Source: Verrucomicrobiales bacterium (GTDB lineage: Bacteria; Verrucomicrobiota; Verrucomicrobiia; Verrucomicrobiales; DEV007). From it: a DNA stretch of 64,000 nucleotides. The notes beneath the pieces were generated by a model. It saw nothing but the letters and a program-made list of their open reading frames with translations, ran no database searches and was not told the DNA's origin. Position 1 is the stretch's first letter. The number at the start of each line of letters is the position of its first letter. Of the stretch, positions 1-64,000 are shown piece by piece. The stretch is taken from positions 1 to 64,000 of the forward strand of contig JARGPH010000001.1 in assembly GCA_029213065.1 (NCBI GenBank), read 5' to 3'. Made by a program: the position numbers and the translations under genes.

Positions 1-2271
1 ATCACCGAGGTCTCCCTGAAGAGGCCGGCTTTTGTCTCCGCGAACTTTGTCCACTTCCGAGAGAAGCTTCTGAGATTCGTCGTAGGCGTTCGAGACGATT
101 TGAGCATCATCAGGTGAAAGCTTTCCGTCACCACCGGGAATCGCATCGATCTGCTCGACCAGTTTCCCAACCGATGACGTGAGCTCGGAAACCTTTCCGG
201 AATCAACTTCAGGTGCCTCCTCAAGTGTCACCTCTTTCTTTGGCTCAGGCGTTGCGTCAGCTTTGGCCACTGCCGGCGCAGGTGCAGGAGCAGGCGTCTC
301 ATCAGCCGCCGGGGCTGGAGCCGATGCTGGAGCGGCCTTTGGCATTTCCTTTTCAGGTGCCTCAACCGGCATTGCCTGAGCCATCGGAGCATCAACAATC
401 ATGGGTGTGTTCGCAGGATCCGCTGTTGGAAGAGGCGCTGCTTTGATCATGCTGGAGTTGGAACCCACCTGGCGATCATCAGCACTCGCCACCATCGGCT
501 CGGTGCTGGCTTCACTCTTCATGCCGAATGTCTGGCTGGTTTTGCGGCTCACCGGAGCGGCCGTGAAATCAGGAACATCGCTCACTTCGTAGGCTTTTTC
601 ATCGCGATACGAGGGGAGATCTTTGTTGGTACGGGCGGGACCATCGTGAAGGGGAGACTTCGAGTAGTCAGCAGGACCTGTCGCCCATGGCTCTTTGATG
701 ACCGGCTTTTTGGTAAGACCGCTGGTTCCACCGTCCATCGAGACTGGCGTGATCAACATCATGAGATGCTGACGAGAGCGATCCTTCTGCTTGCGGCGGA
801 AAGCGTTTCCAAGAATAGGAAGTTTTCCGAGAACGGGAACTCCACGCTCGGCTTCCGAAGTTCTCGCCGCGTCCAATCCGCTGATCGCAACGGTGTATCC
901 GCTTTTCACCGTCAGTGGTGCGGTATAAACACGTGAGGTCGCGATAGGAAACGGGTTTCCATTGATGACCTCTGTTCCGATGATGTCGGAAACCGTCACC
1001 GAAACGTTGAGAAGAATCTTGTCACCGGCCATGCGCTTGGGAAGCACGTTGATGACGGTTCCGATAGGGAGATATTCAATCGAAGATGTCTCCGTTGCAC
1101 CGGCGCCGAGGCTGGTGCTCGCGCTTGAACCAAGCACCGGCTGATTGACAACGCTGCGGAAGGAAACTTCGCGGTTATCAAGAGTGACCATGCGGGGATA
1201 AGACACGGATCGTGTCCGGCTGTCGTTGTAAATGGAACGAAGCTTGAGATTCAAATCAGAGTAGCTCAAGACAGCGGTTGGAAGCGAGTATCCACCGAGG
1301 CTGGCCAGATTAGCCGGACCGGTAGCTCCCGTGAGGTTCGCCTCAAGCCCGGTCGATCCGAGCGCGCCATCCCAGTCAATTCCGAAATCGGAACTCGGGT
1401 CCCGGCTCGTTTCGAGGAATTTGACTTCAACCGCAATCATAGCCTGAGGGCGGTCTGCCGATGCGAGATAAGCTTCGATCCACTGATGCTGCTGGCGTGT
1501 TGCGATCACGTAGAGCGTGTTCGAATCACTGTTCCAGATCACCTTGGCGGATCCTGCACCGGAGTCAGCAGTATCACCACTCTGAGCAGAGCCGGCTGTA
1601 CCTTGCTGAAAGTTTCCGATGGGAATCGGCAACGAACTGATGCTGTCCACTGAAGTGGTCGGAGCAAAGGTAGCGCCGCTTCCGGTCGTGGGAATGCTGA
1701 GAAGATTCTGAATGTCTTCGAGAATCCTGGAGGGTTCTGTAACGAAGAAGTCAGGAGACCCCTGAAGGCTCAAGCCTCCTGAAGAGCTGCTACCGGCACC
1801 ACTTGAAGAGGAAGAACCGGAAGTTCCCCCACCCGAGCTGCTCTTCGTAACAAGTTCCTGAGCATTGTAGTTGATCTCGTAGATACGGCCGATGAGCTCC
1901 TGATCGTTTGCAGGACGCAAGTACCAGATGCCACTGTCATAGATCAGGGCAATCCCATTGGCCTTTGCCAATGTCTCGAGTGCCACAAACGGACTCGCGG
2001 TGATTGTAAAGGTAACGAGTTTGTCGGTACCTCCCACCCCATCGGGGAGTCCGAAGAAGCCGATACCGGCGTCCTCAGCCATTAATCTCATGACGTCACT
2101 GAGGACGGCTTTTGAGAAGTTATAGGGGCGGGAAGGAGCTCCCCTTAGAGAAGCTGCGGCCCCTTCGTAGGCAGGCGAGTTGCTGAGCGACATTTGTCGT
2201 CCCAGCTGCGCCTCCGCGACACCTCCACCAAGGAGGGCTGTGATTAATATAACAAGAAGTGTGTTTTTCAT
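1..2271 (-). CDS. Secretin (GspD/PilQ-like outer-membrane channel), 3' end beyond window
   Basis: The reading frame is open from an ATG at 2271 to the window edge (757 codons, no stop), so the protein is partial. It starts with a signal peptide (MKNTLLVILITALLGGG...AEAQ). A small STN/N0-like domain follows at about residues 45-120, then a Ser/Gly-rich linker (about 140-165), an N1-like domain, and the secretin domain (about 265-510). The secretin domain contains the family signature VPVLGKLPILGNAF and ends near LMMLITP. Secretins form the multimeric outer-membrane pore of type II secretion and type IV pili. More than 240 residues of Ala/Pro-rich sequence follow the secretin domain, which is unusual. 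The gene diverges from the pilus assembly genes and most likely provides their pore. The family call is firm; pilus versus secretion role is not resolved. Confidence 0.93.
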   Translation of the reverse strand, partial: MKNTLLVILITALLGGGVAEAQLGRQMSLSNSPAYEGAAASLRGAPSRPYNFSKAVLSDVMRLMAEDAGIGFFGLPDGVGGTDKLVTFTITASPFVALETLAKANGIALIYDSGIWYLRPANDQELIGRIYEINYNAQELVTKSSSGGGTSGSSSSSGAGSSSSGGLSLQGSPDFFVTEPSRILEDIQNLLSIPTTGSGATFAPTTSVDSISSLPIPIGNFQQGTAGSAQSGDTADSGAGSAKVIWNSDSNTLYVIATRQQHQWIEAYLASADRPQAMIAVEVKFLETSRDPSSDFGIDWDGALGSTGLEANLTGATGPANLASLGGYSLPTAVLSYSDLNLKLRSIYNDSRTRSVSYPRMVTLDNREVSFRSVVNQPVLGSSASTSLGAGATETSSIEYLPIGTVINVLPKRMAGDKILLNVSVTVSDIIGTEVINGNPFPIATSRVYTAPLTVKSGYTVAISGLDAARTSEAERGVPVLGKLPILGNAFRRKQKDRSRQHLMMLITPVSMDGGTSGLTKKPVIKEPWATGPADYSKSPLHDGPARTNKDLPSYRDEKAYEVSDVPDFTAAPVSRKTSQTFGMKSEASTEPMVASADDRQVGSNSSMIKAAPLPTADPANTPMIVDAPMAQAMPVEAPEKEMPKAAPASAPAPAADETPAPAPAPAVAKADATPEPKKEVTLEEAPEVDSGKVSELTSSVGKLVEQIDAIPGGDGKLSPDDAQIVSNAYDESQKLLSEVDKVRGDKSRPLQGDLGD

Positions 2272-2295
2272 GACTTTTTAATAAATGTCATAGTT

Positions 2296-2323
2296 ATTAT
2301 AATTAATAACCCCTTAATATCAA
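2296..2323 (-). promoter_or_regulatory. Sigma-70-like promoter of the secretin gene
   Basis: Read on the minus strand there is TTGATA (2323-2318), a 16-base spacer, and a perfect TATAAT (2301-2296), 25 bases upstream of the secretin ATG. This implies a very short 5' leader. The surrounding 171-bp divergent region (2272-2442) is strongly AT-rich. No equally good promoter was seen for the plus-strand operon, though poorer AT-rich hexamers occur near 2390-2401. Confidence 0.6.
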
Positions 2324-2442
2324 CCATAAATTTCACATTTTTTAAAAACATTTCCTTTTATTTTATGATTACTATGGTAGATTTAGTAATAATATTATAT
2401 TTTAACCTGATTCTCCCCCTCTTTTAAAACCGCAATTATCCC

Positions 2443-3510
2443 ATGGAAGGCATCGACGAAAGAAGTCCGCTAGGTAACCGGATCCTGCATCTCGCCCAGC
2501 AGTACAATATAAGTGATTTCTTTATCACGCCCTGGGAGCAGCTGATCTATCGCCACAATGGCGAAATGGTAATCGACTCGTTTGTCTTCCAACCTGAGAA
2601 CGCGATCGAGATCAAACCGGGAACAGAGGATTACGCGATGCAAATCGGGCCGCTCCGATTCCGTGTTAATAAACTGGTGACACGCGGACGGCTTCGCTGG
2701 GTGATGCGTCTTCTCCCCAGCCAGATTCCGGCTCCGGAGCAAATCTCTCTTCCGCCCCAGGCGATGAAAGCCTACCTCGAAGCTGAGAACGGCCTTTTCC
2801 TCGTGTGTGGTGCAACCGGTTCCGGTAAATCAACCACGATCGCCTCGATGATCAAGGCACGGGCGGAACGCCGTCGCGAGCACATCATCACGTTTGAGGA
2901 TCCGATCGAGTATATCCTTCCGACGAATCTAACCTCTCTGATTACCCAGAGAGAAATGGGATCAGACGAATTTGATTTCGGGGCATCCCTCCGGGCATCA
3001 CTTCGACAGGCGCCCGATGTGATCATGGTGGGTGAGATTCGAGATGGTGAAACCGCTGAGATTGCGCTTCAGGCAGCTGAGACAGGACACGTTGTTATTG
3101 CGACAATGCACACCTCATCCGCGGCACAGACGGTGCAGCGATTTCTTAAAATGATCCCGACGGCTCGACTTGAAAACTCGATGCTCTCGTTCGCGGATTC
3201 GATGCGGATGATTCTCTGCCAGCAACTTCTCTTTGATGAAACGCAAAGCAGACGCTTCCCCATTCACGAAATTCTCTTCCCCTACGACTCAGTCACAGGA
3301 TTGATTCGTCGCGGTGACTTCAAGCGCCTCGACCACGAGCTCGAAACAGGTCAATCAAAAGGAATGATCAACTTCGAACAATCCCTCAAGACTCGCGAGC
3401 TCGAAGGCTGGAACTCTAACAAACCACCGGCAACCGGGTTCACCGAACACGAAGTCGCGGAGTTTCTTCATAAAGAAACCATCATCGAAAGCAACTCTCC
3501 CACCACCTAA
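2443..3510 (+). CDS. pilT: PilT/PilU-like twitching ATPase
   Basis: This is a hexameric secretion-type ATPase that in pili powers retraction at the inner membrane. At 355 residues it has the usual PilT length. The Walker A motif is GATGSGKS (about 123-130), followed by an Asp-box region (ITFEDPIEY), the Walker B-like GEIRDGETAEIAL and the His-box segment TGHVVIATMHT. The C-terminal part (GLIRRGDF...FEQSL) resembles the PilT C-terminal domain. It is the first gene of the plus-strand cluster, 6 bp before the next gene. The start ATG has no Shine-Dalgarno sequence. PilU or a plain GspE2-like ATPase are alternatives, but the lack of a GspE N-domain and of a zinc motif argues for the PilT branch. 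Confidence 0.88.
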   Translation: MEGIDERSPLGNRILHLAQQYNISDFFITPWEQLIYRHNGEMVIDSFVFQPENAIEIKPGTEDYAMQIGPLRFRVNKLVTRGRLRWVMRLLPSQIPAPEQISLPPQAMKAYLEAENGLFLVCGATGSGKSTTIASMIKARAERRREHIITFEDPIEYILPTNLTSLITQREMGSDEFDFGASLRASLRQAPDVIMVGEIRDGETAEIALQAAETGHVVIATMHTSSAAQTVQRFLKMIPTARLENSMLSFADSMRMILCQQLLFDETQSRRFPIHEILFPYDSVTGLIRRGDFKRLDHELETGQSKGMINFEQSLKTRELEGWNSNKPPATGFTEHEVAEFLHKETIIESNSPTT

Positions 3511-3516
3511 TCAGTC

Positions 3517-4383
3517 ATGGAACTTAAGGACATTAAAGAAGTACTCACTTTCGCGGCCTTCCGCCCGGAAGCCGACAATCCCCGCTTTGCCTGGCCAAGC
3601 CGCTTTCCGAAGAAGAAGTCTGTCATCGTAAACGTGAGTCGCGGTCATTGCAGCTGGGCAATGGTTGGCAAAAACGGAAACATCGATGATGTCGGTGAAG
3701 CAGACGGTGAGTTTGCGGATGTGGCCGCAAGCATGGGTGACATTTGGCGCTCAAACACTGAAGACGGGTGGGTTGGAATCTCTCTGAACAATCGATTCAT
3801 TATCAGCCTTGAGCATAACCTTTCCCGGAAAAAAGGCTGGCAGGAGGAGCTCCGCCAAAGCCCCAAATCAATTCTCGGTGCGAAGTATGATCGCAGTAAA
3901 CGGTTTGCGCTCCATCACAACCCGGAAACCAGCGCGAGCCTGATGATGGCCTGCGACGACTCACTCATCAAATCAATCGAAGAGGCAATGAAGGCGAACA
4001 ACCTTCGCCCCGCGAGGATTTGTTCCGGTTTGTTCGCGATGACGACCAACTTCCTCAATCGCGTTGCCTCTGACAACTCGCTGAAAAGCCAGGATATCAT
4101 TGTCGTGACCTGGCTCGACAACTCGCTCTGTGTCCTGAGACAGAAGAACGGTCAATGGCAGGACCTTCGCTGCCGATCAGGGCTGCCATCGAACGACGAT
4201 CACGCGGTAAGACAAATGTTGACCCCGTTCATCGAGGGAGCAGAAGCATCGACGAAAGTTTTCCTAATGGAGGACAAAACCGGCGGCGGCTTCACCAATT
4301 CCTACCTCCCTCTTTTCGGAAACCTCAACGTCACGGATGTGACCGAGGAGCACAACCTCTGGAAGATCCTGTCAAAAAACTAG
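3517..4383 (+). CDS. Unrecognised protein in the PilM position
   Basis: This 288-residue protein has no signal peptide and no membrane segment, so it should be cytoplasmic. It lies 6 bp after the PilT-like gene and just before PilN-like and PilO-like genes, which is the place of the actin-like PilM or GspL cytoplasmic domain. I do not see clear actin-fold phosphate loops, so the assignment is by position only. The N-terminal part has a strand-rich pattern (SVIVNVSRGHCSWAMVG), and a similar one recurs late (DIIVVTWLDNSLCVLRQ). That could fit the repeated beta-hairpins of an ASKHA fold, but this is inference. It may anchor the ATPases to the PilN/PilO-like membrane pair. Confidence 0.75.
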   Translation: MELKDIKEVLTFAAFRPEADNPRFAWPSRFPKKKSVIVNVSRGHCSWAMVGKNGNIDDVGEADGEFADVAASMGDIWRSNTEDGWVGISLNNRFIISLEHNLSRKKGWQEELRQSPKSILGAKYDRSKRFALHHNPETSASLMMACDDSLIKSIEEAMKANNLRPARICSGLFAMTTNFLNRVASDNSLKSQDIIVVTWLDNSLCVLRQKNGQWQDLRCRSGLPSNDDHAVRQMLTPFIEGAEASTKVFLMEDKTGGGFTNSYLPLFGNLNVTDVTEEHNLWKILSKN

Positions 4384-4408
4384 TTTCAACACCGGCAATC
4401 CCAACACC

Positions 4409-4957
4409 ATGGAAAACATTATCCACGACCTGAAAACTGAGCGGCAGAACGTTTCCGCAGGTTTACCCCAGGCCTTCAAACTTGTCCCCATCGCATTCTA
4501 CCTGCTCGCAACGCTGTCAGTTCTGCTCAGCCTGTATTTCTACCTCAGCATCAAATCGTATGAGGCGACCGAGGCGGAAATGAATGACCGACTTTCAGAG
4601 GCAACCACGCAGGAGGCGACGACCTTGAGCAAACAGCAGGCGATTGTTGAAGAAGCAAAGCGTGCCGACGGGATTGCCAAGTGGCTCGAGGCCTGCCTGC
4701 CGCTTCAGCCGGTCGCGGTGAATGTCGGACGCAGCATGAGGAAAGACTCAACCATTGCCGAACTCTCACTCGTTCGAAACCCTGAGATTCCCGCGCACAC
4801 CCTGATGCAGCTGAAAGTCGACGGCGGTGGCAGCCAACAGATCGAAACCACCTTGAACGCGGTCTACGGGCTCAACTATCTCACCTACTCCGCGCAGCAG
4901 GTCAAAGGGCACAACCGCACCGATTTCCAAGCCACCCTGATCTACAACACCAAGTAG
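4409..4957 (+). CDS. PilN-like inner-membrane assembly protein
   Basis: This 182-residue bitopic protein has a short cytoplasmic N-terminus (about 23 residues) and one hydrophobic segment (about 27-47: VPIAFYLLATLSVLLSLYFYL). A helical stretch rich in Glu, Ala and Gln follows, then a small periplasmic domain. This is the layout of PilN (and GspL periplasmic parts). PilN pairs with PilO and binds PilM at its N-terminus. Order and close spacing to the next gene (35 bp) support the assignment. Sequence-level family recognition is weak because PilN homologues diverge strongly. Confidence 0.7.
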   Translation: MENIIHDLKTERQNVSAGLPQAFKLVPIAFYLLATLSVLLSLYFYLSIKSYEATEAEMNDRLSEATTQEATTLSKQQAIVEEAKRADGIAKWLEACLPLQPVAVNVGRSMRKDSTIAELSLVRNPEIPAHTLMQLKVDGGGSQQIETTLNAVYGLNYLTYSAQQVKGHNRTDFQATLIYNTK

Positions 4958-4992
4958 AACCTCTCTCCCTCTTCACTTCATCCTTCCAAATC

Positions 4993-5541
4993 ATGAACGA
5001 ACATAAATCTGCCTGTTTCCTCATCATCGTCCTCATTGCAGGAATGTTGTACGGAGTAAACTCGCTTCGCAACGCCTCGAACGCCGCCCGCGAGGTGGCG
5101 GAAGGGGTTCGCCTCGAAGCCGAAGGAGCCGAGCAACGAGCTCAGCTCAGCGACTTCCAACTGAAGTCACTGGACTCGAAAACCTCTGAACTCAGGACCA
5201 TCTACACAGAGTGGACTCCCTACTTCGAATCCTGCCGCACCCCTCAGGAGGCGGAACAGAAGATTGTTGAAGTGATTCGTGACGGAGATGTTTTCACGAT
5301 ATCCCAGAAATTCTCTCAACAGGAAATGGAACGGGAAGATCAAATCAAGAGCGCTCTCGTCGCAGACCTTGTCGTCGAAGATGACTATGCGAAAGCCCTG
5401 AACTGGCTCGGAGAGATTGAAAAATCCATCCCCCACTGCCGGATCAGCAAATGCGTCATTATTCGCGGCGACCGCGCTAACGACATTCACATGGATGTTC
5501 AGGTCCAGATCCCAATCCTCCTCGCCGACGCAGAAGGCTAA
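4993..5541 (+). CDS. PilO-like inner-membrane assembly protein
   Basis: This 182-residue protein has an N-terminal membrane anchor (about 9-24: CFLIIVLIAGMLYGVN), a long charged helical region (about 30-75), and a C-terminal alpha/beta domain. This matches the PilO/GspM layout. It immediately follows the PilN-like gene and is of identical length, as PilN and PilO often are. It probably forms the periplasmic heterodimer with the PilN-like protein that links the inner-membrane platform to the secretin. The call rests on topology and gene order. Confidence 0.68.
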   Translation: MNEHKSACFLIIVLIAGMLYGVNSLRNASNAAREVAEGVRLEAEGAEQRAQLSDFQLKSLDSKTSELRTIYTEWTPYFESCRTPQEAEQKIVEVIRDGDVFTISQKFSQQEMEREDQIKSALVADLVVEDDYAKALNWLGEIEKSIPHCRISKCVIIRGDRANDIHMDVQVQIPILLADAEG

Positions 5542-5575
5542 TCGAGGCAATCATCCGAACCCACAGAAAGCCAAA

Positions 5576-6238
5576 ATGAAAATTTACCGAATCAGTTTAG
5601 TTCTAGCTCTCCTCGGATCAACCTTTCTGCATGCGCAGGAAGTGGAACTCGACGAGAACGGAATGCCTGTCGCAGCCCCCTCGGTAGCGAACTACACCCC
5701 GTCCCGCATGATCGAAATGCGCCCGGCAGACAAGTCCCCGCTCATCTCAAAAGCAAATGAGAGAAACCCCTACGCACGCCGCTCAGCCGCAGACGAAGCG
5801 AGAGCAAACGGAGAGGAGAATCAGGAGGAAATTCAAATCCGCCAGAAACTCTCATCGCTATCTGTAAAGGGACGCAGCGTCGGCCCTAACGGACCGCGAA
5901 TTCTTCTCGGCGACATTATCCTCGAGAAAGGAAAAGAACTCCCCCCGCTTCTGCAGCAACAGGTCGAGAGCCTCAAGGTGATCGATATCTCGGACACTTC
6001 CATCATCCTCGGTTGGCTTGATGTCGAGAGTCGCGAACTGACCGGAAAAACGATGCAGGTCACATACGACCTGACGCCGCGAATCACCTACGCACTGCAC
6101 GGGCAGGGCACCAGATCCGGCAACTCCGACGAAGAGCAACCGGAACAACTGTTCGGGACAATGATTTTACGGAACGGAACGGTAGATAGAGCCCGCGATG
6201 TTTCCGGCCAGGCCAGCGTTACAGACCCGGAAGAGTAG
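5576..6238 (+). CDS. Secreted protein in the PilP position
   Basis: The ATG at 5576 is preferred because it gives a classic signal peptide (MKIYRISLVLALLGSTFLHAQ); longer in-frame starts overlap the preceding gene. The mature protein is about 200 residues, with a disordered N-terminal half (residues about 25-95) and a compact segment (about 95-180: GPRILLGDIILEKGKELPP, VIDISDTSIILGWLD). PilP and GspC have the same plan: a flexible arm followed by a small beta domain that touches the secretin. No lipobox cysteine is present, unlike classical PilP. The role is inferred from gene order after PilN- and PilO-like genes. Confidence 0.7.
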   Translation: MKIYRISLVLALLGSTFLHAQEVELDENGMPVAAPSVANYTPSRMIEMRPADKSPLISKANERNPYARRSAADEARANGEENQEEIQIRQKLSSLSVKGRSVGPNGPRILLGDIILEKGKELPPLLQQQVESLKVIDISDTSIILGWLDVESRELTGKTMQVTYDLTPRITYALHGQGTRSGNSDEEQPEQLFGTMILRNGTVDRARDVSGQASVTDPEE

Positions 6239-6258
6239 ATAGACTCCCCCCCTCTTTC

Positions 6259-7239
6259 ATGAAGATCAAGAACGACGAACCGACGATGCGAATGACATCC
6301 CGTCCCCCTGTGCCCCGCGATCTGTCGATCCGGGCATGGACATTTGTGGAGATGCTCGTTGCGATCGCTCTTTCCGCCATCTTCCTGGGAGCCGCGACGC
6401 TTGTCTATCAAAGCATCACTATTAACTCGAAGCGGCTCACGACTATCCTCGACGTCAACATCGGCGAGAAGTTCAACCTGAACTTTTACGGAGTGAGCGG
6501 CGACGTGATCCGAACCTATTCAGCACCGAACTACGGAAAAGCCGCCCTTGTTCAGGAGTTCCGGGACATGCTTCTGGAGGATTGTGACTCAAGCAATGCC
6601 GTTTTCTGCCTCCCCAGAAACAAGCTTAATACCCTGCGTCCCGAGTTCTTCAGATACGCGGCGGGTGACCCCGGAAGCACCGTTCAGCGCCCTGTTCTCG
6701 ACAGTCCTGAATCGTTCCGGACATTTCTCGCTTCGGTGGAGCCTACCTCTACGGGCATTTACGACGCTTCGATCCGAACAACCCCTCCGACGACGCATCC
6801 CAGCACTACGATCTACATGCTCTCACCGGAAACAAACCCCGGCTATATCAGGGTCCACGCCATCTGGGAGATTGATTTCATTACACCGACGAATCTGGCG
6901 GGAACCTATGCCTCGGTGCGACGTTACAAGAACAATACCCTGACCGATTTCTACGACACCTATTTCTCAGAGGGAACGGGCGATCCCTTCTTCCCTCTCT
7001 TTGCCACTTTTGAACGCGCTTCGCGTCAGGCCGTTAGCGAAGGGACCGCAATCGACCGCTTCAAAGTGGCGCGCGGCAATCCATTTTACATGATCTGGCT
7101 GCCTGACCCTGCCAACAATTTTCTCAAACACCCTCCATTCACAGGAACCGATCCCGTGACCTCCCCCCGGCAGGCATACGAAGGCATGACAGGAAGAACC
7201 TCTTTCACGGTCGCTATTCCCATGTTCCCGAACCTCTAG
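6259..7239 (+). CDS. Minor pseudopilin, GspJ/PilW-like
   Basis: This 326-residue protein has a class III (prepilin) signal followed by a hydrophobic helix: WTFVEMLVAIALSAIFLGAATLVY at about residues 27-50. The conserved Glu at +5 is kept, but the residue before the likely cleavage site is Ala and +1 is Trp rather than Phe. The leader is unusually long (26 residues); starts at 6286 or 6292 would shorten it. The large C-terminal globular domain suits a J-type minor pseudopilin, which sits near the tip of the pseudopilus. It is followed by K-like and I-like genes, an order reminiscent of the tip complex. Confidence 0.75.
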   Translation: MKIKNDEPTMRMTSRPPVPRDLSIRAWTFVEMLVAIALSAIFLGAATLVYQSITINSKRLTTILDVNIGEKFNLNFYGVSGDVIRTYSAPNYGKAALVQEFRDMLLEDCDSSNAVFCLPRNKLNTLRPEFFRYAAGDPGSTVQRPVLDSPESFRTFLASVEPTSTGIYDASIRTTPPTTHPSTTIYMLSPETNPGYIRVHAIWEIDFITPTNLAGTYASVRRYKNNTLTDFYDTYFSEGTGDPFFPLFATFERASRQAVSEGTAIDRFKVARGNPFYMIWLPDPANNFLKHPPFTGTDPVTSPRQAYEGMTGRTSFTVAIPMFPNL

Positions 7240-7253
7240 CCTCAACAGATCGA

Positions 7254-8930
7254 ATGAATCATTCACCTCACCATACGAATCGTGCGAAACAACAGGAAGG
7301 GAGCATCCTCGTTATCTGCATGGTTATGGCAACGATCGGAACGCTCGGGGTCACCGCGTGGATTTCGTTGATGGATGCGAGAGGACACCTCGTCGAAGCA
7401 AATATGGAGGCACTCGAGCGCCGCACCGTGAGAGAGAACAGCAAAGCGCTCGCCTACTACGCGATCTACTACAGCCACCTTCACGACAAAGTGGCATCCG
7501 GCAGTTACTCGGAATATGCGATCGACGACGACACCGTCGACGACCTGGGACAATGCATCGTGATGCCCTATTCCACGGCACCGCTCACCGAGACCGCCAA
7601 CTCCCGTCAGGCAAAAAACGGAGCTTCCTCTTCGCGCGCCTTCTCAACGGATGTCGAAGTCCGCCTCTTCAAAGACGTGGCGGCGATGAAAGGATCGGAA
7701 TACGAGGCCTGGGATTTCCAGTTGCGCAGCTATCACCCCAACCTCGGCGGTGAGCTCCTCACCTTCTATCCCCCGGCTGTTCCAGCCTCTGGAAACCCAC
7801 TCGTTTCCGGAAGTCTTCACGTCAAAGGCAGAGCGGTTTTCTGGGATGCGGTCAAAAAAGATTTCGGAGCCGGTTTGCGTGCCAATGAGTATGTCCTTCC
7901 CAATCGCATCGGAGGAACAACAACCTTCCCGACCGTAGCGGGCACCAATACGCTGCCTCTCAATTACCCGATTCCCCACACAACGACCGGACTGTCGGCA
8001 GGCGGTGGATGGTATGACGGAACCATGGACTATTTTGAATCCGGCACCAACACCCACAACTCCTATTACGAAAAAATGGGCAGCAAAGTGGTTCTCGACG
8101 GATCGGTAGTGTCCACAGCAGGCCCCGGCCCCGAAACCAGAGCGGACACAGGCTACGATTCCGCACTGGAGACTCAGATCCAAACCGAGGATCCATCAAC
8201 CCTGGTGAGCTCCCTTGTTCCCTACTATCCCCTTTCGAGCCGGGTTCTAACCGCGATCGTGCAAAAGAACAATCCCGCCTTCACCGGAGCGCAGTTCCGA
8301 CAGGTATTCGAGGAACACCTGCCGATTCCAAACGACGCCTTGTCGGCCTTGATGGCAACTCACGGCACACTCATGGAGTCGGACATGGAAGCCCTCAACG
8401 TGGAAAACAACACTCTCTACACTTCAGATGGAAACGGCAATGTCTGGGTGTATCTCAATCAGGCAGGACTTCCAGATCTTTACATTCAAGCCTCTAACAC
8501 TGTCCAACTTGTCGGTCAGAGCAACGCGACTGACGAGGGCGCGGCAGCATCACTTCCCCCCAGATCTATCATCATCGCGCGGCACGACAGTGACCCGGAT
8601 TTTTCGATGGTATCATTCAAACACGCAAACCGGCGCCGGATCATTCTCGGACTGACGATGGAGGGTTCCACTCCTCAGACAACACCGGCGACGTTCCGCT
8701 TCGCCGGTTCAGTCCCCTTTCCTAAATGGAGCATGCTGCTCGAGACCAGAGGAATTCCCGCGTCTTTCAACCTCTCGCCAGTGAGCGGCGCCACAGTCCG
8801 GGGAGGCATCCGAACCAACTCAGAGCTCAACATCACCGGAGGCACCCTGACATTGGAACAGGAAACGGACTACTCAAGCCTGGACACTAACGCAACCCGC
8901 CACGCCTGGATTGAGGCCTACCGGAAATAA
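7254..8930 (+). CDS. Large pilin-like tip protein, GspK/PilX-like
   Basis: This 558-residue protein begins with a short basic leader, a Gly (residue 16) and a hydrophobic helix (SILVICMVMATIGTLGVTAW). Position +5 after the possible cleavage site is not Glu, a feature known for GspK and some PilX proteins, which cap the pseudopilus. A helical stretch (about 50-80) follows, then a long beta-rich, Ser/Thr/Gly-rich globular region with no recognised domain. It lies 15 bp after the J-like gene and 8 bp before the I-like gene. The length exceeds typical GspK (about 330 residues), so a lineage-specific expansion is likely. Confidence 0.72.
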   Translation: MNHSPHHTNRAKQQEGSILVICMVMATIGTLGVTAWISLMDARGHLVEANMEALERRTVRENSKALAYYAIYYSHLHDKVASGSYSEYAIDDDTVDDLGQCIVMPYSTAPLTETANSRQAKNGASSSRAFSTDVEVRLFKDVAAMKGSEYEAWDFQLRSYHPNLGGELLTFYPPAVPASGNPLVSGSLHVKGRAVFWDAVKKDFGAGLRANEYVLPNRIGGTTTFPTVAGTNTLPLNYPIPHTTTGLSAGGGWYDGTMDYFESGTNTHNSYYEKMGSKVVLDGSVVSTAGPGPETRADTGYDSALETQIQTEDPSTLVSSLVPYYPLSSRVLTAIVQKNNPAFTGAQFRQVFEEHLPIPNDALSALMATHGTLMESDMEALNVENNTLYTSDGNGNVWVYLNQAGLPDLYIQASNTVQLVGQSNATDEGAAASLPPRSIIIARHDSDPDFSMVSFKHANRRRIILGLTMEGSTPQTTPATFRFAGSVPFPKWSMLLETRGIPASFNLSPVSGATVRGGIRTNSELNITGGTLTLEQETDYSSLDTNATRHAWIEAYRK

Positions 8931-8938
8931 CAACCACC

Positions 8939-9436
8939 ATGAAGTTTTTCTCAAAACGTTCTTACCGCCAAAAGGGCTACACGTTAATTGAAGCCCTTGT
9001 AGCCTCGGGCGTGCTTCTCATCGGAGTGAGCGCGGCTTGCTCGATGTCTCTCTCTCTCGTGACACAGGAGGAGATCAACGAGAGGTCAATCAGGGCCTTC
9101 AACTACCTTGACAACGCAGCCCGCCTTTACCGTCTCGGGATGGAACCTTCCGAGATTCCCGCACTGCTTCCCAACGAACCGATCGTCGACTCGATCACAT
9201 TCGTCTCCCGCAAGGTAGCTGCGAGCGGCATAGGAACTTCCGGAACCACGAGTTTCCCCATCATGAGAATCACGATGACTTACTACCCTTCCGGAGCCAC
9301 TGCCGCCTACGACAAAGACGTGGAACAGTGGACCGGTGGAGACAAAGCCACGACACGAAGTGAGCACCTCGATGTGCTTCGCTCTGAATCGGTTCAGCTG
9401 TCGGAATTTTCCCGCGTCAGCACCCTTGCCCCATAG
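8939..9436 (+). CDS. Minor pseudopilin, GspI/PilV-like
   Basis: This 165-residue prepilin has a 13-residue basic leader ending in KG, then YTLIEALVASGVLLIGVSAACSM. The pattern G|(F/Y)TLIEALVA is the hallmark of GspI and PilV minor pilins. Glu+5 is present. The C-terminal domain is small and beta-rich. It is the third of three consecutive pseudopilin-like genes (J-, K- and I-like), consistent with a tip-initiating complex. It needs a prepilin peptidase, which is not encoded in this window. Confidence 0.83.
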   Translation: MKFFSKRSYRQKGYTLIEALVASGVLLIGVSAACSMSLSLVTQEEINERSIRAFNYLDNAARLYRLGMEPSEIPALLPNEPIVDSITFVSRKVAASGIGTSGTTSFPIMRITMTYYPSGATAAYDKDVEQWTGGDKATTRSEHLDVLRSESVQLSEFSRVSTLAP

Positions 9437-9475
9437 TTTTTTCGCCCCTCACTTTCATCTTAAATCTCTGAAGCC

Positions 9476-10699
9476 ATGCTAAAGAAAGTTTCTCTAACAA
9501 ACGTCCACACCGGAAGGAAATCCGCATTGGTTATCGATACGGATACCGATGCCAAAGCTCTCATCGGTTCGGGAAAAACACAGGTGGAAACAGCCGAGAT
9601 CGCCGATATCAAAGGACTCGACGAAACGATCCAGCGGCTCTCAGCATCGAAGAAGAACCTTGATGACCGCGTTGTTCTCTTCAACGGACTTGCGAAATGT
9701 TTTGATCGGAATATTCCCATCATCAAAAGTTTTCACCTTCAGGCAAACCGGGTGAAGACCCCCCGGTTCCGCGGACTCATTGCCGACGTCGCTGATGATC
9801 TCGCCAAGGGCGAAAAGATCAGCGACGCGATGGCGAAGAAGGATGATGTCTTCACTCCTGATTTGATCGCACTGATTCGTGCCGGAGAGGAAGCGGGAAG
9901 ACTGCCCGAGATTTTCCGGAGAATCGGAAACAGCCAGAAAAAGACTTCACGGATTATCAAAAAGTTGAAGTCCGGAATGATCTATCCCGCAGTCGTGATG
10001 GTCCTCGGGATTGGTGTTGTCATCACGATGAGCTTTACGCTCGTGCCGGCAATGTCAAAACTCTACCAGTCATTGAATCATGATCTCCCTGCCGCAACCA
10101 AGGGAATGATGGCTTTCTCTGATATTCTACTGAAGCAGCCCTGGGTCGTGGCCCTGCCCATTATCGGCCTGATTGCCTTCTTTAAGAACTGGGGAAAAAT
10201 CAACCGGCTGAAGTTCATGCAGGATATGTTCATCAAGATTCCCTCGGTTTCCAATCTCGTGCGAAAATCAGCCGCAGCGGTCGGCTTCCGCACCTTGGCA
10301 CTTCTCATTGAAGCCAACGTCCGACTGACCACAGCTCTTGATATCACTGCGGCGACGTCGTGGCACTATCATTACAAGACATTCTTCACCAAGGTGAGAG
10401 AACACATCATGTCAGGGATGACGATGCCGGATGCCTTCCTCATCGAATCCCACTGGCTCGGAAATGACGGGCGCCTCATTTGCGGATTCATGGAAACAGC
10501 GGCGGAAACAGGCGCCGACACGGAACTCCTCAACGAAATCGCCGAAGATTACGAGGACGAACTCGATACCGCAGCCAATCAAATCGATAAGCTGATCGAG
10601 CCCGTCACGATCGTCCTCCTCGGTTCAATGGTCGGATTTCTCGTCTACGCCATTTACGCGCCCGTCTTCAGCCTCGGGGACGCTCTTCTTAAAAAGTAA
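9476..10699 (+). CDS. pilC: Inner-membrane platform protein PilC/GspF
   Basis: This 407-residue polytopic platform protein transmits ATPase motion to pilin subunits. It contains two T2SSF-type domains (about 60-185 and 265-385), each with the characteristic helical region (SDAMAKKDDVFTPDLIALIRAGEEAG, and RLICGFMETAAETGADTELL). Three membrane segments lie near 165-190, 215-235 and 375-400. The length matches the family. The start at 9476 is the first ATG after the upstream pilin gene, and no Shine-Dalgarno is seen. The next gene is 155 bp away across an AT-rich region with its own promoter candidate. Confidence 0.93.
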   Translation: MLKKVSLTNVHTGRKSALVIDTDTDAKALIGSGKTQVETAEIADIKGLDETIQRLSASKKNLDDRVVLFNGLAKCFDRNIPIIKSFHLQANRVKTPRFRGLIADVADDLAKGEKISDAMAKKDDVFTPDLIALIRAGEEAGRLPEIFRRIGNSQKKTSRIIKKLKSGMIYPAVVMVLGIGVVITMSFTLVPAMSKLYQSLNHDLPAATKGMMAFSDILLKQPWVVALPIIGLIAFFKNWGKINRLKFMQDMFIKIPSVSNLVRKSAAAVGFRTLALLIEANVRLTTALDITAATSWHYHYKTFFTKVREHIMSGMTMPDAFLIESHWLGNDGRLICGFMETAAETGADTELLNEIAEDYEDELDTAANQIDKLIEPVTIVLLGSMVGFLVYAIYAPVFSLGDALLKK

Positions 10700-10754
10700 G
10701 CGAAACCCCGGTCTTACAACGGCCAATGCACAATTGTTAATTTTATAAAAAATA

Positions 10755-10783
10755 TTGTATTTATAGTAAATGCGAATTATATT
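10755..10783 (+). promoter_or_regulatory. Promoter candidate for the first pilin gene
   Basis: TTGTAT (10755-10760) and TATATT (10778-10783) are separated by 17 bases inside an AT-rich stretch following the PilC gene. Transcription from here would give a leader of about 65 bases before the pilin ATG. A separate promoter would allow high pilin expression independent of the assembly genes. No sigma-54 type GG-N10-GC element was seen. Confidence 0.42.
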
Positions 10784-10854
10784 GATCTCGAAGTATTTCG
10801 GTCAACAACATCCCGAACTCTTCATACCAAACCCAACAAAAAGACAACCATACC

Positions 10855-11256
10855 ATGAAAGTAAATAACCATCTCTCGTCCAAGCGCGGCTTCAGCCTTG
10901 TCGAGATGCTCGTCGTCATCGCTGTGATCGGCATCATTGCTGCCATCGCCGTTCCTAACATCGGTCGTATCAACGATTCCGCTAAGGACGCTACCTACCG
11001 CCGAAATGCACAGAACCTTGCTTCTGTTTGCGCATCAGCCCAGGCAGCCGGCCTCGATTTCGTTGGAACTTCCACGAACGAGAAAGCAGTCATCAAGAAG
11101 GTCATCACCGGTAACACGGTTACAGATCCCGGACCATTCCAGAACACATTCTTCGGTGTTCCCGGCTTGAATCCTACCGATGCCGTCAGCGAGACAGCAG
11201 GTGCTGCCAAGTATCTCTCGATCTCCAACGGAATGCTCCAGTACACGGGCAACTAA
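10855..11256 (+). CDS. Type IV pilin-like protein, probable major pilin
   Basis: This 133-residue prepilin has a 12-residue leader ending in Gly, then the textbook FSLVEMLVVIAVIGIIAAIAVPN helix with Glu+5. The remaining domain (about 100 residues) is small, as in GspG-type or short type IVa pilins. Being the shortest canonical member, with its own promoter candidate and a strong hairpin immediately downstream, it is the best candidate for the main subunit. No C-terminal cysteine pair is visible, so the domain is probably stabilised differently, for instance by a calcium site as in GspG; this is inference. Confidence 0.88.
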   Translation: MKVNNHLSSKRGFSLVEMLVVIAVIGIIAAIAVPNIGRINDSAKDATYRRNAQNLASVCASAQAAGLDFVGTSTNEKAVIKKVITGNTVTDPGPFQNTFFGVPGLNPTDAVSETAGAAKYLSISNGMLQYTGN

Positions 11257-11308
11257 TTCGTAGGCGTCGAATCAGCTTTAGCTGAGACACTCTACCAATT
11301 GATCTTTC

Positions 11309-11337
11309 GTCCGGCATCCTGCCTATGGATGCCGGAC
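11309..11337 (+). terminator. Perfect hairpin between pilin genes (attenuator or mRNA-stabilising stem)
   Basis: An 11-bp perfect stem (GTCCGGCATCC, 11309-11319, pairing with 11327-11337) has a 7-base loop. It lies in the 122-bp gap after the first pilin stop. It is followed by pyrimidine-rich sequence, not a clean T-run, so it may be an incomplete terminator or a 3' processing barrier. Either would make the first pilin more abundant than the genes downstream. A smaller palindrome (TCAGCTTTAGCTGA) lies just before it. Confidence 0.6.
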
Positions 11338-11378
11338 GCCCCTCTCCTCTTCTATTATTTTGAATCACCAGTTTTGAA

Positions 11379-11807
11379 ATGAAAACTAACACCGCTAACC
11401 GAACGAACAATGCATTCACCATGGTGGAAATGCTTATCGTCATTGCCGTGATAGGAATCATGTCAGCACTGGTCATTTCCTCTTTCTCAAACGCGGCGCA
11501 GGACAGCCGACGTGTTGTTGCCCGCCAGCAACAGGCCGCCGTCCAAAACGCGGTCAACGCCTGGGTAGCGGAGAAATCCTCCAGAACCAGCCTTTACGAC
11601 GCGAGAACGGAGTACAACGCTAAAACCAACGGTGAAGACAAGCTCGACGAAATCCAGAGGTATCTCGACGACTCTACTTACCAGCATTTTAAGGACAACA
11701 CTTCGGACAATAATAAGATCCAAAGTGCCGCGCTTAAGAAAACCGGCCAGCATCTAACACTCAGCCCGTGGCTCGCTGGTTCCTACCCCAAAGTTTCACT
11801 GGATTAA
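11379..11807 (+). CDS. Pilin-like protein
   Basis: This 142-residue prepilin has a 12-residue leader ending in Asn-Ala, then FTMVEMLIVIAVIGIMSALVISSF. The residue before the cleavage site is Ala instead of Gly, which some prepilin peptidases accept. Glu+5 is kept. The C-terminal domain is polar and helical at first (RRVVARQQQAAVQNAVNAWV). It is the second of four consecutive pilin-like genes and is likely a minor subunit. No Shine-Dalgarno sequence precedes the ATG. Confidence 0.83.
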   Translation: MKTNTANRTNNAFTMVEMLIVIAVIGIMSALVISSFSNAAQDSRRVVARQQQAAVQNAVNAWVAEKSSRTSLYDARTEYNAKTNGEDKLDEIQRYLDDSTYQHFKDNTSDNNKIQSAALKKTGQHLTLSPWLAGSYPKVSLD

Positions 11808-11833
11808 TCCCCATCCCCTACCACGCCAAGATA

Positions 11834-12226
11834 ATGAGAAATATACAATCCAAACCCCGCGGATTCTCACTGGTCGAAGTACTCGCCGCTGTGGGCATCA
11901 TCGGAATTATCGCCTTCCTCGCAATCCCTAACATTGTCGCAATCAAAGAGGATTCCGAAACCAACCTGGCTATTTCCAGAGCTGAGGCAGCCAACATGGC
12001 GATCGTCTCTTACATTCAGGCTAACGGCAAAGACGCTGTTGCAGCGAACTGGGGAACCCTCAACAACCAGGGCCGCTACGCAAAGCTCCTTCCCTACCTC
12101 TCCTTTGCACCGGCTACGATTGTCGAATTTTCACCCAACGGGTTCACGATCACTCTTCCGGCAAACTTGAATGCGCTGACAAAATCAACCCTGCTTGATT
12201 ATGCAAACAAGCCGGTTCCCTACTAG
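11834..12226 (+). CDS. Pilin-like protein
   Basis: The ATG at 11834 gives a normal 10-residue basic leader (MRNIQSKPRG) before FSLVEVLAAVGIIGIIAFLAIPN. The upstream in-frame codons overlap the preceding gene and are less likely to be used. The 130-residue product has Gly-1, Phe+1 and Glu+5, all canonical. The C-terminal domain is small, like that of the first pilin, so the two may be paralogues serving as alternative subunits. It lies 26 bp after the previous gene. Confidence 0.83.
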   Translation: MRNIQSKPRGFSLVEVLAAVGIIGIIAFLAIPNIVAIKEDSETNLAISRAEAANMAIVSYIQANGKDAVAANWGTLNNQGRYAKLLPYLSFAPATIVEFSPNGFTITLPANLNALTKSTLLDYANKPVPY

Positions 12227-12247
12227 CACCCACACTCTTTCTTTCAG

Positions 12248-12748
12248 ATGAAGCTCAACTCGCAACCATACTCAGCCGGTATCTCACTGGTCGAAGTCAT
12301 CACTACCGTTGCAGTCCTCGGAATTCTTTCGTCCCTGGCCGTCCCTGCTTATCATCGGGTGATCAGTGGCTCGAGCACAACGATTGCTTCAAATCTCGTT
12401 GAAACCTTAAACGGAGCGACCAAAAAATTCAGTCACTCCCAGTGGGATCTCATCTATACCGCTAAGCCGACTCAGGCGAGTGACGAACTTTACGTCCTCA
12501 GAACGCTGCAATGGAAAGACCCTGACACCACAGGCGAGTTAAATCCGGGCGGCCCTTTCATGACACCCAACTGGAGTCCCGCGACGTCTTCGAGCGACGA
12601 AGATTACCGCGCGGAGTGGACCGGGTCTTCATGGCGCCTCCTCGAGCCCGGAGAATCCGGGACCGGCCTCAAACTGGCCCTGGATGCAAGTGATGTCGGG
12701 ACGGGCTATACCTTCCCCTCCGATTTCAAACCTGCCGGCGCAAACTAA
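12248..12748 (+). CDS. Pilin-like protein, GspH/minor-pilin type
   Basis: This 166-residue prepilin has an 11-residue leader ending in Ala-Gly, then ISLVEVITTVAVLGILSSLAVPAY. Residue +1 is Ile, not Phe, but Glu+5 is present. The C-terminal domain is larger than in the neighbours, with Trp-rich patches (NWSPATSS, YRAEWTGSSW). It is the last of four adjacent pilin-like genes and directly precedes the assembly ATPase, 42 bp away. It probably acts as a minor pilin, but its exact class cannot be fixed. Confidence 0.8.
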   Translation: MKLNSQPYSAGISLVEVITTVAVLGILSSLAVPAYHRVISGSSTTIASNLVETLNGATKKFSHSQWDLIYTAKPTQASDELYVLRTLQWKDPDTTGELNPGGPFMTPNWSPATSSSDEDYRAEWTGSSWRLLEPGESGTGLKLALDASDVGTGYTFPSDFKPAGAN

Positions 12749-12790
12749 GTCCCTTTATTCACTTTTTTCTTCCTATCCCACCTCTCCCCA

Positions 12791-14968
12791 ATGTCTTCAC
12801 TCGGAACAAACAGCCCGCTTATCAAGGGGTCGCCAACAGATCTCGATACCGGAAGCGCCTCCGGTTCAAAGGACATGGCAAAATTCGGAGCAGCCTTTTC
12901 AGGGCTGATCTCACTGGAGGGCATGGCCGTCCAGTTTGGCATGCTCCCGGTGAAGCTTGCCCGGGAGACCTGCTCGGTGGAGGCGGAAAACTTGATCCGC
13001 CGGCTGGGACGCAACCCCCGTTCCGAAAACCCCTGGTTACCCATTTCGACGCTGGGCCCATTACCCATTTTTGCGCATCACGAACCGAAGTCCGAGGATA
13101 TGTGGGGAGTTCCCTCCTGCCTTGCCGTGCGGGTCGTAATCTCCGAGGAACAGTATGAGAAAATCCGTCGCGACCTCGTGATGCGACTTTCCAATACTCC
13201 GCTTCCATCAGAAGGGACTCTGGGCCAGATGGTGGCACCGAACCTCGCGAACAACGATCTCGAGGCGGCCTTCCGCTGGTTGCTGGAAAACTACCCTTAC
13301 TCCGAGGAGGAGAATGAGCGAATCTCGATGCTTTACGCGGAAGCGGTGGACAAACACGGCTACGTAGATCAGGAGGGTTTCAACGCGATCATCCCTTCAC
13401 TGGGGGTTGCACTCCAATACCTCAGTTGCGGCCCTTCAATGCTGTGCTTCAACCCCGAGGAAGTGCCCAAGCAGGACATCGTTTCCCACGGCATGCTGGA
13501 AAAACACGAGGTCTACCCGGTCTATGCAGGAGAACATCGGGTCTACCTCCTTTCAACCTCCGAGGACAATTTCGCGCTCGAGGACGAATGGCTTTCCCAG
13601 GGAAATGACCCGGTTGAATTTATTCCCGTCATCGCTGACCTGAAGGCGATCAAAGCGCTCATCAGCCGGACCGGCTCTTCAGGCGTAGCCCAGGCCGGCG
13701 TCGAAGTCGAACGCTCGCAACTTACAGTTTCGAACGCGGAAGGTCTCGTTGAGATCATGCCGGATGACGTCGCGCTGATCAATCCTCAGAATGTGAATCA
13801 CACCGCGGAAGAGTTGATGCATTGGGTATTTTACACTGCAATCACCAACCGGGCTTCTGATCTTCACCTCGAAAAATATTACAATGTAGCCCGTTTCCGT
13901 GCCCGTATTGACGGCAAGCTCCGGACCATCTACACAGCTCCCGAGGAGATGATGCAACGCTTCATCGCGCTGATCAAAAACTACGCTAACATGAGCCAAA
14001 CCCGACAGGAGGCTCTCGACGGACGAATCGCTCTCGCAATCGGCACGCGGCGTGTTGACGTTCGTGTCGCCGCAGTTCCCTGCCGCAGCGAAATGCAGAA
14101 GATCATTATGCGTTTCCTCGACAAGCAGGACGGACTGAAAGAACTTTCCGAACTCAATTTCTCGAAACGTCAGGGAATGATTGTGAAGCGGGTCATGAGC
14201 CGTGATCAGGGCCTCATCCTCATCACAGGACCTACCGGGTCCGGCAAAACCACTACGCTCTACGCTCTCATTAACAGCGTGAACGACGAAGGTATTAACA
14301 TTCACACGATCGAGGATCCTATCGAATACGAGATCGAGGGAATCAACCAGACACAGACCGATCCGACTCACGGCCTGACATTCAGCAATGGACTTCGTGC
14401 GCTCCTGCGCTCAGATCCGGATGTCATTCTGATCGGTGAGTGCCGTGATCAGGAAACCGCGACTTCCGCGATCAATGCCTCTTTGACAGGCCACCTCGTC
14501 CTGACAACCTTACACGCGAACGATTCGCTAAGAGCCGTTTCACGTCTCCTTTCCATGGGTGTCGAGCCCCATCTTGTGGGTGACTCTCTTGCAATGTCTC
14601 AAGCTCAGCGACTGGTTCGCCGCCTCTGCAACTATTGCAAGCGACCATCGAAACCGAATCCGAAGATACTCGAACTGTTTGCCCGCCAGGGTATCCGCCA
14701 TGCGAATGCCGACACGACCCTGTTCACCGCAACGGGGTGCCAGGAATGCGCGGGAACCGGGTATTCAGGCAGGGTCGCCCTGATGGAAATGGCGGAGATC
14801 AATGCTGAGATTGCAGATCTCATTGAAGTACAAGCCACTCAGACTGAACTTAAGAAAGCGGCCCTGAAATCTGGATTTCAGACACTTTATCAGGAAGGTT
14901 TAACTCATGTCCTTGCAGGAAACACGACTCTGGACGAAATTAAGAAAGTCAGCTACACCGCATTTTAA
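12791..14968 (+). CDS. pilB: PilB/GspE assembly ATPase
   Basis: This 725-residue ATPase drives pilus or pseudopilus polymerisation from the cytoplasm. An N-terminal GspE_N/MshEN-like region (about 1-320) is followed by the catalytic part. Walker A is GPTGSGKT (480-487), the Asp box is HTIEDPIEYEI, the Walker B-like segment is VILIGECRDQETA, and the His box is TGHLVLTTLHAND. A four-cysteine zinc site (CNYC ... CQEC, about 613-655) marks it as GspE/PilB and separates it from PilT. The N-terminal region is longer than in many homologues. It ends the structural part of the operon, 17 bp before the response regulator. Confidence 0.93.
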   Translation: MSSLGTNSPLIKGSPTDLDTGSASGSKDMAKFGAAFSGLISLEGMAVQFGMLPVKLARETCSVEAENLIRRLGRNPRSENPWLPISTLGPLPIFAHHEPKSEDMWGVPSCLAVRVVISEEQYEKIRRDLVMRLSNTPLPSEGTLGQMVAPNLANNDLEAAFRWLLENYPYSEEENERISMLYAEAVDKHGYVDQEGFNAIIPSLGVALQYLSCGPSMLCFNPEEVPKQDIVSHGMLEKHEVYPVYAGEHRVYLLSTSEDNFALEDEWLSQGNDPVEFIPVIADLKAIKALISRTGSSGVAQAGVEVERSQLTVSNAEGLVEIMPDDVALINPQNVNHTAEELMHWVFYTAITNRASDLHLEKYYNVARFRARIDGKLRTIYTAPEEMMQRFIALIKNYANMSQTRQEALDGRIALAIGTRRVDVRVAAVPCRSEMQKIIMRFLDKQDGLKELSELNFSKRQGMIVKRVMSRDQGLILITGPTGSGKTTTLYALINSVNDEGINIHTIEDPIEYEIEGINQTQTDPTHGLTFSNGLRALLRSDPDVILIGECRDQETATSAINASLTGHLVLTTLHANDSLRAVSRLLSMGVEPHLVGDSLAMSQAQRLVRRLCNYCKRPSKPNPKILELFARQGIRHANADTTLFTATGCQECAGTGYSGRVALMEMAEINAEIADLIEVQATQTELKKAALKSGFQTLYQEGLTHVLAGNTTLDEIKKVSYTAF

Positions 14969-14985
14969 TCCCGACAATCATCACT

Positions 14986-15441
14986 ATGAACGCCACAGAA
15001 ACAGCCCCGGAAACCGCGCCAGCAATGGCAGAACCAACCCCGCGAGTCCTCATCGTCGATGACGAGAGAGCGATGCAGATGTTGGCTGGCGCGATCGTTG
15101 ATAAACTCGGTTACGACTTCACCTGCGCCTCCAGCGGCGAAGAGGCCGCCGAACTGACGAAACAGGCAATAGAGGAAGGAAATCGATACTCAGTTGTGGT
15201 CATGGACCTTGCCCTTCCCGGTGGAATGTCAGGACTCGAGGCAACTATCGCCATCAAGCAACTGGACGCAGACGCACAAGTCATCGTGAGCAGCGGCTAC
15301 CTTGAGCAGAACGCCCGTTCGGCAGCGCTTGAACACGGCTTTGCAGGGATCCTTCCCAAGCCTTACACGGCAGATCGCCTCGCCTCAGAACTCAAATGGG
15401 TCGTGAAGCGAAGCAACGCCGCCACTCAGGAAAACGTCTGA
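14986..15441 (+). CDS. Single-domain response regulator (CheY-like)
   Basis: This 151-residue protein has a Pro/Ala-rich N-terminal tail (about 20 residues) and one receiver domain. It shows the acidic pair (IVDDERAM), the phosphoacceptor Asp in VVVMDLALPGG, a Ser switch residue in IVSSGYL and the conserved Lys in LPKPYT. There is no output domain, so it must signal by protein contact. Its position at the end of the pilus locus suggests control of assembly or motility, as for PilG/PilH-type regulators; this is inference. A 7-bp inverted repeat (15440-15446 / 15465-15471) spans the convergent gene ends. Confidence 0.88.
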   Translation: MNATETAPETAPAMAEPTPRVLIVDDERAMQMLAGAIVDKLGYDFTCASSGEEAAELTKQAIEEGNRYSVVVMDLALPGGMSGLEATIAIKQLDADAQVIVSSGYLEQNARSAALEHGFAGILPKPYTADRLASELKWVVKRSNAATQENV

Positions 15442-15447
15442 GCCGGT

Positions 15448-17103
15448 TCACTGTGGATTCTGATCCGGCTCATCGCCGGATCGCACCCCGGAGTCTTCAT
15501 CGCTCCGGTAGCTCGCAACCACGAGGCCGCTGAGATATTTGTCAGGATTTTCCACGGCCTCTTCTGTGATCAAAAAGGTATCCTGCCCCGTATTCTTGCG
15601 GATCAGGTTAAGACCGAACTGAAAGTCGCGGAAAAGCTCTTCGCACACTTGGAGAATGCTCTGATTCTTCACTTCCGACAAGGAAGCTATCCTCGCGGCG
15701 GCGTCGTTCCGGATATTAAGTCGCACACCGTGACTTTCCTCGAATTTCCTCCGGAAGGCCGCGATTTCAGCGATGACCCGCCCGTCCCCGACAGGGCCGG
15801 CATCTGAAAGGATAGAATCCAGCGTTGCCACGGGATCTTTCACGAGATCTCCACTCACGGACAGCTCAGTGATTGAAGTTCCCGGCAGTTCAAATTTAAA
15901 ATTTCTGAGAAGCCGCTCACAAACCGTCATGAGTCCCCTCGCCCCGGTTTTCTCTTTTTCGGCAGCGGTCGCTATTTCCTGCAAAGCCTCATCCGAAAAC
16001 TGCGCCCGGATTCCAAACGCCTCAAACTCGCGCTCATACTGGCGAATCAGACTCCCTTCAGAGTTTTTCATTATGTTGAAAAGATCATCCGCATCGAGAT
16101 GATCGCAGACAACCCGCACCGGAAGCCGGCCTATGAACTCGGCTTCGAATCCAAAGTCGATGAAATCACGGGTCTCCACCAACTCTTCAAGGAGCGTCTC
16201 CTGAATGCCGGCGCTGCTCTCAGCTGAGAAACCTATAGCACCCTGACGAACACGCTTCTCGACGATCTTTTCAAGCCCCGAAAAGGCGCCACTGACAATA
16301 AAGAGGATGTGCCGGGTATTAATCGAATCTTTCCCTGATTTACCGCCTTTGCTCATCTCAAACATCGCCTGCATTTGAGACTGCATGTCCTGGGGATTGC
16401 GAACCGGGACTTCGGTCTCCTCCATCAACTTGAGCAAAGTCGTCTGCACGCCCCTGCCACTGACATCCCTGCCCGAGGAATTGGAGGCGGTCGCAATCTT
16501 GTCGATTTCATCGATGTAAACGATCCCGTATTCAGCGAGGGAAACATCCCCGTCGGCCTTCCTCACCAGCTCCCGAACGAGATCATCAACGTCAGCGCCG
16601 ACATATCCCGTCTCGGAAAATTTGGTTGCATCCGCTTTCACGAAGGGCACCCCGATCAACTCGGCAATATGTTTCACCAGATAGGTTTTCCCGACTCCGG
16701 TTGGCCCTACCACAATCACATTCTGTTTCGCGAATTCAATTTTACCGGCCTCCTCCGGGCTCTCCTGTTCGAGGCGCCTCAAATATTTGGCGTGATTGTA
16801 GTGATCACACACCGCTATCGAAAGAGCCTTTTTGGCTTCATCCTGACGAATCACAAATCGATCGAGATGCTTTTTGATATCGCGGGGAAGCAGGTCGAAA
16901 TCGAAAACATCGACCGGGTCCTCTGATTTCACATCGTGCGTTTCTCCCGAGCTCTCAGGAGCGTTGGCAAATGGATTCATGCCATCCGGCATCGATGAGA
17001 AAGAAACCTGATCGCCGAAATTCGACTTTAAAAATTCCGAAAGTTTTCGCGAAATTTCATCAGGATCAGGAAAGGGCGTATTGTCGTCGTCTTTATCGCT
17101 CAT
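15448..17103 (-). CDS. ClpX-like AAA+ unfoldase with duplicated C-terminal small domain
   Basis: The ATG at 17103 (551 residues) is chosen over a GTG at 17154. The AAA+ core has Walker A GPTGVGKT (133-140), the pore loop GYVG (166-169), Walker B IVYIDEID (194-201), an IGF tripeptide (290-292) placed like the ClpP-docking loop of ClpX, and the sensor-2 GARG (387-390). The usual four-cysteine zinc domain of ClpX is missing; the N-terminal 75 residues are acidic and low in complexity. The small domain (about 357-430) appears repeated at about 451-527: VCERLLRNFKFEL (394-406) matches VCEELFRDFQFGL (486-498). No clpP is nearby. It is probably an ATP-dependent unfoldase, but ClpP partnership is unproven. 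Confidence 0.88.
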   Translation of the reverse strand: MSDKDDDNTPFPDPDEISRKLSEFLKSNFGDQVSFSSMPDGMNPFANAPESSGETHDVKSEDPVDVFDFDLLPRDIKKHLDRFVIRQDEAKKALSIAVCDHYNHAKYLRRLEQESPEEAGKIEFAKQNVIVVGPTGVGKTYLVKHIAELIGVPFVKADATKFSETGYVGADVDDLVRELVRKADGDVSLAEYGIVYIDEIDKIATASNSSGRDVSGRGVQTTLLKLMEETEVPVRNPQDMQSQMQAMFEMSKGGKSGKDSINTRHILFIVSGAFSGLEKIVEKRVRQGAIGFSAESSAGIQETLLEELVETRDFIDFGFEAEFIGRLPVRVVCDHLDADDLFNIMKNSEGSLIRQYEREFEAFGIRAQFSDEALQEIATAAEKEKTGARGLMTVCERLLRNFKFELPGTSITELSVSGDLVKDPVATLDSILSDAGPVGDGRVIAEIAAFRRKFEESHGVRLNIRNDAAARIASLSEVKNQSILQVCEELFRDFQFGLNLIRKNTGQDTFLITEEAVENPDKYLSGLVVASYRSDEDSGVRSGDEPDQNPQ

Positions 17104-17212
17104 GGCAGAATTGTTGATCAGGACTGATAAGCCCGATACATCTAGACCACCCACTACAAGGGGCGTTCAATTTTGTAACTACGAATCTTGAGTGGTTCCA
17201 CTCAAAAACAGA

Positions 17213-19630
17213 CTAGGGAAGCAGTTTCGCCAGCGCGGTCCATTGAGCTGAGAATTCCGGTGAAACCGCCGCCAGTTCTTCGCCGAGAGACGTCGCCAGC
17301 GCCCCCTGCCTGGTCGCAATCGCGAAGGCCACCATTTTCTCCCTGTCACCCGTATTTTCCGGGCCCAGTTCCCCCTGCAATTCAACCGCAGAGGCGATCA
17401 TCCAGGCGGGATCAAAACTTTCAACCTCCACTTCATTCGGCCCGAACCCCAGATCGACGGTGAATGTGGAGGGATTTGCCGCTGTGATCGCCGCATTCAG
17501 CGGAACTCCTTCGCGTCTCAAAATTCTCCCCTCGTAATTCCCCGCTGCCAGCAAATCCGCGAGCACCTGTATGAATGCGCCGGCCTCTGTGTAAACCTCG
17601 ATCAGAGCGGCTTGAAGCTGCGCTGCGGAGGCAGACTCAAACTCGAGAGCCTCCAATTGAGCCACTGCCCCGGTAAAGAGAAGCGTTTCGCTGTAGGAGG
17701 TAAATGAAGCATAAAGCGCTTTTATTTCCTCCAATTCCGATTGTGCGGTTGCCTCATCCTCTGAAGCCATTCCGGAATTCCCGTCAGGCTCCGAGCCGCC
17801 GGGCGAAACTTTGACAACAGCCGCAGCACTCGCTGCCGCCGCTGCTTTCTCCTCCGCGACCAGCTTCTGAATTTCATCGACCCGATCGAGCCGCTCTTTG
17901 ATCAACGCGGGAAATCTACCGGGCGACTGCGCGGCTTCCTTCGCCTGTTTTAACGCTGCCTTCATTTTGGAAGGATTCATCGAGGCCCCCTTCCGTGCCG
18001 GATTGGGCAGCGATTTCAATTCGGAGAAATCAGCGTAATAAGCCTTGAGAGGCGCAATCAATGAGTCTTTCCAGGCATACTGAGAAGGGAGACTGCACGA
18101 TTCAAATTTTTGAAGATACTCAATCCCGGATTCGAACTCGCCGCATTGCCAATTTTTCAATCCCGCGAGGAGCCACCCCACGGCATCGAAAGACGAGGTC
18201 CCGAACTCAACATCGGATTTTAAAAATGGGAACGGTTCCAATAGATTCGAGGAAATTTTACCGAGAAAGGTCGTCACTTCCGGGGAATCCTCCGAAGCGC
18301 TGGAAAAATTCTTCTGAACCTCCAGAAAGGCCTCCCTCGAATCCGCTTCCCTGCCTTCGAGCAGAGCAATCGTCCCCCGAAAGAAGCCAGTCCACATCCG
18401 CGTGGAAGGTGAAAGGTTGGTCGCTTTGGCGAGATCATCGAAGGATTTACCTGCCTGGCGAAATCGTCCCGTAGAAAAGTGCTCCCGCGCTTTCAGGAAC
18501 TGCTCGGCATTCGAATTCTCACTCGCGTCAATCACCCGTTCCCCACCGACAATGCCGAATGAGGGATTCTCCATGACCTCCTCTTTGGGAATCATCAGAA
18601 ACAAAATCACGGTAAAAATCAGCAATCCACCGGCGATCCCGGCGAGAGTGGGTATTTTGCTCTTTTGGGTGGTTTTATACCGGCTGCTGCGCCCAAATTC
18701 GTGCAACAGAATCCGATCAATTCGCTTAAGCAAATCCTCATAAGACTGGGGCCGATGCTGAGGGGAATAAGCCATCATCGACTCGATCAGCTTGATCGTT
18801 GCCTTCGACACCCCCGGAGCGACAGCCTTGAGATTCACTGACTGCTTCTTGATCTCTTTCAGTTCCTCCAGCGAAGACGTATTGGCCTCAAAGGGAGGCA
18901 CTCCGGCGAGAGCATGGTAAAGCGTCGCGCCCAGGCTGTAGATATCGCCGAGATAAGTGTCAGGCTCGCCGTCGAGCTTTTCCGGAGGGACATAGAACGG
19001 TGTCGCCCACAAATCCTCCGATTCATCTACGCCGCCCTGTTGCACGGCGAGACCGAAGTCGACCAACTTGGTGGTCCCGTCTTCCGTCACGAGCATGTTG
19101 CCGGGCTTGATATCACGGTGAATCAAATCCTCGTCATACGCGGCCCGCAGCCCGTTCGTAACATCATGAGCAATCCTCAGCACCTCAGCCTCCCCGATGG
19201 CCCCCTTCTCTTCGATCACCTTCTCAACGCCGGTGGCATCGACGAGCTCCATCGCGATGAAAAAGTAGCCCTGGTCCTGACCCACCGCATAAACCTTGAC
19301 CACGTTCGGATGAATAATCAGGGCGGTTAACTTGGCTTCCCGCTCGAACATAGCGGTCAAGTTCGCGTCCCGGCTCAATGCCTGGTGGAGCACCTTGAGT
19401 GCGACCTCCCGCCCGAGATGCCGATCCGAAGCGCGAAAAACCTGGCTCATTCCCCCTTCCCCGAGGAGCCCCGTAATATCATACTGCCCCATCGAAGTCC
19501 TCACCCTGATCGACTCACCGCAATGGGTGCAGGTGATCTTTGAATACGGCGAGAGGAGCGAGACATCCAGCGCCTGCTTGCACTCAGGGCAATGATTCAC
19601 CGCCGGATTCTGATTTTCCTTTTCCTCCAT
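17213..19630 (-). CDS. Zinc-ribbon Hanks-type Ser/Thr kinase with extracytoplasmic domain
   Basis: This 805-residue membrane kinase has an N-terminal zinc ribbon (Cys 14, 17, 34, 37) and a kinase domain (about 50-310). The kinase has a GEGGMSQVF glycine loop, Lys79 in VALKVL, HRDIKPGN (171-178) and DFG (191-193); APE is replaced by PPE. All catalytic residues are present, so it should be active. A membrane segment lies near 327-350. The outer part is helical with TPR-like hairpins (about 370-560), then a low-complexity Ala/Glu linker and a C-terminal unknown domain. The start is at an ATG after a gap shared with kdsA. The signal it senses is unknown. Confidence 0.9.
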   Translation of the reverse strand: MEEKENQNPAVNHCPECKQALDVSLLSPYSKITCTHCGESIRVRTSMGQYDITGLLGEGGMSQVFRASDRHLGREVALKVLHQALSRDANLTAMFEREAKLTALIIHPNVVKVYAVGQDQGYFFIAMELVDATGVEKVIEEKGAIGEAEVLRIAHDVTNGLRAAYDEDLIHRDIKPGNMLVTEDGTTKLVDFGLAVQQGGVDESEDLWATPFYVPPEKLDGEPDTYLGDIYSLGATLYHALAGVPPFEANTSSLEELKEIKKQSVNLKAVAPGVSKATIKLIESMMAYSPQHRPQSYEDLLKRIDRILLHEFGRSSRYKTTQKSKIPTLAGIAGGLLIFTVILFLMIPKEEVMENPSFGIVGGERVIDASENSNAEQFLKAREHFSTGRFRQAGKSFDDLAKATNLSPSTRMWTGFFRGTIALLEGREADSREAFLEVQKNFSSASEDSPEVTTFLGKISSNLLEPFPFLKSDVEFGTSSFDAVGWLLAGLKNWQCGEFESGIEYLQKFESCSLPSQYAWKDSLIAPLKAYYADFSELKSLPNPARKGASMNPSKMKAALKQAKEAAQSPGRFPALIKERLDRVDEIQKLVAEEKAAAAASAAAVVKVSPGGSEPDGNSGMASEDEATAQSELEEIKALYASFTSYSETLLFTGAVAQLEALEFESASAAQLQAALIEVYTEAGAFIQVLADLLAAGNYEGRILRREGVPLNAAITAANPSTFTVDLGFGPNEVEVESFDPAWMIASAVELQGELGPENTGDREKMVAFAIATRQGALATSLGEELAAVSPEFSAQWTALAKLLP

Positions 19631-19675
19631 CGAGACCTTTACCGAACATTTAAAAATCGGGATCGCGACAGTCTA

Positions 19676-19699
19676 TCCAGACGATTCTGGACGTCCAGA
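19676..19699. promoter_or_regulatory. Three-half-site operator-like element between kinase and kdsA
   Basis: TCCAGA (19676-19681), TCTGGA (19686-19691) and TCCAGA (19694-19699) occur with spacers of 4 and 2 bases. The last two form the 14-bp perfect palindrome TCTGGACGTCCAGA. The element lies 46 bp before the kinase ATG and 135 bp before kdsA in the 203-bp divergent region. It looks like a binding site for a dimeric regulator, or alternating stems in the kinase mRNA leader. No regulator can be named. Confidence 0.45.
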
Positions 19700-19833
19700 C
19701 AATTAACATTCAATTAAGGGCGTTTTTTCCACACAGGCGATTTATTTACCCTTGCTGATATTCTTCAATCGCCGCCCTATCAGTTGATACTTTCCTCTCA
19801 TGGCAGTAGCCTAAAGAGTATAACCGGACCGGA

Positions 19834-20658
19834 ATGAAAGAGATTCAAATAGGAAAACTAAGCCTCGGGGGCGAGCGCCCGCTCTTTTTTCTCGGGCCCT
19901 GCGTGATTGAGTCTGAATCATTTATCGCTGAAATAGCTCCGAAAATCAGGGAGATTGCCGACAGCGCCGGTGTCGATTTCGTCTTCAAAGCCAGCTACGA
20001 CAAAGCAAACCGGAGTTCTGTCTCCTCATTTCGCGGGATGGACTGCGAAAAGGGCTGCCGCCTCCTCCAGAAAACCGGTGCTGAAATCGGCGTTCCTGTG
20101 ACGACTGACGTGCATTCCGTCGAAGAAATTAAGATCGCGGCCGACTTCATCGATGTCCTTCAAATCCCCGCCTTTCTCTGCCGTCAGACAGATCTCATCG
20201 AAGCCGCGGCGGTCACCGGAAGAGTCGTAAATGTCAAAAAAGGCCAATTTCTCGCCCCGTGGGACGTTAAGAACATAGCGGATAAACTGAAGGCCTTCGG
20301 ATCTGAGAATTTCTTTCTGACCGAAAGAGGAACCAGCTTTGGATACAACAACCTCGTTGCTGATATGAGATCAATACCCTGGATGAGAGAGTTGGGATGC
20401 CGCGTCGTTTTCGATGCGACCCATTCGGTGCAGCGCCCCGGCGGTGACGGCACCTCCAGCGGAGGCGATGGCGTTCTCGCTCCTGTCCTCGCGCGATCCG
20501 CGGTCGCAGCCGGTTGCGACGGGGTTTTCATGGAAACCCACCCCAATCCGGCCGAAGCACTCAGCGATGGTCCCAACCAGGTTCCACTCGACAAACTGGG
20601 AACCGTTCTTTCAGAGCTCAAAGCGCTCTACCAACTGGTGAGAACGTTTAAATCCTGA
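19834..20658 (+). CDS. kdsA: 3-deoxy-D-manno-octulosonate 8-phosphate synthase, metal-dependent type
   Basis: The enzyme condenses phosphoenolpyruvate with arabinose 5-phosphate to make KDO 8-phosphate for the lipopolysaccharide inner core. The 274-residue length is standard. Family motifs are FKASYDKANRSS, a DVHS turn, the VKKGQFLAPWD strand and HSVQRPGG. Cys23 in LGPCVIES is the position that is Cys in metal-dependent enzymes such as the Aquifex enzyme and Asn in E. coli, so this is probably the metalloenzyme class; METHPNP carries the second and third ligand region. It heads a run of lipopolysaccharide transport genes, showing that the organism makes a KDO-containing outer membrane. Confidence 0.96.
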   Translation: MKEIQIGKLSLGGERPLFFLGPCVIESESFIAEIAPKIREIADSAGVDFVFKASYDKANRSSVSSFRGMDCEKGCRLLQKTGAEIGVPVTTDVHSVEEIKIAADFIDVLQIPAFLCRQTDLIEAAAVTGRVVNVKKGQFLAPWDVKNIADKLKAFGSENFFLTERGTSFGYNNLVADMRSIPWMRELGCRVVFDATHSVQRPGGDGTSSGGDGVLAPVLARSAVAAGCDGVFMETHPNPAEALSDGPNQVPLDKLGTVLSELKALYQLVRTFKS

Positions 20659-20678
20659 CTTTTTTCTGACCTTTTTTA

Positions 20679-21206
20679 ATGGTAACCCCTCTCCATCATT
20701 CGGCCCCGATCCGGAGCCTTTTTGCAGCAGCAATACTCCTGTGCGGGAGTGCCACGGCCAACGAGCCCGCTCCCGGCGCTCTGGTGCAGAGTATGCTCCC
20801 ACCGGAGTTGACGAAACTTTTTCCGATCGGGCGGGTTTTCAAAGGAGTCGCGATCCCTTCCTACACTGATGACCGACTCAAGTCGGTGATGCGGGCTGTA
20901 ACCGTGGTCCGGGTCGACGAACAATACCTCGACCTCACCAACCTCGTCATCTCCATTTACAATGACGAAGGTGAACCTGAGACCTACATCAGCATGGACG
21001 AAGCGGTTTTCGATCTCGTCACTCAGCAACTCGTTTCGAAAACCCCCTCGAAAATCGAGCAGGAAAAATTCACCATGACCGGCGACAAAATGACCTTTGA
21101 AACTCAAACGAGGCTCAGCCGAATGGAGGGCAATGTGCGAGTCATCATTTCCGACGCAAAAGACTTCACATCCCAAATGGGACTTGCTGTCCCCGGCGGA
21201 AAATAA
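20679..21206 (+). CDS. LptC-like periplasmic protein (by context)
   Basis: This 175-residue protein has a signal peptide or N-terminal anchor (about 12-29: SLFAAAILLCGSATANEP). The rest is beta-strand rich with repeating edge patterns (VTVVRVDEQYLDLTNLVISIYND, DKMTFETQTRLSRMEGNVRVIISD). That pattern fits the beta-jellyroll of the LptA/LptC/OstA superfamily, in which each strand pair ends in a statement such as 'MEGNVRV'. It sits between kdsA and an OstA-domain protein in the same cluster. It most likely passes lipopolysaccharide from the LptB-driven transporter to the LptA-like protein. The specific LptC label is inference. Confidence 0.75.
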   Translation: MVTPLHHSAPIRSLFAAAILLCGSATANEPAPGALVQSMLPPELTKLFPIGRVFKGVAIPSYTDDRLKSVMRAVTVVRVDEQYLDLTNLVISIYNDEGEPETYISMDEAVFDLVTQQLVSKTPSKIEQEKFTMTGDKMTFETQTRLSRMEGNVRVIISDAKDFTSQMGLAVPGGK

Positions 21207-21239
21207 TCTTCACTACGGATAATTTGATCCCATCCTAAA

Positions 21240-22448
21240 ATGAAATATTCAATCTTTCTCATCACCCTTTCTCTCGGACTGCCCCTCGTCCCGGAGGTTG
21301 TAAAGGCACAGGATACCGAAGCGTTGAAAAAAGAGGCCTCCTCCGTTTTTTCCGATCCCCGCTTTAAATCGGCATTCAGAAAAGCGAAGAAAGATCCCGA
21401 AGCAGCCCTTGCTGAAGCAGACCTCGATCCCGAAGAAATGGTTCGCTCAGTCACTCGCGCATTCAATGAGAACAAGGACAAGATCGACACTGAAAAAATC
21501 GAGTCGATGGCTAAAGAAATCGACACCGAACAGATTGAATCGATTGCAAAAGAAATCGATACGAGTCAGGTCGAATCCGTGGCACGCGAGGTTAAGAGTG
21601 AGCCGGCAGCTGAACGGGCCATCTCTTCGATCACCGGCATGATGCCCAAGCCCCCGCCGTCCGACAATGACGTTCCCGCGACAAGACCCGCCCCCGGCAA
21701 CGGAGGTATCGTGGCCCGCCCCATCGCAATTCCTGTGGCAAGTGACACCCCGCCGGCCCCTCAGGAATCGACGACTGTGGTCCAGGAGACCAGTGTCACT
21801 GAAGTCGCCGGCCTCGGGGCTACAACGCCTCAGATTCCGGACTCACCATCGCTCAATCCCGACGAAATCCCCGCACCACAACCTTTGGCGCCGAAATACA
21901 ACACCAAGGCAGGCGGCGGAAAACTGGGCAACAGCGCCGAAGGGAACATGGAAATCCTCGCTCGCGAGTCAATCCTCGACGATGCCAACGGCCTCCTCAC
22001 CTTTCGTGGAGATGTCTTCGTGAATCATCCCGGATTCGAAATCAAATGCGACAAACTTGAGATCTACACAAATCCGGGCATAGGCGCCCAGTCTGAAAAC
22101 CCGAAAACCGGTGAGAAAAAGGAAAACTTCAAGCGCGCCGTCGCTTCAGGCGGAATGGTCGAGATTCGCCGGATCACGCCCGAAGGAAAAACCCAGATCG
22201 CGCTGGGCCGCCGCGCCGACTACGATGCGATCACCAAGGACATGATCCTCTCAGGAGGCCCTCCCTACATTCAGGATGGGGAAGCCTTCGTCAAAACCAA
22301 CTCGTCCGACGCCCAGATTATCATGAGAGGCAACGGCCTCTACGAGATCAAAGGGTCCAACAACAGGAACCACATCAGCATTCCCATCAAAGGGCCGGAC
22401 AAAACAAAGGATCTCGGAGGCGGCATCGGAATAGGCGGAATTCGCTAA
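21240..22448 (+). CDS. LptA/OstA-domain protein with repeat-bearing N-terminal extension
   Basis: This 402-residue exported protein begins with a signal peptide (about 1-24). A charged helical region (about 25-125) contains three 12-residue repeats (units 21483-21590). A Pro-rich linker follows (about 140-220), and a C-terminal OstA/LptA-like domain (about 230-402) with FRGDVFVNHPGFEIKCDKLEIY and RGNGLYEIKG. LptA proteins form the periplasmic bridge for lipopolysaccharide. E. coli LptA is 185 residues, so the N-terminal 210 residues are an addition. It lies 33 bp after the LptC-like gene and 35 bp before the LptB-like gene. Confidence 0.8.
   Translation: MKYSIFLITLSLGLPLVPEVVKAQDTEALKKEASSVFSDPRFKSAFRKAKKDPEAALAEADLDPEEMVRSVTRAFNENKDKIDTEKIESMAKEIDTEQIESIAKEIDTSQVESVAREVKSEPAAERAISSITGMMPKPPPSDNDVPATRPAPGNGGIVARPIAIPVASDTPPAPQESTTVVQETSVTEVAGLGATTPQIPDSPSLNPDEIPAPQPLAPKYNTKAGGGKLGNSAEGNMEILARESILDDANGLLTFRGDVFVNHPGFEIKCDKLEIYTNPGIGAQSENPKTGEKKENFKRAVASGGMVEIRRITPEGKTQIALGRRADYDAITKDMILSGGPPYIQDGEAFVKTNSSDAQIIMRGNGLYEIKGSNNRNHISIPIKGPDKTKDLGGGIGIGGIR
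21483..21590 (+). repeat. Three tandem 36-bp coding repeats in the LptA-like gene
   Basis: Units 21483-21518, 21519-21554 and 21555-21590 encode IDTEKIESMAKE, IDTEQIESIAKE and IDTSQVESVARE. The protein repeat is better conserved than the DNA, with many synonymous differences, so the repeat is old and kept by selection. The 12-residue period with I/V at fixed positions suggests an amphipathic helical solenoid or coiled coil. Confidence 0.85.
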
Positions 22449-22483
22449 TCGCATTTTACCGCTACCTCTATCTGTCCCACGCT

Positions 22484-23887
22484 ATGAGCTATTCTGACGA
22501 CCGCGACGAAATTGCAGAACTCTTCGGTAAACAACCGAAAGTGAAAAAAAGTGGTTATTCGGAGGAACTCCCTGTAACGAACGATGCGAAGCCATCGCCG
22601 AAAACGGGAGCCCCGCCTCAGCTTCCATCAGGGCCGAAGGCCAAAGCCGAGGTAGAAGTCGCGGTTCCCGTAAAGCTGCGCCCCCCCGCCCATGTTGAGC
22701 CTCATCCACTCGACGAAGTGCCGTCTGCACCTGCCTCAAAACCGAAGCCGGCCGAACCTGAAGTCGTCGACGAGGAGTTTATCGTATACGACGAAGCGGC
22801 GGCCCCGGATTTCCTCGAAAGTGAATTCGTGGCCTTTGAAGAAAAAAACGAAGCGCCCGCGCCTCCCAAAAAGACCTTTTCCTCGCTGATCAAGAAACGG
22901 AAAGCAGCATCTGCATCAACGTCGGTTGAAAATGAGGGGTCGGCCGAACTGCCCCCGGTAAGAAAAGAGGAGGCCCCCGCCCCCGTCGAACCGCAAAAAG
23001 CGCAGCCACAACCGGGAGCAAAGGCGAATCCAGCCGCAGCAACGGCCTCCCTTCCCGCCGCAAAGACCGGAACCACCTCTCCAACGACTCAGGCGACCGT
23101 CACAAAAGAAGCGCCTCCAGTCTCTGAGCCCGCGAAAAGCCCCGTAGAGCGAACCTTTTCCGACGAACCGCTCCTCGATACGAAAGGTCTCGTCAAAATC
23201 TACGATGGCCGGACCGTCGTCAACGGTGTCGCGATCAACGTCAAACCCGGCGAGATCGTCGGCCTTCTCGGACCGAACGGCGCCGGAAAGACGACTAGTT
23301 TCTACATGATGGTCGGCCTCGTCCCGCCCAATGACGGAACCGTGATGTTCAACGGAAACGATGTCACGAAGATGCCCATGTACAAACGGGCCCGCCTCGG
23401 GATGGGCTACCTGCCTCAGGAGGAATCCATTTTCAGAAAACTCACAGTCGAGCAGAATATCATGGCGGTGATGGAGACCCTGAGCATTCCGCGTAAAGAG
23501 AAGATAGAGCGGTGCAATGAGCTCCTGGAACGATTCAGCATCACTCACATTCGGAAGAATATTGCCCTGACCTGCTCAGGAGGGGAGAAACGACGGGTCA
23601 CCATTGCCCGCTCCCTCGTCACTCAACCGTCACTGGTCATGCTGGATGAGCCGTTTTCCGGGGTTGATCCAATCGCGGTCAACGAAATTCAGGGCATCGT
23701 CGCCGACCTTCGTGATTCCGGCCTCGCCATTCTCATTACCGACCACAACGCCCGCCAGACCCTCGAGCTGGTCGACCGCGCCTACCTTATTTACGAAGGA
23801 AAAGTGCTCCGTGAAGGGACGCGGGATTTCCTCATTAACGACCCCGTCAGTCGCGAGCTCTATCTCGGGGACCGGTTCACAATGTAG
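22484..23887 (+). CDS. lptB: LptB-type lipopolysaccharide export ATPase with long disordered N-terminus
   Basis: The C-terminal 240 residues are a full LptB-type ABC ATPase: Walker A GPNGAGKT (263-270), Q-loop region GYLPQEESIF, signature CSGGEKRRVTIARSL, Walker B VMLDEPFSGVDP and switch His in ITDHN. LptB energises extraction of lipopolysaccharide from the inner membrane with LptFG. The first 225 residues are Pro/Ala/Lys/Glu rich and predicted disordered, with an acidic-aromatic stretch (EEFIVYDEAAAPDFLESEFVAFEE) that may be a docking peptide. E. coli LptB is 241 residues, so the tail doubles the protein. No start codon close to the ATPase domain was seen to suggest a shorter product. Confidence 0.93.
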   Translation: MSYSDDRDEIAELFGKQPKVKKSGYSEELPVTNDAKPSPKTGAPPQLPSGPKAKAEVEVAVPVKLRPPAHVEPHPLDEVPSAPASKPKPAEPEVVDEEFIVYDEAAAPDFLESEFVAFEEKNEAPAPPKKTFSSLIKKRKAASASTSVENEGSAELPPVRKEEAPAPVEPQKAQPQPGAKANPAAATASLPAAKTGTTSPTTQATVTKEAPPVSEPAKSPVERTFSDEPLLDTKGLVKIYDGRTVVNGVAINVKPGEIVGLLGPNGAGKTTSFYMMVGLVPPNDGTVMFNGNDVTKMPMYKRARLGMGYLPQEESIFRKLTVEQNIMAVMETLSIPRKEKIERCNELLERFSITHIRKNIALTCSGGEKRRVTIARSLVTQPSLVMLDEPFSGVDPIAVNEIQGIVADLRDSGLAILITDHNARQTLELVDRAYLIYEGKVLREGTRDFLINDPVSRELYLGDRFTM

Positions 23888-23954
23888 GAATTGGAAACGA
23901 TATTTTTCTGGCTTTGTTATATAAAAAGTTGGCGCATTGAATCTGAATCGATCC

Positions 23955-23984
23955 TTGTCAAAAAGGCACCGTTCCTGCTAGAGT
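23955..23984 (+). promoter_or_regulatory. Promoter candidate for the hibernation factor gene
   Basis: TTGTCA (23955-23960) and TAGAGT (23979-23984) are separated by 18 bases. This leaves a leader of about 40 bases containing a small hairpin (GCTGG/CCAGC around 23993-24007) before the ATG at 24031. It fits a sigma-70-like promoter and would separate hpf from the lpt cluster. Confidence 0.5.
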
Positions 23985-24030
23985 ATCACTGAGCTGGAAA
24001 AGCCAGCAACCTCAAAAAACAAACTGAACT

Positions 24031-24612
24031 ATGCAAGTAACCAACGTCAATCTGCCTATCACTGTCACCGGTCGCCACGTTTCTGTCACAGACGCCATGC
24101 GTGACCACGCTCAGAAGAAAGTAGCCGGTTTGCATTTGGATTACCCGAAAATCATCGAAGCCAAGGTGATCCTCAATGTTGAGGGTGATCGACACATCGC
24201 AGAGGTGATCCTCTTTTGCGCCAATCACATCGTAATCGAAGCAGATACCACAACAGCGGACATGTATGCATCAATCGATGAAACGATGTCCAAAATTGCG
24301 CGCCGGATGCGCAAGCACAAGACGCGCATGCTGAAGTCTCACCGGCCGAAAAGGCAGAAGGAAATGCGCCACCTCGAAGAGGCAATTTTCAACGCTGAAC
24401 TCCCCATTGAAACCGAAGAGGAGCACGAACCGGTCCTGATCCACAAGGAAAAATACAAGGTCAAACATCTCTTCTCCGACGAAGCAATCATGGACATGGA
24501 AATGAACGAAAAACCGTTCATCGTCTACCACGATGCCAAATCCGACAAGCTCGCCGTGATCTATCGTCGTGACGACGGCGATTACGGAATGATCACGCCA
24601 GTCGAAGAATAA
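24031..24612 (+). CDS. hpf: Ribosome hibernation promoting factor, long form
   Basis: This 193-residue protein has an N-terminal RaiA/HPF domain (about 5-100: ITVTGRHVSVTDAMRDHAQKK, then the basic helix RRMRKHKTRMLKSH). A linker follows, then a C-terminal dimerisation domain (about 130-190: VKHLFSDEAIMDMEMNEKPFIVYHD, ending YGMITPVEE). Long HPF binds the 30S decoding region and pairs ribosomes into inactive 100S dimers during slow growth. The gene is monocistronic, with its own promoter candidate and a strong terminator. Confidence 0.95.
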   Translation: MQVTNVNLPITVTGRHVSVTDAMRDHAQKKVAGLHLDYPKIIEAKVILNVEGDRHIAEVILFCANHIVIEADTTTADMYASIDETMSKIARRMRKHKTRMLKSHRPKRQKEMRHLEEAIFNAELPIETEEEHEPVLIHKEKYKVKHLFSDEAIMDMEMNEKPFIVYHDAKSDKLAVIYRRDDGDYGMITPVEE

Positions 24613-24638
24613 GAGACTGCCGCAGATTTTTTTTTGAG

Positions 24639-24672
24639 CGGGAATGGTCTACTTCAGGCCATTCCCGTTTTT
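24639..24672 (+). terminator. Rho-independent terminator of hpf
   Basis: The stem CGGGAATGG (24639-24647) pairs with 24659-24667 around an 11-base loop and is followed directly by a T-run. It begins 26 bp after the hpf stop. It also argues against translation of the next gene from an in-frame ATG at 24634, which would lie inside the terminator. Confidence 0.88.
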
Positions 24673-24705
24673 CTGATTCAATTCGTTTCGCCCATCAGCA
24701 GACTC

Positions 24706-25593
24706 ATGAGTTTTCCCCTTCCCCGCAGCGTTTCAGAGGGCTCAACTCTCGCGATTGTCGCTCCGGCAGGCCCCTTCGACGAGGAGGCTTTCCGCAAGGG
24801 AGTCGAATGGCTCGAACTGCGCTACAACCTGACATTCAGCTCAGACATTTTTTCCAAATCGGGCTACCTCGCGGGAACCGATGAGAGACGCCTCTGTGAA
24901 CTCTCCGGCGCGATCAACGACGATAAAGTCGATGCGATTCTCTGTGCCCGCGGAGGCTTTGGAACGACCCGCCTTCTCCCCGGTATTGAATTGTCCGAAA
25001 TTCAATCGGCAAACAAAATGATCGTGGGGTTCAGCGACATATCAGCGCTCCACGCCCGCTGGGCTGCTGCCGGAGTGCGCTCGATGCACGCGCCCATGGT
25101 CGCAGCGCTGGGCAGTTCGAGTCCGCCCATTCGCGAACGATGGACAGACTGCCTCGAGTCTCCCGGGGAAACGCGTTTGCACCGGTTGGAGCAACTTAAC
25201 GGCACCTCGGAAACGGATGCGGAAGGCCGACTCTGCGGCGGCAACCTCGCGGTCCTATGTGCACTGAACGGAACGCCCTACGCACCTCTTCTCGACGACG
25301 CAATTTTCTTCATCGAAGACGTCGGTGAAAGACCCTATCGCATTGACAGAATGCTCACGACCCTGCGGCAATCCGGTTGGTTCGATCGAATCCGCGGATT
25401 GATCATCGGAACCTTTACCGAGGGCGATCCCGGCCCCGACGAGGTCTCTCTCGACGATGTCCTGACCGGGCACTTCGGAAAGAGCCCGTTCCCGGTCCTG
25501 CGCGGCCTGTCCTCCGGTCATATCAAAGAAAACGAACCACTTGTTTTCGGCTCGACCGCCCGCATTACCGGCGGCACCCTTGAGATTTTTTAG
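24706..25593 (+). CDS. LD-carboxypeptidase family S66 protein
   Basis: The enzyme family removes the terminal D-alanine from murein tetrapeptides during cell-wall recycling. The product from the ATG at 24706 has 295 residues, typical of LdcA. N-terminal landmarks are LAIVAPAGPFDEE and ILCARGGFGTTRLLPGI, the latter matching the nucleophile-elbow region. VGFSDISALHA follows, and the C-terminal FIEDVGERPYRIDRMLTTLRQSG carries the catalytic Glu region, with GHIKENEPLVFGS near the end. The catalytic triad in this family is Ser-Glu-His. No signal peptide is seen, so it acts in the cytoplasm. It overlaps the convergent polX gene by 4 bp. Confidence 0.9.
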   Translation: MSFPLPRSVSEGSTLAIVAPAGPFDEEAFRKGVEWLELRYNLTFSSDIFSKSGYLAGTDERRLCELSGAINDDKVDAILCARGGFGTTRLLPGIELSEIQSANKMIVGFSDISALHARWAAAGVRSMHAPMVAALGSSSPPIRERWTDCLESPGETRLHRLEQLNGTSETDAEGRLCGGNLAVLCALNGTPYAPLLDDAIFFIEDVGERPYRIDRMLTTLRQSGWFDRIRGLIIGTFTEGDPGPDEVSLDDVLTGHFGKSPFPVLRGLSSGHIKENEPLVFGSTARITGGTLEIF

Positions 25594-27335
25594 ACAGGAT
25601 CGAGATTCAGCAGCATCTCGATCTCGGAGAGGTCCAGTGTGTTGATGACATTGTCACGGGTCAACCAGCCCTTCCGGGCGAGACGCACGCCGAACCAGAG
25701 AAAATCGAGATGAGCGGTCCGGTGCGCGTCCGGATTGATCGCGCATTTAACGCCCTTCTCAGTCGCGAGTTTCCACCATCTCCAGTCCATATCGAGACGC
25801 CAGGGATTGCAGTTCAGCTCGATGATCGTGTTCGTTTCCGCGCAGGCCTCTATCACTGCGGGAATATTCACCGCATAGGGCTCCCGCTTGAGGAGTAGAC
25901 GACCGGAGAGATGCCCTAACATCGTCACCGCCGGATTCGAGACCGCTTTGATGATGCGATCCGTCATGGCCGACTCGGAGAGCGTCATCGCGTTGTGAAC
26001 ACTGGCGACGACATAATCAAGCTCGCCGAGAAGATCATCGTCAAAATCCAACGTCCCGTCTTTCAATATATCAACTTCACTCCCCGCAAGAAGCCGGAAG
26101 TCGTCACCGCGCTCCGAGAAGCCCTTGTTCAGCTCGGCGATTTCATCGATCTGAGAACGGAGACGCGCCTCATCAAGCCCATTGGCCTGAAACGAACTCT
26201 TTGAGTGATCCGCAATCCCCAGATACTGAAGGCCAAGTTCCATCGCTGCTTCAGCCATCTCCGCCAGTGTGTTCTGCCCGTCACTGGCCGTGGTGTGATT
26301 GTGAAAAGTCCCCCGCAAATTCTCCGTTTTCACGAGCACGGGAAGATCTCCCTCCTCCGCCGCCTCGACTTCACCGGTATTCTCCCGCAGTTCGGGTTCG
26401 ACATAATCGAGCCCGAGAAAATCATAAATTTCCTCCTCGCTGTAAAAGACTGGAGGTTCATCGTTGCCACTCCCCTCCTTCGCTGCGAGACGATATTCAT
26501 TGAGAGTGTACCCCCGCGCATTGGCGCGCCCCCGCATCACGACATTGTGCTCTTTGCTCCCCGTAAAGTAGGCGAGCGCACAGGCAAACTCCTCGTTGGA
26601 GACGGCACGCAGATCACACTGCAAACCATTGTCGAGGTTGATGCTCGCTTTTGTGCTCCCCTTTACAATGACGCGGTCAACCCAGTCCTGAGAAACGAAG
26701 TGCTCAATAATTGCCTCGGGGTCCTTCGTTGCCACGAGAAAATCAACGTCGTGCACCGTCTCCTTCGATCTTCGATAGCTTCCGGCGGCCTCCGCCCGGG
26801 AACAGGCAGGATGCTGCTTGAGCGCGTTCAAAATTTCCTCCACCGGAGTGACCACATCACCTAAACGAAAACGATCCGCATTCGACTCGCGAAATTCAAT
26901 CGCTTCGAGAATCTTATCAGCGGTCTTTTTGCCGAATCCGGCCAGTTCTGCGATTGCACCCGACTCGCAGACCTCTTTGAGTTTAGCCACCGAATCGACC
27001 GAGAGCTTGTCATAGAGCGCCTTGATTTTCTTCGGCCCGAGGCCCTGAATGTTGAACAGTTCGAACAAGGTTTCGGGAAACTCCCCTCTCAGATTCTCGT
27101 GATACTCCAACTTCCCGGTCGAAGCGAGCTCGTGCAGTTTCTGCTGCAGGGCATCGCCAACGCCTTTGATCCCCTTCAAGTCATTCTCCTCCGCCTGCTT
27201 AACGATATCGCCCGAAAACTGGCGCACCGTTTCGGCCCCGGTTCGATACGCTCGAATCTTGAACGGATTCTCTCCTTTTAATTCCAGCAGCAACGCTATC
27301 TCCTCGAGTGTGTCAGCCAATGTTTCACGATCCAT
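25590..27335 (-). CDS. polX: Family X DNA polymerase with PHP domain (PolX)
   Basis: The ATG at 27335 is preferred (581 residues, preceded by GGCAGGG), because it starts directly at the helix-hairpin-helix domain and equals the usual PolX length. HhH motifs (GIKGVGDAL, NIQGLGPKK, LAGFGKKTA) occupy residues about 50-140. The polymerase core has GSYRR (185-189), the metal pair D196/D198 and D241. The PHP domain (about 344-575) starts with HNH (345-347) and includes SEVDIL, ASVHNAM, GHLSGR and PDAH metal ligands. Bacterial PolX fills short gaps and carries 3'-5' exonuclease or AP-endonuclease activity in the PHP domain, so it functions in base excision repair. Confidence 0.93.
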   Translation of the reverse strand: MDRETLADTLEEIALLLELKGENPFKIRAYRTGAETVRQFSGDIVKQAEENDLKGIKGVGDALQQKLHELASTGKLEYHENLRGEFPETLFELFNIQGLGPKKIKALYDKLSVDSVAKLKEVCESGAIAELAGFGKKTADKILEAIEFRESNADRFRLGDVVTPVEEILNALKQHPACSRAEAAGSYRRSKETVHDVDFLVATKDPEAIIEHFVSQDWVDRVIVKGSTKASINLDNGLQCDLRAVSNEEFACALAYFTGSKEHNVVMRGRANARGYTLNEYRLAAKEGSGNDEPPVFYSEEEIYDFLGLDYVEPELRENTGEVEAAEEGDLPVLVKTENLRGTFHNHTTASDGQNTLAEMAEAAMELGLQYLGIADHSKSSFQANGLDEARLRSQIDEIAELNKGFSERGDDFRLLAGSEVDILKDGTLDFDDDLLGELDYVVASVHNAMTLSESAMTDRIIKAVSNPAVTMLGHLSGRLLLKREPYAVNIPAVIEACAETNTIIELNCNPWRLDMDWRWWKLATEKGVKCAINPDAHRTAHLDFLWFGVRLARKGWLTRDNVINTLDLSEIEMLLNLDPV

Positions 27336-27493
27336 ATTACCCTGCCACCATTCCTCAGTCCCCTGACGCTGCCAAATCCTTTTCATCATTGGTGAAACGA
27401 TATGAACTTTGTTCTGGTTATTTTCTTGCACCACCGTGATTACACTTATAATTTCACTGAGCTGCGTGGTCACGCGCTGCCTTCATACTTTAT

Positions 27494-30016
27494 ATGAGCA
27501 ACCGCTACCAAATCCTCGAGCAGATCGGCAAAGGCGGCCTCGGTGCGGTCTATAAGGCACTCGACACCCAGCTCCAGCGCGAAGTGGCGATTAAGCGGGT
27601 TCTCGCGGCCGGTCAGGCCACTGAAGAGGAGGTCAAAGACGCGGCTGAAAAGCTCATCGCAGAGGCTCAGACACTATCGAGCCTCAACCATCCTAACATC
27701 ATCACCGTCTTCGATGTAGGACAGGATGAGGAAGGCGGCTTTGTAGTCATGGAGCTGCTCAAAGGGGAGACCCTCGATGAGACCGTTGAGCGGGGAGTTC
27801 TCACACAGGATGACTTCACCGAAGTGGTCTACCAGACGATGGAGGCGCTCATCGCAGCGGCGGCAAACAACGTCATTCACCGGGATATCAAGCCGACCAA
27901 CATCATGGTGATCTGGCAGGCCTCCGGAAAATTTCAGACCAAAATCCTCGACTTCGGCCTCGCCAAGTTCAGCAAATCCCCGTCTGTGCAGACGATGGAT
28001 CAGGACGAATCGGTCATGGGATCCATTTTCTTCATGGCTCCGGAGCAGTTTGAAAGAGGCCAGCTCGACTCGAGAACCGACCTCTATCAGATGGGCTGCG
28101 TCTACTACAACGCTCTCACCGCTCAGTATCCCTTCAATGGAGAGACCGCGCCGCAGGTCATGAATGCGCACCTCCAGCACAAAGTTTTCCCGCTCGATCA
28201 GGTACGCCCCGATCTTTCACCATCGATCTGTCAGTGGGTCATGTGGCTCATCAACCGGGACATCGATCACCGCCCGAAAGATGCACGTGAAGCGCTGAAG
28301 CGTTGGCCGAGAAATCCCGAGCCGCCAGGCGCGGTTCCGGTGGAAGCGCTCCCCGTCGAAGAGGTTTCCGCTGTCAAAACAGGCTCTGTCCGCATTGTGA
28401 CCTCAGCCAATCAGGCGGCGGCACCTCCCTCATTGATCGTCGGCGCAACCACCGCCAATCTCGGTGCCCGGACCGGACGCCTCAATACGACGGGCTCTCA
28501 CACCGGTGCGATCAGCCGAACAAACCGGTCGAATCTGAAGCGGACCCCGACGCCGGCGGCCAACCCGAAGATCAAGTGGATCATCCTCGCCTGCAGCGCG
28601 ACCCTTCTCCTCGGTAGCGCCGGACTCATCGCCATGTCCAAGGCGAAGGCGAAAGCGAATGAAGATCGTATTATCGAACTGTCTTCCGCGGAAATTCCCT
28701 CCGGCGCAGCAACGGACATCGAAATCGCTGTCGCCTTTCTGGAAAGTGGAAAGAGTTCGGCCTCACTTCGCGGTGATGCGTTCAAAGTCATCCAAAATCT
28801 CGAAGGCAACGGTATCTCCGAAAAGATCTTCGAGGCGATGAAGGCAACCGAAAGCAGCCGGGTCCGTGTTCAGTTGGCAAAAGCGCTCTCGGAGCGTGAT
28901 TACACACCTGCCGTTCCGGAAATCATCCTCGCTTTCAAATCGTCCGGCAAAGACAATGAGCGACTTCAATATCTCTCCGCTCTTCAGGGACTCGCCGACA
29001 TGAGCAATGTGGAGGAGATTCTCGGCGCTTTGAGCGGCGATCACAGCCGCGAAGTCAGACAGGCTTTCGAGGACACAGTTCTCGCCGTTCTCCAGAAAAG
29101 CGACAATCCGGGCCCCGTTCTCGACACCCTCCTGACCAAAGTCTCGACCACAAGCGGCAACGAACGGAAGAGTCTCTTCCGTATTCTCGGTGTCATGGGC
29201 GGAGACAAAACGTTGACGAGACTCAGCGCAATCTACAACAAGAAGAACGATTCCGAATATCAGAGGGACGCAATGATCGCCTACCTCAGCTGGCAGGACC
29301 GCTCAGTCCTCCCACAGGTCGATGAAATCATTCAGAAAACGGAGGATAACGGTCTCCGGAGCGCCGCCGAAAGAGCCTACATCCGCCTGGCGACACTTCC
29401 GGGGCCGGAGAAACCTGAAGAGCTCAAACCCTACTGGGACAAGGCGTTTTCAACGATCAAGAACCCGAACGACATTCGCCGCCTCCTCAGCGCACTGATT
29501 GAATCCCCCAGCGCCGAAGCCCTTGCTTCGATAGAAAAAGCGGCAACCAATCCGAAAACAGCGCCTTACGCCAAGCCTGCCATCGGGACCATGAAAAAGG
29601 TTCTCGCAGGTGTCCCCGTTATCAAACCCGGCGAAGAACTCAAAGGCAACAAAGCCCGCGTCCATGGTGACAAGCGCGTCGCTATCAACTCATTCCTCTC
29701 GGCATTGACGAACTGGACTTCATCCGAGACCTGGTTCTCATGGATGTTCAAAATTTCCGAACCGGGCGAGTACTTTGTTGAGGTCGACCAGGCAACGATC
29801 AGAGAATCCTCGAGCGAATTTGTCGTCTATCTGGCAGGAAAAACACTCAATGGAACTTCGAAAAAAACCGACAGTCTCGAAGTTTTCGAAACCGTCCGAC
29901 TCGATGGCACCGTGTCTCTTGAAGCAGACACGATCTACTCAATCGTCATTGCCGCCGGGGAAAAAATTCAGCCCCGCATGATGGATGTCGGCGCGGTCAG
30001 GCTGGTGAAACAATAA
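27494..30016 (+). CDS. Hanks-type Ser/Thr kinase with HEAT-like repeats and C-terminal sensor domain
   Basis: This 840-residue membrane kinase has a kinase domain at about 5-275: GKGGLGAVY loop, Lys34 in VAIKRVL, HRDIKPTN (129-136), DFG (153-155) and APEQF. All catalytic residues are present. A Ser/Thr/Ala-rich linker follows. One membrane segment lies near 358-382. Outside is a long alpha-helical array resembling HEAT repeats (about 400-720) and a final beta domain (about 725-840, with SEPGEYFVEV) similar in style to C-terminal beta-sandwiches of carbohydrate-active enzymes. It probably senses an envelope ligand through protein or glycan binding. Its stop codon directly abuts that of the convergent next gene. 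Confidence 0.9.
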   Translation: MSNRYQILEQIGKGGLGAVYKALDTQLQREVAIKRVLAAGQATEEEVKDAAEKLIAEAQTLSSLNHPNIITVFDVGQDEEGGFVVMELLKGETLDETVERGVLTQDDFTEVVYQTMEALIAAAANNVIHRDIKPTNIMVIWQASGKFQTKILDFGLAKFSKSPSVQTMDQDESVMGSIFFMAPEQFERGQLDSRTDLYQMGCVYYNALTAQYPFNGETAPQVMNAHLQHKVFPLDQVRPDLSPSICQWVMWLINRDIDHRPKDAREALKRWPRNPEPPGAVPVEALPVEEVSAVKTGSVRIVTSANQAAAPPSLIVGATTANLGARTGRLNTTGSHTGAISRTNRSNLKRTPTPAANPKIKWIILACSATLLLGSAGLIAMSKAKAKANEDRIIELSSAEIPSGAATDIEIAVAFLESGKSSASLRGDAFKVIQNLEGNGISEKIFEAMKATESSRVRVQLAKALSERDYTPAVPEIILAFKSSGKDNERLQYLSALQGLADMSNVEEILGALSGDHSREVRQAFEDTVLAVLQKSDNPGPVLDTLLTKVSTTSGNERKSLFRILGVMGGDKTLTRLSAIYNKKNDSEYQRDAMIAYLSWQDRSVLPQVDEIIQKTEDNGLRSAAERAYIRLATLPGPEKPEELKPYWDKAFSTIKNPNDIRRLLSALIESPSAEALASIEKAATNPKTAPYAKPAIGTMKKVLAGVPVIKPGEELKGNKARVHGDKRVAINSFLSALTNWTSSETWFSWMFKISEPGEYFVEVDQATIRESSSEFVVYLAGKTLNGTSKKTDSLEVFETVRLDGTVSLEADTIYSIVIAAGEKIQPRMMDVGAVRLVKQ

Positions 30017-30733
30017 TCACCGCCCTTTCCCCTTCGAAGAAGAGTCGCCGGCGGGCCGTCCGCCGTCACCACCCGGCATCTCAATGTCTCGACCGTCGGT
30101 GAGCCGGATCATCGCTCCGCGGATGAGGTTCCCTTTTTCGCTTCTCGACATTTCCGGATACGACTTCATGACTTGACCGATATACTCCCGGAGCTTCTTC
30201 TGCTTCTCTTCAGGCAAAGCCCGAAACCGGTCAATATCCTCTTTCGAGGGACCTTTGCGCCGCCCATCATCCCCACCGCGCCTGTCACCGTCACGACGTC
30301 CATCAGACGACGCCCGGGCCGGTACCGGAGAAATTTGTTCGGCATCGTATTTAAGCTCCACCTCTTCCCCGGCGAATGAAATCTTTGCAGCCACGCCTTC
30401 GAGTGATCTCGCGGGAATGATCTGCACCAACTTGATCCCCGGATCGTCCGACTGAATCTGACCACCCTCGGGAGAAACCAGAATCGTTTCCTTTTTCTCC
30501 CGATTGTAGAGAGTCGCATACTGGATCGCACCGAGTTCAGCGACCCCGCGAAGAGCATAGGTTTCAGAAATACTGAGCACCCGCGTGAAAGGGCTCGCAT
30601 CCTTAACCGAATTAAAATCCCCCTCCTCAAGTGAAGCAGGCAAAATTCCCTCCGGCACCTGCGCGAACGCCGCCCCGATCAGAAACAGAAACGAGAAAAA
30701 CGGCAGACTTAACCCTCTTGAATGCTTCATCAT
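30017..30733 (-). CDS. Exported protein of unknown function
   Basis: This 238-residue protein has a signal peptide (about 1-24). A central beta-rich domain (about 45-135: ETYALRGVAELGAIQYATLYNREKKETILVSPEGGQ) is followed by a charged Arg/Asp/Gly-rich linker, a helical segment (about 160-205, DIDRFRALPEEKQKKLREYI) and a basic disordered tail. It lies 19 bp after the GspM-like gene on the same strand and is probably its operon partner. I do not recognise the family. The domain could carry a ligand-sensing or pilot-protein role for the L/M-like pair, but there is no direct evidence. Confidence 0.7.
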   Translation of the reverse strand: MMKHSRGLSLPFFSFLFLIGAAFAQVPEGILPASLEEGDFNSVKDASPFTRVLSISETYALRGVAELGAIQYATLYNREKKETILVSPEGGQIQSDDPGIKLVQIIPARSLEGVAAKISFAGEEVELKYDAEQISPVPARASSDGRRDGDRRGGDDGRRKGPSKEDIDRFRALPEEKQKKLREYIGQVMKSYPEMSRSEKGNLIRGAMIRLTDGRDIEMPGGDGGRPAGDSSSKGKGR

Positions 30734-30752
30734 ACCCTGTTGAATCGTTTCA

Positions 30753-31355
30753 TTAACTCTCTGACGCCGGATTCTCCTCCTCGTTACTCGACGCGTCAGT
30801 CATCTCTTCGCCACTATCGGGGAGATACCACCTCGCGATCGTAATCTGACAGATGGACTGGGGCTCGACCTCCTTGGACTTGGTGTCCGGCTTCAATTCA
30901 ATGGCCTTAATGACCTGAAATTTCTCAGGATTCTGCAGAGTCGTGAGCCACTCCAGCATGACCTTTTCCTCTCCCCGCACGATCAGCCGAACCGCGACCT
31001 CGGTATAAAAGGTCTCCGCGACAACATCCTGAAGGCTCTGCTGCTCGATCTTGAGCTTCCGGTCAAAAATATCGTCCTGAAGCGTCTGGAGCAAATCACC
31101 CTGGAGCTTTCCGATCGAAGCACCGCTCAGCGTGGGCATCTTCTCGGCGAGCCACTTTTCACGAGCCTCAATTTTAGGCATTTCCTCAATCCACATCTCC
31201 TGATCAGCGAGCTCATTCTTCAGCGTCCGAATCTTCGATTCACTGCCACTGAGAACCTTGAGGACAGAACGCGACACAAAACCCGTCGCGACGATCAGGA
31301 TGACACCGAAACAAGCTCCCAGGAGCCACTTTTCTCTACTGTTCAGGCTGCGCAT
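30753..31355 (-). CDS. GspM/PilO-like membrane protein
   Basis: This 200-residue bitopic protein begins MRSLNSREKWLLGACFGVILIVATGFV. A basic N-terminus with the 'SREKWLL' motif before a single membrane helix (about 10-28) is typical of GspM. A coiled-coil segment (about 35-75) and a periplasmic alpha/beta domain (about 85-180) follow. It overlaps the upstream GspL/PilN-like gene by 20 bp. GspM stabilises GspL in the type II secretion inner-membrane platform. It is 15 kb from the main secretion locus. Confidence 0.78.
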   Translation of the reverse strand: MRSLNSREKWLLGACFGVILIVATGFVSRSVLKVLSGSESKIRTLKNELADQEMWIEEMPKIEAREKWLAEKMPTLSGASIGKLQGDLLQTLQDDIFDRKLKIEQQSLQDVVAETFYTEVAVRLIVRGEEKVMLEWLTTLQNPEKFQVIKAIELKPDTKSKEVEPQSICQITIARWYLPDSGEEMTDASSNEEENPASES

Positions 31356-32556
31356 GTTTCGGCTTTCCTTCTATTTCAAACGTGGCGGTGTTATTCTTCT
31401 CCACTTTCGGATTCGGCATGCTCCATTCATACGCCGAAAACCCGTCCATCGCCCTGAGATCTTCGACGAGCCGATTTGCGAGCTGAACATCACGGGCCTG
31501 ACCACGCAGGCGGATGCTGCGACCATCAGTCCTGAATTCCCGAACGACGACACCATTCCCGGGAAGCGCTGAGGTGATGCGGTTCAGCTGGATCATCGGG
31601 AAAAAATTCTTATCAAAGGCAGGTTCGAGTAGCTTCCACTTCTGCTCTGACAGCTGAATCCGCTCCACATCGGGCTGCAAAATTTCAACCTGACGCTCAA
31701 GCGAGACCACTTCCTGCTGCGTCGTCTTCGCCTTCTTCCAGAACCACGCACCAACGACGAGGTAGATCATCAATCCGACCGCCAAACCAATCAGAGTCTT
31801 CACCGTATTCCGACTCTTCCGCCGCGCACCGATGACACTTGCAGGTGTCAACCTGAGACGGGAAGTCACCCGGTCGCGAATCGAATGAGCGACCTTTTCG
31901 ACAGGCAGGGTAACGGAATCTGAAAACGCAGCGAAGCCTTCCACCTCATTGCCATCGAGCGCGACCTCCAGTGTTTCCGGAAAAGAATTCGCCAGACCGG
32001 GTTCGCCCTGCAGCCCCATCAGGGAAAGATTCACCTCTCCGGCGAGCGCATTCCCAAGCTCGGGCCTGCTGCTCAAAACCTGAGCATGCACGGGACGTCC
32101 TTCGCGATAAATCGCGAGAACGTAGCGCCCCAACTCCTTCCAGATTCGAGCGACAGGCCGGGTGCTGACATCCTGCACCGCTGCAGAACTGGTGAAGCCT
32201 ATCGCGCTTTTCAAAGCAAGCCCTTCCGGCATTTCAATGACAACGGTGACCTGGTAGAGGTCGCCCTCACCACTGTGATCGATCTTCTCAAAATCAAATA
32301 ATGTCTCCCCGGAGAGCTTTCCCGCCAATCCCCGCTTTTCCACCTGAGCAAAAACCATGCTCTCCAGAAGCGAACTCTCCACTGAAGGCAGGGTCACGAG
32401 AAAAGTCGAAAGGCACGAGACCGGATACGCCATGACGACATCGCCCCGCCGCCCCGCAAGGACCGCAGGATCATCTCCCTGAGCTTGTTCACTCTTTCCC
32501 GCATAAAGCACCCAACCGTGCTTCCTACCGGGGGCTATCGTTGTTCTACCTGCCAT
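31336..32556 (-). CDS. GspL/PilN-like fused cytoplasmic and membrane assembly protein
   Basis: In this 406-residue protein, residues about 1-235 form a soluble domain that may be the degenerate actin-like domain of GspL/PilM. A membrane helix follows (about 243-262: VKTLIGLAVGLMIYLVVGAWF), then a coiled coil (about 265-300) and a small periplasmic ferredoxin-like domain (about 310-385) of the PilN type, including the pattern VVREFRTDGRSIRLRGQARD. The combination is the GspL plan. It is overlapped by the GspM-like gene. It probably serves a second secretion or pilus system whose other parts are elsewhere, or complements the locus at 1-15441. Confidence 0.78.
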   Translation of the reverse strand: MAGRTTIAPGRKHGWVLYAGKSEQAQGDDPAVLAGRRGDVVMAYPVSCLSTFLVTLPSVESSLLESMVFAQVEKRGLAGKLSGETLFDFEKIDHSGEGDLYQVTVVIEMPEGLALKSAIGFTSSAAVQDVSTRPVARIWKELGRYVLAIYREGRPVHAQVLSSRPELGNALAGEVNLSLMGLQGEPGLANSFPETLEVALDGNEVEGFAAFSDSVTLPVEKVAHSIRDRVTSRLRLTPASVIGARRKSRNTVKTLIGLAVGLMIYLVVGAWFWKKAKTTQQEVVSLERQVEILQPDVERIQLSEQKWKLLEPAFDKNFFPMIQLNRITSALPGNGVVVREFRTDGRSIRLRGQARDVQLANRLVEDLRAMDGFSAYEWSMPNPKVEKNNTATFEIEGKPKHAQPEQ

Positions 32557-32704
32557 TCGATGAATATCCTCACGGAGGTTAAACCACTTTCACAGCAAAA
32601 AGTTTCCGGAAAAAGGCTGCCGGATTCAAGGTTTTCGCGAGGGCTGGCTCCTTACTGACGAGGATGCCGGGACCCTGCCTTCCTTTCGATCGCGACCGGT
32701 TGGA

Positions 32705-33559
32705 TTAAAATTCCCCGATCAGGAAATTTGCGACAATGAGAAAGCGATCGGACCACTCGCGATCCCGCGGTCTCAGGGACGGTAAATCATGCGCGATCAC
32801 CTGAAGAAACGGCTTCCCCCCGAGCCACTGTCCGTTCTCCTCAATCCCCTTGAGCGCCCGAAACGCCTGCCCGCTGGCTTCGCGATGAATGTAGATGGTC
32901 GTCTTCTTCCCGCGCCAGGGCTCGAGCACAGCGACTTCGAACCCGGTATCGGACGGCGGCCGCGTCACCGAGGTGATGACCACATAATGATGAACCGCAG
33001 CCTCCCATCGGGGCTCGAAATCATTCCCTTCGCGCCGCTTCACGATGTAGGAGCGCAGGCTCAAAATCGGCATGACCCCGGAACGGATCGAAGCGGAGAT
33101 CAAATCATGACAACGGACGATGTGATTTGCCTCTGTCTCGCCCTTCTTCAAATCGAGATAGGTGCCGCTCAATTCGGGAATCCCCTCGTCTTTCAGAAAT
33201 TCGTTGAGTCCGGTGTAAAGATCCGCGCTCTGGATCCCGCTGGGCATCCACCGCTTCGCTGCCGGAAAAGTGACTGATTTCCGGTTCTTGAAATAACGAT
33301 CGACGAGGAAGCGCATTTTCACGCCCTCATCGGAACCGAGAACGCCAAGATAAGCGTTCAAGTAGTCTCCCCGACTGAACTTCAGCATGTTCAGAATCGA
33401 GGCGGGACCGCACCCGTTCACCGAATCCGCAAAGTCGCGCTGATCAACGATTCCCGAAGTGATCGGAACGAGATCGGATTCCGTCTTTTCAACCGGAGTC
33501 TGAGCAGACAATGGCGAATCGAAAAACAGGCAGGCGAAGACGGTGACGAAATACTTCAT
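32705..33559 (-). CDS. Exported C39-like papain-fold protein
   Basis: This 284-residue protein has a signal peptide (about 1-19). The probable nucleophile is Cys50 in NGCGPASILNML, which matches the C39-like cysteine peptidase pattern. A His follows in AAVHHYVVITSV and an acidic residue in VLEPWRGK. It may be a bacteriocin-type or general cysteine peptidase, or an inactive papain-fold binding protein. The 148-bp gap between it and the GspL-like gene holds no recognisable element. The next gene on the same strand upstream is prfB, 17 bp away, so the two may share a transcript. Confidence 0.72.
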   Translation of the reverse strand: MKYFVTVFACLFFDSPLSAQTPVEKTESDLVPITSGIVDQRDFADSVNGCGPASILNMLKFSRGDYLNAYLGVLGSDEGVKMRFLVDRYFKNRKSVTFPAAKRWMPSGIQSADLYTGLNEFLKDEGIPELSGTYLDLKKGETEANHIVRCHDLISASIRSGVMPILSLRSYIVKRREGNDFEPRWEAAVHHYVVITSVTRPPSDTGFEVAVLEPWRGKKTTIYIHREASGQAFRALKGIEENGQWLGGKPFLQVIAHDLPSLRPRDREWSDRFLIVANFLIGEF

Positions 33560-33576
33560 TCCAGCCCGATTCCCGC

Positions 33577-34699
33577 TTAAAGCTCGCCGTTGTCTTCGCC
33601 GGCGACGAGCCCTCGAAGTTTTGCCTCAATAAAGTCCTCAAGATCCCCGTCCATGACCGCCTGAATATTTCCCGTCTCACAACCGGTTCGATGATCTTTG
33701 ACCATTTGGTAGGGTTGAAAAACATAGGATCGAATCTGACTTCCAAAGCCGATCTCGCCTTTCTCACCATACTCACGCTCCATCTCAGAACGCTTTTTGT
33801 CCTCCTCGATCTGGAGCAGTTTGGTTTTCAACAACTTCATCGCCACCTGCCGGTTTTTGTGCTGACTCCGCTCCACGGTGCATCGGATCTGAATGCCCGA
33901 GGGAAAGTGGGTCAAGTGAACCGCGGTCTCGACCTTGTTCACGTTCTGGCCGCCTTTACCGCCGCTTCGCGCTGTTTTGATCTCGATGTCTTTCTCATCG
34001 ATTTCCAGTTCCGGTTCCTCTTTCAAATCCGGGACCACGTCAATACTCGCAAAGGAAGTATGACGTCGCGCCTGGGAGTCGAACGGGGAAATGCGGACGA
34101 GTCGATGCACGCCACGTTCGCAATTGAGGTAACCATACGCATTTTCCCCCACGAATTGAAGGGTCGCGCCGCGAATCCCGACTTCCTCTCCCTCCTGAAG
34201 GTCAACCATGGCAACGGTGTAGCCATTCTGCTGTCCCCACCGCTGATACATCCGCACGAGCATATCAGCCCAGTCACAGGCCTCGGTTCCGCCCGCGCCG
34301 GCATGAATCGTCAGGAAGGCACTCTCGGAATCGTGAGGACCGCTGAGAAGCGTCTGAAGCTCGACCTTATCGAGCAGTCCACTGATCACTTCGTGCTCAT
34401 TATTCACCTCTTCGATGGAAGCGGGATCAGGCTCCTCCTGGACCATTTCGAGGAGAACCTCGAAGTCCTCGATCTTCGAGGCGAGTTCACGCATCGGGAT
34501 GATCTTGTTTTTCAAGACCGATACCTCGCCCATCTTGGCCTGAGCCTTTGCCTGATCGTCCCAGAAACCGGGAGCGCTCATTTCGGCCTCAAAGGCCTCC
34601 AGTTCTTTTTCGAGTTTTACGAAGTCAAAGATACCGGCGCAACTCGGAGAGCCGTGCCTTTAAGGAGTCAATATCGATGGCTTGCAGTTCCTCTTTCAT
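33577..34699 (-). CDS. prfB: Peptide chain release factor 2, made by +1 programmed frameshift
   Basis: RF2 ends translation at UGA and UAA. The first 24 codons run from ATG 34699 to an in-frame TGA (34627-34625) preceded by CTT. Slipping +1 at CTT-TGA-C joins them to the main frame, giving 373 residues in total. Family marks are the SPF stop-recognition tripeptide (RISPFDSQ) and the catalytic GGQ ([12 protein letters not shown]). When RF2 is scarce the ribosome pauses at TGA and shifts, an autoregulatory loop conserved across bacteria. Without the frameshift, translation from the ATG at 34581 would lack the N-terminal 39 residues, so this is not a pseudogene. Confidence 0.95.
34624..34639 (-). 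promoter_or_regulatory. RF2 autoregulatory frameshift site
   Basis: Read on the minus strand the site is CGC-CGG-TAT-CTT-TGA-C. The CTT-TGA-C slippery core is perfect. The E. coli stimulator, an internal Shine-Dalgarno (AGGGGG) three bases before CTT, is replaced here by CGCCGG, so the pause-enhancing anti-SD pairing is weak or absent. Confidence 0.93.
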
Positions 34700-34790
34700 G
34701 GAGGTGTAGTTTTCTCACAGGATTGGAATAAATTCAAATTATCGCTTACAGATAGAAAACAATTTTTCGCACCTGAAAGCACGAGGCACA

Positions 34791-35309
34791 TTGATTCGAC
34801 GATCCCCTCTCACCGAGACGAGCCTGATCGTGCACTGGTGCACGCACGAGAACGGAATCGTCAAGACCGTCGCGAAAGGGGCCCGCCGCCCCAAGAGCCC
34901 TTTCAGAGGCAAACTGGACCTCTTTTATCTGTGTGAAGTGGAAATTCACCCCGCGCGAAAAGGCGATCTGCATATTCTCAAGGATCTCAGTATCGAAAGA
35001 CCACGCCTCGGCCTCAGAGTCAACTACCTGAGAACCCTCGCGGCGTCTTACTTCATCAAACTGATCGAGCAAATCGCGGAGCCGGGCACTCCTCTCCCCG
35101 AGCTCGCTGATCTCCTCGACCGCGGGCTCAACTACCTCGAGGAAAATGACGCTGACACGAGAGCAGTCCTCCACTTCGAAAAGCAGCTCGCCGCCGAACT
35201 CGGCATCATCGAACCCGGCGTTGATCCTCACCGCTGCATCCTGAATGTGAGCGGAAAGCTGCCACCCCAGCGTGAAGAGCTCTTCGAACGCTGCCGGGGA
35301 AAGAACTGA
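34791..35309 (+). CDS. recO: RecO-like DNA repair protein, short
   Basis: RecO binds single-stranded DNA and loads RecA with RecR. The N-terminal OB-fold segment is recognisable: IRRSPLTETSLIVHWCTHENGIVKTVAKGARRPKSP. The start is a TTG with GAGG four bases upstream; a CTG at 34773 would give a more standard 'MKARGTLIRR' start but lacks such a site. At 172 residues it is clearly shorter than the usual 220-250, and the C-terminal zinc-finger cysteines of many RecO proteins are absent. The helical middle (about 75-130) is present. Its stop is 1 bp from that of the convergent PQQ gene. Confidence 0.82.
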   Translation: MIRRSPLTETSLIVHWCTHENGIVKTVAKGARRPKSPFRGKLDLFYLCEVEIHPARKGDLHILKDLSIERPRLGLRVNYLRTLAASYFIKLIEQIAEPGTPLPELADLLDRGLNYLEENDADTRAVLHFEKQLAAELGIIEPGVDPHRCILNVSGKLPPQREELFERCRGKN

Positions 35310-35310
35310 A

Positions 35311-36633
35311 TCACTTCCCGTAAGCCCGCAATCCGCTTGCGGTGCGGATGTAGACAACACCATCGGCCAATGCCGGGGTCGAGCGACAAAGCTCTCCGAG
35401 AGCGCTTGCTCCAAGTGACTTAAATTCTCCTGACACGGCAATAAGATGCGCGTTTCCGCTCTCGTCGAGAAAGAGAATCTTCTCACCGTCACTGACCGGT
35501 GAACCGAAAATAGAACCTTCGACACCGGGTATCCTCGCCCGCCAGTGTTCTTCACCGGTCAGGGTATCGAGACAGGTCGCGATACCGGCGTCATCGATCA
35601 AGAAGGTTCGGTCCCCCACCGGCATCACCGACGGAATATGGGGAACATTTCGCTCGACCCGCCAGACTTCCTCCCACAGGCCGTCTTTCAGACGCATCGC
35701 CACGCAATGCTTCGGGTTCGCGGTAAACCCGCAGGTTCCAATGACAAGTCCGCCCGCCACGACCGGAGAACTGATGGCCCGCTCATTGGTATCGAGATTG
35801 AAGACGGATTTCTCCGCGATCACAGAGCCAACCTCCGGATCGATCGCAGTAAACCCATGTTGCCAGTTTACGAAGACAAGCGCGTCCCTGCCATCGACCG
35901 AATAGACGCAGGGAACAGAATAGGAGATTCGCTCACTTTGCCGCTTCACGGTCCATGCCAGATCCCCGCTTGAGGCATCGAGAGCGAGGAGATTCCCGCT
36001 TTGCTTCTCCTGATCATTATTCAACACTACCAAATCCTCAAAAAGAACCGGACTTCCGCCAAAGCCATGACCTCCCACGACAGGTCCGAGGTCCTTCTCC
36101 CATTGCAAGTCGCCACCGTGACTCAATGAGACAACCGTCAGTTGTGCAGCGGTTCCCCACGCGAAAACGACCTGATCCTCATCCACTGCAGCGGTAGACG
36201 AGGCAGCACTGTTAAACCGGTGCCCCTTGAAATGCTGCTGTTTAAAATCCTTTTTCCACACGAGGGCGCCCGTCTCCCGATCGAGACAGATCGCCTGCCA
36301 CTGATAAGGAGCGGCTCCATTCCCTTTTTTCTTACCACCCTTCTTTCCTTTTCCCGGAGTCCCCCCTTCCGCAGGCTCAACCGCAGGCACAGGCACAGCA
36401 CTCAGCAAATAGACATGCTCCCCGAATACGACAGGGGAACCATGACCGGTTCCGGGGATCGAAACGTTCCAAAGCGCCGTCGATTCATCAAATCGATCCG
36501 GGATTTCGCCCCCGCTGCTGAGGCCTGATCCGTTGAGGCCTCGAAACCGCGGCCAGTCCTCTGCCCTAACAAAGGAACCACCCGGACAGAAATAAAGGAT
36601 CGTGAAAAAAATCAGGTAGCGAAATAAAATCAT
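35311..36633 (-). CDS. Exported PQQ-like beta-propeller protein
   Basis: This 440-residue protein has a signal peptide (about 1-24) and begins its mature part with EDWPRFRGLNGSG, a common start in planctomycete and verrucomicrobial PQQ_2 proteins. Repeated blades have the W/A-rich pattern GALVWKKDF, LDASSGDLAWTV and LTGEEHWRARI, giving a seven- or eight-bladed propeller. A Lys/Gly-rich insertion (about 90-110: GKGKKGGKKKGN) interrupts one blade. Propellers of this type are usually structural or binding proteins rather than true quinoprotein dehydrogenases, since no cofactor ligands or heme motif are seen. Confidence 0.85.
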   Translation of the reverse strand: MILFRYLIFFTILYFCPGGSFVRAEDWPRFRGLNGSGLSSGGEIPDRFDESTALWNVSIPGTGHGSPVVFGEHVYLLSAVPVPAVEPAEGGTPGKGKKGGKKKGNGAAPYQWQAICLDRETGALVWKKDFKQQHFKGHRFNSAASSTAAVDEDQVVFAWGTAAQLTVVSLSHGGDLQWEKDLGPVVGGHGFGGSPVLFEDLVVLNNDQEKQSGNLLALDASSGDLAWTVKRQSERISYSVPCVYSVDGRDALVFVNWQHGFTAIDPEVGSVIAEKSVFNLDTNERAISSPVVAGGLVIGTCGFTANPKHCVAMRLKDGLWEEVWRVERNVPHIPSVMPVGDRTFLIDDAGIATCLDTLTGEEHWRARIPGVEGSIFGSPVSDGEKILFLDESGNAHLIAVSGEFKSLGASALGELCRSTPALADGVVYIRTASGLRAYGK

Positions 36634-36736
36634 CTAAAAAATGTCTACGATGGCGAATGCTTGCAACACGGCATTAAATTGAGCATTCTTACCGCATTAG
36701 AGTCTTACAGTTTGCCACTTGAAATCAAAAATACCT

Positions 36737-37246
36737 ATGAAAATCCAGTTACTCAAATCCGCCCCGATCTTTCTAGCCGCGTTGGCCCTTCTCGCTCTTC
36801 CGGGAGCGCAGGCCGAGGAGAAAAAAGAAGGACACGGCCACGATGCAGCAAAGAAAGATGATACGCTCGTCATCCCGATGAGCCCGATCCCCCGCCCCGA
36901 AAAGGCAAAGCTCTACATCGTTTCCCCGAAAGACGGGAAAACCGTCGGAAAGAAGGTCACGGTCCGCTTTGGACTCAAAGGCATGGGCGTCGCTCCTGCC
37001 GGAGTATACCTCGGCCCTGACAAGCCCACCGGACACCATCACCTCCTGATCGATTCCGAACTGCCCGATCTTAAGCTACCCTTCCCAATGGACGAGAAGC
37101 GCCTTCACTTCGGCGGCGGTCAAACCGAAGTGACACTCGAGCTTGAGCCCGGTGAACACACTCTCCAGCTCGTCCTTGGCGATCACGCGCACATCCCTCA
37201 CGATCCACCACTCGTATCGGAGAAAATCACGATCACGGTTGAGTAA
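36737..37246 (+). CDS. Exported DUF4399 protein
   Basis: The ATG at 36737 gives a signal peptide (MKIQLLKSAPIFLAALALLALPGAQAE). A short His/Lys-rich segment follows, then a single DUF4399-like domain (about 60-169). The domain has the sequence marks YIVSPKDGKTV, GHHHLLID and LEPGEHTLQLVLGDHAHIPH. The clustered histidines may bind a metal, which is inference. A TTG-initiated form 6 codons longer is possible but less likely. A bidirectional terminator follows the stop. Confidence 0.83.
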   Translation: MKIQLLKSAPIFLAALALLALPGAQAEEKKEGHGHDAAKKDDTLVIPMSPIPRPEKAKLYIVSPKDGKTVGKKVTVRFGLKGMGVAPAGVYLGPDKPTGHHHLLIDSELPDLKLPFPMDEKRLHFGGGQTEVTLELEPGEHTLQLVLGDHAHIPHDPPLVSEKITITVE

Positions 37247-37274
37247 TTCGTCTTTCCACCCGGTCTATAAAAAC

Positions 37275-37307
37275 GCCTGTCACGCCTTCGAGCTGACAGG
37301 CTTTTTT
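37275..37307. terminator. Bidirectional Rho-independent terminator
   Basis: The 8-bp stem GCCTGTCA (37275-37282) pairs with TGACAGGC (37294-37301) and is followed by six Ts on the plus strand. On the minus strand the stem is followed by CGTTTTTAT. It therefore serves the DUF4399 gene and the convergent SGNH hydrolase gene, which ends at 37324. Confidence 0.88.
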
Positions 37308-37323
37308 GTGGTTTTGTGGATTC

Positions 37324-38004
37324 TCACTTCGCTGCGGAAAGCGCTTTCTCAATCTCCGCCGCTACTTTCTCAGCAAGAAAATTGTAACCCTCGTCTCCGT
37401 AATGCAGATCCTGTTTGTTGTGCAATTCAGCGAAGCGGGGAAGCATCCAGGCGTTTAAATCATTTATCGCGATGCCCTTCTCTTTCATGACCCCGGCGGC
37501 GATCGCGTTGTAGTCACTTACCTCACCGAAGGTGCGGTCCGGAATGAGCGGAGGGTCCGGAATCGGTGTGATCGAAGCCCACACCACAGTGGCGCCGGTC
37601 TCCTCAAGTCGGGCCACGAGTTTGCGGAGATTTGCTTCGTAGGCTTCGGCCTCAACCTGACACTTGCCATCGTCCATGTGCCGAAGATCGTGAATCCCCC
37701 AGTTGAAGTGAATCAAATCCCATTTCCCGTCTCCCAGCCACTTCTCGATGTGAGCGAGCCCTCTAGAGGTCGGCCCGCCATTCATGGGAACCCGAAGCAC
37801 ATTGGCTTTCCCTTCGAGGAGTTTCCTCACCGGCACGGTGTAGCCCATTGAAATCGAATCGCCGATCAAAAGAACTCTCGGAAGCCCTTCCACTTCCTCA
37901 ATCGGCACCATCGACGGGTGAACCGCCTTCTTCTTCGGCTCCGCCTGAGCGATTCCAAAGAGCAGCAAAGAAAGGAAAAACAGGGTAAAAGATTGCTTCA
38001 TCAT
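37324..38004 (-). CDS. Exported SGNH/GDSL-family hydrolase
   Basis: This 226-residue protein has a signal peptide (about 2-23; ATG at 38004 or 38001). The four SGNH blocks are visible: nucleophile Ser in LIGDSISMGY, Gly in MNGGPTSRG, Asn in FNWGIHD and the catalytic His in DLHYGDEGY. These enzymes are esterases; carbohydrate deacetylation is a common role in this phylum. Its divergent neighbours are a fucose mutarotase and an aldo/keto reductase. A longer reading frame to 38037 has no support from a better signal sequence. Confidence 0.85.
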   Translation of the reverse strand: MMKQSFTLFFLSLLLFGIAQAEPKKKAVHPSMVPIEEVEGLPRVLLIGDSISMGYTVPVRKLLEGKANVLRVPMNGGPTSRGLAHIEKWLGDGKWDLIHFNWGIHDLRHMDDGKCQVEAEAYEANLRKLVARLEETGATVVWASITPIPDPPLIPDRTFGEVSDYNAIAAGVMKEKGIAINDLNAWMLPRFAELHNKQDLHYGDEGYNFLAEKVAAEIEKALSAAK

Positions 38005-38077
38005 CGCCGAAGGATAACACTTTACCCTCGAAGTCACCTTCTCTAATTGATACGCAATCCCTGTCCATTTCGATCAC

Positions 38078-38509
38078 ATGCTAAAAGGAATTTCACCTCT
38101 CATCTCACCGGAATTACTGAGTGTGCTTGCCCGCATGGGACACGGTGACCAAATCGTCCTCGCGGACGCGCATTTCCCCGGAGAATCGACCAACCCGCGA
38201 TGCCTCAGGGCAGATGGTCTTCTCATCGCGGACCTTCTCGATGCGATCCTGCCACTATTCGAACTGGATGGCTATGTCGAGGCTCCGCTTTTGATGATGG
38301 CACCGGTGGAAGGTGATGAACTCGACCTCGATGTCGAGAGTGCCTTTGATAAAGTCGTCAAAAAACACGCTCCGGAAACGGCTCCGATCGCCCGACTCGA
38401 ACGGTTTGCCTTTTATGAAGAGGCCGCCGGTGCCTTCGCCGTCGTCATGACGGGAGACACAGCCAAATACGGAAATCTCATTTTGACCAAAGGAGTCACC
38501 CCGTCATGA
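38078..38509 (+). CDS. fucU: L-fucose mutarotase (RbsD/FucU family)
   Basis: This 143-residue enzyme starts with the family signature [34 protein letters not shown], in which His and Asp of GHGD and ADAHFP take part in sugar binding and catalysis. FucU interconverts alpha- and beta-L-fucose, feeding the form needed by downstream enzymes. It overlaps the following aldo/keto reductase gene by 4 bp (ATGA), indicating translational coupling and a shared substrate. The C-terminal [32 protein letters not shown] is also standard. Confidence 0.93.
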
Positions 38510-39522
38510 GCGCGATGCCCCCGGTCGAGGAATGGCCACGCATCATCTTCGGGACGAGCACCCTTGGCAATCTCTACGCAGCAATCGAGGAGTCGACGAA
38601 ACGTGCCATCATCGCGGAATGGTTCCGTCACCAGAGCAAACCGGTCTTCGTCGATTCCGCAGGAAAATATGGAGCGGGGCTCGCTCTCGAATCGATGGCG
38701 AACCACCTCCGTGCTCTTGAAGTGGATCCTGACTCGATTGTCATCAGCAACAAACTGGGTTGGAAGAGAATTCCACTGACAACGAAAGAACCAACCTTCG
38801 AACCAGGTGCCTGGATCGGCATTGAAAATGACGCGACTCAGTCGATCAGCTACGATGGCATCATGGAGTGCTTTGCGCAGGGCAATGAACTACTCGGTGA
38901 CTATCGTGCCCAAATGCTGTCCGTCCACGACCCTGACGAATACCTCGAGGGCGCAGCGACAGCGGATGAGAAAGCAGAGCGACTTGAGCACATCAAAGAA
39001 GCCTATAAGGCCCTCGCGGAACTGAAGGAAGCCGGTCGCGCGCAAGCCATCGGCGTCGGGGCAAAGGACTGGCGGACCATCCAAATGCTCCACGGAGAGG
39101 GCATTTCTTTTGATTGGGTCATGATCGCGAATTCCTACACCATCATGAGGCATCCCCCTGCTCTCCGCGAGTTCATGGGCCAGCTGCAGCGCGAAGGCAT
39201 CGCAGTGATCAATTCAGCGGTCTATCACGGCGGGTTCGTGACAGGCGGGGACTTCTTCAACTATCAAAAAGTGACGGAGGAGAGCGATCCCGATCTTTTC
39301 TCGTGGAGGAAGAGATTTCATGCCCTCTGTCATGAATTTGAAATCGAGCCTGCCCGTGCCGCCTGTCAGTTTGCGATCGCTCCCGAAGCGGTCCAGTCCA
39401 TTGCCGTGAGCACAAGCCGCCCCGAACGGGTCCAGTCTCTCGTCGAATTAACCTCCCGTGAGGTCCCCGCCGCCTTTCGCGAGGCGCTGAAAGAGGAACG
39501 CCTTATCGAGGTGACCTGGTAA
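38506..39522 (+). CDS. Aldo/keto reductase, probable L-fucose (threo-aldose) dehydrogenase
   Basis: This 338-residue protein has the TIM-barrel plan of the aldo/keto reductase superfamily. Markers are [10 protein letters not shown] at the start, the catalytic Asp-Tyr-Lys region ([25 protein letters not shown]) and a C-terminal NAD(P)-binding segment ([17 protein letters not shown]). Pairing with fucU suggests oxidation of L-fucose to its lactone, the first step of non-phosphorylated fucose breakdown. D-threo-aldose dehydrogenase members look the same, and the sequence alone does not fix the substrate. Confidence 0.85.
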
Positions 39523-39524
39523 AA

Positions 39525-40976
39525 CTACGGGGCGTTGAGACCTAAGTGCTCAAGAATCCGGTCTTCCTGATACGAATAAAAGGGATTCCAACGCAATCGA
39601 AGTAATTCCGCGGCAGGGATCTTAATGGCCCCTTTCTCCCCTTTGAGAGCCGCCCCTCCGATATTCATTCCCTGAATCGAGCTTATCTCGCTTTCACCAT
39701 AGACAGAATCATCACCGGGAAACGGCAAAGCGACATGGGAAAGCGAATAGAGACCGTCGGGCCAACTCAACCCCGTTTCCTTCCTCTCTGACTCTGCCTC
39801 ACCGGGTTTCCAGGTCAGCTCGACCACCTCTTCACGATCCGCCGCTTCATTGGTAAGCACAGAGACGGTAAACTTGCGACGGGGTGACGCAATGATCGGC
39901 CCGATTTGCGCTTTGGGATCATTCGTCAGGAGCGGCTCCACACCGGCGATTCGGTTGAGATCGTAGACCACGAGCCGGTGCCCACCTGACGGGAGATGAT
40001 AGAAAAAATCCCGAACCAAATCCGGTGCTGCCACCGTTGCATCCACTGCTGATTGAAACGCCATCGTCGGAGGGAAATCCTTCAGTTTTCCGGCCTTCTC
40101 AAGGCGTGCCATTTGGGTCCGGTTAACCTTGGTCAGCTTGTGAGCCAGTATCCCCCCATTGACGGGAAAAGAACTGTATTTGAAGGGATCGTATTCAACC
40201 GAGAGGCTGTGCCATCGCAGTTTCTTTAACCCGAGCCCCCTGCCGATCCTCTCCTGCCACTTCGCGTAACCCGCCACTTTCGCCACTCCCATCTCAGGAG
40301 AGATCAAGACCATCGAAGCGGCTCGCGGTTGCTCACGCCCGTTGAGCGAATTGATCGCATATCTCACCGCGAGAGCGCCCCCATTCGAATACCCGGCAAG
40401 CTGAAAGGGAACGCCCGGCGCCTTCTCTGCGACATGCCGGGCCGCCAGCTCCACTGCAGCCTCCATGTCCTGCCACTTCACTCCGGCAAGGGCCGAAGGA
40501 GCGGTTCCATGCCCCGGCACCCGCAAAGCAAGGACATAGGCACCACGCGCATGCAGGGCTTCCGCGAGATGGCGCATGCTGTAGGGCGAATCGGTAAGTC
40601 CGTGGATCAGAAGCACTCCCGCGACCGGCTTCTCCTGCGCCAGTTCAAAGCTCCGATTCCAATTCTGTTCCCATCGTCCGGGGTGTGAAGCGCTTTCTCT
40701 GAAATAGCGATTGATCCAGATTTCATCCGCCTTCCCGACTTTGTCGTAAATCTTTTCCTCCAGCTGAGCAAAGAGCCGCTCCTCCAGCTTCAAATACGCT
40801 TCAAAACTGAAAACTTTGCTCCTTCGGGTAAACTCCTCATCGAGCCTCGCGGTATGCCAGAGGCTCAGATCCGGTTTCTTATTCAACAGCCATATCCCGA
40901 CGACTAGAAGCGCAATAATTCCTCCCGCAAGCCCGCAACCAACGCTCTTGAGCAGCCATAGAAGTTGAGGAGTCAT
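39525..40976 (-). CDS. Membrane-anchored alpha/beta hydrolase
   Basis: The ATG at 40976 is used; a longer frame from a GTG at 41021 lies inside a terminator loop. The 483-residue product has an N-terminal membrane anchor (about 6-32: LLKSVGCGLAGGIIALLVVGIWLL). The hydrolase domain shows the oxyanion strand VLLIHGLTDSPYSM, the nucleophile elbow GYSNGG and a late Asp and His region. The HGLTDSP motif is typical of carboxylesterase- and lysophospholipase-like families. The C-terminal 120 residues are not part of the basic fold and are unassigned. It converges with the aldo/keto reductase gene at 2 bp distance. Confidence 0.83.
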   Translation of the reverse strand: MTPQLLWLLKSVGCGLAGGIIALLVVGIWLLNKKPDLSLWHTARLDEEFTRRSKVFSFEAYLKLEERLFAQLEEKIYDKVGKADEIWINRYFRESASHPGRWEQNWNRSFELAQEKPVAGVLLIHGLTDSPYSMRHLAEALHARGAYVLALRVPGHGTAPSALAGVKWQDMEAAVELAARHVAEKAPGVPFQLAGYSNGGALAVRYAINSLNGREQPRAASMVLISPEMGVAKVAGYAKWQERIGRGLGLKKLRWHSLSVEYDPFKYSSFPVNGGILAHKLTKVNRTQMARLEKAGKLKDFPPTMAFQSAVDATVAAPDLVRDFFYHLPSGGHRLVVYDLNRIAGVEPLLTNDPKAQIGPIIASPRRKFTVSVLTNEAADREEVVELTWKPGEAESERKETGLSWPDGLYSLSHVALPFPGDDSVYGESEISSIQGMNIGGAALKGEKGAIKIPAAELLRLRWNPFYSYQEDRILEHLGLNAP

Positions 40977-40999
40977 AGGAAGGTCTTCGCCCTGAAAAG

Positions 41000-41046
41000 T
41001 AAAAAGGCAGGTTCTTCTCACAATGGAGCCGAACCTGCCTTAAAAA
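41000..41046 (-). terminator. Rho-independent terminator of the DUF1501-PPC-PSD1 operon
   Basis: An 11-bp perfect stem (AAGGCAGGTTC at 41004-41014 with 41031-41041) lies 27 bp after the PSD1 stop. On the minus strand the stem is followed by a T-rich tract; on the plus strand it is followed by a shorter AT-rich stretch. It marks the end of the three-gene operon beginning at 47792. Confidence 0.88.
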
Positions 41047-41072
41047 CAGTAACTTTCGCTACGATCGACCGA

Positions 41073-43895
41073 TCAGTGGTTGAACATGTATTCTTTCGAA
41101 TTCAAGACTGCCCAGAAGACATCGTTGAGGACGAGTTCTTTCTGCTTGGCATCATCGCCGACCGCTTTGACCTGGTTCATGAGCTGGGTCATCTCCTCCT
41201 TCGTGGGAACACGGGAGAAGCTGCGGATATAAATTTCCTCAATAATCTGCTCAGGCGTTTTGCCCTCCGCAATCATCGCTTTGACCGCTCCGCCTTTCTC
41301 AATCTTGTCCGTTACCGTGACCCCGTTGAGAAGGTGCAGGGCCTGTGAAAGGCTCGGATCCATCGTCACCTCGCAAGAGCAGACGGTTTCACGCGTTGCC
41401 CGGCCGAAAGTGGTGAGGAAGTAGTCAGTGGTCTGACCGTCCGCAATCTGAACGGCGCGGGATCCCAGTGGAAGTCCCTTGAACTTGTTCTTCGTATCAG
41501 TCACCTGAGTGATCGTATCAAGCATCACCTCGGCACGCTGACGACGAACTCTTGCCTTCGCAAAATTCTTCAGGTCATCTTCGTTTGAAGGATTGGCCTG
41601 GGTGGTCCGCTGATAAGTTGCCGAGTTACAGATATCACGAACGAGCTGACGGAAGTCGTAATTGTATTCCCCTTGAAACTTGTCTGCGAGTGCCGTGAGC
41701 AACTCAGGATTCGAAGCAGGATTACTGACCCGCACGTCATCAACCGGATCGATGATACCCACGCCCATGAAGTGTGACCAGACGATGTTCACAATGTTGC
41801 GTGCGAAATAGGGGTTATCGGGCGAGGCGAGCCACTCGGCAAGCACCTTACGGCGATCTTTACCTTTCACATCCGGCATGTCACCCCCGAGAAATTTTGG
41901 AGGCATGTTACGTCCACCCACGAGGTGCTTTACTTCGCCACTTCCGCGGTTGTAGATGATCTGCTCGCGCTGATCGACACCCTCCTTACGTCCCACCTGG
42001 GCGAAAAAGGCGGCCCATGAATAGTAGTCATTCATTGTCCAGCGATCAAAGGGGTGGTTGTGACACTGGGCACACTGAAGACGCATCCCCATGAACACCT
42101 GCGCGACGTTCTCAGAGAGCTTCAAAGGATCACGCTCGATCTGATAGAAGTTCGTAGGAGGCGTCGCAAAGGTTCCCCCCTCTGAAGCGATAATGCTTTT
42201 CACGATCTCATCGAAAGGACGGTTCGCCGCGATCTGATCGCGCAGCCACCCGTTGTAGAGCAACGCCGACTTGTAGGAGATCCCCTGAGCGATGTTGTTA
42301 TTGGAGCGGATCTGAAGCAGCTCAGACCACTTCATCACCCACATTTCGGTGAACTCTTTTCGATCAAGCAACTGATCAACCACCTTCGCTCTCTTCTTTG
42401 GATCTTTATCAGCGGTATAAGCGCGATACTCTTCCACGGTCGGCAGCTGGCCGACGATGTCGATGTAGGCACGGCGGAGAAAATCTTCATCTGTGCAGTC
42501 ACCCGAGGGCACCACCCGAAGCTTGTGGAGCTTGTCGTGAACAAGACCGTCGATGTAATTGTTCTCCTTCATCTTCGGCTTCGTGTATTCAAGCCCTTCC
42601 GGAATCACGATGGTTTGAATTCCCACCGTCTTCGTTTCAAACCGGGCCATAATGAAAGCCTCGCCGCGTTTTCCGGCAGTGACTTTCCCTTCCTTATCAA
42701 CCCCTGCAGTTGGCTCATTGTTGGTGATGAAAACCACGAGATGAGTGACATCACGATCATGACCATCTGAGTATTTCGCCCGAACCGTGAGCTGCTGAGT
42801 TGCCCCGGCGCCTTCAAGAACGAGTTTTGGAGGGTAAATCGTCAAGTCGGTAACCGAAGGTGTTTCCTCCGCCTTGTCATTTTCCGCCCCGTTGGCAATC
42901 CACTCAACCATCGTATTGTATCCGTGGCTGCCCTTCTCCATCAGCTTGCCGCCGGTGTGAGGCACCGCCTCAATCGACTTCTCGACGAGGAGCGATTCCT
43001 CGGGAATACCCAGATTGATCCGGAAACCGGCCATCTCGCGAGTGAGGCGGAAATGGTCACCATCCGGATCGTAACCGAAAAGGGAAAGCATGAATCCATC
43101 CTGGCCGCGCGCCGATCCGTGACAGGCTCCGGTGTTACAGCCGTTGCTCATGAACACCGGCATAACATCGAGATGAAAACTGATGGGACGATCGACCGCT
43201 GACTCCTTCACCGTAACCGGTGCTTTCGCTGACATGGACGCGACTTTCACCGTTAATTCGGTCTCACCGTCTTTAACCGGAGTGAAATGGTTTCGCGCTT
43301 TCAGAGCCACGAGGGACGGATCAGCAAAGGAAAACGTCGCATTCTTCGTCACGTCGAGAGTGGTATCATCGTCGTAAGTGGCCATCACAACCATGGACTG
43401 CGTATCACGCTTCTTCTCAAGAATGACATCAGGGGGAAACACTTCAAGTTTCACCATTTTCTTACCGTTGTCGGGAAGAGGCTCAGCCCCTTTGAAATCA
43501 TCCTCGTCTTTCGCGACGAGCAGGAGGTCCTCGGGCCAGACCGCACCTTCCGAAATCCACTGACGCAACTTGGCAATCTCGTGCTCGTACAGGGGACGGC
43601 CTTTGGGTGGCATCACATCGGAATCATCGTGCGGAAGAGAAACGAGCTCGATCATGAGCGACTCATCCGGCTTCCCTTTAACGAGAGATTGACCGCCTTC
43701 GCCGCCTTTGAAGAATTCAGCCGCAGTATCGAATCGCAGTTCCGCCTTCGCCTCGTCGGCATTGTGGCAGGAGACACAATTGAATTCGAGGATCGGTCGA
43801 ATATCCTTCGCAAAGTCAATCTTCTCAGCTCCCGACGAAATGACGGGCGCTGCGAGAAACAGCGAAAGAGTGAGGGATGTAAGGAATGTTTTCAT
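41073..43895 (-). CDS. Exported cytochrome-containing PSD1-type (DUF1549/DUF1553) protein
   Basis: The ATG at 43895 gives a signal peptide (about 1-24). The 940-residue product has an N-terminal cytochrome-type domain with heme motif C40-V-S-C43-H44 (NCVSCHNADEAKAELRFD). Two Ig-like BIG2-type modules (about 140-235 and 345-420) follow, with a CNTGACHG segment between them. A DUF1549 domain (from about 440) contains another heme-like CAQCHNHPFDRW, and a C-terminal DUF1553 domain ends near VLNSKEYMFNH. The family is abundant in Planctomycetes and Verrucomicrobiota, and its function is unknown. Heme motifs point to redox or heme-mediated structural roles in the periplasm. It is the third gene of the operon. 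Confidence 0.9.
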   Translation of the reverse strand: MKTFLTSLTLSLFLAAPVISSGAEKIDFAKDIRPILEFNCVSCHNADEAKAELRFDTAAEFFKGGEGGQSLVKGKPDESLMIELVSLPHDDSDVMPPKGRPLYEHEIAKLRQWISEGAVWPEDLLLVAKDEDDFKGAEPLPDNGKKMVKLEVFPPDVILEKKRDTQSMVVMATYDDDTTLDVTKNATFSFADPSLVALKARNHFTPVKDGETELTVKVASMSAKAPVTVKESAVDRPISFHLDVMPVFMSNGCNTGACHGSARGQDGFMLSLFGYDPDGDHFRLTREMAGFRINLGIPEESLLVEKSIEAVPHTGGKLMEKGSHGYNTMVEWIANGAENDKAEETPSVTDLTIYPPKLVLEGAGATQQLTVRAKYSDGHDRDVTHLVVFITNNEPTAGVDKEGKVTAGKRGEAFIMARFETKTVGIQTIVIPEGLEYTKPKMKENNYIDGLVHDKLHKLRVVPSGDCTDEDFLRRAYIDIVGQLPTVEEYRAYTADKDPKKRAKVVDQLLDRKEFTEMWVMKWSELLQIRSNNNIAQGISYKSALLYNGWLRDQIAANRPFDEIVKSIIASEGGTFATPPTNFYQIERDPLKLSENVAQVFMGMRLQCAQCHNHPFDRWTMNDYYSWAAFFAQVGRKEGVDQREQIIYNRGSGEVKHLVGGRNMPPKFLGGDMPDVKGKDRRKVLAEWLASPDNPYFARNIVNIVWSHFMGVGIIDPVDDVRVSNPASNPELLTALADKFQGEYNYDFRQLVRDICNSATYQRTTQANPSNEDDLKNFAKARVRRQRAEVMLDTITQVTDTKNKFKGLPLGSRAVQIADGQTTDYFLTTFGRATRETVCSCEVTMDPSLSQALHLLNGVTVTDKIEKGGAVKAMIAEGKTPEQIIEEIYIRSFSRVPTKEEMTQLMNQVKAVGDDAKQKELVLNDVFWAVLNSKEYMFNH

Positions 43896-43941
43896 GGGGA
43901 TAACTTGATTCGACAAGCGGATAGAAAGTGATGTTTAACAA

Positions 43942-46431
43942 TTAAGGCGCAGCGGCTTCTTTCTTCGCCTCAAGCCGAAGCTGTTCGAGACGGGAAAGCG
44001 GCTTTTCCTTCTTTTCAACTTTTGCGACAACCTTGGGCTTGGCCTCGGCAGGTGCGGCTTTAACCTCTTTGGGCTTCGGGTCGACACGGAAGACGCCTCC
44101 CATCCCGACGCGTTGTGAGATAGGCTCGCCATCCTTCATCACCACTACGGTGCAGAAGAGATTTTTGTGCTGCCCAACAGGCGTTTTTTCGGTTGTTGCC
44201 ACCGGAAAATCGAGATTCTCGAGTCCCTTCTTAAGCTTCAGGACAGAAGTGGTCGAATGCGCCGGAAGGCCGAAAATCTGAACGTCCGCCTCGCCGTCAA
44301 AATCGCGCAGGTGCTCGACATCAGCGACGATAGAGGATGTTTCACCCTGCTTCGCAGTAGCCATACTGAGCTTCATGCCGACAAACGGCTCCTCGACGGT
44401 GAGCTTAATAAAGGGAGAAGCGGTCATCGTCACTCCAGTGGGTCCTGATGACTCAGCGAGAACATTGACATTCCACGTATTGAGAGCCGCGGTGGCATTG
44501 GCATTCACCTCATATTCGAGTTCGGTGTCCTTCTCGTTAAAGGTCATCGTCGCCGGCGTGGTAATGCCGGGTGGCTTCCAGAGGAAGCGAACCGTGATCT
44601 TTTTGTCGTATCCATCTTTACGATGAGCGCGCACTTTGAGCTTCATTGTCCCATTTCGGACAATGGGGACCTTGGGCTGATCGATCGTCACCGAGTAGGG
44701 AATCTCTTCGACCACCGCAATGGGAAGCTGGTCAACATACCGAGTGTAATACTCGACCCCGTTCTGCGGGCCGCGAACAAAATCGAGAGGCTGCACGAAG
44801 GTTCCCGAAACCGGATTTTCCGTATCGACGGTCTTTGCATTGAGCGTGTACATCCCGCCTGCAATCGGCGCATCGGGAGCCGCTTTCAGCAAAATCGGGA
44901 ACTGGCTGACTGATTTATCGATCGTTCCGGCCTCCCAGGTCACGCCTTTGGGAAGCGCCGGCAACTCAAATACCAAATCACCGGACACCCCTTTGCGAGC
45001 GGTGTTCACTGTCATCGCGTAGTAACCGCCGCGCGGCACATTGAACTGCTTCCGATACTGGAGATTGCGTCGCAACATTTCCGGCATCGTCACCGTGATC
45101 GAGGGCACGGATTTCTCGGGCTCGATTCGATAAACAAAATCGGCACCGCCACGCGAAAGCATGTCTTTAACCCGGACAAAATACTCACCGTCAGCAGCGC
45201 ACTTGAAATCAACCCGACTGTCCTTGGTTCCATCCGCATCGTCACTGCTGCCAAGTGATTTCATCTTCGCATCGTAGATCGTAAGCACGGGATCAACCGG
45301 TGAACCGATCCGATTGGCATAAACCTGAAAGCGGAAATTTTCCCCTTTCTTAGCAGTGAACATAAAATAATCCTCGTCCCCTTCGGTCTCGAGAATCCCG
45401 TTCATCGCCACAGGAACGGCACCAACAGCGGTCGCTTCTTTGTAGGAATTATTGGGCTCTACTTCGAGCGCGTTTGCGAACTCGCTGATTCGAACCAGAT
45501 TCGGTGATGGCGGGAACAATCCCTCATGAGCGGCAAAAATGCCGTGATCCATCACATCCGCTTTTGGAGGAAGCTTTTCCTTCACCTTATAAGTGCCCTT
45601 CTTGTCTCCAATGAGAGTAAACTCCTGCTCCTCGCCCGCCTTTCCGCCGGCAGGGTAAATGGCAGTGGGCCGCGGAAAGGTTCCGATATGAGCACGGTAG
45701 CGACCGCGCCCCTGGTAGGCCGAATCCCTGACTTCAACAATGTATTCACCGTCCTCGGGCACGATCACGGAAAGAACCGATTCCTGCTTCAAGAGAGCGG
45801 AACCATCAGCGGAAGCGAGCTCGAAGCGATCTTTGTCCAAAATCGAAACGAAGGGATCAATCGCGATATTATTCGTAATATTGTTAATGCGCAGCCCCTC
45901 GATCTCAACCGAGATACGCTGACCCTTTTTAGCTGAAACGAGATAATAGTCTGTTTCCTCCGGCTTAGCCTCGGCCTCAACCGTTACATTCAGATCGATC
46001 TTCTGAGGAGCCTCAAAATCATCATTCGGCTCAACTTCATCCACGTTGGGGAACTGAGATACCCAGAAGTTCCGGGCGTAACTGATCCCGCTCTTGCAGC
46101 GGATCCGAACGTGATGCTCTCCGATTCGACAATCAGGAGCAATTACCAGAGTTGCCTCCACCTTCTTCGCATCAACTACTTTCAGATCCTTCGCGGTGAT
46201 TCCTTCATAATGAAAAAGGATCTCCTCTGCGTCAGCCAGCTGACTACCCAGAAAGGTAACACGGACCTCAGAGCCGCGCTGTCCTCCGCGAGGAAGAGTC
46301 GAGCTCAGGTTAGGCGAAGCGGCGAAGGCTCCCGATGCCGATACAAGAAGTGCCGCCAGCCCAAAAGCTGCCAGCACCTGCTTGATCCATACCGAAGAAC
46401 CCGCACCCTGATGAGTCAGAACACGTTTCAT
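43942..46431 (-). CDS. Exported PPC-domain repeat protein
   Basis: This 829-residue protein has a signal peptide (about 16-38, ending GAFAAS). An IPT/TIG-like N-terminal module (about 40-115: LPRGGQRGSEVRVTFLGSQL) comes next. At least two pre-peptidase C-terminal (PPC) modules follow (about 130-260 and 320-430), recognised by EPNDDFE, DYYLVSAKKGQRISVEIEG, EVEPNNSYKEATAVG and DYFMFTAKKGENFRFQV. The second half is Ig-like and the last 45 residues are Lys/Ala/Glu-rich. PPC modules are binding domains. It lies between the DUF1501 and PSD1 genes and probably acts at the cell surface with them. Confidence 0.85.
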   Translation of the reverse strand: MKRVLTHQGAGSSVWIKQVLAAFGLAALLVSASGAFAASPNLSSTLPRGGQRGSEVRVTFLGSQLADAEEILFHYEGITAKDLKVVDAKKVEATLVIAPDCRIGEHHVRIRCKSGISYARNFWVSQFPNVDEVEPNDDFEAPQKIDLNVTVEAEAKPEETDYYLVSAKKGQRISVEIEGLRINNITNNIAIDPFVSILDKDRFELASADGSALLKQESVLSVIVPEDGEYIVEVRDSAYQGRGRYRAHIGTFPRPTAIYPAGGKAGEEQEFTLIGDKKGTYKVKEKLPPKADVMDHGIFAAHEGLFPPSPNLVRISEFANALEVEPNNSYKEATAVGAVPVAMNGILETEGDEDYFMFTAKKGENFRFQVYANRIGSPVDPVLTIYDAKMKSLGSSDDADGTKDSRVDFKCAADGEYFVRVKDMLSRGGADFVYRIEPEKSVPSITVTMPEMLRRNLQYRKQFNVPRGGYYAMTVNTARKGVSGDLVFELPALPKGVTWEAGTIDKSVSQFPILLKAAPDAPIAGGMYTLNAKTVDTENPVSGTFVQPLDFVRGPQNGVEYYTRYVDQLPIAVVEEIPYSVTIDQPKVPIVRNGTMKLKVRAHRKDGYDKKITVRFLWKPPGITTPATMTFNEKDTELEYEVNANATAALNTWNVNVLAESSGPTGVTMTASPFIKLTVEEPFVGMKLSMATAKQGETSSIVADVEHLRDFDGEADVQIFGLPAHSTTSVLKLKKGLENLDFPVATTEKTPVGQHKNLFCTVVVMKDGEPISQRVGMGGVFRVDPKPKEVKAAPAEAKPKVVAKVEKKEKPLSRLEQLRLEAKKEAAAP

Positions 46432-46457
46432 GATGGGGATAAAAGAAAGAAGTAAAA

Positions 46458-47792
46458 TTAAGCGGACGCCTTATCAATGATTGCATCGATAACGCTGCCG
46501 CCATCAACGATTTCCATAGGACGCGGCCCGGGAGCGATAAGCTCCTTATCGGCATTAATACCGAGCTGGGCGTATACTGTCTTGGCGAACGACTGAACGT
46601 CGACAGGATTCTGATCCGGCTCAGCGCCGAGAGAATCAGACGTTCCGTAAGCCATTCCACGCTTGATCCCGCCACCTGCAAGCATTGTGGAGAAAACGCG
46701 CGGCCAGTGATCACGGCCATCGGTCTTGTTGATCTTGGGTGTCCGACCGAATTCGGAGGAAACCATCACCAAAGTGGAATCAAGCAAACCGCGCTCGTCG
46801 AGATCGGTGAGCAAAGTGGCAAGAGCCTTGTCAAAATCAGGGACCTGACGGGCAATGCTGTCCTTGATCTTATCATGAGCATCCCACGAACCATAAGTCA
46901 TTGTGACAAGACGCACCCCGGACTCAACGAGTCGGCGGGAAAGAAGCATCCGCATTCCGGCAGTGTTTTTGCCGTAGCGATCTTTCATCTTGTCGTCCTC
47001 TTTCGTGAGGTCGAACGCATCGCGCGCTTCAGCGGAACCAACGAGGCTGTAGGCCTTCTCGTAGAAAGAATCCATCGCATCGATCGAATCAGCTTTCTCC
47101 ATATTGCGGAAATGGCTGTCGACGGCCTCGAGCATGGTGCGTCGGCGATCAAAACGGGCCATATCAACGCCACCTGGAAGCGTCAAATCACGAACCTTGA
47201 ATGCTTTATCCGATGCCGGGTCACTGCCAACGGAGAACGCACCATACATCGAACTCAAGTATCCGGTTCCGGCGTACTCATTTGGAACGTTCGGAACACA
47301 AACGTAAGGAGGAAGATTTTTCCGTGGTCCGAACTCGTGTGAAATCACTGATCCGAAACTCGGGAAATTAATCGCCGGGCTGGGGCGATAGCCGGTAAAC
47401 ATGTTGTGCGTCCCGCGCTCGTGAGCGGCCTCACCGTGGGTCATCGAACGAATCACCGTCATCTTGTCGGCAACCTTCGCGAGGTTTTTCATGTTCTCGC
47501 TGAACTGAATGCCGTCGACATTGGTGTTAATCGCCTTGAACGGACCGCGATACTCAGAAGGCGCATAGGGCTTGGGATCAAACGTCTCCTGATGTGCCAT
47601 ACCACCGGGAAGGTAAATATGAATCAGAGACTTGGCGACACCCTCCTTCGATTCGTAGAACTTGGCCTGACCACGCGCCTGCACTTTAAGCATCTCCGGC
47701 AGAGAAAGCCCGATGCCAGCGGCAAAACCGACCTGCATGAAATCCCGTCGATTCGCGAGTCCTGAGTTAAAGAAGTTTGAGCATCCGTTCAT
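46458..47792 (-). CDS. Tat-exported DUF1501 protein
   Basis: This 444-residue protein starts with a twin-arginine signal (ANRRDFMQVGFAAGIGLSL, about 13-31). The DUF1501 domain fills the rest, with an alkaline-phosphatase/sulfatase-superfamily-like fold signalled by IHIYLPGGMAHQETFDPK, MTHGEAAHERGTHNMFTGY and MVSSEFGRTPKINKTDGRDHWPRVFSTML. The His and Asp clusters probably hold metal ions. No substrate is known for the family. It is the first gene of the operon, and DUF1501 and PSD1 genes are regularly adjacent in this phylum. Confidence 0.9.
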   Translation of the reverse strand: MNGCSNFFNSGLANRRDFMQVGFAAGIGLSLPEMLKVQARGQAKFYESKEGVAKSLIHIYLPGGMAHQETFDPKPYAPSEYRGPFKAINTNVDGIQFSENMKNLAKVADKMTVIRSMTHGEAAHERGTHNMFTGYRPSPAINFPSFGSVISHEFGPRKNLPPYVCVPNVPNEYAGTGYLSSMYGAFSVGSDPASDKAFKVRDLTLPGGVDMARFDRRRTMLEAVDSHFRNMEKADSIDAMDSFYEKAYSLVGSAEARDAFDLTKEDDKMKDRYGKNTAGMRMLLSRRLVESGVRLVTMTYGSWDAHDKIKDSIARQVPDFDKALATLLTDLDERGLLDSTLVMVSSEFGRTPKINKTDGRDHWPRVFSTMLAGGGIKRGMAYGTSDSLGAEPDQNPVDVQSFAKTVYAQLGINADKELIAPGPRPMEIVDGGSVIDAIIDKASA

Positions 47793-48061
47793 AATGTTGG
47801 AAGGGTTAATTGAGGTTTAAGCAATATCTTACAGAAAGCTCCAGCCCTCCATTCTCAAGGGGCGTCTTTACGTAGAGAAGCGCATTCCAGCAGGGCTACT
47901 CCCCCCATAAGGGCCAATTCGAAACGCGCGTTCTCGCCATGGATTTGAGAGAGACATTGCAAGGCGAATGTCGTATAGTTACGAGCCGTTGCAACCCAAA
48001 TGGATCTCCGCGTCGCGCGAGCGAACGGAGCCCCAAAGCCCCCTCCGGCCCCTAATTACCT

Positions 48062-51000
48062 ATGAAGACTTCCTATCATACGCTGCTGATTCTCACCGTT
48101 TTGACCTGCTCCCCGCATCTCAAGGGAGCTGATGAAGCCAAGAAAGTCACCTTCGTTGATGATGTTCTTCCCATCCTCGAAAATAAGTGCGTCAACTGCC
48201 ACAACCCCGATGAATCAAAGGGCGGCCTCGACCTCTCCTCGTTTTCAGCAACTCTCAGTGGCGGCTCAGGCGGAGACATCGTTGTTTCACAAGACCCCAA
48301 CTCTTCCCGAATCTATACGCTGACGGCCCACAAAGAGGAACCCTTCATGCCGCCCAAAGGGACCGCCGCTACGGAGAAAGAGCTCAAAGTGATCGCCGAC
48401 TGGGTAGCAGGTGGACTTCTTGAGACCAAATCCAGTAAAGCGCGGAAATCAGACAAACCGAAGGTCGATCTCAACTCGATCACCTCAACCGGAAAACCCG
48501 AAGGCCCTCCCGCGATGCCGGAGCACCTTATCCTGCAACCGGAAGTCGTCGCCCCCCGCCCCAATGCGGTTCCGGCAATGTCACACAGCCCCTGGGCTCC
48601 CATCGTAGCCGTCGCCGGTCAGAAGCAGATTTTGCTCTACCATTCAGAGGATTTCGATTTGCTCGGCGTCCTCCCCTACCCTGAAGGATTCCCGCAAACA
48701 CTCAATTTCAGCCCCAACGGAGCCTATCTCTCATGCGGAGGTGGCAGAGCAGGTAAATCAGGAAACGTGGTCGCCTGGGACCTTAAAACGGGTGAACGGA
48801 TCATCGAAGTCGGAAAAGAATATGACATTGTTCTCGGAGCTGATGTTTCGCCCGACCTTAAAACCGCCATCATGGGTGGCCCCGGTCGCAATATCAAATT
48901 GTGGGACACCGTTGCCGGAGAGCAACTTAACAGCATCAAGAAGCACTCTGACTGGATGCTGACCGCCGGATACAGCCCCGATGGAGTCATTTTCGCCACC
49001 GGGGGCCGCAACGGTGGCCTTTATGTTTGGGAAGCCGCTACCGGTTACGAGTTCTACACTCTCAAAGGTCACACCCTGGGTGTCACCGACCTCGCGTGGC
49101 GTCCCGATGGAAACGTCCTCGCCTCATGCAGTGAGGACGGACAAGTTATGCTCTGGGAGATGAACGAGGGCAAACAGATCAAGAAGTGGGAAGCTCATAA
49201 AGGAGGCATCCTCGCTATCGCCTATGCCCCCAACGGAAACATCGCCACGGTGGGACGCGATAAAACCGCGAAAGTCTGGCAGGGCGACGGGAAAGCGATC
49301 CGCACGATCAATGCTTCAGACGACATCGTCCTCAGCGTAGCCTTCAGCCACGACAGCAAGCGCGTTTTCACCGGAGACTGGCACGGCAACATCAAGGTTT
49401 GGGACGCGGAAACCGGAGCCGAGATCGCCACGATCGACCCCAACCCTCCCACGATCGACGTTCAACTCTCATACTCCGAGAAACGACTCACGGAGTTGAC
49501 GACTTCACTTCCGAAGATGGAGGAAGGCGTCAAGGCGATTTCCACAGAACTGGCGAAAGCCCGCGAGAAGGAAGCCGCTGCCAACAAAGCGCTTGGCGAG
49601 ATCACAACTGCTTTCAACGCCCACAAAGCATCTGTCACGAAACTGGACGCACAGATCAAGGCACTCACTCCTCAAGTTGAACAGGCAACCAAGGATGTCG
49701 CAGCGAAAAATGCCGCAGTGAAGACGACTGCGGATGCCCTGAACGCCGCCACCGCCGCTGTCAAAGCGCCGCAGGACCTTGTTACGAAGCTCACCGGCGA
49801 GTTGAAAGCGAAAGAAGCCGCCCTTCTGACCGCTACCAATGAACTCAATGCCGCCAAGGTGGAAGCCGCCAAGCCGGCTCTCGATGAGGCGCAGAAGAAG
49901 CAACATGACGCTCTTGCCACCTCTCAGGCCAATGCCGCGAAAGCCAAACAGGGAGCAGACGCAGCGCTCGCAGCGAAAACCAAAGAAGTCGCCGGGATTA
50001 ACACTCAGGTTCAGGCCGCCACCAAAGCCGCCGCTGACGCAAAAGCTCAACTCGACAATACGAATAAGGCCATCGCTTCCGCCCAGGGAGCGCTGAACAC
50101 AGCGAAAGCAGCCCGTGAGCAGGCGGACGCCGCACTCGTTGAAGCCTCGAAAGATGGTAAGACGCCGCCGATGAACCTCGTTGACGCTCAACTGGCAGCG
50201 GCCGCAAAAGAGCGCGAAGTTCAGGGAGCCCTCCAGACCTCTCAGAATTCCCTCGCCGCCGTTCAGGCCAATCAGAAAAAAGCCGCTGACATTCAGGCTC
50301 AAATCGGAGCGAAACTCGCCGCCGCAAACGCAGCCCTCAGCACCCTGAAACAGGACCAGACAAATAAGACCACAGAACTCGCCAAGGCAGACGCGGCGCT
50401 TAAGCCTCTTCGCGATGCCGCTGCCGCCGGGGCGGCACGAGTCGCTCAAGCGAAAACCAATCTGACCGCGAAAACGACCGCTTTTCAGCAAAGTGAGAAA
50501 GGACGCAACGATCACAAGGTCGCGCTCGACAAGGCAAACGCCTCACTGGCTGCCGCAGTGGCGAAAACCAACACCTTGAAAACGAAGCTCGCAGCGGAAC
50601 AGGCCGCAGCCAAAGCCGCCACCGATAGTCTCGCCGCGAAACAAAAGCAGCTCGCCGATTCGAAAACGCAGCTCGCCGCAGCCACTGCCGAGATGAAGAA
50701 ATCGGAAGCAGCCGTTGCCGCCTCCACGAAAACCCGTGACGGAGCGAAAGCCGCTGTCGCAGCAGTGATCAAGAAAGAGGCAGACACGAAGAAGTCCATC
50801 GAACTCGCCAAAGCCGAACTCGAGAACACTAAGTTTCTCAAACAGAAGTGGCAGGCAGCGGCTATCAATCTCACCGCCCGCAAAGAGAGCGAGAACCTCG
50901 ATGACATGAAATTCGATCTCGAGGACATGAAGGAGGGTGAGGTTGTTGCCAAGAAGGAAGTAAGCGAGGCCACAAAAGCACGGACCGAAGCGGAATCGAC

Positions 51001-51577
51001 CCTCGCCTCAGCGCAAAAGACTGTCGTTGACGGAACGATGCAGCTGAAAGAAAAATCCTCCAGCGTTCTCGAGCGGGCCCTCAAGCTCGTCGCAAGCCGG
51101 GCCGTGGCGGAACTTCGTGAGGAAGCCATTCAAAAGCAGCCTTCACAGGATTCCCTGACTCTGGCATCCAGCACCACGATCGAACCAGCCTTCAAGGACA
51201 CCGTTGAAGATGGAATGGTCGAAGAAGAGGAGAAAATTGAAATCGTCGCTGCGCAGACCCTCTCCTACAAGACTCCCGACGAGATCAACGCCGAGGTCGA
51301 CAATCTCAAACAGAGGCTCATCGAATTGGAGCAGTTTCTTGCAACGACTTATCAGGAGGCTGACAAAACCAAAACGACTGTCGATATGGCATCGAAAGTC
51401 GCTCGCGAAACGCCAAAGCTGATCGCAGAGCGCACCGAAGCCGAAAAGCAGGCAGCGAAAGAGCTCGCTGATGCCGAAGCCGAGCGCAAGCGTCAGGAGC
51501 AAGTTCTCGCCGAACAGGCCAAAAAGATCGAAGAGCTCAAGAAGAAGTATCTCGCTACCCTTCCGAAGCGGGATTGA
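48062..51577 (+). CDS. Exported cytochrome-WD40-coiled-coil protein
   Basis: This 1171-residue protein has a signal peptide (about 1-23). A cytochrome-type domain with C43-V-N-C46-H47 (about 30-120) and a Pro-rich linker follow. A WD40 propeller runs from about 165 to 460, with repeated units such as GHTLGVTDLAWRPDGNVLASCSEDGQVMLWEM. A very long Ala/Lys/Glu-rich coiled coil (about 470-1170) completes it. In the coiled coil, segments rich in AAKAA-type heptads resemble TolA-like envelope spanners. It diverges from the DUF1501-PPC-PSD1 operon across 269 bp (47793-48061) in which no convincing promoter hexamers were seen. It probably acts in the periplasm with those proteins; function unknown. 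Confidence 0.9.
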   Translation: MKTSYHTLLILTVLTCSPHLKGADEAKKVTFVDDVLPILENKCVNCHNPDESKGGLDLSSFSATLSGGSGGDIVVSQDPNSSRIYTLTAHKEEPFMPPKGTAATEKELKVIADWVAGGLLETKSSKARKSDKPKVDLNSITSTGKPEGPPAMPEHLILQPEVVAPRPNAVPAMSHSPWAPIVAVAGQKQILLYHSEDFDLLGVLPYPEGFPQTLNFSPNGAYLSCGGGRAGKSGNVVAWDLKTGERIIEVGKEYDIVLGADVSPDLKTAIMGGPGRNIKLWDTVAGEQLNSIKKHSDWMLTAGYSPDGVIFATGGRNGGLYVWEAATGYEFYTLKGHTLGVTDLAWRPDGNVLASCSEDGQVMLWEMNEGKQIKKWEAHKGGILAIAYAPNGNIATVGRDKTAKVWQGDGKAIRTINASDDIVLSVAFSHDSKRVFTGDWHGNIKVWDAETGAEIATIDPNPPTIDVQLSYSEKRLTELTTSLPKMEEGVKAISTELAKAREKEAAANKALGEITTAFNAHKASVTKLDAQIKALTPQVEQATKDVAAKNAAVKTTADALNAATAAVKAPQDLVTKLTGELKAKEAALLTATNELNAAKVEAAKPALDEAQKKQHDALATSQANAAKAKQGADAALAAKTKEVAGINTQVQAATKAAADAKAQLDNTNKAIASAQGALNTAKAAREQADAALVEASKDGKTPPMNLVDAQLAAAAKEREVQGALQTSQNSLAAVQANQKKAADIQAQIGAKLAAANAALSTLKQDQTNKTTELAKADAALKPLRDAAAAGAARVAQAKTNLTAKTTAFQQSEKGRNDHKVALDKANASLAAAVAKTNTLKTKLAAEQAAAKAATDSLAAKQKQLADSKTQLAAATAEMKKSEAAVAASTKTRDGAKAAVAAVIKKEADTKKSIELAKAELENTKFLKQKWQAAAINLTARKESENLDDMKFDLEDMKEGEVVAKKEVSEATKARTEAESTLASAQKTVVDGTMQLKEKSSSVLERALKLVASRAVAELREEAIQKQPSQDSLTLASSTTIEPAFKDTVEDGMVEEEEKIEIVAAQTLSYKTPDEINAEVDNLKQRLIELEQFLATTYQEADKTKTTVDMASKVARETPKLIAERTEAEKQAAKELADAEAERKRQEQVLAEQAKKIEELKKKYLATLPKRD

Positions 51578-51618
51578 TATCAGCGAACAACGAAGCAGCC
51601 GCAAAACACTGCCAGCCC

Positions 51619-51855
51619 CGTTCCCGGGAACGCGGCTGCAGAATTTCTCGACGTAGCCGCGCTTGCCAAAGCGTGGCCGAATCACTACTCAATCCCAAAC
51701 AACTCCAGCTCGTAGCCGGCAACTTCTTCAGACGTAGCACCACGTTCTTGGGAACGCGGCTACAGACGCTCTCGACGTAGCCGCGCTTGCCAGAGCGTGG
51801 CCGACTCGCTACTCAATCCCGAGAAGCTTCAACTGGTAGCCGGCAACATCCTCAG
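51619..51855. repeat. Imperfect tandem repeat of 113 bp with 124-bp period, containing palindromes
   Basis: Units 51619-51731 and 51743-51855 align without gaps at a period of 124 bp and are largely identical. Each holds an inverted repeat: CGCGGCTAC/GTAGCCGCG in the second unit and a slightly imperfect copy in the first. Each also has the core GTTCCCGGGAAC (unit 1) or GTTCTTGGGAAC (unit 2). The second unit overlaps the last 15 codons plus stop of the TPR gene, and the first carries a matching but detached coding tail. This could be a REP-like element or the scar of a duplication. Confidence 0.85.
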
Positions 51856-53200
51856 GCGAGGTGTCGGGCATATAAATCGTCGCATCAATGACACGGCGCT
51901 CACCGGGAAGCAAGGGGGGCTGCACATTGTTCACCGCACCGATTTCACCCGCTTTGATACGGCTGCTGAAATGTTTCGTGATGCTGTTGTACCCCAGAGG
52001 GATCGCTTCTCCATCCTCCCCGGTCACCGAGGTCTGAAATTTCAGCAGTTCAATTTGCCGTTTCCCCGTATTCTCAAGAGTGAGGACGAGCTTGAGCTGG
52101 GCCATCCCCTCATCACCCAGGGTCCCCTTCGATCGCAAAGCATTCCGCTCGCGCAACTCAAAGCCGTAGTCCGGCGGCAGCGCCACACCCGATCCTTTGA
52201 GTTCCAACAATTTTCCCGGCTCGGCCTCGCCCGGAAACGGTCTGTGATCGAAGAGCTTCATCGTGAGTCTGGCTTCCACGATATCCGGAGCCGACTCAGG
52301 CTTAAAAATAAGAACACGGAAGGGAATACTGTCACCGGCGACGACCGCGGACCGGTGAGAGGCGAGAATATCGAATTCGTGTTCAGCAAAGACTGTTTCA
52401 TCCCCGCCGAGCAACTCCAGCTTTGCCCGCATTTCGCTGATCGTGGCCGGTCCCGTCACGATTGTTGCGAGCAGTTCATAGCTGTATTTTCCATCGTATC
52501 GAGTCAGGACTGATGAGCGCGCATCAAAGGAAAACTCATCGCCGACTTCAGCGAGAGGAAATTCAACAGGGATCGCGACCGGTCCCGTCACCACCGCTTT
52601 AACCCCCTCTTCTTTGACCGGCTTCTCTTTGGGAGCCTTGATCACTTCTTTCGGAGGGGGCGTCGACTCCTTTCCCGGAGCGAGAAAGAAATAAAGCCCG
52701 CCAATCGCAAACACGATCACCACAGCGATCAAAACAGGCTTCGATCCTCCGGGGGAACGCGCGAATTCATCAGCGAGTTTCTCCAGTTCCGTCAGCTCCC
52801 GAACCGCCTCCGCATGCGAAGCATCCCGTTTGAGGCATTGCCTGAAATACGTCTCAGCGGTCCTCCGGTCGGAATCAGCACGACCTTCCTTGAACTGCCG
52901 GGCGTGCGCCTTTCCTAAAACGAAACCCAACTCATTGTCATGAGGCAGAATCACATAGGCCTGATCCAATTCGGTAATGGCATCATCCCAGTTCCCGTGC
53001 TCAAAAAAGAGCAACCCCCGGGCGCGATGATCTTCCGCCTCGCGAACGAGCTGGTCGTAGGCTTCTCCATCAAGCCCGTATTTCTCAGCGAGGGAACGAA
53101 GCGACTCTGAATCAAGCTCCGCATCAACCGTCTCCCGCTGTTCAAGAATCTTCTCGAGAAATCTCTCGAGCGCACCGGGATCAGAAGACGAAAAGCTCAT
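51809..53200 (-). CDS. Membrane protein with TPR-like N-terminus
   Basis: This 463-residue protein has an acidic, helical cytoplasmic part (about 1-155) with TPR-like hairpins (RARGLLFFEHGNWDDAITELDQAYVILP). A single membrane helix (about 165-180: PVLIAVVIVFAIGGLYFFL) and a Pro/Lys linker follow, then a beta-rich outer region (about 215-463) resembling two Ig-like sandwiches. The gene ends in the repeat at 51743-51855. It lies 28 bp after the small membrane protein gene on the same strand. I do not recognise the family; a binding or assembly role is the most that can be inferred. Confidence 0.8.
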   Translation of the reverse strand: MSFSSSDPGALERFLEKILEQRETVDAELDSESLRSLAEKYGLDGEAYDQLVREAEDHRARGLLFFEHGNWDDAITELDQAYVILPHDNELGFVLGKAHARQFKEGRADSDRRTAETYFRQCLKRDASHAEAVRELTELEKLADEFARSPGGSKPVLIAVVIVFAIGGLYFFLAPGKESTPPPKEVIKAPKEKPVKEEGVKAVVTGPVAIPVEFPLAEVGDEFSFDARSSVLTRYDGKYSYELLATIVTGPATISEMRAKLELLGGDETVFAEHEFDILASHRSAVVAGDSIPFRVLIFKPESAPDIVEARLTMKLFDHRPFPGEAEPGKLLELKGSGVALPPDYGFELRERNALRSKGTLGDEGMAQLKLVLTLENTGKRQIELLKFQTSVTGEDGEAIPLGYNSITKHFSSRIKAGEIGAVNNVQPPLLPGERRVIDATIYMPDTSPEDVAGYQLKLLGIE

Positions 53201-53227
53201 GGTAAAAAAACGAAGTCAGTCAGAATT

Positions 53228-53437
53228 CTATTCGAACTTTCCTGAACTAACTTTCCGCCAAGTTAGCAAAAATATAAGAAGAATCATCAAAGAAGGAATC
53301 GCGAAATCCAGCGTTGCCCCAAACCCCTCTTCTTCAATCGCTTCCAACTCAGGAGAAAAGAGCGCAATCCCTATGCCAAATACCAGGACAACACATCCGG
53401 CATAGAAAAGCGCCCACCCGAGAAGCTCCTTCTTCAC
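53228..53437 (-). CDS. Small two-helix membrane protein
   Basis: This 69-residue protein starts at a GTG that overlaps the sulfatase stop by 4 bp (GTGA), a common coupling arrangement. Two hydrophobic helices (about 6-28 and 44-61) flank an acidic loop (SPELEAIEEEGFG). The length, hydrophobic pattern and overlap support a real gene. No family is recognised. It may accompany the sulfatase or the TPR membrane protein. Confidence 0.6.
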   Translation of the reverse strand: MKKELLGWALFYAGCVVLVFGIGIALFSPELEAIEEEGFGATLDFAIPSLMILLIFLLTWRKVSSGKFE

Positions 53438-55299
53438 TTTCCGAAATCAGCTCGAAGCTTTTTCAAAACACTCCCGACGTAACCGCTGATTCGTCTCGGC
53501 GTTCCTGCAGCAGGCTTCGCAGGAAGCGCAAGAATGGCCTCTGACTCGGAAGCCGCCGCTTCGTCGAGATAGTCGATCGCATTCAGCGCCAGAATCGCCT
53601 CGAAGAGATTTCCGTTTACCTGATTCCCATGACTCAAGAGAGTCGCGACGGCCTCTTTCTGATCTTCGGCGTCACCGAAGCGCCCGAGGCTTTCCGCCGC
53701 GACGATCGCAACGCTGGCGCACTCATCTCCAAGCGCGGCATGAAGCGCTTCGCGCCCCGCTGTGAACCCCGCCTCTTTGTGGATCAGCAGCCCCGTAGCC
53801 CCCCAATACCGCACTCCGGCATCGTCGCTCTTGAGAAGGTCCAGAATCGCGGGAAGATCCTCCGCCTTTTTCGAAGAGGCCAACTGCGCAGCCGCAAAGA
53901 CAGCGTCGAAATCGTATTTCTCAGGGTCGTGCCCCATTTCATAAGGCGTGCTCCCTTCACTTCTCGCATGAACTTCGGCCTCGGGGAGGAATCCAACATC
54001 GCGAATTTCCTTTTCCCATTCCTGATGGGCCTTTCGCATTTTAGCGAGAACCGCCCCGTGCTCAGCGGAGTCGGCTAGGTTGTTCACTTCGTCAGGATCG
54101 GTCTCAAGGTCGTAGAGTTCCTCCGCCGGCTTTTCTTCCCAGAAATGGGACTGCGCCTCGTTGAGCTTGCCAGCCTCATACATCTCGTGCCAAACACGGG
54201 TCGTCGGGGTTTGGAACATGTAGTCGATGTATTGCCCGTAAATGCGATGCGGCATATACTGACGAATATAGACGTAGCGCTTTCCGAGGACGGTACGGAC
54301 AAGGTCGACCCGCTCGTCCATCCGCCCGCGAAACCCGTAACTGTATTCGGGTGATTTCGTTTCAAACTGACCGGCAAAGGCATGCCCCTGCATCCACGGC
54401 TTCGGCTCAAGACCGACAAGACTCAGCATCGTCGGAGCGAGATCGATGAAACCGATCATGCGGTCGCTCGTCCCTCCCACTTTATATTCATCGGGAGCGA
54501 GGTCTTTCCACTTTGCGGGAAAATGAGCGATAAACGGAACGTGAAGACCGGAATTGTAGGGCCAGCGCTTGTTCCTCGGCATTCCGGAACCATGGTCGCC
54601 CCAGTATATGACGATGGTGTTATCGGCGAGCCCGGCGTCCTCGATCTCCTGAAGCCGCGCCCCGAGACTCGCATCCATCTGCGTGATCCGATCATAATAC
54701 TGTGCCCAGTCTTTTCTCACCTCCGGAGTGTCCGGATGATACGCGGGAATTCTCGCTTTGGCAGGATCATGAATGCGCAGCTCGTCCTCGATCGGATTTC
54801 GAATTTTGGACTCATGTGAAATGGTTTCATTGAAGACCGCGAAGAACGGCTGCCCTTCCTTGCGATTTTTCCAATGCGCCTTCCCGCTGCTCTCATCCCA
54901 GACCTTCCCCGTGGTCACGAGGTTGTAATCCTCCTTCGCGGCGTTCGTCGTGTAATACCCCAGCTCGCGGAGATAGACGGGAAACATCTTCATCGCATCC
55001 GGAAGCGACGTCTCCGAACGCATATGTTCAGCTCCGGTCGCGGGAGGAAAAATTCCGGAGATCACAGTGGTTCGCGCGGGGGCACAGACCGGAGCATTCG
55101 AACTCGCTCTCGTGTAGCGCAGTCCCCGTTCCGCAAGCGCATCGAGGTTCGGCGTCACCGCATACTCATCCCCGTAGCAACCCAGATGAGGCCCGTTGTC
55201 TTCTGAAGTGATCCAGAGAATATTCGGAAGTTCAGCGGCGCGCAGCATCGGGCTTAAGAGCACCGCAGCAACGAGGAAGTAAGGTATTTTCTTAATCAT
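53434..55299 (-). CDS. Exported sulfatase with C-terminal HEAT-like repeats
   Basis: The ATG at 55299 gives a signal peptide (about 1-22) and a 621-residue product. The sulfatase signature C72-A-P-A-R-T-T-V-I-S-G is intact; the Cys becomes formylglycine by a maturase encoded elsewhere. The N-terminal metal pocket is WITSEDNGPHLGCYGD and the second metal region is YWGDHGSGM. The closest style is N-sulphoglucosamine sulphohydrolase-like arylsulfatases. Residues about 440-621 are helical repeats (DLLKSDDAGVRYWGATGLL), an extension also seen in some marine sulfatases. It probably desulfates polysaccharides. Confidence 0.92.
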   Translation of the reverse strand: MIKKIPYFLVAAVLLSPMLRAAELPNILWITSEDNGPHLGCYGDEYAVTPNLDALAERGLRYTRASSNAPVCAPARTTVISGIFPPATGAEHMRSETSLPDAMKMFPVYLRELGYYTTNAAKEDYNLVTTGKVWDESSGKAHWKNRKEGQPFFAVFNETISHESKIRNPIEDELRIHDPAKARIPAYHPDTPEVRKDWAQYYDRITQMDASLGARLQEIEDAGLADNTIVIYWGDHGSGMPRNKRWPYNSGLHVPFIAHFPAKWKDLAPDEYKVGGTSDRMIGFIDLAPTMLSLVGLEPKPWMQGHAFAGQFETKSPEYSYGFRGRMDERVDLVRTVLGKRYVYIRQYMPHRIYGQYIDYMFQTPTTRVWHEMYEAGKLNEAQSHFWEEKPAEELYDLETDPDEVNNLADSAEHGAVLAKMRKAHQEWEKEIRDVGFLPEAEVHARSEGSTPYEMGHDPEKYDFDAVFAAAQLASSKKAEDLPAILDLLKSDDAGVRYWGATGLLIHKEAGFTAGREALHAALGDECASVAIVAAESLGRFGDAEDQKEAVATLLSHGNQVNGNLFEAILALNAIDYLDEAAASESEAILALPAKPAAGTPRRISGYVGSVLKKLRADFGK

Positions 55300-55379
55300 G
55301 TCGTCTTTCAAAATATAGTAATGTCAGGGCTTCGACTCAAGAGGGTTAAGTCAGTGATTCAACCCTCCTTAATGCCACC

Positions 55380-56720
55380 TCAACCGATTTGAGGGTAGTC
55401 CCACGGGGCCCGGTAGTCACGCCGCAGGAGAGCGCTTGCTTCGGGATCATTCGCAATGGTTTCCGTTTCGCCGTCCCACTCGATACTCCGACCCACTTTG
55501 AGACTGATCATCCCTAACAAGCTCATATTTGTAGCGAGATGCCCGATCTCAGCATCGGCTACGGGAAGGCGTTTTTCTTCGATGGATTCGATAAAATCAC
55601 GCCACAGCGGCGGGACATTGTGACCGTCTTTCTCATTGTCGAACTGAGGGTCTTCGTGAATCACTTCGCCACCGTTTGACGGGTAAAAGGTCCAACCGTC
55701 ACGCCACCCCATGTGAAAGGTCCCCCTGGTTCCGTAAAAGTAACAACCGACCTTGGACTTTTCCGCCTCATTCCCGCCGAAGCGACGGTGTTCCCAGACT
55801 GCGGTGAAGTTCTCAAACTCGTAGGTCGCGACCTGATGATCAGGGGCATCGGTGGTTTGCTCTTTCTCGTTCAGGACAGCTTCGCCTTTGATGGGACGAC
55901 CGCCGGTGGAATAAACCCGCTTCGGGTGCTTTTCATCCGACCACCAGAGAATCTGATCGAGCCAGTGCACTCCCCAGTCGCCGAGGGTGCCGTTGGCGAA
56001 ATCGAGGAAATTGCGAAAGCCGCCCGGGTGAATCCGTTTGTTAAAAGGTCGCATCGGAGCAGGACCACAGTAGAGATCCCAGTCGATGTGCTCGGGAACC
56101 GGGTCATTCGGAGTCGGCTTTTCAGGGCCACCACCGCTGTGAGCAAAAGCCCGCACCATTCCTATCTCGCCGGCCTTCCCCTCTTTGAGAAATTTAATCC
56201 CGCTGACGTGATGCGGCCCGATGCGCCGGTGCATCCCGACCTGAACGACACGATCCCCCGCTCTCGCCGCGTTCACCATCGCCCGGCTTTCCTGAATGGT
56301 ATGACCGGTGGGCTTCTCGACAAAAACGTGAGCTCCCGCTTCGATGCAGGCGATCGCCTGAAGCGCATGCCAGTGATCCGGCGTCGAAATGATCGCGATC
56401 TCAATATCCTCCTTCTCCAACATTTCGCGGTAGTCGCGATAGGTCTTGGGAATCTTCCCGGTGATACCGTCCACCTCATCAGCGGAAATTTCGAGGGCAT
56501 CCGCATCGACATCACAAAGCGCGACGACGTCGCAGTGGCCATCTTCAATCGCGACCGTGAGGATATTCATCCCCCACCAACCGGACCCGATCAGAGCAGT
56601 GCGGTATTTCTTACCCGACTTGGATTGAGCCTTTACCCAGGGGGCGATCGAGGCACCCGCAAAGGCGGCGGTTCCCACAGCGTTTTGAACGAATTTTCGG
56701 CGGTCGATAGGATTCATCAT
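55380..56720 (-). CDS. Tat-exported Gfo/Idh/MocA-family oxidoreductase
   Basis: This 446-residue protein starts with a twin-arginine signal (IDRRKFVQNAVGTAAFAGASIAP). The Rossmann domain begins with YRTALIGSGWWGMN, contains CDVDADAL and the family motif EKPTGHT with its Lys, and is followed by the beta-sheet substrate domain. The family uses NAD(P) for sugar oxidation or epimerisation. Tat export indicates that the folded, cofactor-loaded enzyme works in the periplasm. It lies 80 bp before the sulfatase on the same strand, so the two probably act on the same polysaccharide-derived sugars. Confidence 0.9.
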   Translation of the reverse strand: MMNPIDRRKFVQNAVGTAAFAGASIAPWVKAQSKSGKKYRTALIGSGWWGMNILTVAIEDGHCDVVALCDVDADALEISADEVDGITGKIPKTYRDYREMLEKEDIEIAIISTPDHWHALQAIACIEAGAHVFVEKPTGHTIQESRAMVNAARAGDRVVQVGMHRRIGPHHVSGIKFLKEGKAGEIGMVRAFAHSGGGPEKPTPNDPVPEHIDWDLYCGPAPMRPFNKRIHPGGFRNFLDFANGTLGDWGVHWLDQILWWSDEKHPKRVYSTGGRPIKGEAVLNEKEQTTDAPDHQVATYEFENFTAVWEHRRFGGNEAEKSKVGCYFYGTRGTFHMGWRDGWTFYPSNGGEVIHEDPQFDNEKDGHNVPPLWRDFIESIEEKRLPVADAEIGHLATNMSLLGMISLKVGRSIEWDGETETIANDPEASALLRRDYRAPWDYPQIG

Positions 56721-56856
56721 CTCAAATTTGGCACGCGAAAGGTCTCAAGGCGACCGGCGCGAATCCGATGATGAAGAGTTGCCCCCCTCTTGCCAAGCGC
56801 GACGGTAAAAAAATCACGGCCATTTCGAGGCCGCGATTGATTTCGACATCTTTTCC

Positions 56857-57366
56857 ATGTCTCATAAACGAGCGCCTATGAAGTCCCCTTTTCGCATTCT
56901 TTTCGTCTGTCTCGGCAATATTTGTCGTTCGCCCTCGGCTGAAAACGTGATGCGCCATCTCGTGAGTGAGGAGAATGCGACCGGCGAAATCGAGATCGAT
57001 TCGGCCGGGACTGCCGGTTGGCACATAGGCAAATCCCCTGATGCCCGAATGACCGCGGCAGCGGAGAAAAAGGGGTTCACGATGAAGGGGCAAGCCCGCC
57101 AGGTGAAAGCGGCTGATTTTGCCGCCTTTGATCTCATTCTCGCGATGGATCAAAGCAACTATGACGATCTCATCGATGTCATGTCGGGTTGCCCCACTCC
57201 GACAGCCAAGCTGAAACTGTTCTGTGATTTCTGCACCGCGCATGACGAAACCGAAGTTCCGGATCCCTACTACGGAGGGCCCGAAGGCTTTGATTATGTG
57301 ATCGAACTGCTTGAGGATGGCTGTGGCAATCTCCTCAAACAAATTCGCGACGGAGAGTTCAAATGA
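56857..57366 (+). CDS. Low-molecular-weight protein tyrosine phosphatase
   Basis: This 169-residue protein has the active-site loop CLGNICRSPSAE (CX5R[S]), and the general-acid Asp in VPDPYYGG. The domain fold is complete and the length is standard. Start codons at 56857 and 56878 are both possible; the second begins directly at the domain. Such phosphatases reverse tyrosine phosphorylation, often with bacterial tyrosine kinases in polysaccharide export. It overlaps the next gene by 4 bp. Confidence 0.92.
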   Translation: MSHKRAPMKSPFRILFVCLGNICRSPSAENVMRHLVSEENATGEIEIDSAGTAGWHIGKSPDARMTAAAEKKGFTMKGQARQVKAADFAAFDLILAMDQSNYDDLIDVMSGCPTPTAKLKLFCDFCTAHDETEVPDPYYGGPEGFDYVIELLEDGCGNLLKQIRDGEFK

Positions 57367-58238
57367 GCCTCTCCGAACCGTTCCGCGAGATAGAAGCCGC
57401 AGCGGGAATCAGCCTGAACCCGGACTCGACGCGACGCGTCAGCGGAGGCTGCACCCACGAAACCCTTCTCGCGGACACCGGGGAGGGAAAGCCCTTCTTT
57501 CTAAAGCTGGGGTCTGCCGGAGCCGTTGATCAGTTTCTCACTGAGAAAAGGGGCCTTGAGCTGCTGCGTGATTCAAAAACGATTCGCGTGCCTGAACCGT
57601 TTTTCGCCGGCATTTCTGACAACCGGGCCTTTCTCGTTCTCGAAGCCCTCCCCCTCAGGCCGTTTTCACCCGGCGATCAAGAAAAACTGGGACTCGAACT
57701 GGCCGAAATGCATCAGACAGTATCTCCAACCAATCAGTTCGGGTGTGATTTCGACAACTTCATCGGTGCGACGCCCCAACCCAACCCGTGGACGAATTCC
57801 TGGGCCGAATTCTTCACGGAGCATCGCCTCGGGCATCAGTTTCGATTGGCTGAAGCTGCAGGAAATCCTTTCCCGGAAGCAGCCAAACTGACCGGGGCCA
57901 TACGCCCCTACCTCGCGGGCCTCGACATTTCGCCGGCGCTCGTTCACGGCGATCTCTGGGGAGGAAACGCCAGCGACACCGAAGAGGGATCTCCAGTTAT
58001 TTTTGATCCCGCTCCCTACTTCGGAGATAGAGAAGTCGACATCGCCTTCACGACTCTCTTCGGCGGTTTCGACGATTCTTTCTACAAAGCCTACCGGAGC
58101 ATCCATCCCGCGCCCGATCCCCTCCTCCACGCAATCTACAATCTTTACCACCTCCTCAATCACAATTACCTCTTCGGCGGACACTACCGGGACCAATCGA
58201 TGCATTCGATGAATGCCATCCTCCGGGCACTCACTTAA
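57363..58238 (+). CDS. Fructosamine-kinase-family protein
   Basis: This 291-residue protein belongs to the aminoglycoside-phosphotransferase-like kinase fold. The catalytic loop LVHGDLWGGNA holds the Asp and Asn needed for phosphotransfer, and VIFDPAPYFGDREVDIAF is the metal-binding segment. An ATP-binding Lys lies in FFLKLGSAG. Fructosamine-3-kinases phosphorylate glycated amines and so repair sugar-damaged proteins. The ATGA overlap with the phosphatase suggests co-expression. A bidirectional terminator follows. Confidence 0.88.
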   Translation: MSLSEPFREIEAAAGISLNPDSTRRVSGGCTHETLLADTGEGKPFFLKLGSAGAVDQFLTEKRGLELLRDSKTIRVPEPFFAGISDNRAFLVLEALPLRPFSPGDQEKLGLELAEMHQTVSPTNQFGCDFDNFIGATPQPNPWTNSWAEFFTEHRLGHQFRLAEAAGNPFPEAAKLTGAIRPYLAGLDISPALVHGDLWGGNASDTEEGSPVIFDPAPYFGDREVDIAFTTLFGGFDDSFYKAYRSIHPAPDPLLHAIYNLYHLLNHNYLFGGHYRDQSMHSMNAILRALT

Positions 58239-58283
58239 ACCGAAGCCCGGGAAATATTGCGGAGGTGACTACCCGCAAAAGAA

Positions 58284-58323
58284 AAACCCACTCCCGGACG
58301 AACCGGAAGTGGGTTTCTTTTTA
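58284..58323. terminator. Bidirectional Rho-independent terminator
   Basis: The 9-bp outer stem AAACCCACT (58284-58292) pairs with 58308-58316, and an inner CCGG pair extends it. A T-rich tract follows on the plus strand, and on the minus strand the sequence after the stem is again T-rich (TTCTTTTGC). It separates the converging fructosamine-kinase and EF-hand genes. Confidence 0.88.
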
Positions 58324-58344
58324 ATCAGTTAAACTGAAAAGCGA

Positions 58345-58740
58345 TTACTCAGCTTTCTTGTCTTTGCCTTCGCCTTTCTTGCCTTTTCCTTTGCCTTCAG
58401 GCTTACCTTTGCCGCCTTTGCCGCCTTTTGGTGGTGCAGCAAGCTCAGTAGCGTCGAGTTCGCCGTCGCTGTTCGTGTCACGAGCAGCGAACACCTTGTC
58501 GAGCGCACCTTCTTTGTCCTTGAAACGCTCAGCCATAGGACCGGCAGCAAACTCTTCTTTGGAAACGGTTCCGTTGCCATCTTTGTCGAGTTTCTTGATC
58601 ATCATCTCGGCACGCTTGGCTGGATCGCCGCCCTTGCCTTTACCACCTTTCCCTTTGCCGCCTTTTTCGTCGTCCGCCTGAACGAGACCGAGTGAAAGAC
58701 CTGCGAGAATGGTGACTGAATACAAAAGAATTTTTTTCAT
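58345..58740 (-). CDS. Exported EF-hand protein
   Basis: This 131-residue protein has a signal peptide (about 1-22) and a Gly/Lys-rich spacer. Two EF-hand loops are visible: DKDGNGTVSKEE (about 55-66) and DTNSDGELDATE (about 89-100), each with Asp or Asn at positions 1, 3 and 5 and Glu at 12. The C-terminal tail is again Gly/Lys-rich. It likely binds calcium in the periplasm. The gene stands alone between terminators and htpG. Confidence 0.9.
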   Translation of the reverse strand: MKKILLYSVTILAGLSLGLVQADDEKGGKGKGGKGKGGDPAKRAEMMIKKLDKDGNGTVSKEEFAAGPMAERFKDKEGALDKVFAARDTNSDGELDATELAAPPKGGKGGKGKPEGKGKGKKGEGKDKKAE

Positions 58741-58831
58741 AAATACGTTGGAGTTGTTTTTTTTAAGTTAAGGAATTGCTTCCAGTTTTATCAAACCCCA
58801 ACGCTATGTGTCCGGTTGCGAAAAAAATTCA

Positions 58832-60706
58832 CTACTCAGCAGATTTTTTCATGGCCTCTTCCATGAGCGTGAAACCACGGTTTACGAGGTTGGCACGGTC
58901 ATCGAGCATCCCGGCACTGAGAAGTGCGTTGTCGAGAAGCTGGCTCGCCACCAGTTTTGCCAACTCAGGATTCGACTCACGAATTCCGGAGAGCTGGTGA
59001 ATGAGTGAGTGTCTCGGATTGATTTCCAAATTCACTTTTACACCGGGAAGCGCTTCCTCCGGGTTCATTGCCTGCATCATCTGGCGCATCTGAGCGGTCA
59101 TTCCGGAATCAGAGGTCAAGACAGCAGCAGGGCTGCTGACGAGACGTTTCCCGGCGGTGACATCCTCGACGGATTCAGCAAGCTCCTCTTTCAGATAAGC
59201 GCTGAGAGCTTCCAAATCAGCTTCGGGAAGCATTTCGCCTTCCGGCTCGGAGGCGGCGTCATCATCGAGTTCCAGTTCAGAACTCGCAGCCGAAACCAAT
59301 CCTTTCCCGTCAAATTCACGCAGGTGCTGAAGGAGGTATTCGTCGATGTGATCGGTGAAATAGATCACCTCAAGACCACGTGACTTGAGTGCCTCGAGAT
59401 AAGGTCCGGCCTCGATCGAAGCGCGATCCGCCCCGCTGAGATAGTAAATCTTCTCCTGACCGTCTTTCGCACGTGTCAGGTAATCCTCAAACCCGGTCTG
59501 CTCGCCCGCTTCGGTCATAGAGCTCTCGAAACGAAGCAACTTGGTGAGCGCCTCGCGATGATCATAATCAACGACGATCCCCTCTTTGAGGAAACGGCCG
59601 AATTTGGCGTAAAATTCCTTATACTTGGCAGCATCGCTCTTCACTTCGCCGGCGAGGAACTTGAGGAAACGCTTCGTGACGACCCGGTTGAGCTTACGCA
59701 CGAGGCTGCTGTCCTGCATCGACTCACGGCTGATGTTGAGTGGAATATCGGCGCTGTCGATGACACCGCGGATGAAACGCAACCACTCAGGGAGAAGTCC
59801 CTCGGGCTTGTCATCGATGAGGACGTTTTTGCAGTAAAGCGATACACCGGGCTCCATTTGGCCCATCCCGAAAAGCTCTGTGTTTTCAGTGGGAACGAAG
59901 AGAAGCGCGTTGATCTCAATCGGCATCTCCGAGCTGAAGTGCATCCGGTAGCGGGGCTCGTCGAACGCTTTAGCGGAGAACTTGTAGAACTCGTTATACT
60001 GCTCGTCCGTAACATCTGCCTTCTTCTTCCGCCAGATTGCCTCGATCGTATTGACGCGATCCTCCCCGATCATGATGGGGAATGAGACGAAAGCGGAATA
60101 GTTCTCGAGAATCGACTTCACGCGCCCTTCCTCGGAAAACTCCTCGCAGTCTTCGCGGAGCTTGAGGACGATTTTACAACCACGGTCGAGTTCCTCTTCG
60201 GACTCCTCGATCTCGTATCCGGTTTTGCCGTCGCTCTTCCAAACGAGGGAAGGCTCACCTTCGCGCCAGCTGCGGGAATAAACCGTCACTTCGTCAGCGA
60301 CCATGAATGCTGAGTAGAAACCAACTCCAAACTGGCCGATGAGGGCACTCTCTTTCTGCTGATTCTCCTCGAGCGCTTTCACAAACGCCTTTGAACCGGA
60401 GTGAGCGATCGTTCCGATATTCTCGTGAAGCTCGTCGCGAGTCATTCCGAGACCGTGATCGATGATCGTCACTGTCTTCGCTTCCGCGTCGGACTCGATC
60501 TGAATTTCAAGAGGAAGATCGGGCTGGTGAACATCGCTCTCAGTCAGCTGAGTGTGGCGCATTTTCTCCAGCGCATCTGAAGCATTCGAAACCAATTCGC
60601 GGACAAAGATCTCTTTGTCCGTATAAAGGGAATTGATGACGATATCGAGCACCTGGCTGACTTCAGCCTGGAACTCTCTCTTTTCTGGTGTGTGGGTCTT
60701 TGACAT
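58832..60706 (-). CDS. htpG: Molecular chaperone HtpG (Hsp90)
   Basis: This 624-residue ATP-dependent dimeric chaperone has the usual bacterial length. The N-terminal GHKL ATP site is complete: ELVSNASDALEKMRH, DHGLGMTRDEL, GTIAHSGSKAF and GQFGVGFYSAFMVAD. The middle domain has the catalytic-loop Arg (RGVIDSADIPLNISRE), and the C-terminal dimerisation domain follows. It assists late folding of client proteins. The gene is monocistronic. The start has no Shine-Dalgarno sequence. No unusual insertion is seen, apart from a modestly acidic stretch at about 480-500. Confidence 0.96.
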   Translation of the reverse strand: MSKTHTPEKREFQAEVSQVLDIVINSLYTDKEIFVRELVSNASDALEKMRHTQLTESDVHQPDLPLEIQIESDAEAKTVTIIDHGLGMTRDELHENIGTIAHSGSKAFVKALEENQQKESALIGQFGVGFYSAFMVADEVTVYSRSWREGEPSLVWKSDGKTGYEIEESEEELDRGCKIVLKLREDCEEFSEEGRVKSILENYSAFVSFPIMIGEDRVNTIEAIWRKKKADVTDEQYNEFYKFSAKAFDEPRYRMHFSSEMPIEINALLFVPTENTELFGMGQMEPGVSLYCKNVLIDDKPEGLLPEWLRFIRGVIDSADIPLNISRESMQDSSLVRKLNRVVTKRFLKFLAGEVKSDAAKYKEFYAKFGRFLKEGIVVDYDHREALTKLLRFESSMTEAGEQTGFEDYLTRAKDGQEKIYYLSGADRASIEAGPYLEALKSRGLEVIYFTDHIDEYLLQHLREFDGKGLVSAASSELELDDDAASEPEGEMLPEADLEALSAYLKEELAESVEDVTAGKRLVSSPAAVLTSDSGMTAQMRQMMQAMNPEEALPGVKVNLEINPRHSLIHQLSGIRESNPELAKLVASQLLDNALLSAGMLDDRANLVNRGFTLMEEAMKKSAE

Positions 60707-60767
60707 AGGGTCTCAATTCAATTTTTGGGATGCAAAAATCGATGCGTCCGCCCCGATGTCAAGCCGC

Positions 60768-61688
60768 TCAGGAGGAAATTGGAGGCGGTCGCCGTGTCGC
60801 GCTACTCTCTGCTTCAAGCGCCGTGAGAATCGACGCAGCCGCGCCCTCGGGGACCATGACGATTTCGCTGTTTCCAGCGAGAATCTCCTGAGTCTCGAGA
60901 ACGCTGAACAAAGTATCAACCACCTCGGGATCTTCGCCCACTTTGGAAAGCGCTTCGCCAACGAGGCGCGGTCTCACCGCATTCGCCTTCGCATTTTCAA
61001 TCGAGGCCTCCCTTTCAGCCCTGGATTCGATAATATCAGTCTGGTTATCCCCCGCCTGACGGATCGCCGAGGTCACCTGAGTGAGGCGGTTCACCACTTT
61101 CTGCTCGATTTGGTGAATCATCTCGTGATCCCGGAAGTGCACTTTTCGAATATAAACTGAACCGAGCGAATACCCCCAGTTTTCAGACTTCGGTGACACC
61201 TCTGCACGGACCTCGCGACTCATGTAGTGACGGTTCTGCATCATGTTATCGAGCGGCATATTGCTGAGGCAGCGCACCGTCGTGTTCGTAACGTTCGCCT
61301 GGAGAGATCCTTCAGGATCGGTGTTTTCGAAGAGAAACGCCACCGGATCACTGACCCGCATTTCATACCAGACACCGATTCCCACAGGGGTTCCCTCTTC
61401 CGAGTTCACGGCACGACTTCGGAGATAGCGTTGATCGAGACGCATATCGAGCGTGTAGACCTTCCCGAAGAAAGGAACCAGCAGGACCTTGATTCCCAGC
61501 TTCAGTGGCGTGAGATGGAGCCCCGGCTCATCAATCACCCCGATCACCTTTCCAAACAGCACGAAAACTTTGCAACGACACTCATTGATCGTCGTGAACC
61601 AGCAAAGGTATTTCATGATACCAATGAGGATGGGGAGGCCTATAAGAAGACCTAGAAAAGCAGTGATAAATCCGGTTATAAAGTTCAT
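60768..61688 (-). CDS. SPFH/Band 7 membrane protein
   Basis: This 306-residue protein has an N-terminal membrane hairpin or anchor (about 5-32), and an SPFH domain (about 50-230) with VRCLSNMPLDNMMQNRHYMSREVRAEVSP. A helical C-terminus rich in Arg/Glu/Ala (about 210-255) is suited to oligomerisation. It overlaps the upstream SPFH gene by 4 bp (ATGA), so the two should form a hetero-oligomer like HflK-HflC. Such complexes organise membrane microdomains or regulate membrane proteases. Confidence 0.85.
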   Translation of the reverse strand: MNFITGFITAFLGLLIGLPILIGIMKYLCWFTTINECRCKVFVLFGKVIGVIDEPGLHLTPLKLGIKVLLVPFFGKVYTLDMRLDQRYLRSRAVNSEEGTPVGIGVWYEMRVSDPVAFLFENTDPEGSLQANVTNTTVRCLSNMPLDNMMQNRHYMSREVRAEVSPKSENWGYSLGSVYIRKVHFRDHEMIHQIEQKVVNRLTQVTSAIRQAGDNQTDIIESRAEREASIENAKANAVRPRLVGEALSKVGEDPEVVDTLFSVLETQEILAGNSEIVMVPEGAAASILTALEAESSATRRPPPISS

Positions 61689-62704
61689 GAGTTGGACCCT
61701 CCTTTCTCTTCAATAATTTTCCCGGCGCGCCGGTATAGCTGTAACTTCACATTTCGCAGATAAGCAACGAGCGCCTTGGAACCTCCGTTCGTTTTCAATT
61801 CCTTCAGCTCATCGGCGACTCGCAAAAGCGGCTCAACCTCCGCCTGCACCCGCATCGTCTGAATCTCCACGGCCCGCTTTGACTGCTCGATTTTCTGATC
61901 GGCACCGGCCTGAGCGAGGCTGATATCGGCCGACACCTCGTTGTGCGCTGTATTAATCGCCGCGAGAGCCGATTCAATTTCGTTTGGCGGATCAATCCCC
62001 GTAATGAGCGATGCGTCCAACTCGATCCCGTAGCGGGCCGCAGAACTGAGACATTCCGAATCCATCTGCGTATTGAGATCGTTCAGGTTTTTCCGGAGAT
62101 CATTGATCGAAATCCCCTCAAGCGGCACCGAATCGCCCTCGATGAGCGCTTCCTCAAGATCACCGAGCGGAAGTGCCGACTCTTTCGGAGCTTCAAAGTT
62201 GGCAATGCGCTCCCGGAGAATCGAAACGAAGTAACCCATAATGTGGGTCACGGGATGTTTCACACCGAATATATAGGCGTATAAATTTTGCTCTGAAACT
62301 TTATATCGAAGCTGGCCGGTCACATCGATGTTGAGCTGATCTTTCGTCACTGCCTCAAGCACGGTGCCGCCGTTATTGACCGTGGAATCCTCGGGATCGT
62401 AGGCAATACTGGCAGTCTCGATCGCCACGCTCACTTTATGCACCTTCTGCCAGGGCATTTTCACGTAGGGGCCACCCGGCTGCTTGACCCGCACGAGAGG
62501 AAAATTGTATCTCGATTTGTGATCATCAGTGAGATGCTCCGCAATCGGGAGATCCAATGATGTTTTGCCCTTTACCCTCTGGGCCCGCCCCAAAGTAGTG
62601 ACCACGGCCCTCTCATTCTGCTCGACGGTATAGAATCCGGTAAAAACGCAACGAACGAAGAACCAGACAATTCCTCCGACTATTAGACCAATAATGAAGC
62701 TCAT
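61685..62704 (-). CDS. SPFH/Band 7 membrane protein
   Basis: The ATG at 62704 places the membrane helix right at the N-terminus (about 2-18: FIIGLIVGGIVWFFVRC), as expected for the family; the longer frame to 62770 is unlikely. The 339-residue protein has an SPFH domain (about 20-210; FYTVEQNERAVVTTLGRAQ at its start, followed by YVKMPWQKVHKVSV) and a helical C-terminal region rich in Ala/Glu/Lys (about 240-320). It pairs by 4-bp overlap with the next SPFH gene. A small divergent gap separates it from the CNNM-type gene. Confidence 0.85.
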   Translation of the reverse strand: MSFIIGLIVGGIVWFFVRCVFTGFYTVEQNERAVVTTLGRAQRVKGKTSLDLPIAEHLTDDHKSRYNFPLVRVKQPGGPYVKMPWQKVHKVSVAIETASIAYDPEDSTVNNGGTVLEAVTKDQLNIDVTGQLRYKVSEQNLYAYIFGVKHPVTHIMGYFVSILRERIANFEAPKESALPLGDLEEALIEGDSVPLEGISINDLRKNLNDLNTQMDSECLSSAARYGIELDASLITGIDPPNEIESALAAINTAHNEVSADISLAQAGADQKIEQSKRAVEIQTMRVQAEVEPLLRVADELKELKTNGGSKALVAYLRNVKLQLYRRAGKIIEEKGGSNS

Positions 62705-62839
62705 TTCGAAGACCACCTTGGACGTTGTTAATTCCTCCGCCAAGCTATTTCGTGCGGAATAAAGCAACAATCACGCCACTCGTATCATACAAGGTTTCGA
62801 CTTGAAGGAGTCCCACTTTGACCGCACAATTCCCCAACC

Positions 62840-63976
62840 ATGTTCCACACTTACGTCGCGGCGGTTGCCTCCGGAAAAATTGATCCCAACGCAACCGGTT
62901 CACTGACCCTCCTCATCGTCTATTTCGTTCTCGCGATCGGGGTTTCGTTTTTCTGCTCTGTCTGGGAGGCAGTCATTCTCAGTGTCACCAACCCCTATGT
63001 GGCCAACCTCAAGAACAAACGCCCCAAGGTGGGCTTGCGCCTCGAGGAGCTGAAAAATCACATCGGGAGACCACTCACTTCGATTCTGACGCTGAATACG
63101 ATCGCGCACACCGTAGGTGCCATGGGAGTGGCTTCACAGGTGACCGCTCTGGGCGGTGGAAAATGGGATGCCATCGCCGGGGCACTGATGACTTTTGCGA
63201 TTTTGATTCTTTCGGAGATCATTCCGAAAAACCTCGGAGCGCGTCACTGGCGCACCTGGGCTCCCTGGGTCAGCTTCTGCCTTACGATCCTGGCAAAGAT
63301 CATGACACCGGTGGTCTGGTTCATCGAATTGTTCAGCAAAGGCCATCACGGAGAAGCCGCCTTCTCACGGGAGGAGCTCCGGGTCATGGCAGAAGTAGGC
63401 TCCCGACAGGGAAAACTCCATGAAGACGAATCCCGCATTCTCGAAAACCTTCTCACCCTCGGCGAAATCTCCGTAAAAGAGGTCATGACGCCGCGGGTCG
63501 TGGTCTTCGCGCTCCCCGAGGAAACCACCGTTCAGCTCTATCTGGATCGTCACAACAGTTCACCCTTTTCCCGTATCCCGATCTACAGCGAAAACCGGGA
63601 CGACATTAAAGGGTTTGTTCTCAAACACGATATCCTCCTCGCCGCTGCTCAGGACCGGTTCGACGTCACCCTGAAAGAACTGGCCCGCGAAATCGCCGCG
63701 ATGCCGCAGATCACGAAACTCACCGACGCGTTCCAGCACCTCGTTGCGAACCGTCACCACGTCGCCATCGTCCTCGACGAATACGGCGGCATGGGAGGAC
63801 TCGTCACGATGGAAGACGTCGTCGAAACACTTCTCGGTCTCGAGATCGTCGACGAAGCGGACACCCGCGAAGACATGCAGGAATTTGCACGTAATCTCTG
63901 GAAAACCCGCGCGAAGAAGATGGGGCTGGAAATGGAACCGGCACCTTCAGATGATGTCGTTCAGCCGGCGGAGTGA
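62840..63976 (+). CDS. CNNM/CorC-family transporter (DUF21-CBS)
   Basis: In this 378-residue protein, an N-terminal DUF21 membrane domain (about 15-185) has four hydrophobic segments and the typical small-residue stretch LTSILTLNTIAHTVGAMGVAS. A linker with EELRVMAEVGSRQGKLHEDE follows, then two CBS motifs (about 215-330: VMTPRVVVFALPEE and VLDEYGGMGGLVTMEDVVETLLG). The transporter-associated C-terminal domain is absent or very short, since only 50 residues follow. The family moves magnesium or other divalent cations, with nucleotide binding by the CBS pair. Confidence 0.9.
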   Translation: MFHTYVAAVASGKIDPNATGSLTLLIVYFVLAIGVSFFCSVWEAVILSVTNPYVANLKNKRPKVGLRLEELKNHIGRPLTSILTLNTIAHTVGAMGVASQVTALGGGKWDAIAGALMTFAILILSEIIPKNLGARHWRTWAPWVSFCLTILAKIMTPVVWFIELFSKGHHGEAAFSREELRVMAEVGSRQGKLHEDESRILENLLTLGEISVKEVMTPRVVVFALPEETTVQLYLDRHNSSPFSRIPIYSENRDDIKGFVLKHDILLAAAQDRFDVTLKELAREIAAMPQITKLTDAFQHLVANRHHVAIVLDEYGGMGGLVTMEDVVETLLGLEIVDEADTREDMQEFARNLWKTRAKKMGLEMEPAPSDDVVQPAE

Positions 63977-64000
63977 AGTCCTAACTCATTCTCAATCACA

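Follow-up and report, generated by a model that had tools for sequence, protein, structure and literature searches.

A divergent ClpX paralogue with a second small domain in Verrucomicrobiota

ClpXP is among the best understood protein-destruction machines, and the rules by which it chooses its substrates rest on the zinc domain and the RKH loop of ClpX. In HslU, a zinc-less single-ring AAA+ protein, the C-terminus reaches the protease HslV. Divergent extra ClpX proteins are not unheard of, as one lacking both the zinc domain and the RKH motif is documented: Myxococcus xanthus ClpX3 (MXAN_2743) has been described as an additional, isolated ClpX paralogue without the N-terminal domain and without the RKH motif, and its deletion impairs growth at raised temperature (PMC11423568). 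Likewise, ClpI of the Actinomycetota was found by sequence analysis and reported as a distinct, phylum-restricted class of Clp unfoldases (PMC10149685). The protein described here resembles ClpX3 as far as the published description goes, the parts of which drawn on here do not mention a second small domain (PMC11423568); ClpI, which was drawn from a catalogue of such unfoldases in another phylum, offers a precedent for a phylum-restricted unfoldase class (PMC10149685). Among open-access papers, none describing the duplicated-small-domain architecture was found.

The window analysed is a 64,000-nucleotide stretch of a Verrucomicrobiales genome, in which a clpX-like paralogue occupies 15448-17103 on the minus strand. 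Its open reading frame comprises 551 codons and a stop, running from an ATG at 17103 to a stop codon ending at 15448, and the start is supported by the alignment of M1 in all 52 family members. Relatives are full-length and mostly 55-76% identical, and their presence in many genomes rules out a frameshift or fusion artefact. The part that matches ClpX models and solved ClpX structures spans residues 72-423. The AAA+ large domain (residues 71-325; 16129-16893, minus strand) is delimited by PF07724 (1.9e-27), the alignment to 4i34_B and motif counts, and contains Walker A at 133-140, the pore-1 GYVG at 166-169 and Walker B at 194-202, with the GRLPV arginine finger following just after. The first small domain (residues 330-434; 15802-16116, minus strand) carries the sensor-2 GAR at 387-389 and is defined by PF10431 (5.4e-06), the AlphaFold model and the structural alignment to ClpX. 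As Walker A, GYVG, Walker B, the arginine finger and sensor 2 are intact in the paralogue and in nearly all of its 66 relatives, the ATPase is under selection. The full-length AlphaFold model (pLDDT 82.7) aligned with the ClpX hexamer chain 4i34_B over 312 residues (Z 34.0, 2.4 A). Motifs and predicted fold together thus establish an ATP-driven ClpX motor, and the intact ClpX core that the earlier note had read from the letters, including an IGF at the ClpP-docking position, is complete. By alignment to ClpX, this tripeptide forms the ClpP-docking loop at residues 290-292 (16228-16236, minus strand); among the 66 members it reads IGF in 51, MGF in nine, LGF in three and VGF in two, and is lost in one.

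Comparison with curated families placed the paralogue near ClpX. It shares with ClpX (TIGR00382/PRK05342) the AAA+ core, GYVG, arginine finger, sensor 2 and IGF loop, and its best NCBIfam matches are ClpX models. However, the curated cut-offs of TIGR00382 and PRK05342 were not reached, the two scores being 314.6 against 370.75 and 345.6 against 359. In contrast to canonical ClpX, it lacks the zinc domain and the RKH loop, has an extra small domain and belongs to a separate clade. Judged by its parts, the protein would work like ClpX, while it fails several tests of canonical ClpX. HslU is also zinc-less and single-ringed, but the paralogue scored 201 bits against the HslU model TIGR00390, far below the cut-off of 362. 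The positions of Walker A (133) and Walker B (194) leave no room for the HslU I domain, which is absent, and unlike HslU the paralogue has an IGF loop. As none of 14 paralogue-carrying genomes had an HslV match over the cut-off, this low TIGR00390 score and the HslV result rule out an HslU-type partner of HslV.

The same genome encodes a canonical zinc-domain ClpX on another contig, which excludes the paralogue as its only ClpX. In the AAA+ core tree, the 66 paralogues formed one clade (support 100/98) falling outside all sampled canonical ClpX, while the canonical ClpX of Verrucomicrobiota grouped with those of Proteobacteria, Clostridia and Actinobacteria (support 97/93). This topology rules out a recent copy of the genome's own ClpX. 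The phylogeny indicates that the paralogue is ancient, although the tree, with a long stem of 2.2 changes per column and midpoint rooting used for drawing only, does not fix the age of the split. Near full-length paralogues were present in 99 of 388 sampled Verrucomicrobiota genomes, about a quarter, together with a handful of fragments. The carriers span several dozen families, and some groups of the same order are without it. In a genome-wide scan with the paralogue, the best 80 matches were all from Verrucomicrobiota. A viral scan returned two relatives that matched residues 73-423 and 76-411 only and were without the second small domain. An apparent two-domain ClpX from Clostridia, matched over residues 73-534 in a plasmid collection, proved to be canonical, a zinc-domain ClpX of 421 aa whose alignment had been over-extended. 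Separately, ClpX-like AAA+ proteins of about 400-450 aa that diverge strongly and sit on long branches of the core tree were observed in the window's genus (loci L225, L226, L228 and L229), and likewise at L227 (genome G053), L230 (G042) and L231 (G236).

The cysteine-rich N-terminus of ClpX, a C4 zinc-binding dimerisation domain, was found in none of the 66 family members, in agreement with the absence of a four-cysteine domain proposed earlier from the window sequence. Its place is occupied by a short helix (residues 13-29; 17017-17067, minus strand; helix 14-29 in the AlphaFold model), whose PxPEEIxxxLxxF pattern recurs across the clade. Where canonical ClpX has the RKH substrate loop VPPQGGRKHPQQEF, the paralogue has VRNPQDMQSQMQAMF (residues 234-248; 16360-16404, minus strand; motif table and ClpX alignments). 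According to the motif table, the RKH loop and the zinc domain are missing clade-wide in the 66 paralogues. Given the known roles of these missing parts, a different mode of substrate entry can be expected, which would use neither zinc-domain adaptors nor the RKH-dependent ssrA route. Entry might instead fall to the conserved N-terminal helix together with partner proteins.

A second small domain, here termed C2, is delimited by profile, fold and selection at residues 441-538 (15490-15783, minus strand). The earlier note had drawn attention to a repeat at 394-406 and 486-498 with a period of about 92 and to the loss of the GAR sensor-2 motif in the second copy. Indeed, VCERLLRNFKFEL lies at 394-406 and VCEELFRDFQFGL at 486-498, 92 residues apart, and the sensor-2 place reads TGARGL in copy 1 and NQSIL in copy 2. 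Profile-profile comparison of residues 330-430 with 438-536 by hhalign gave a probability of 97.8, an E value of 9.5e-13 and a score of 69.4, whereas 100 column shuffles of either side scored 18.5 or less, and 100-residue windows taken from outside the small domain of the paralogue about 12 or below. These controls confirm that the small-domain repeat is real and above chance. Predicted alone (residues 437-541), C2 adopted the small-domain order of elements with good confidence (pLDDT 86.3). Among the VIA-align matches listed for this isolated model, all 50 were small domains of ClpX or HslU, the best being 8yd0 residues 318-412 (Z 8.8), with HslU at Z 8.1; Z values near 8 are middling by themselves, and the weight comes from the absence of unrelated folds among the listed matches and from the agreement with the profiles. 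Foldseek gave probabilities of up to 1.00 and a TMq of 0.51-0.56 for most matches, with weak E values of at least 0.046. Thus, in both profile and fold the second segment agrees with a small domain, and on these two points the earlier note had staked the duplication.

In single-sequence Pfam scans, PF10431 was the family most often named for C2 by the members. However, the C2 of the window had no match to it and just four of 52 members did (best E value, 0.077), the profile and fold tests being more sensitive. Since such scans miss C2, ordinary annotation would overlook it. A sequence search of C2 against solved structures returned nothing useful. By hhalign, the C2 profile scored 81.9 against the paralogue's own first small domain and 37.7 against canonical ClpX small domains, and this closeness to its own first copy identifies C2 as an internal duplication. 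C2 was present in 64 of the 66 members, with all 64 tails recognised at an E value of 2.3e-9 or better. The stretch following the first small domain measures 96-144 residues in these 64 extended paralogues versus 0-25 in 23 canonical ClpX, among which the earlier expectation that standard ClpX is without a two-small-domain plan therefore holds. Median dN/dS was 0.18 for C2 and 0.13 for the core, many of the pairs not being independent; C2 is under purifying selection. Its conserved motifs are a DxQFGLxLIxKNTG stretch and a DPDxxLSxLVVxSY helix, and a stretch that carries an insertion when compared with copy 1 is among its most conserved parts.

The two members without C2 (L216 and L217) are both nested within the clade, so that C2 was present early and has probably been lost twice, as judged from the tree. 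No remnant of C2 was detected downstream of either gene, the one match corresponding to where the first small domain of L217 itself ends. L217 (G174, contig C42) is the second paralogue of its genome, which encodes a C2-bearing one and a canonical ClpX as well. It is also the member that has lost the IGF, and its protein may on that account be independent of ClpP. As L216 and L217 lack it, C2 is not strictly required.

The sensor-2 GAR is not needed for the small-domain fold but is usual in working copies of the ClpB_D2-small family, and C2, having lost it, would be unable to sense nucleotide. With its tether directly behind the first small domain, C2 would most likely add six modules to a hexamer, placed on the protease-proximal outer rim by analogy with HslU. 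The conserved FGLxLIxKNTG/LSxLVVxSY face could bind a partner protein, ClpP or a neighbouring subunit. From the lost sensor 2, the conserved surface and the analogy with the C-terminus of HslU, we infer a peripheral docking or regulatory module. Alternatively, C2 could be a structural clamp in a ClpP-dependent unfoldase, replacing the dimerising zinc domain without binding any partner. The zinc domain is absent from all members while C2 is found in 64 of 66, and small domains are inherently modules of subunit interfaces, both of which would suit a clamp. However, L216 and L217 manage without either domain, and the conserved, insertion-bearing stretch of C2 suggests a new surface, making a clamp quite unlikely. 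The reading that we favour, and regard as reasonably probable, is that of a second dedicated ClpX-type, ClpP-dependent unfoldase with a different substrate entry, in which C2 serves as a non-catalytic docking or regulatory module.

For such an unfoldase, the predicted hexamer would dock on ClpP through its IGF loops, as the conserved tripeptide strongly suggests, and would unfold and feed to ClpP a set of substrates unlike that of canonical ClpX. ClpP was found in nearly all paralogue-carrying genomes examined and in all 24 tested genomes of at least 90% completeness, the match in G104 being weak (1.5e-6). Two single-contig 0.9-Mb genomes that are 99% complete (G086 and G107) have no canonical ClpX and keep the paralogue, ClpP and tmRNA along with a pair of large Clp proteins that are taken to be ClpB and ClpC. 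As a ClpC-sized protein stays in both, their retention of ClpP is no proof of pairing with the paralogue. In both genomes, the clpX paralogue is followed by a RecR gene (G086, contig C1, L174; G107, contig C1, L173). Canonical ClpX is also missing from the fragmented assemblies of four further genomes (G104, G413, G385 and G431), three of which are without a full ClpP match as well, for which reasons assembly gaps are the likely explanation. A second strong ClpP beside the canonical one was observed in G222, G269, G140, G316, G073, G137 and G177; its distribution does not simply track the clpX paralogue, which was not found in G073 and G137.

Two further explanations bear on the pairing with ClpP. 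The paralogue could be a ClpP-independent chaperone or remodeller, in which the IGF loop is a relic and C2 serves non-proteolytic remodelling by stabilising or changing the ring. In the loci read, the paralogue was not linked to clpP, and L217 keeps its motor with neither IGF loop nor C2, as such a role would allow. However, without ClpP docking it is difficult to account for an IGF-type tripeptide in 65 of 66 members, and the reduced genomes retain ClpP with the paralogue as their only ClpX; we therefore consider a ClpP-independent role unlikely. Mixed rings are a far more improbable alternative, in which the paralogue would form hetero-hexamers with canonical ClpX and C2 would regulate or cap mixed ClpXP rings. 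Most carrier genomes have both proteins, which share GRLPV, sensor 2 and similar motifs, but the core is about 37% identical to the genome's own ClpX, and in the two reduced genomes the paralogue occurs without a canonical ClpX.

The gene immediately upstream of the clpX paralogue, about 110 bp away and on the same strand, encodes a Hanks-type Ser/Thr kinase of 805 aa (17213-19630, minus strand; PF00069, 8.5e-48). The kinase has an N-terminal zinc-ribbon-like CPEC/CTHC segment. Among named loci with enough flank, 50 of 68 had an adjoining upstream kinase (43 on the same strand, seven divergent), and the adjoining kinase is conserved across much of Verrucomicrobiales, with some Akkermansiaceae loci showing it in divergent orientation (L087, L090-L092, L096, L098 and L110). 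In contrast, one of 48 deeper loci had it, and the linkage is therefore typical of a lineage and lies outside the core function. In the lineage of the window, the kinase is possibly a co-transcribed partner of the clpX paralogue, and as a lead it is a candidate regulator of the paralogue in Verrucomicrobiales. No phylum-wide conserved neighbourhood of the paralogue was found; RecR, a UbiE-like methyltransferase and other neighbours differ by family. On the other side of the gene, small prepilin-like ORFs are clustered at 8939-14968 on the plus strand of the window, together with genes for a PilC-like membrane protein and a type II/IV secretion ATPase (PF00437); next comes a lone response-regulator gene (14986-15441), which is transcribed towards the clpX paralogue.

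More tentatively, and with some doubt, the paralogue may represent a phylum-wide class of ClpP-dependent unfoldases in which six duplicated, non-catalytic small domains replace the zinc-domain adaptor platform, creating a second regulated gate to ClpP that supplants canonical ClpX in reduced genomes. The paralogue provides a natural test of which parts of ClpX set the choice of substrates and partners, and C2 would indicate that evolution can turn a spare AAA+ small domain into an accessory module. Overall, Verrucomicrobiota gain a second probable gate to ClpP, which in two small genomes is the sole one of the ClpX type.
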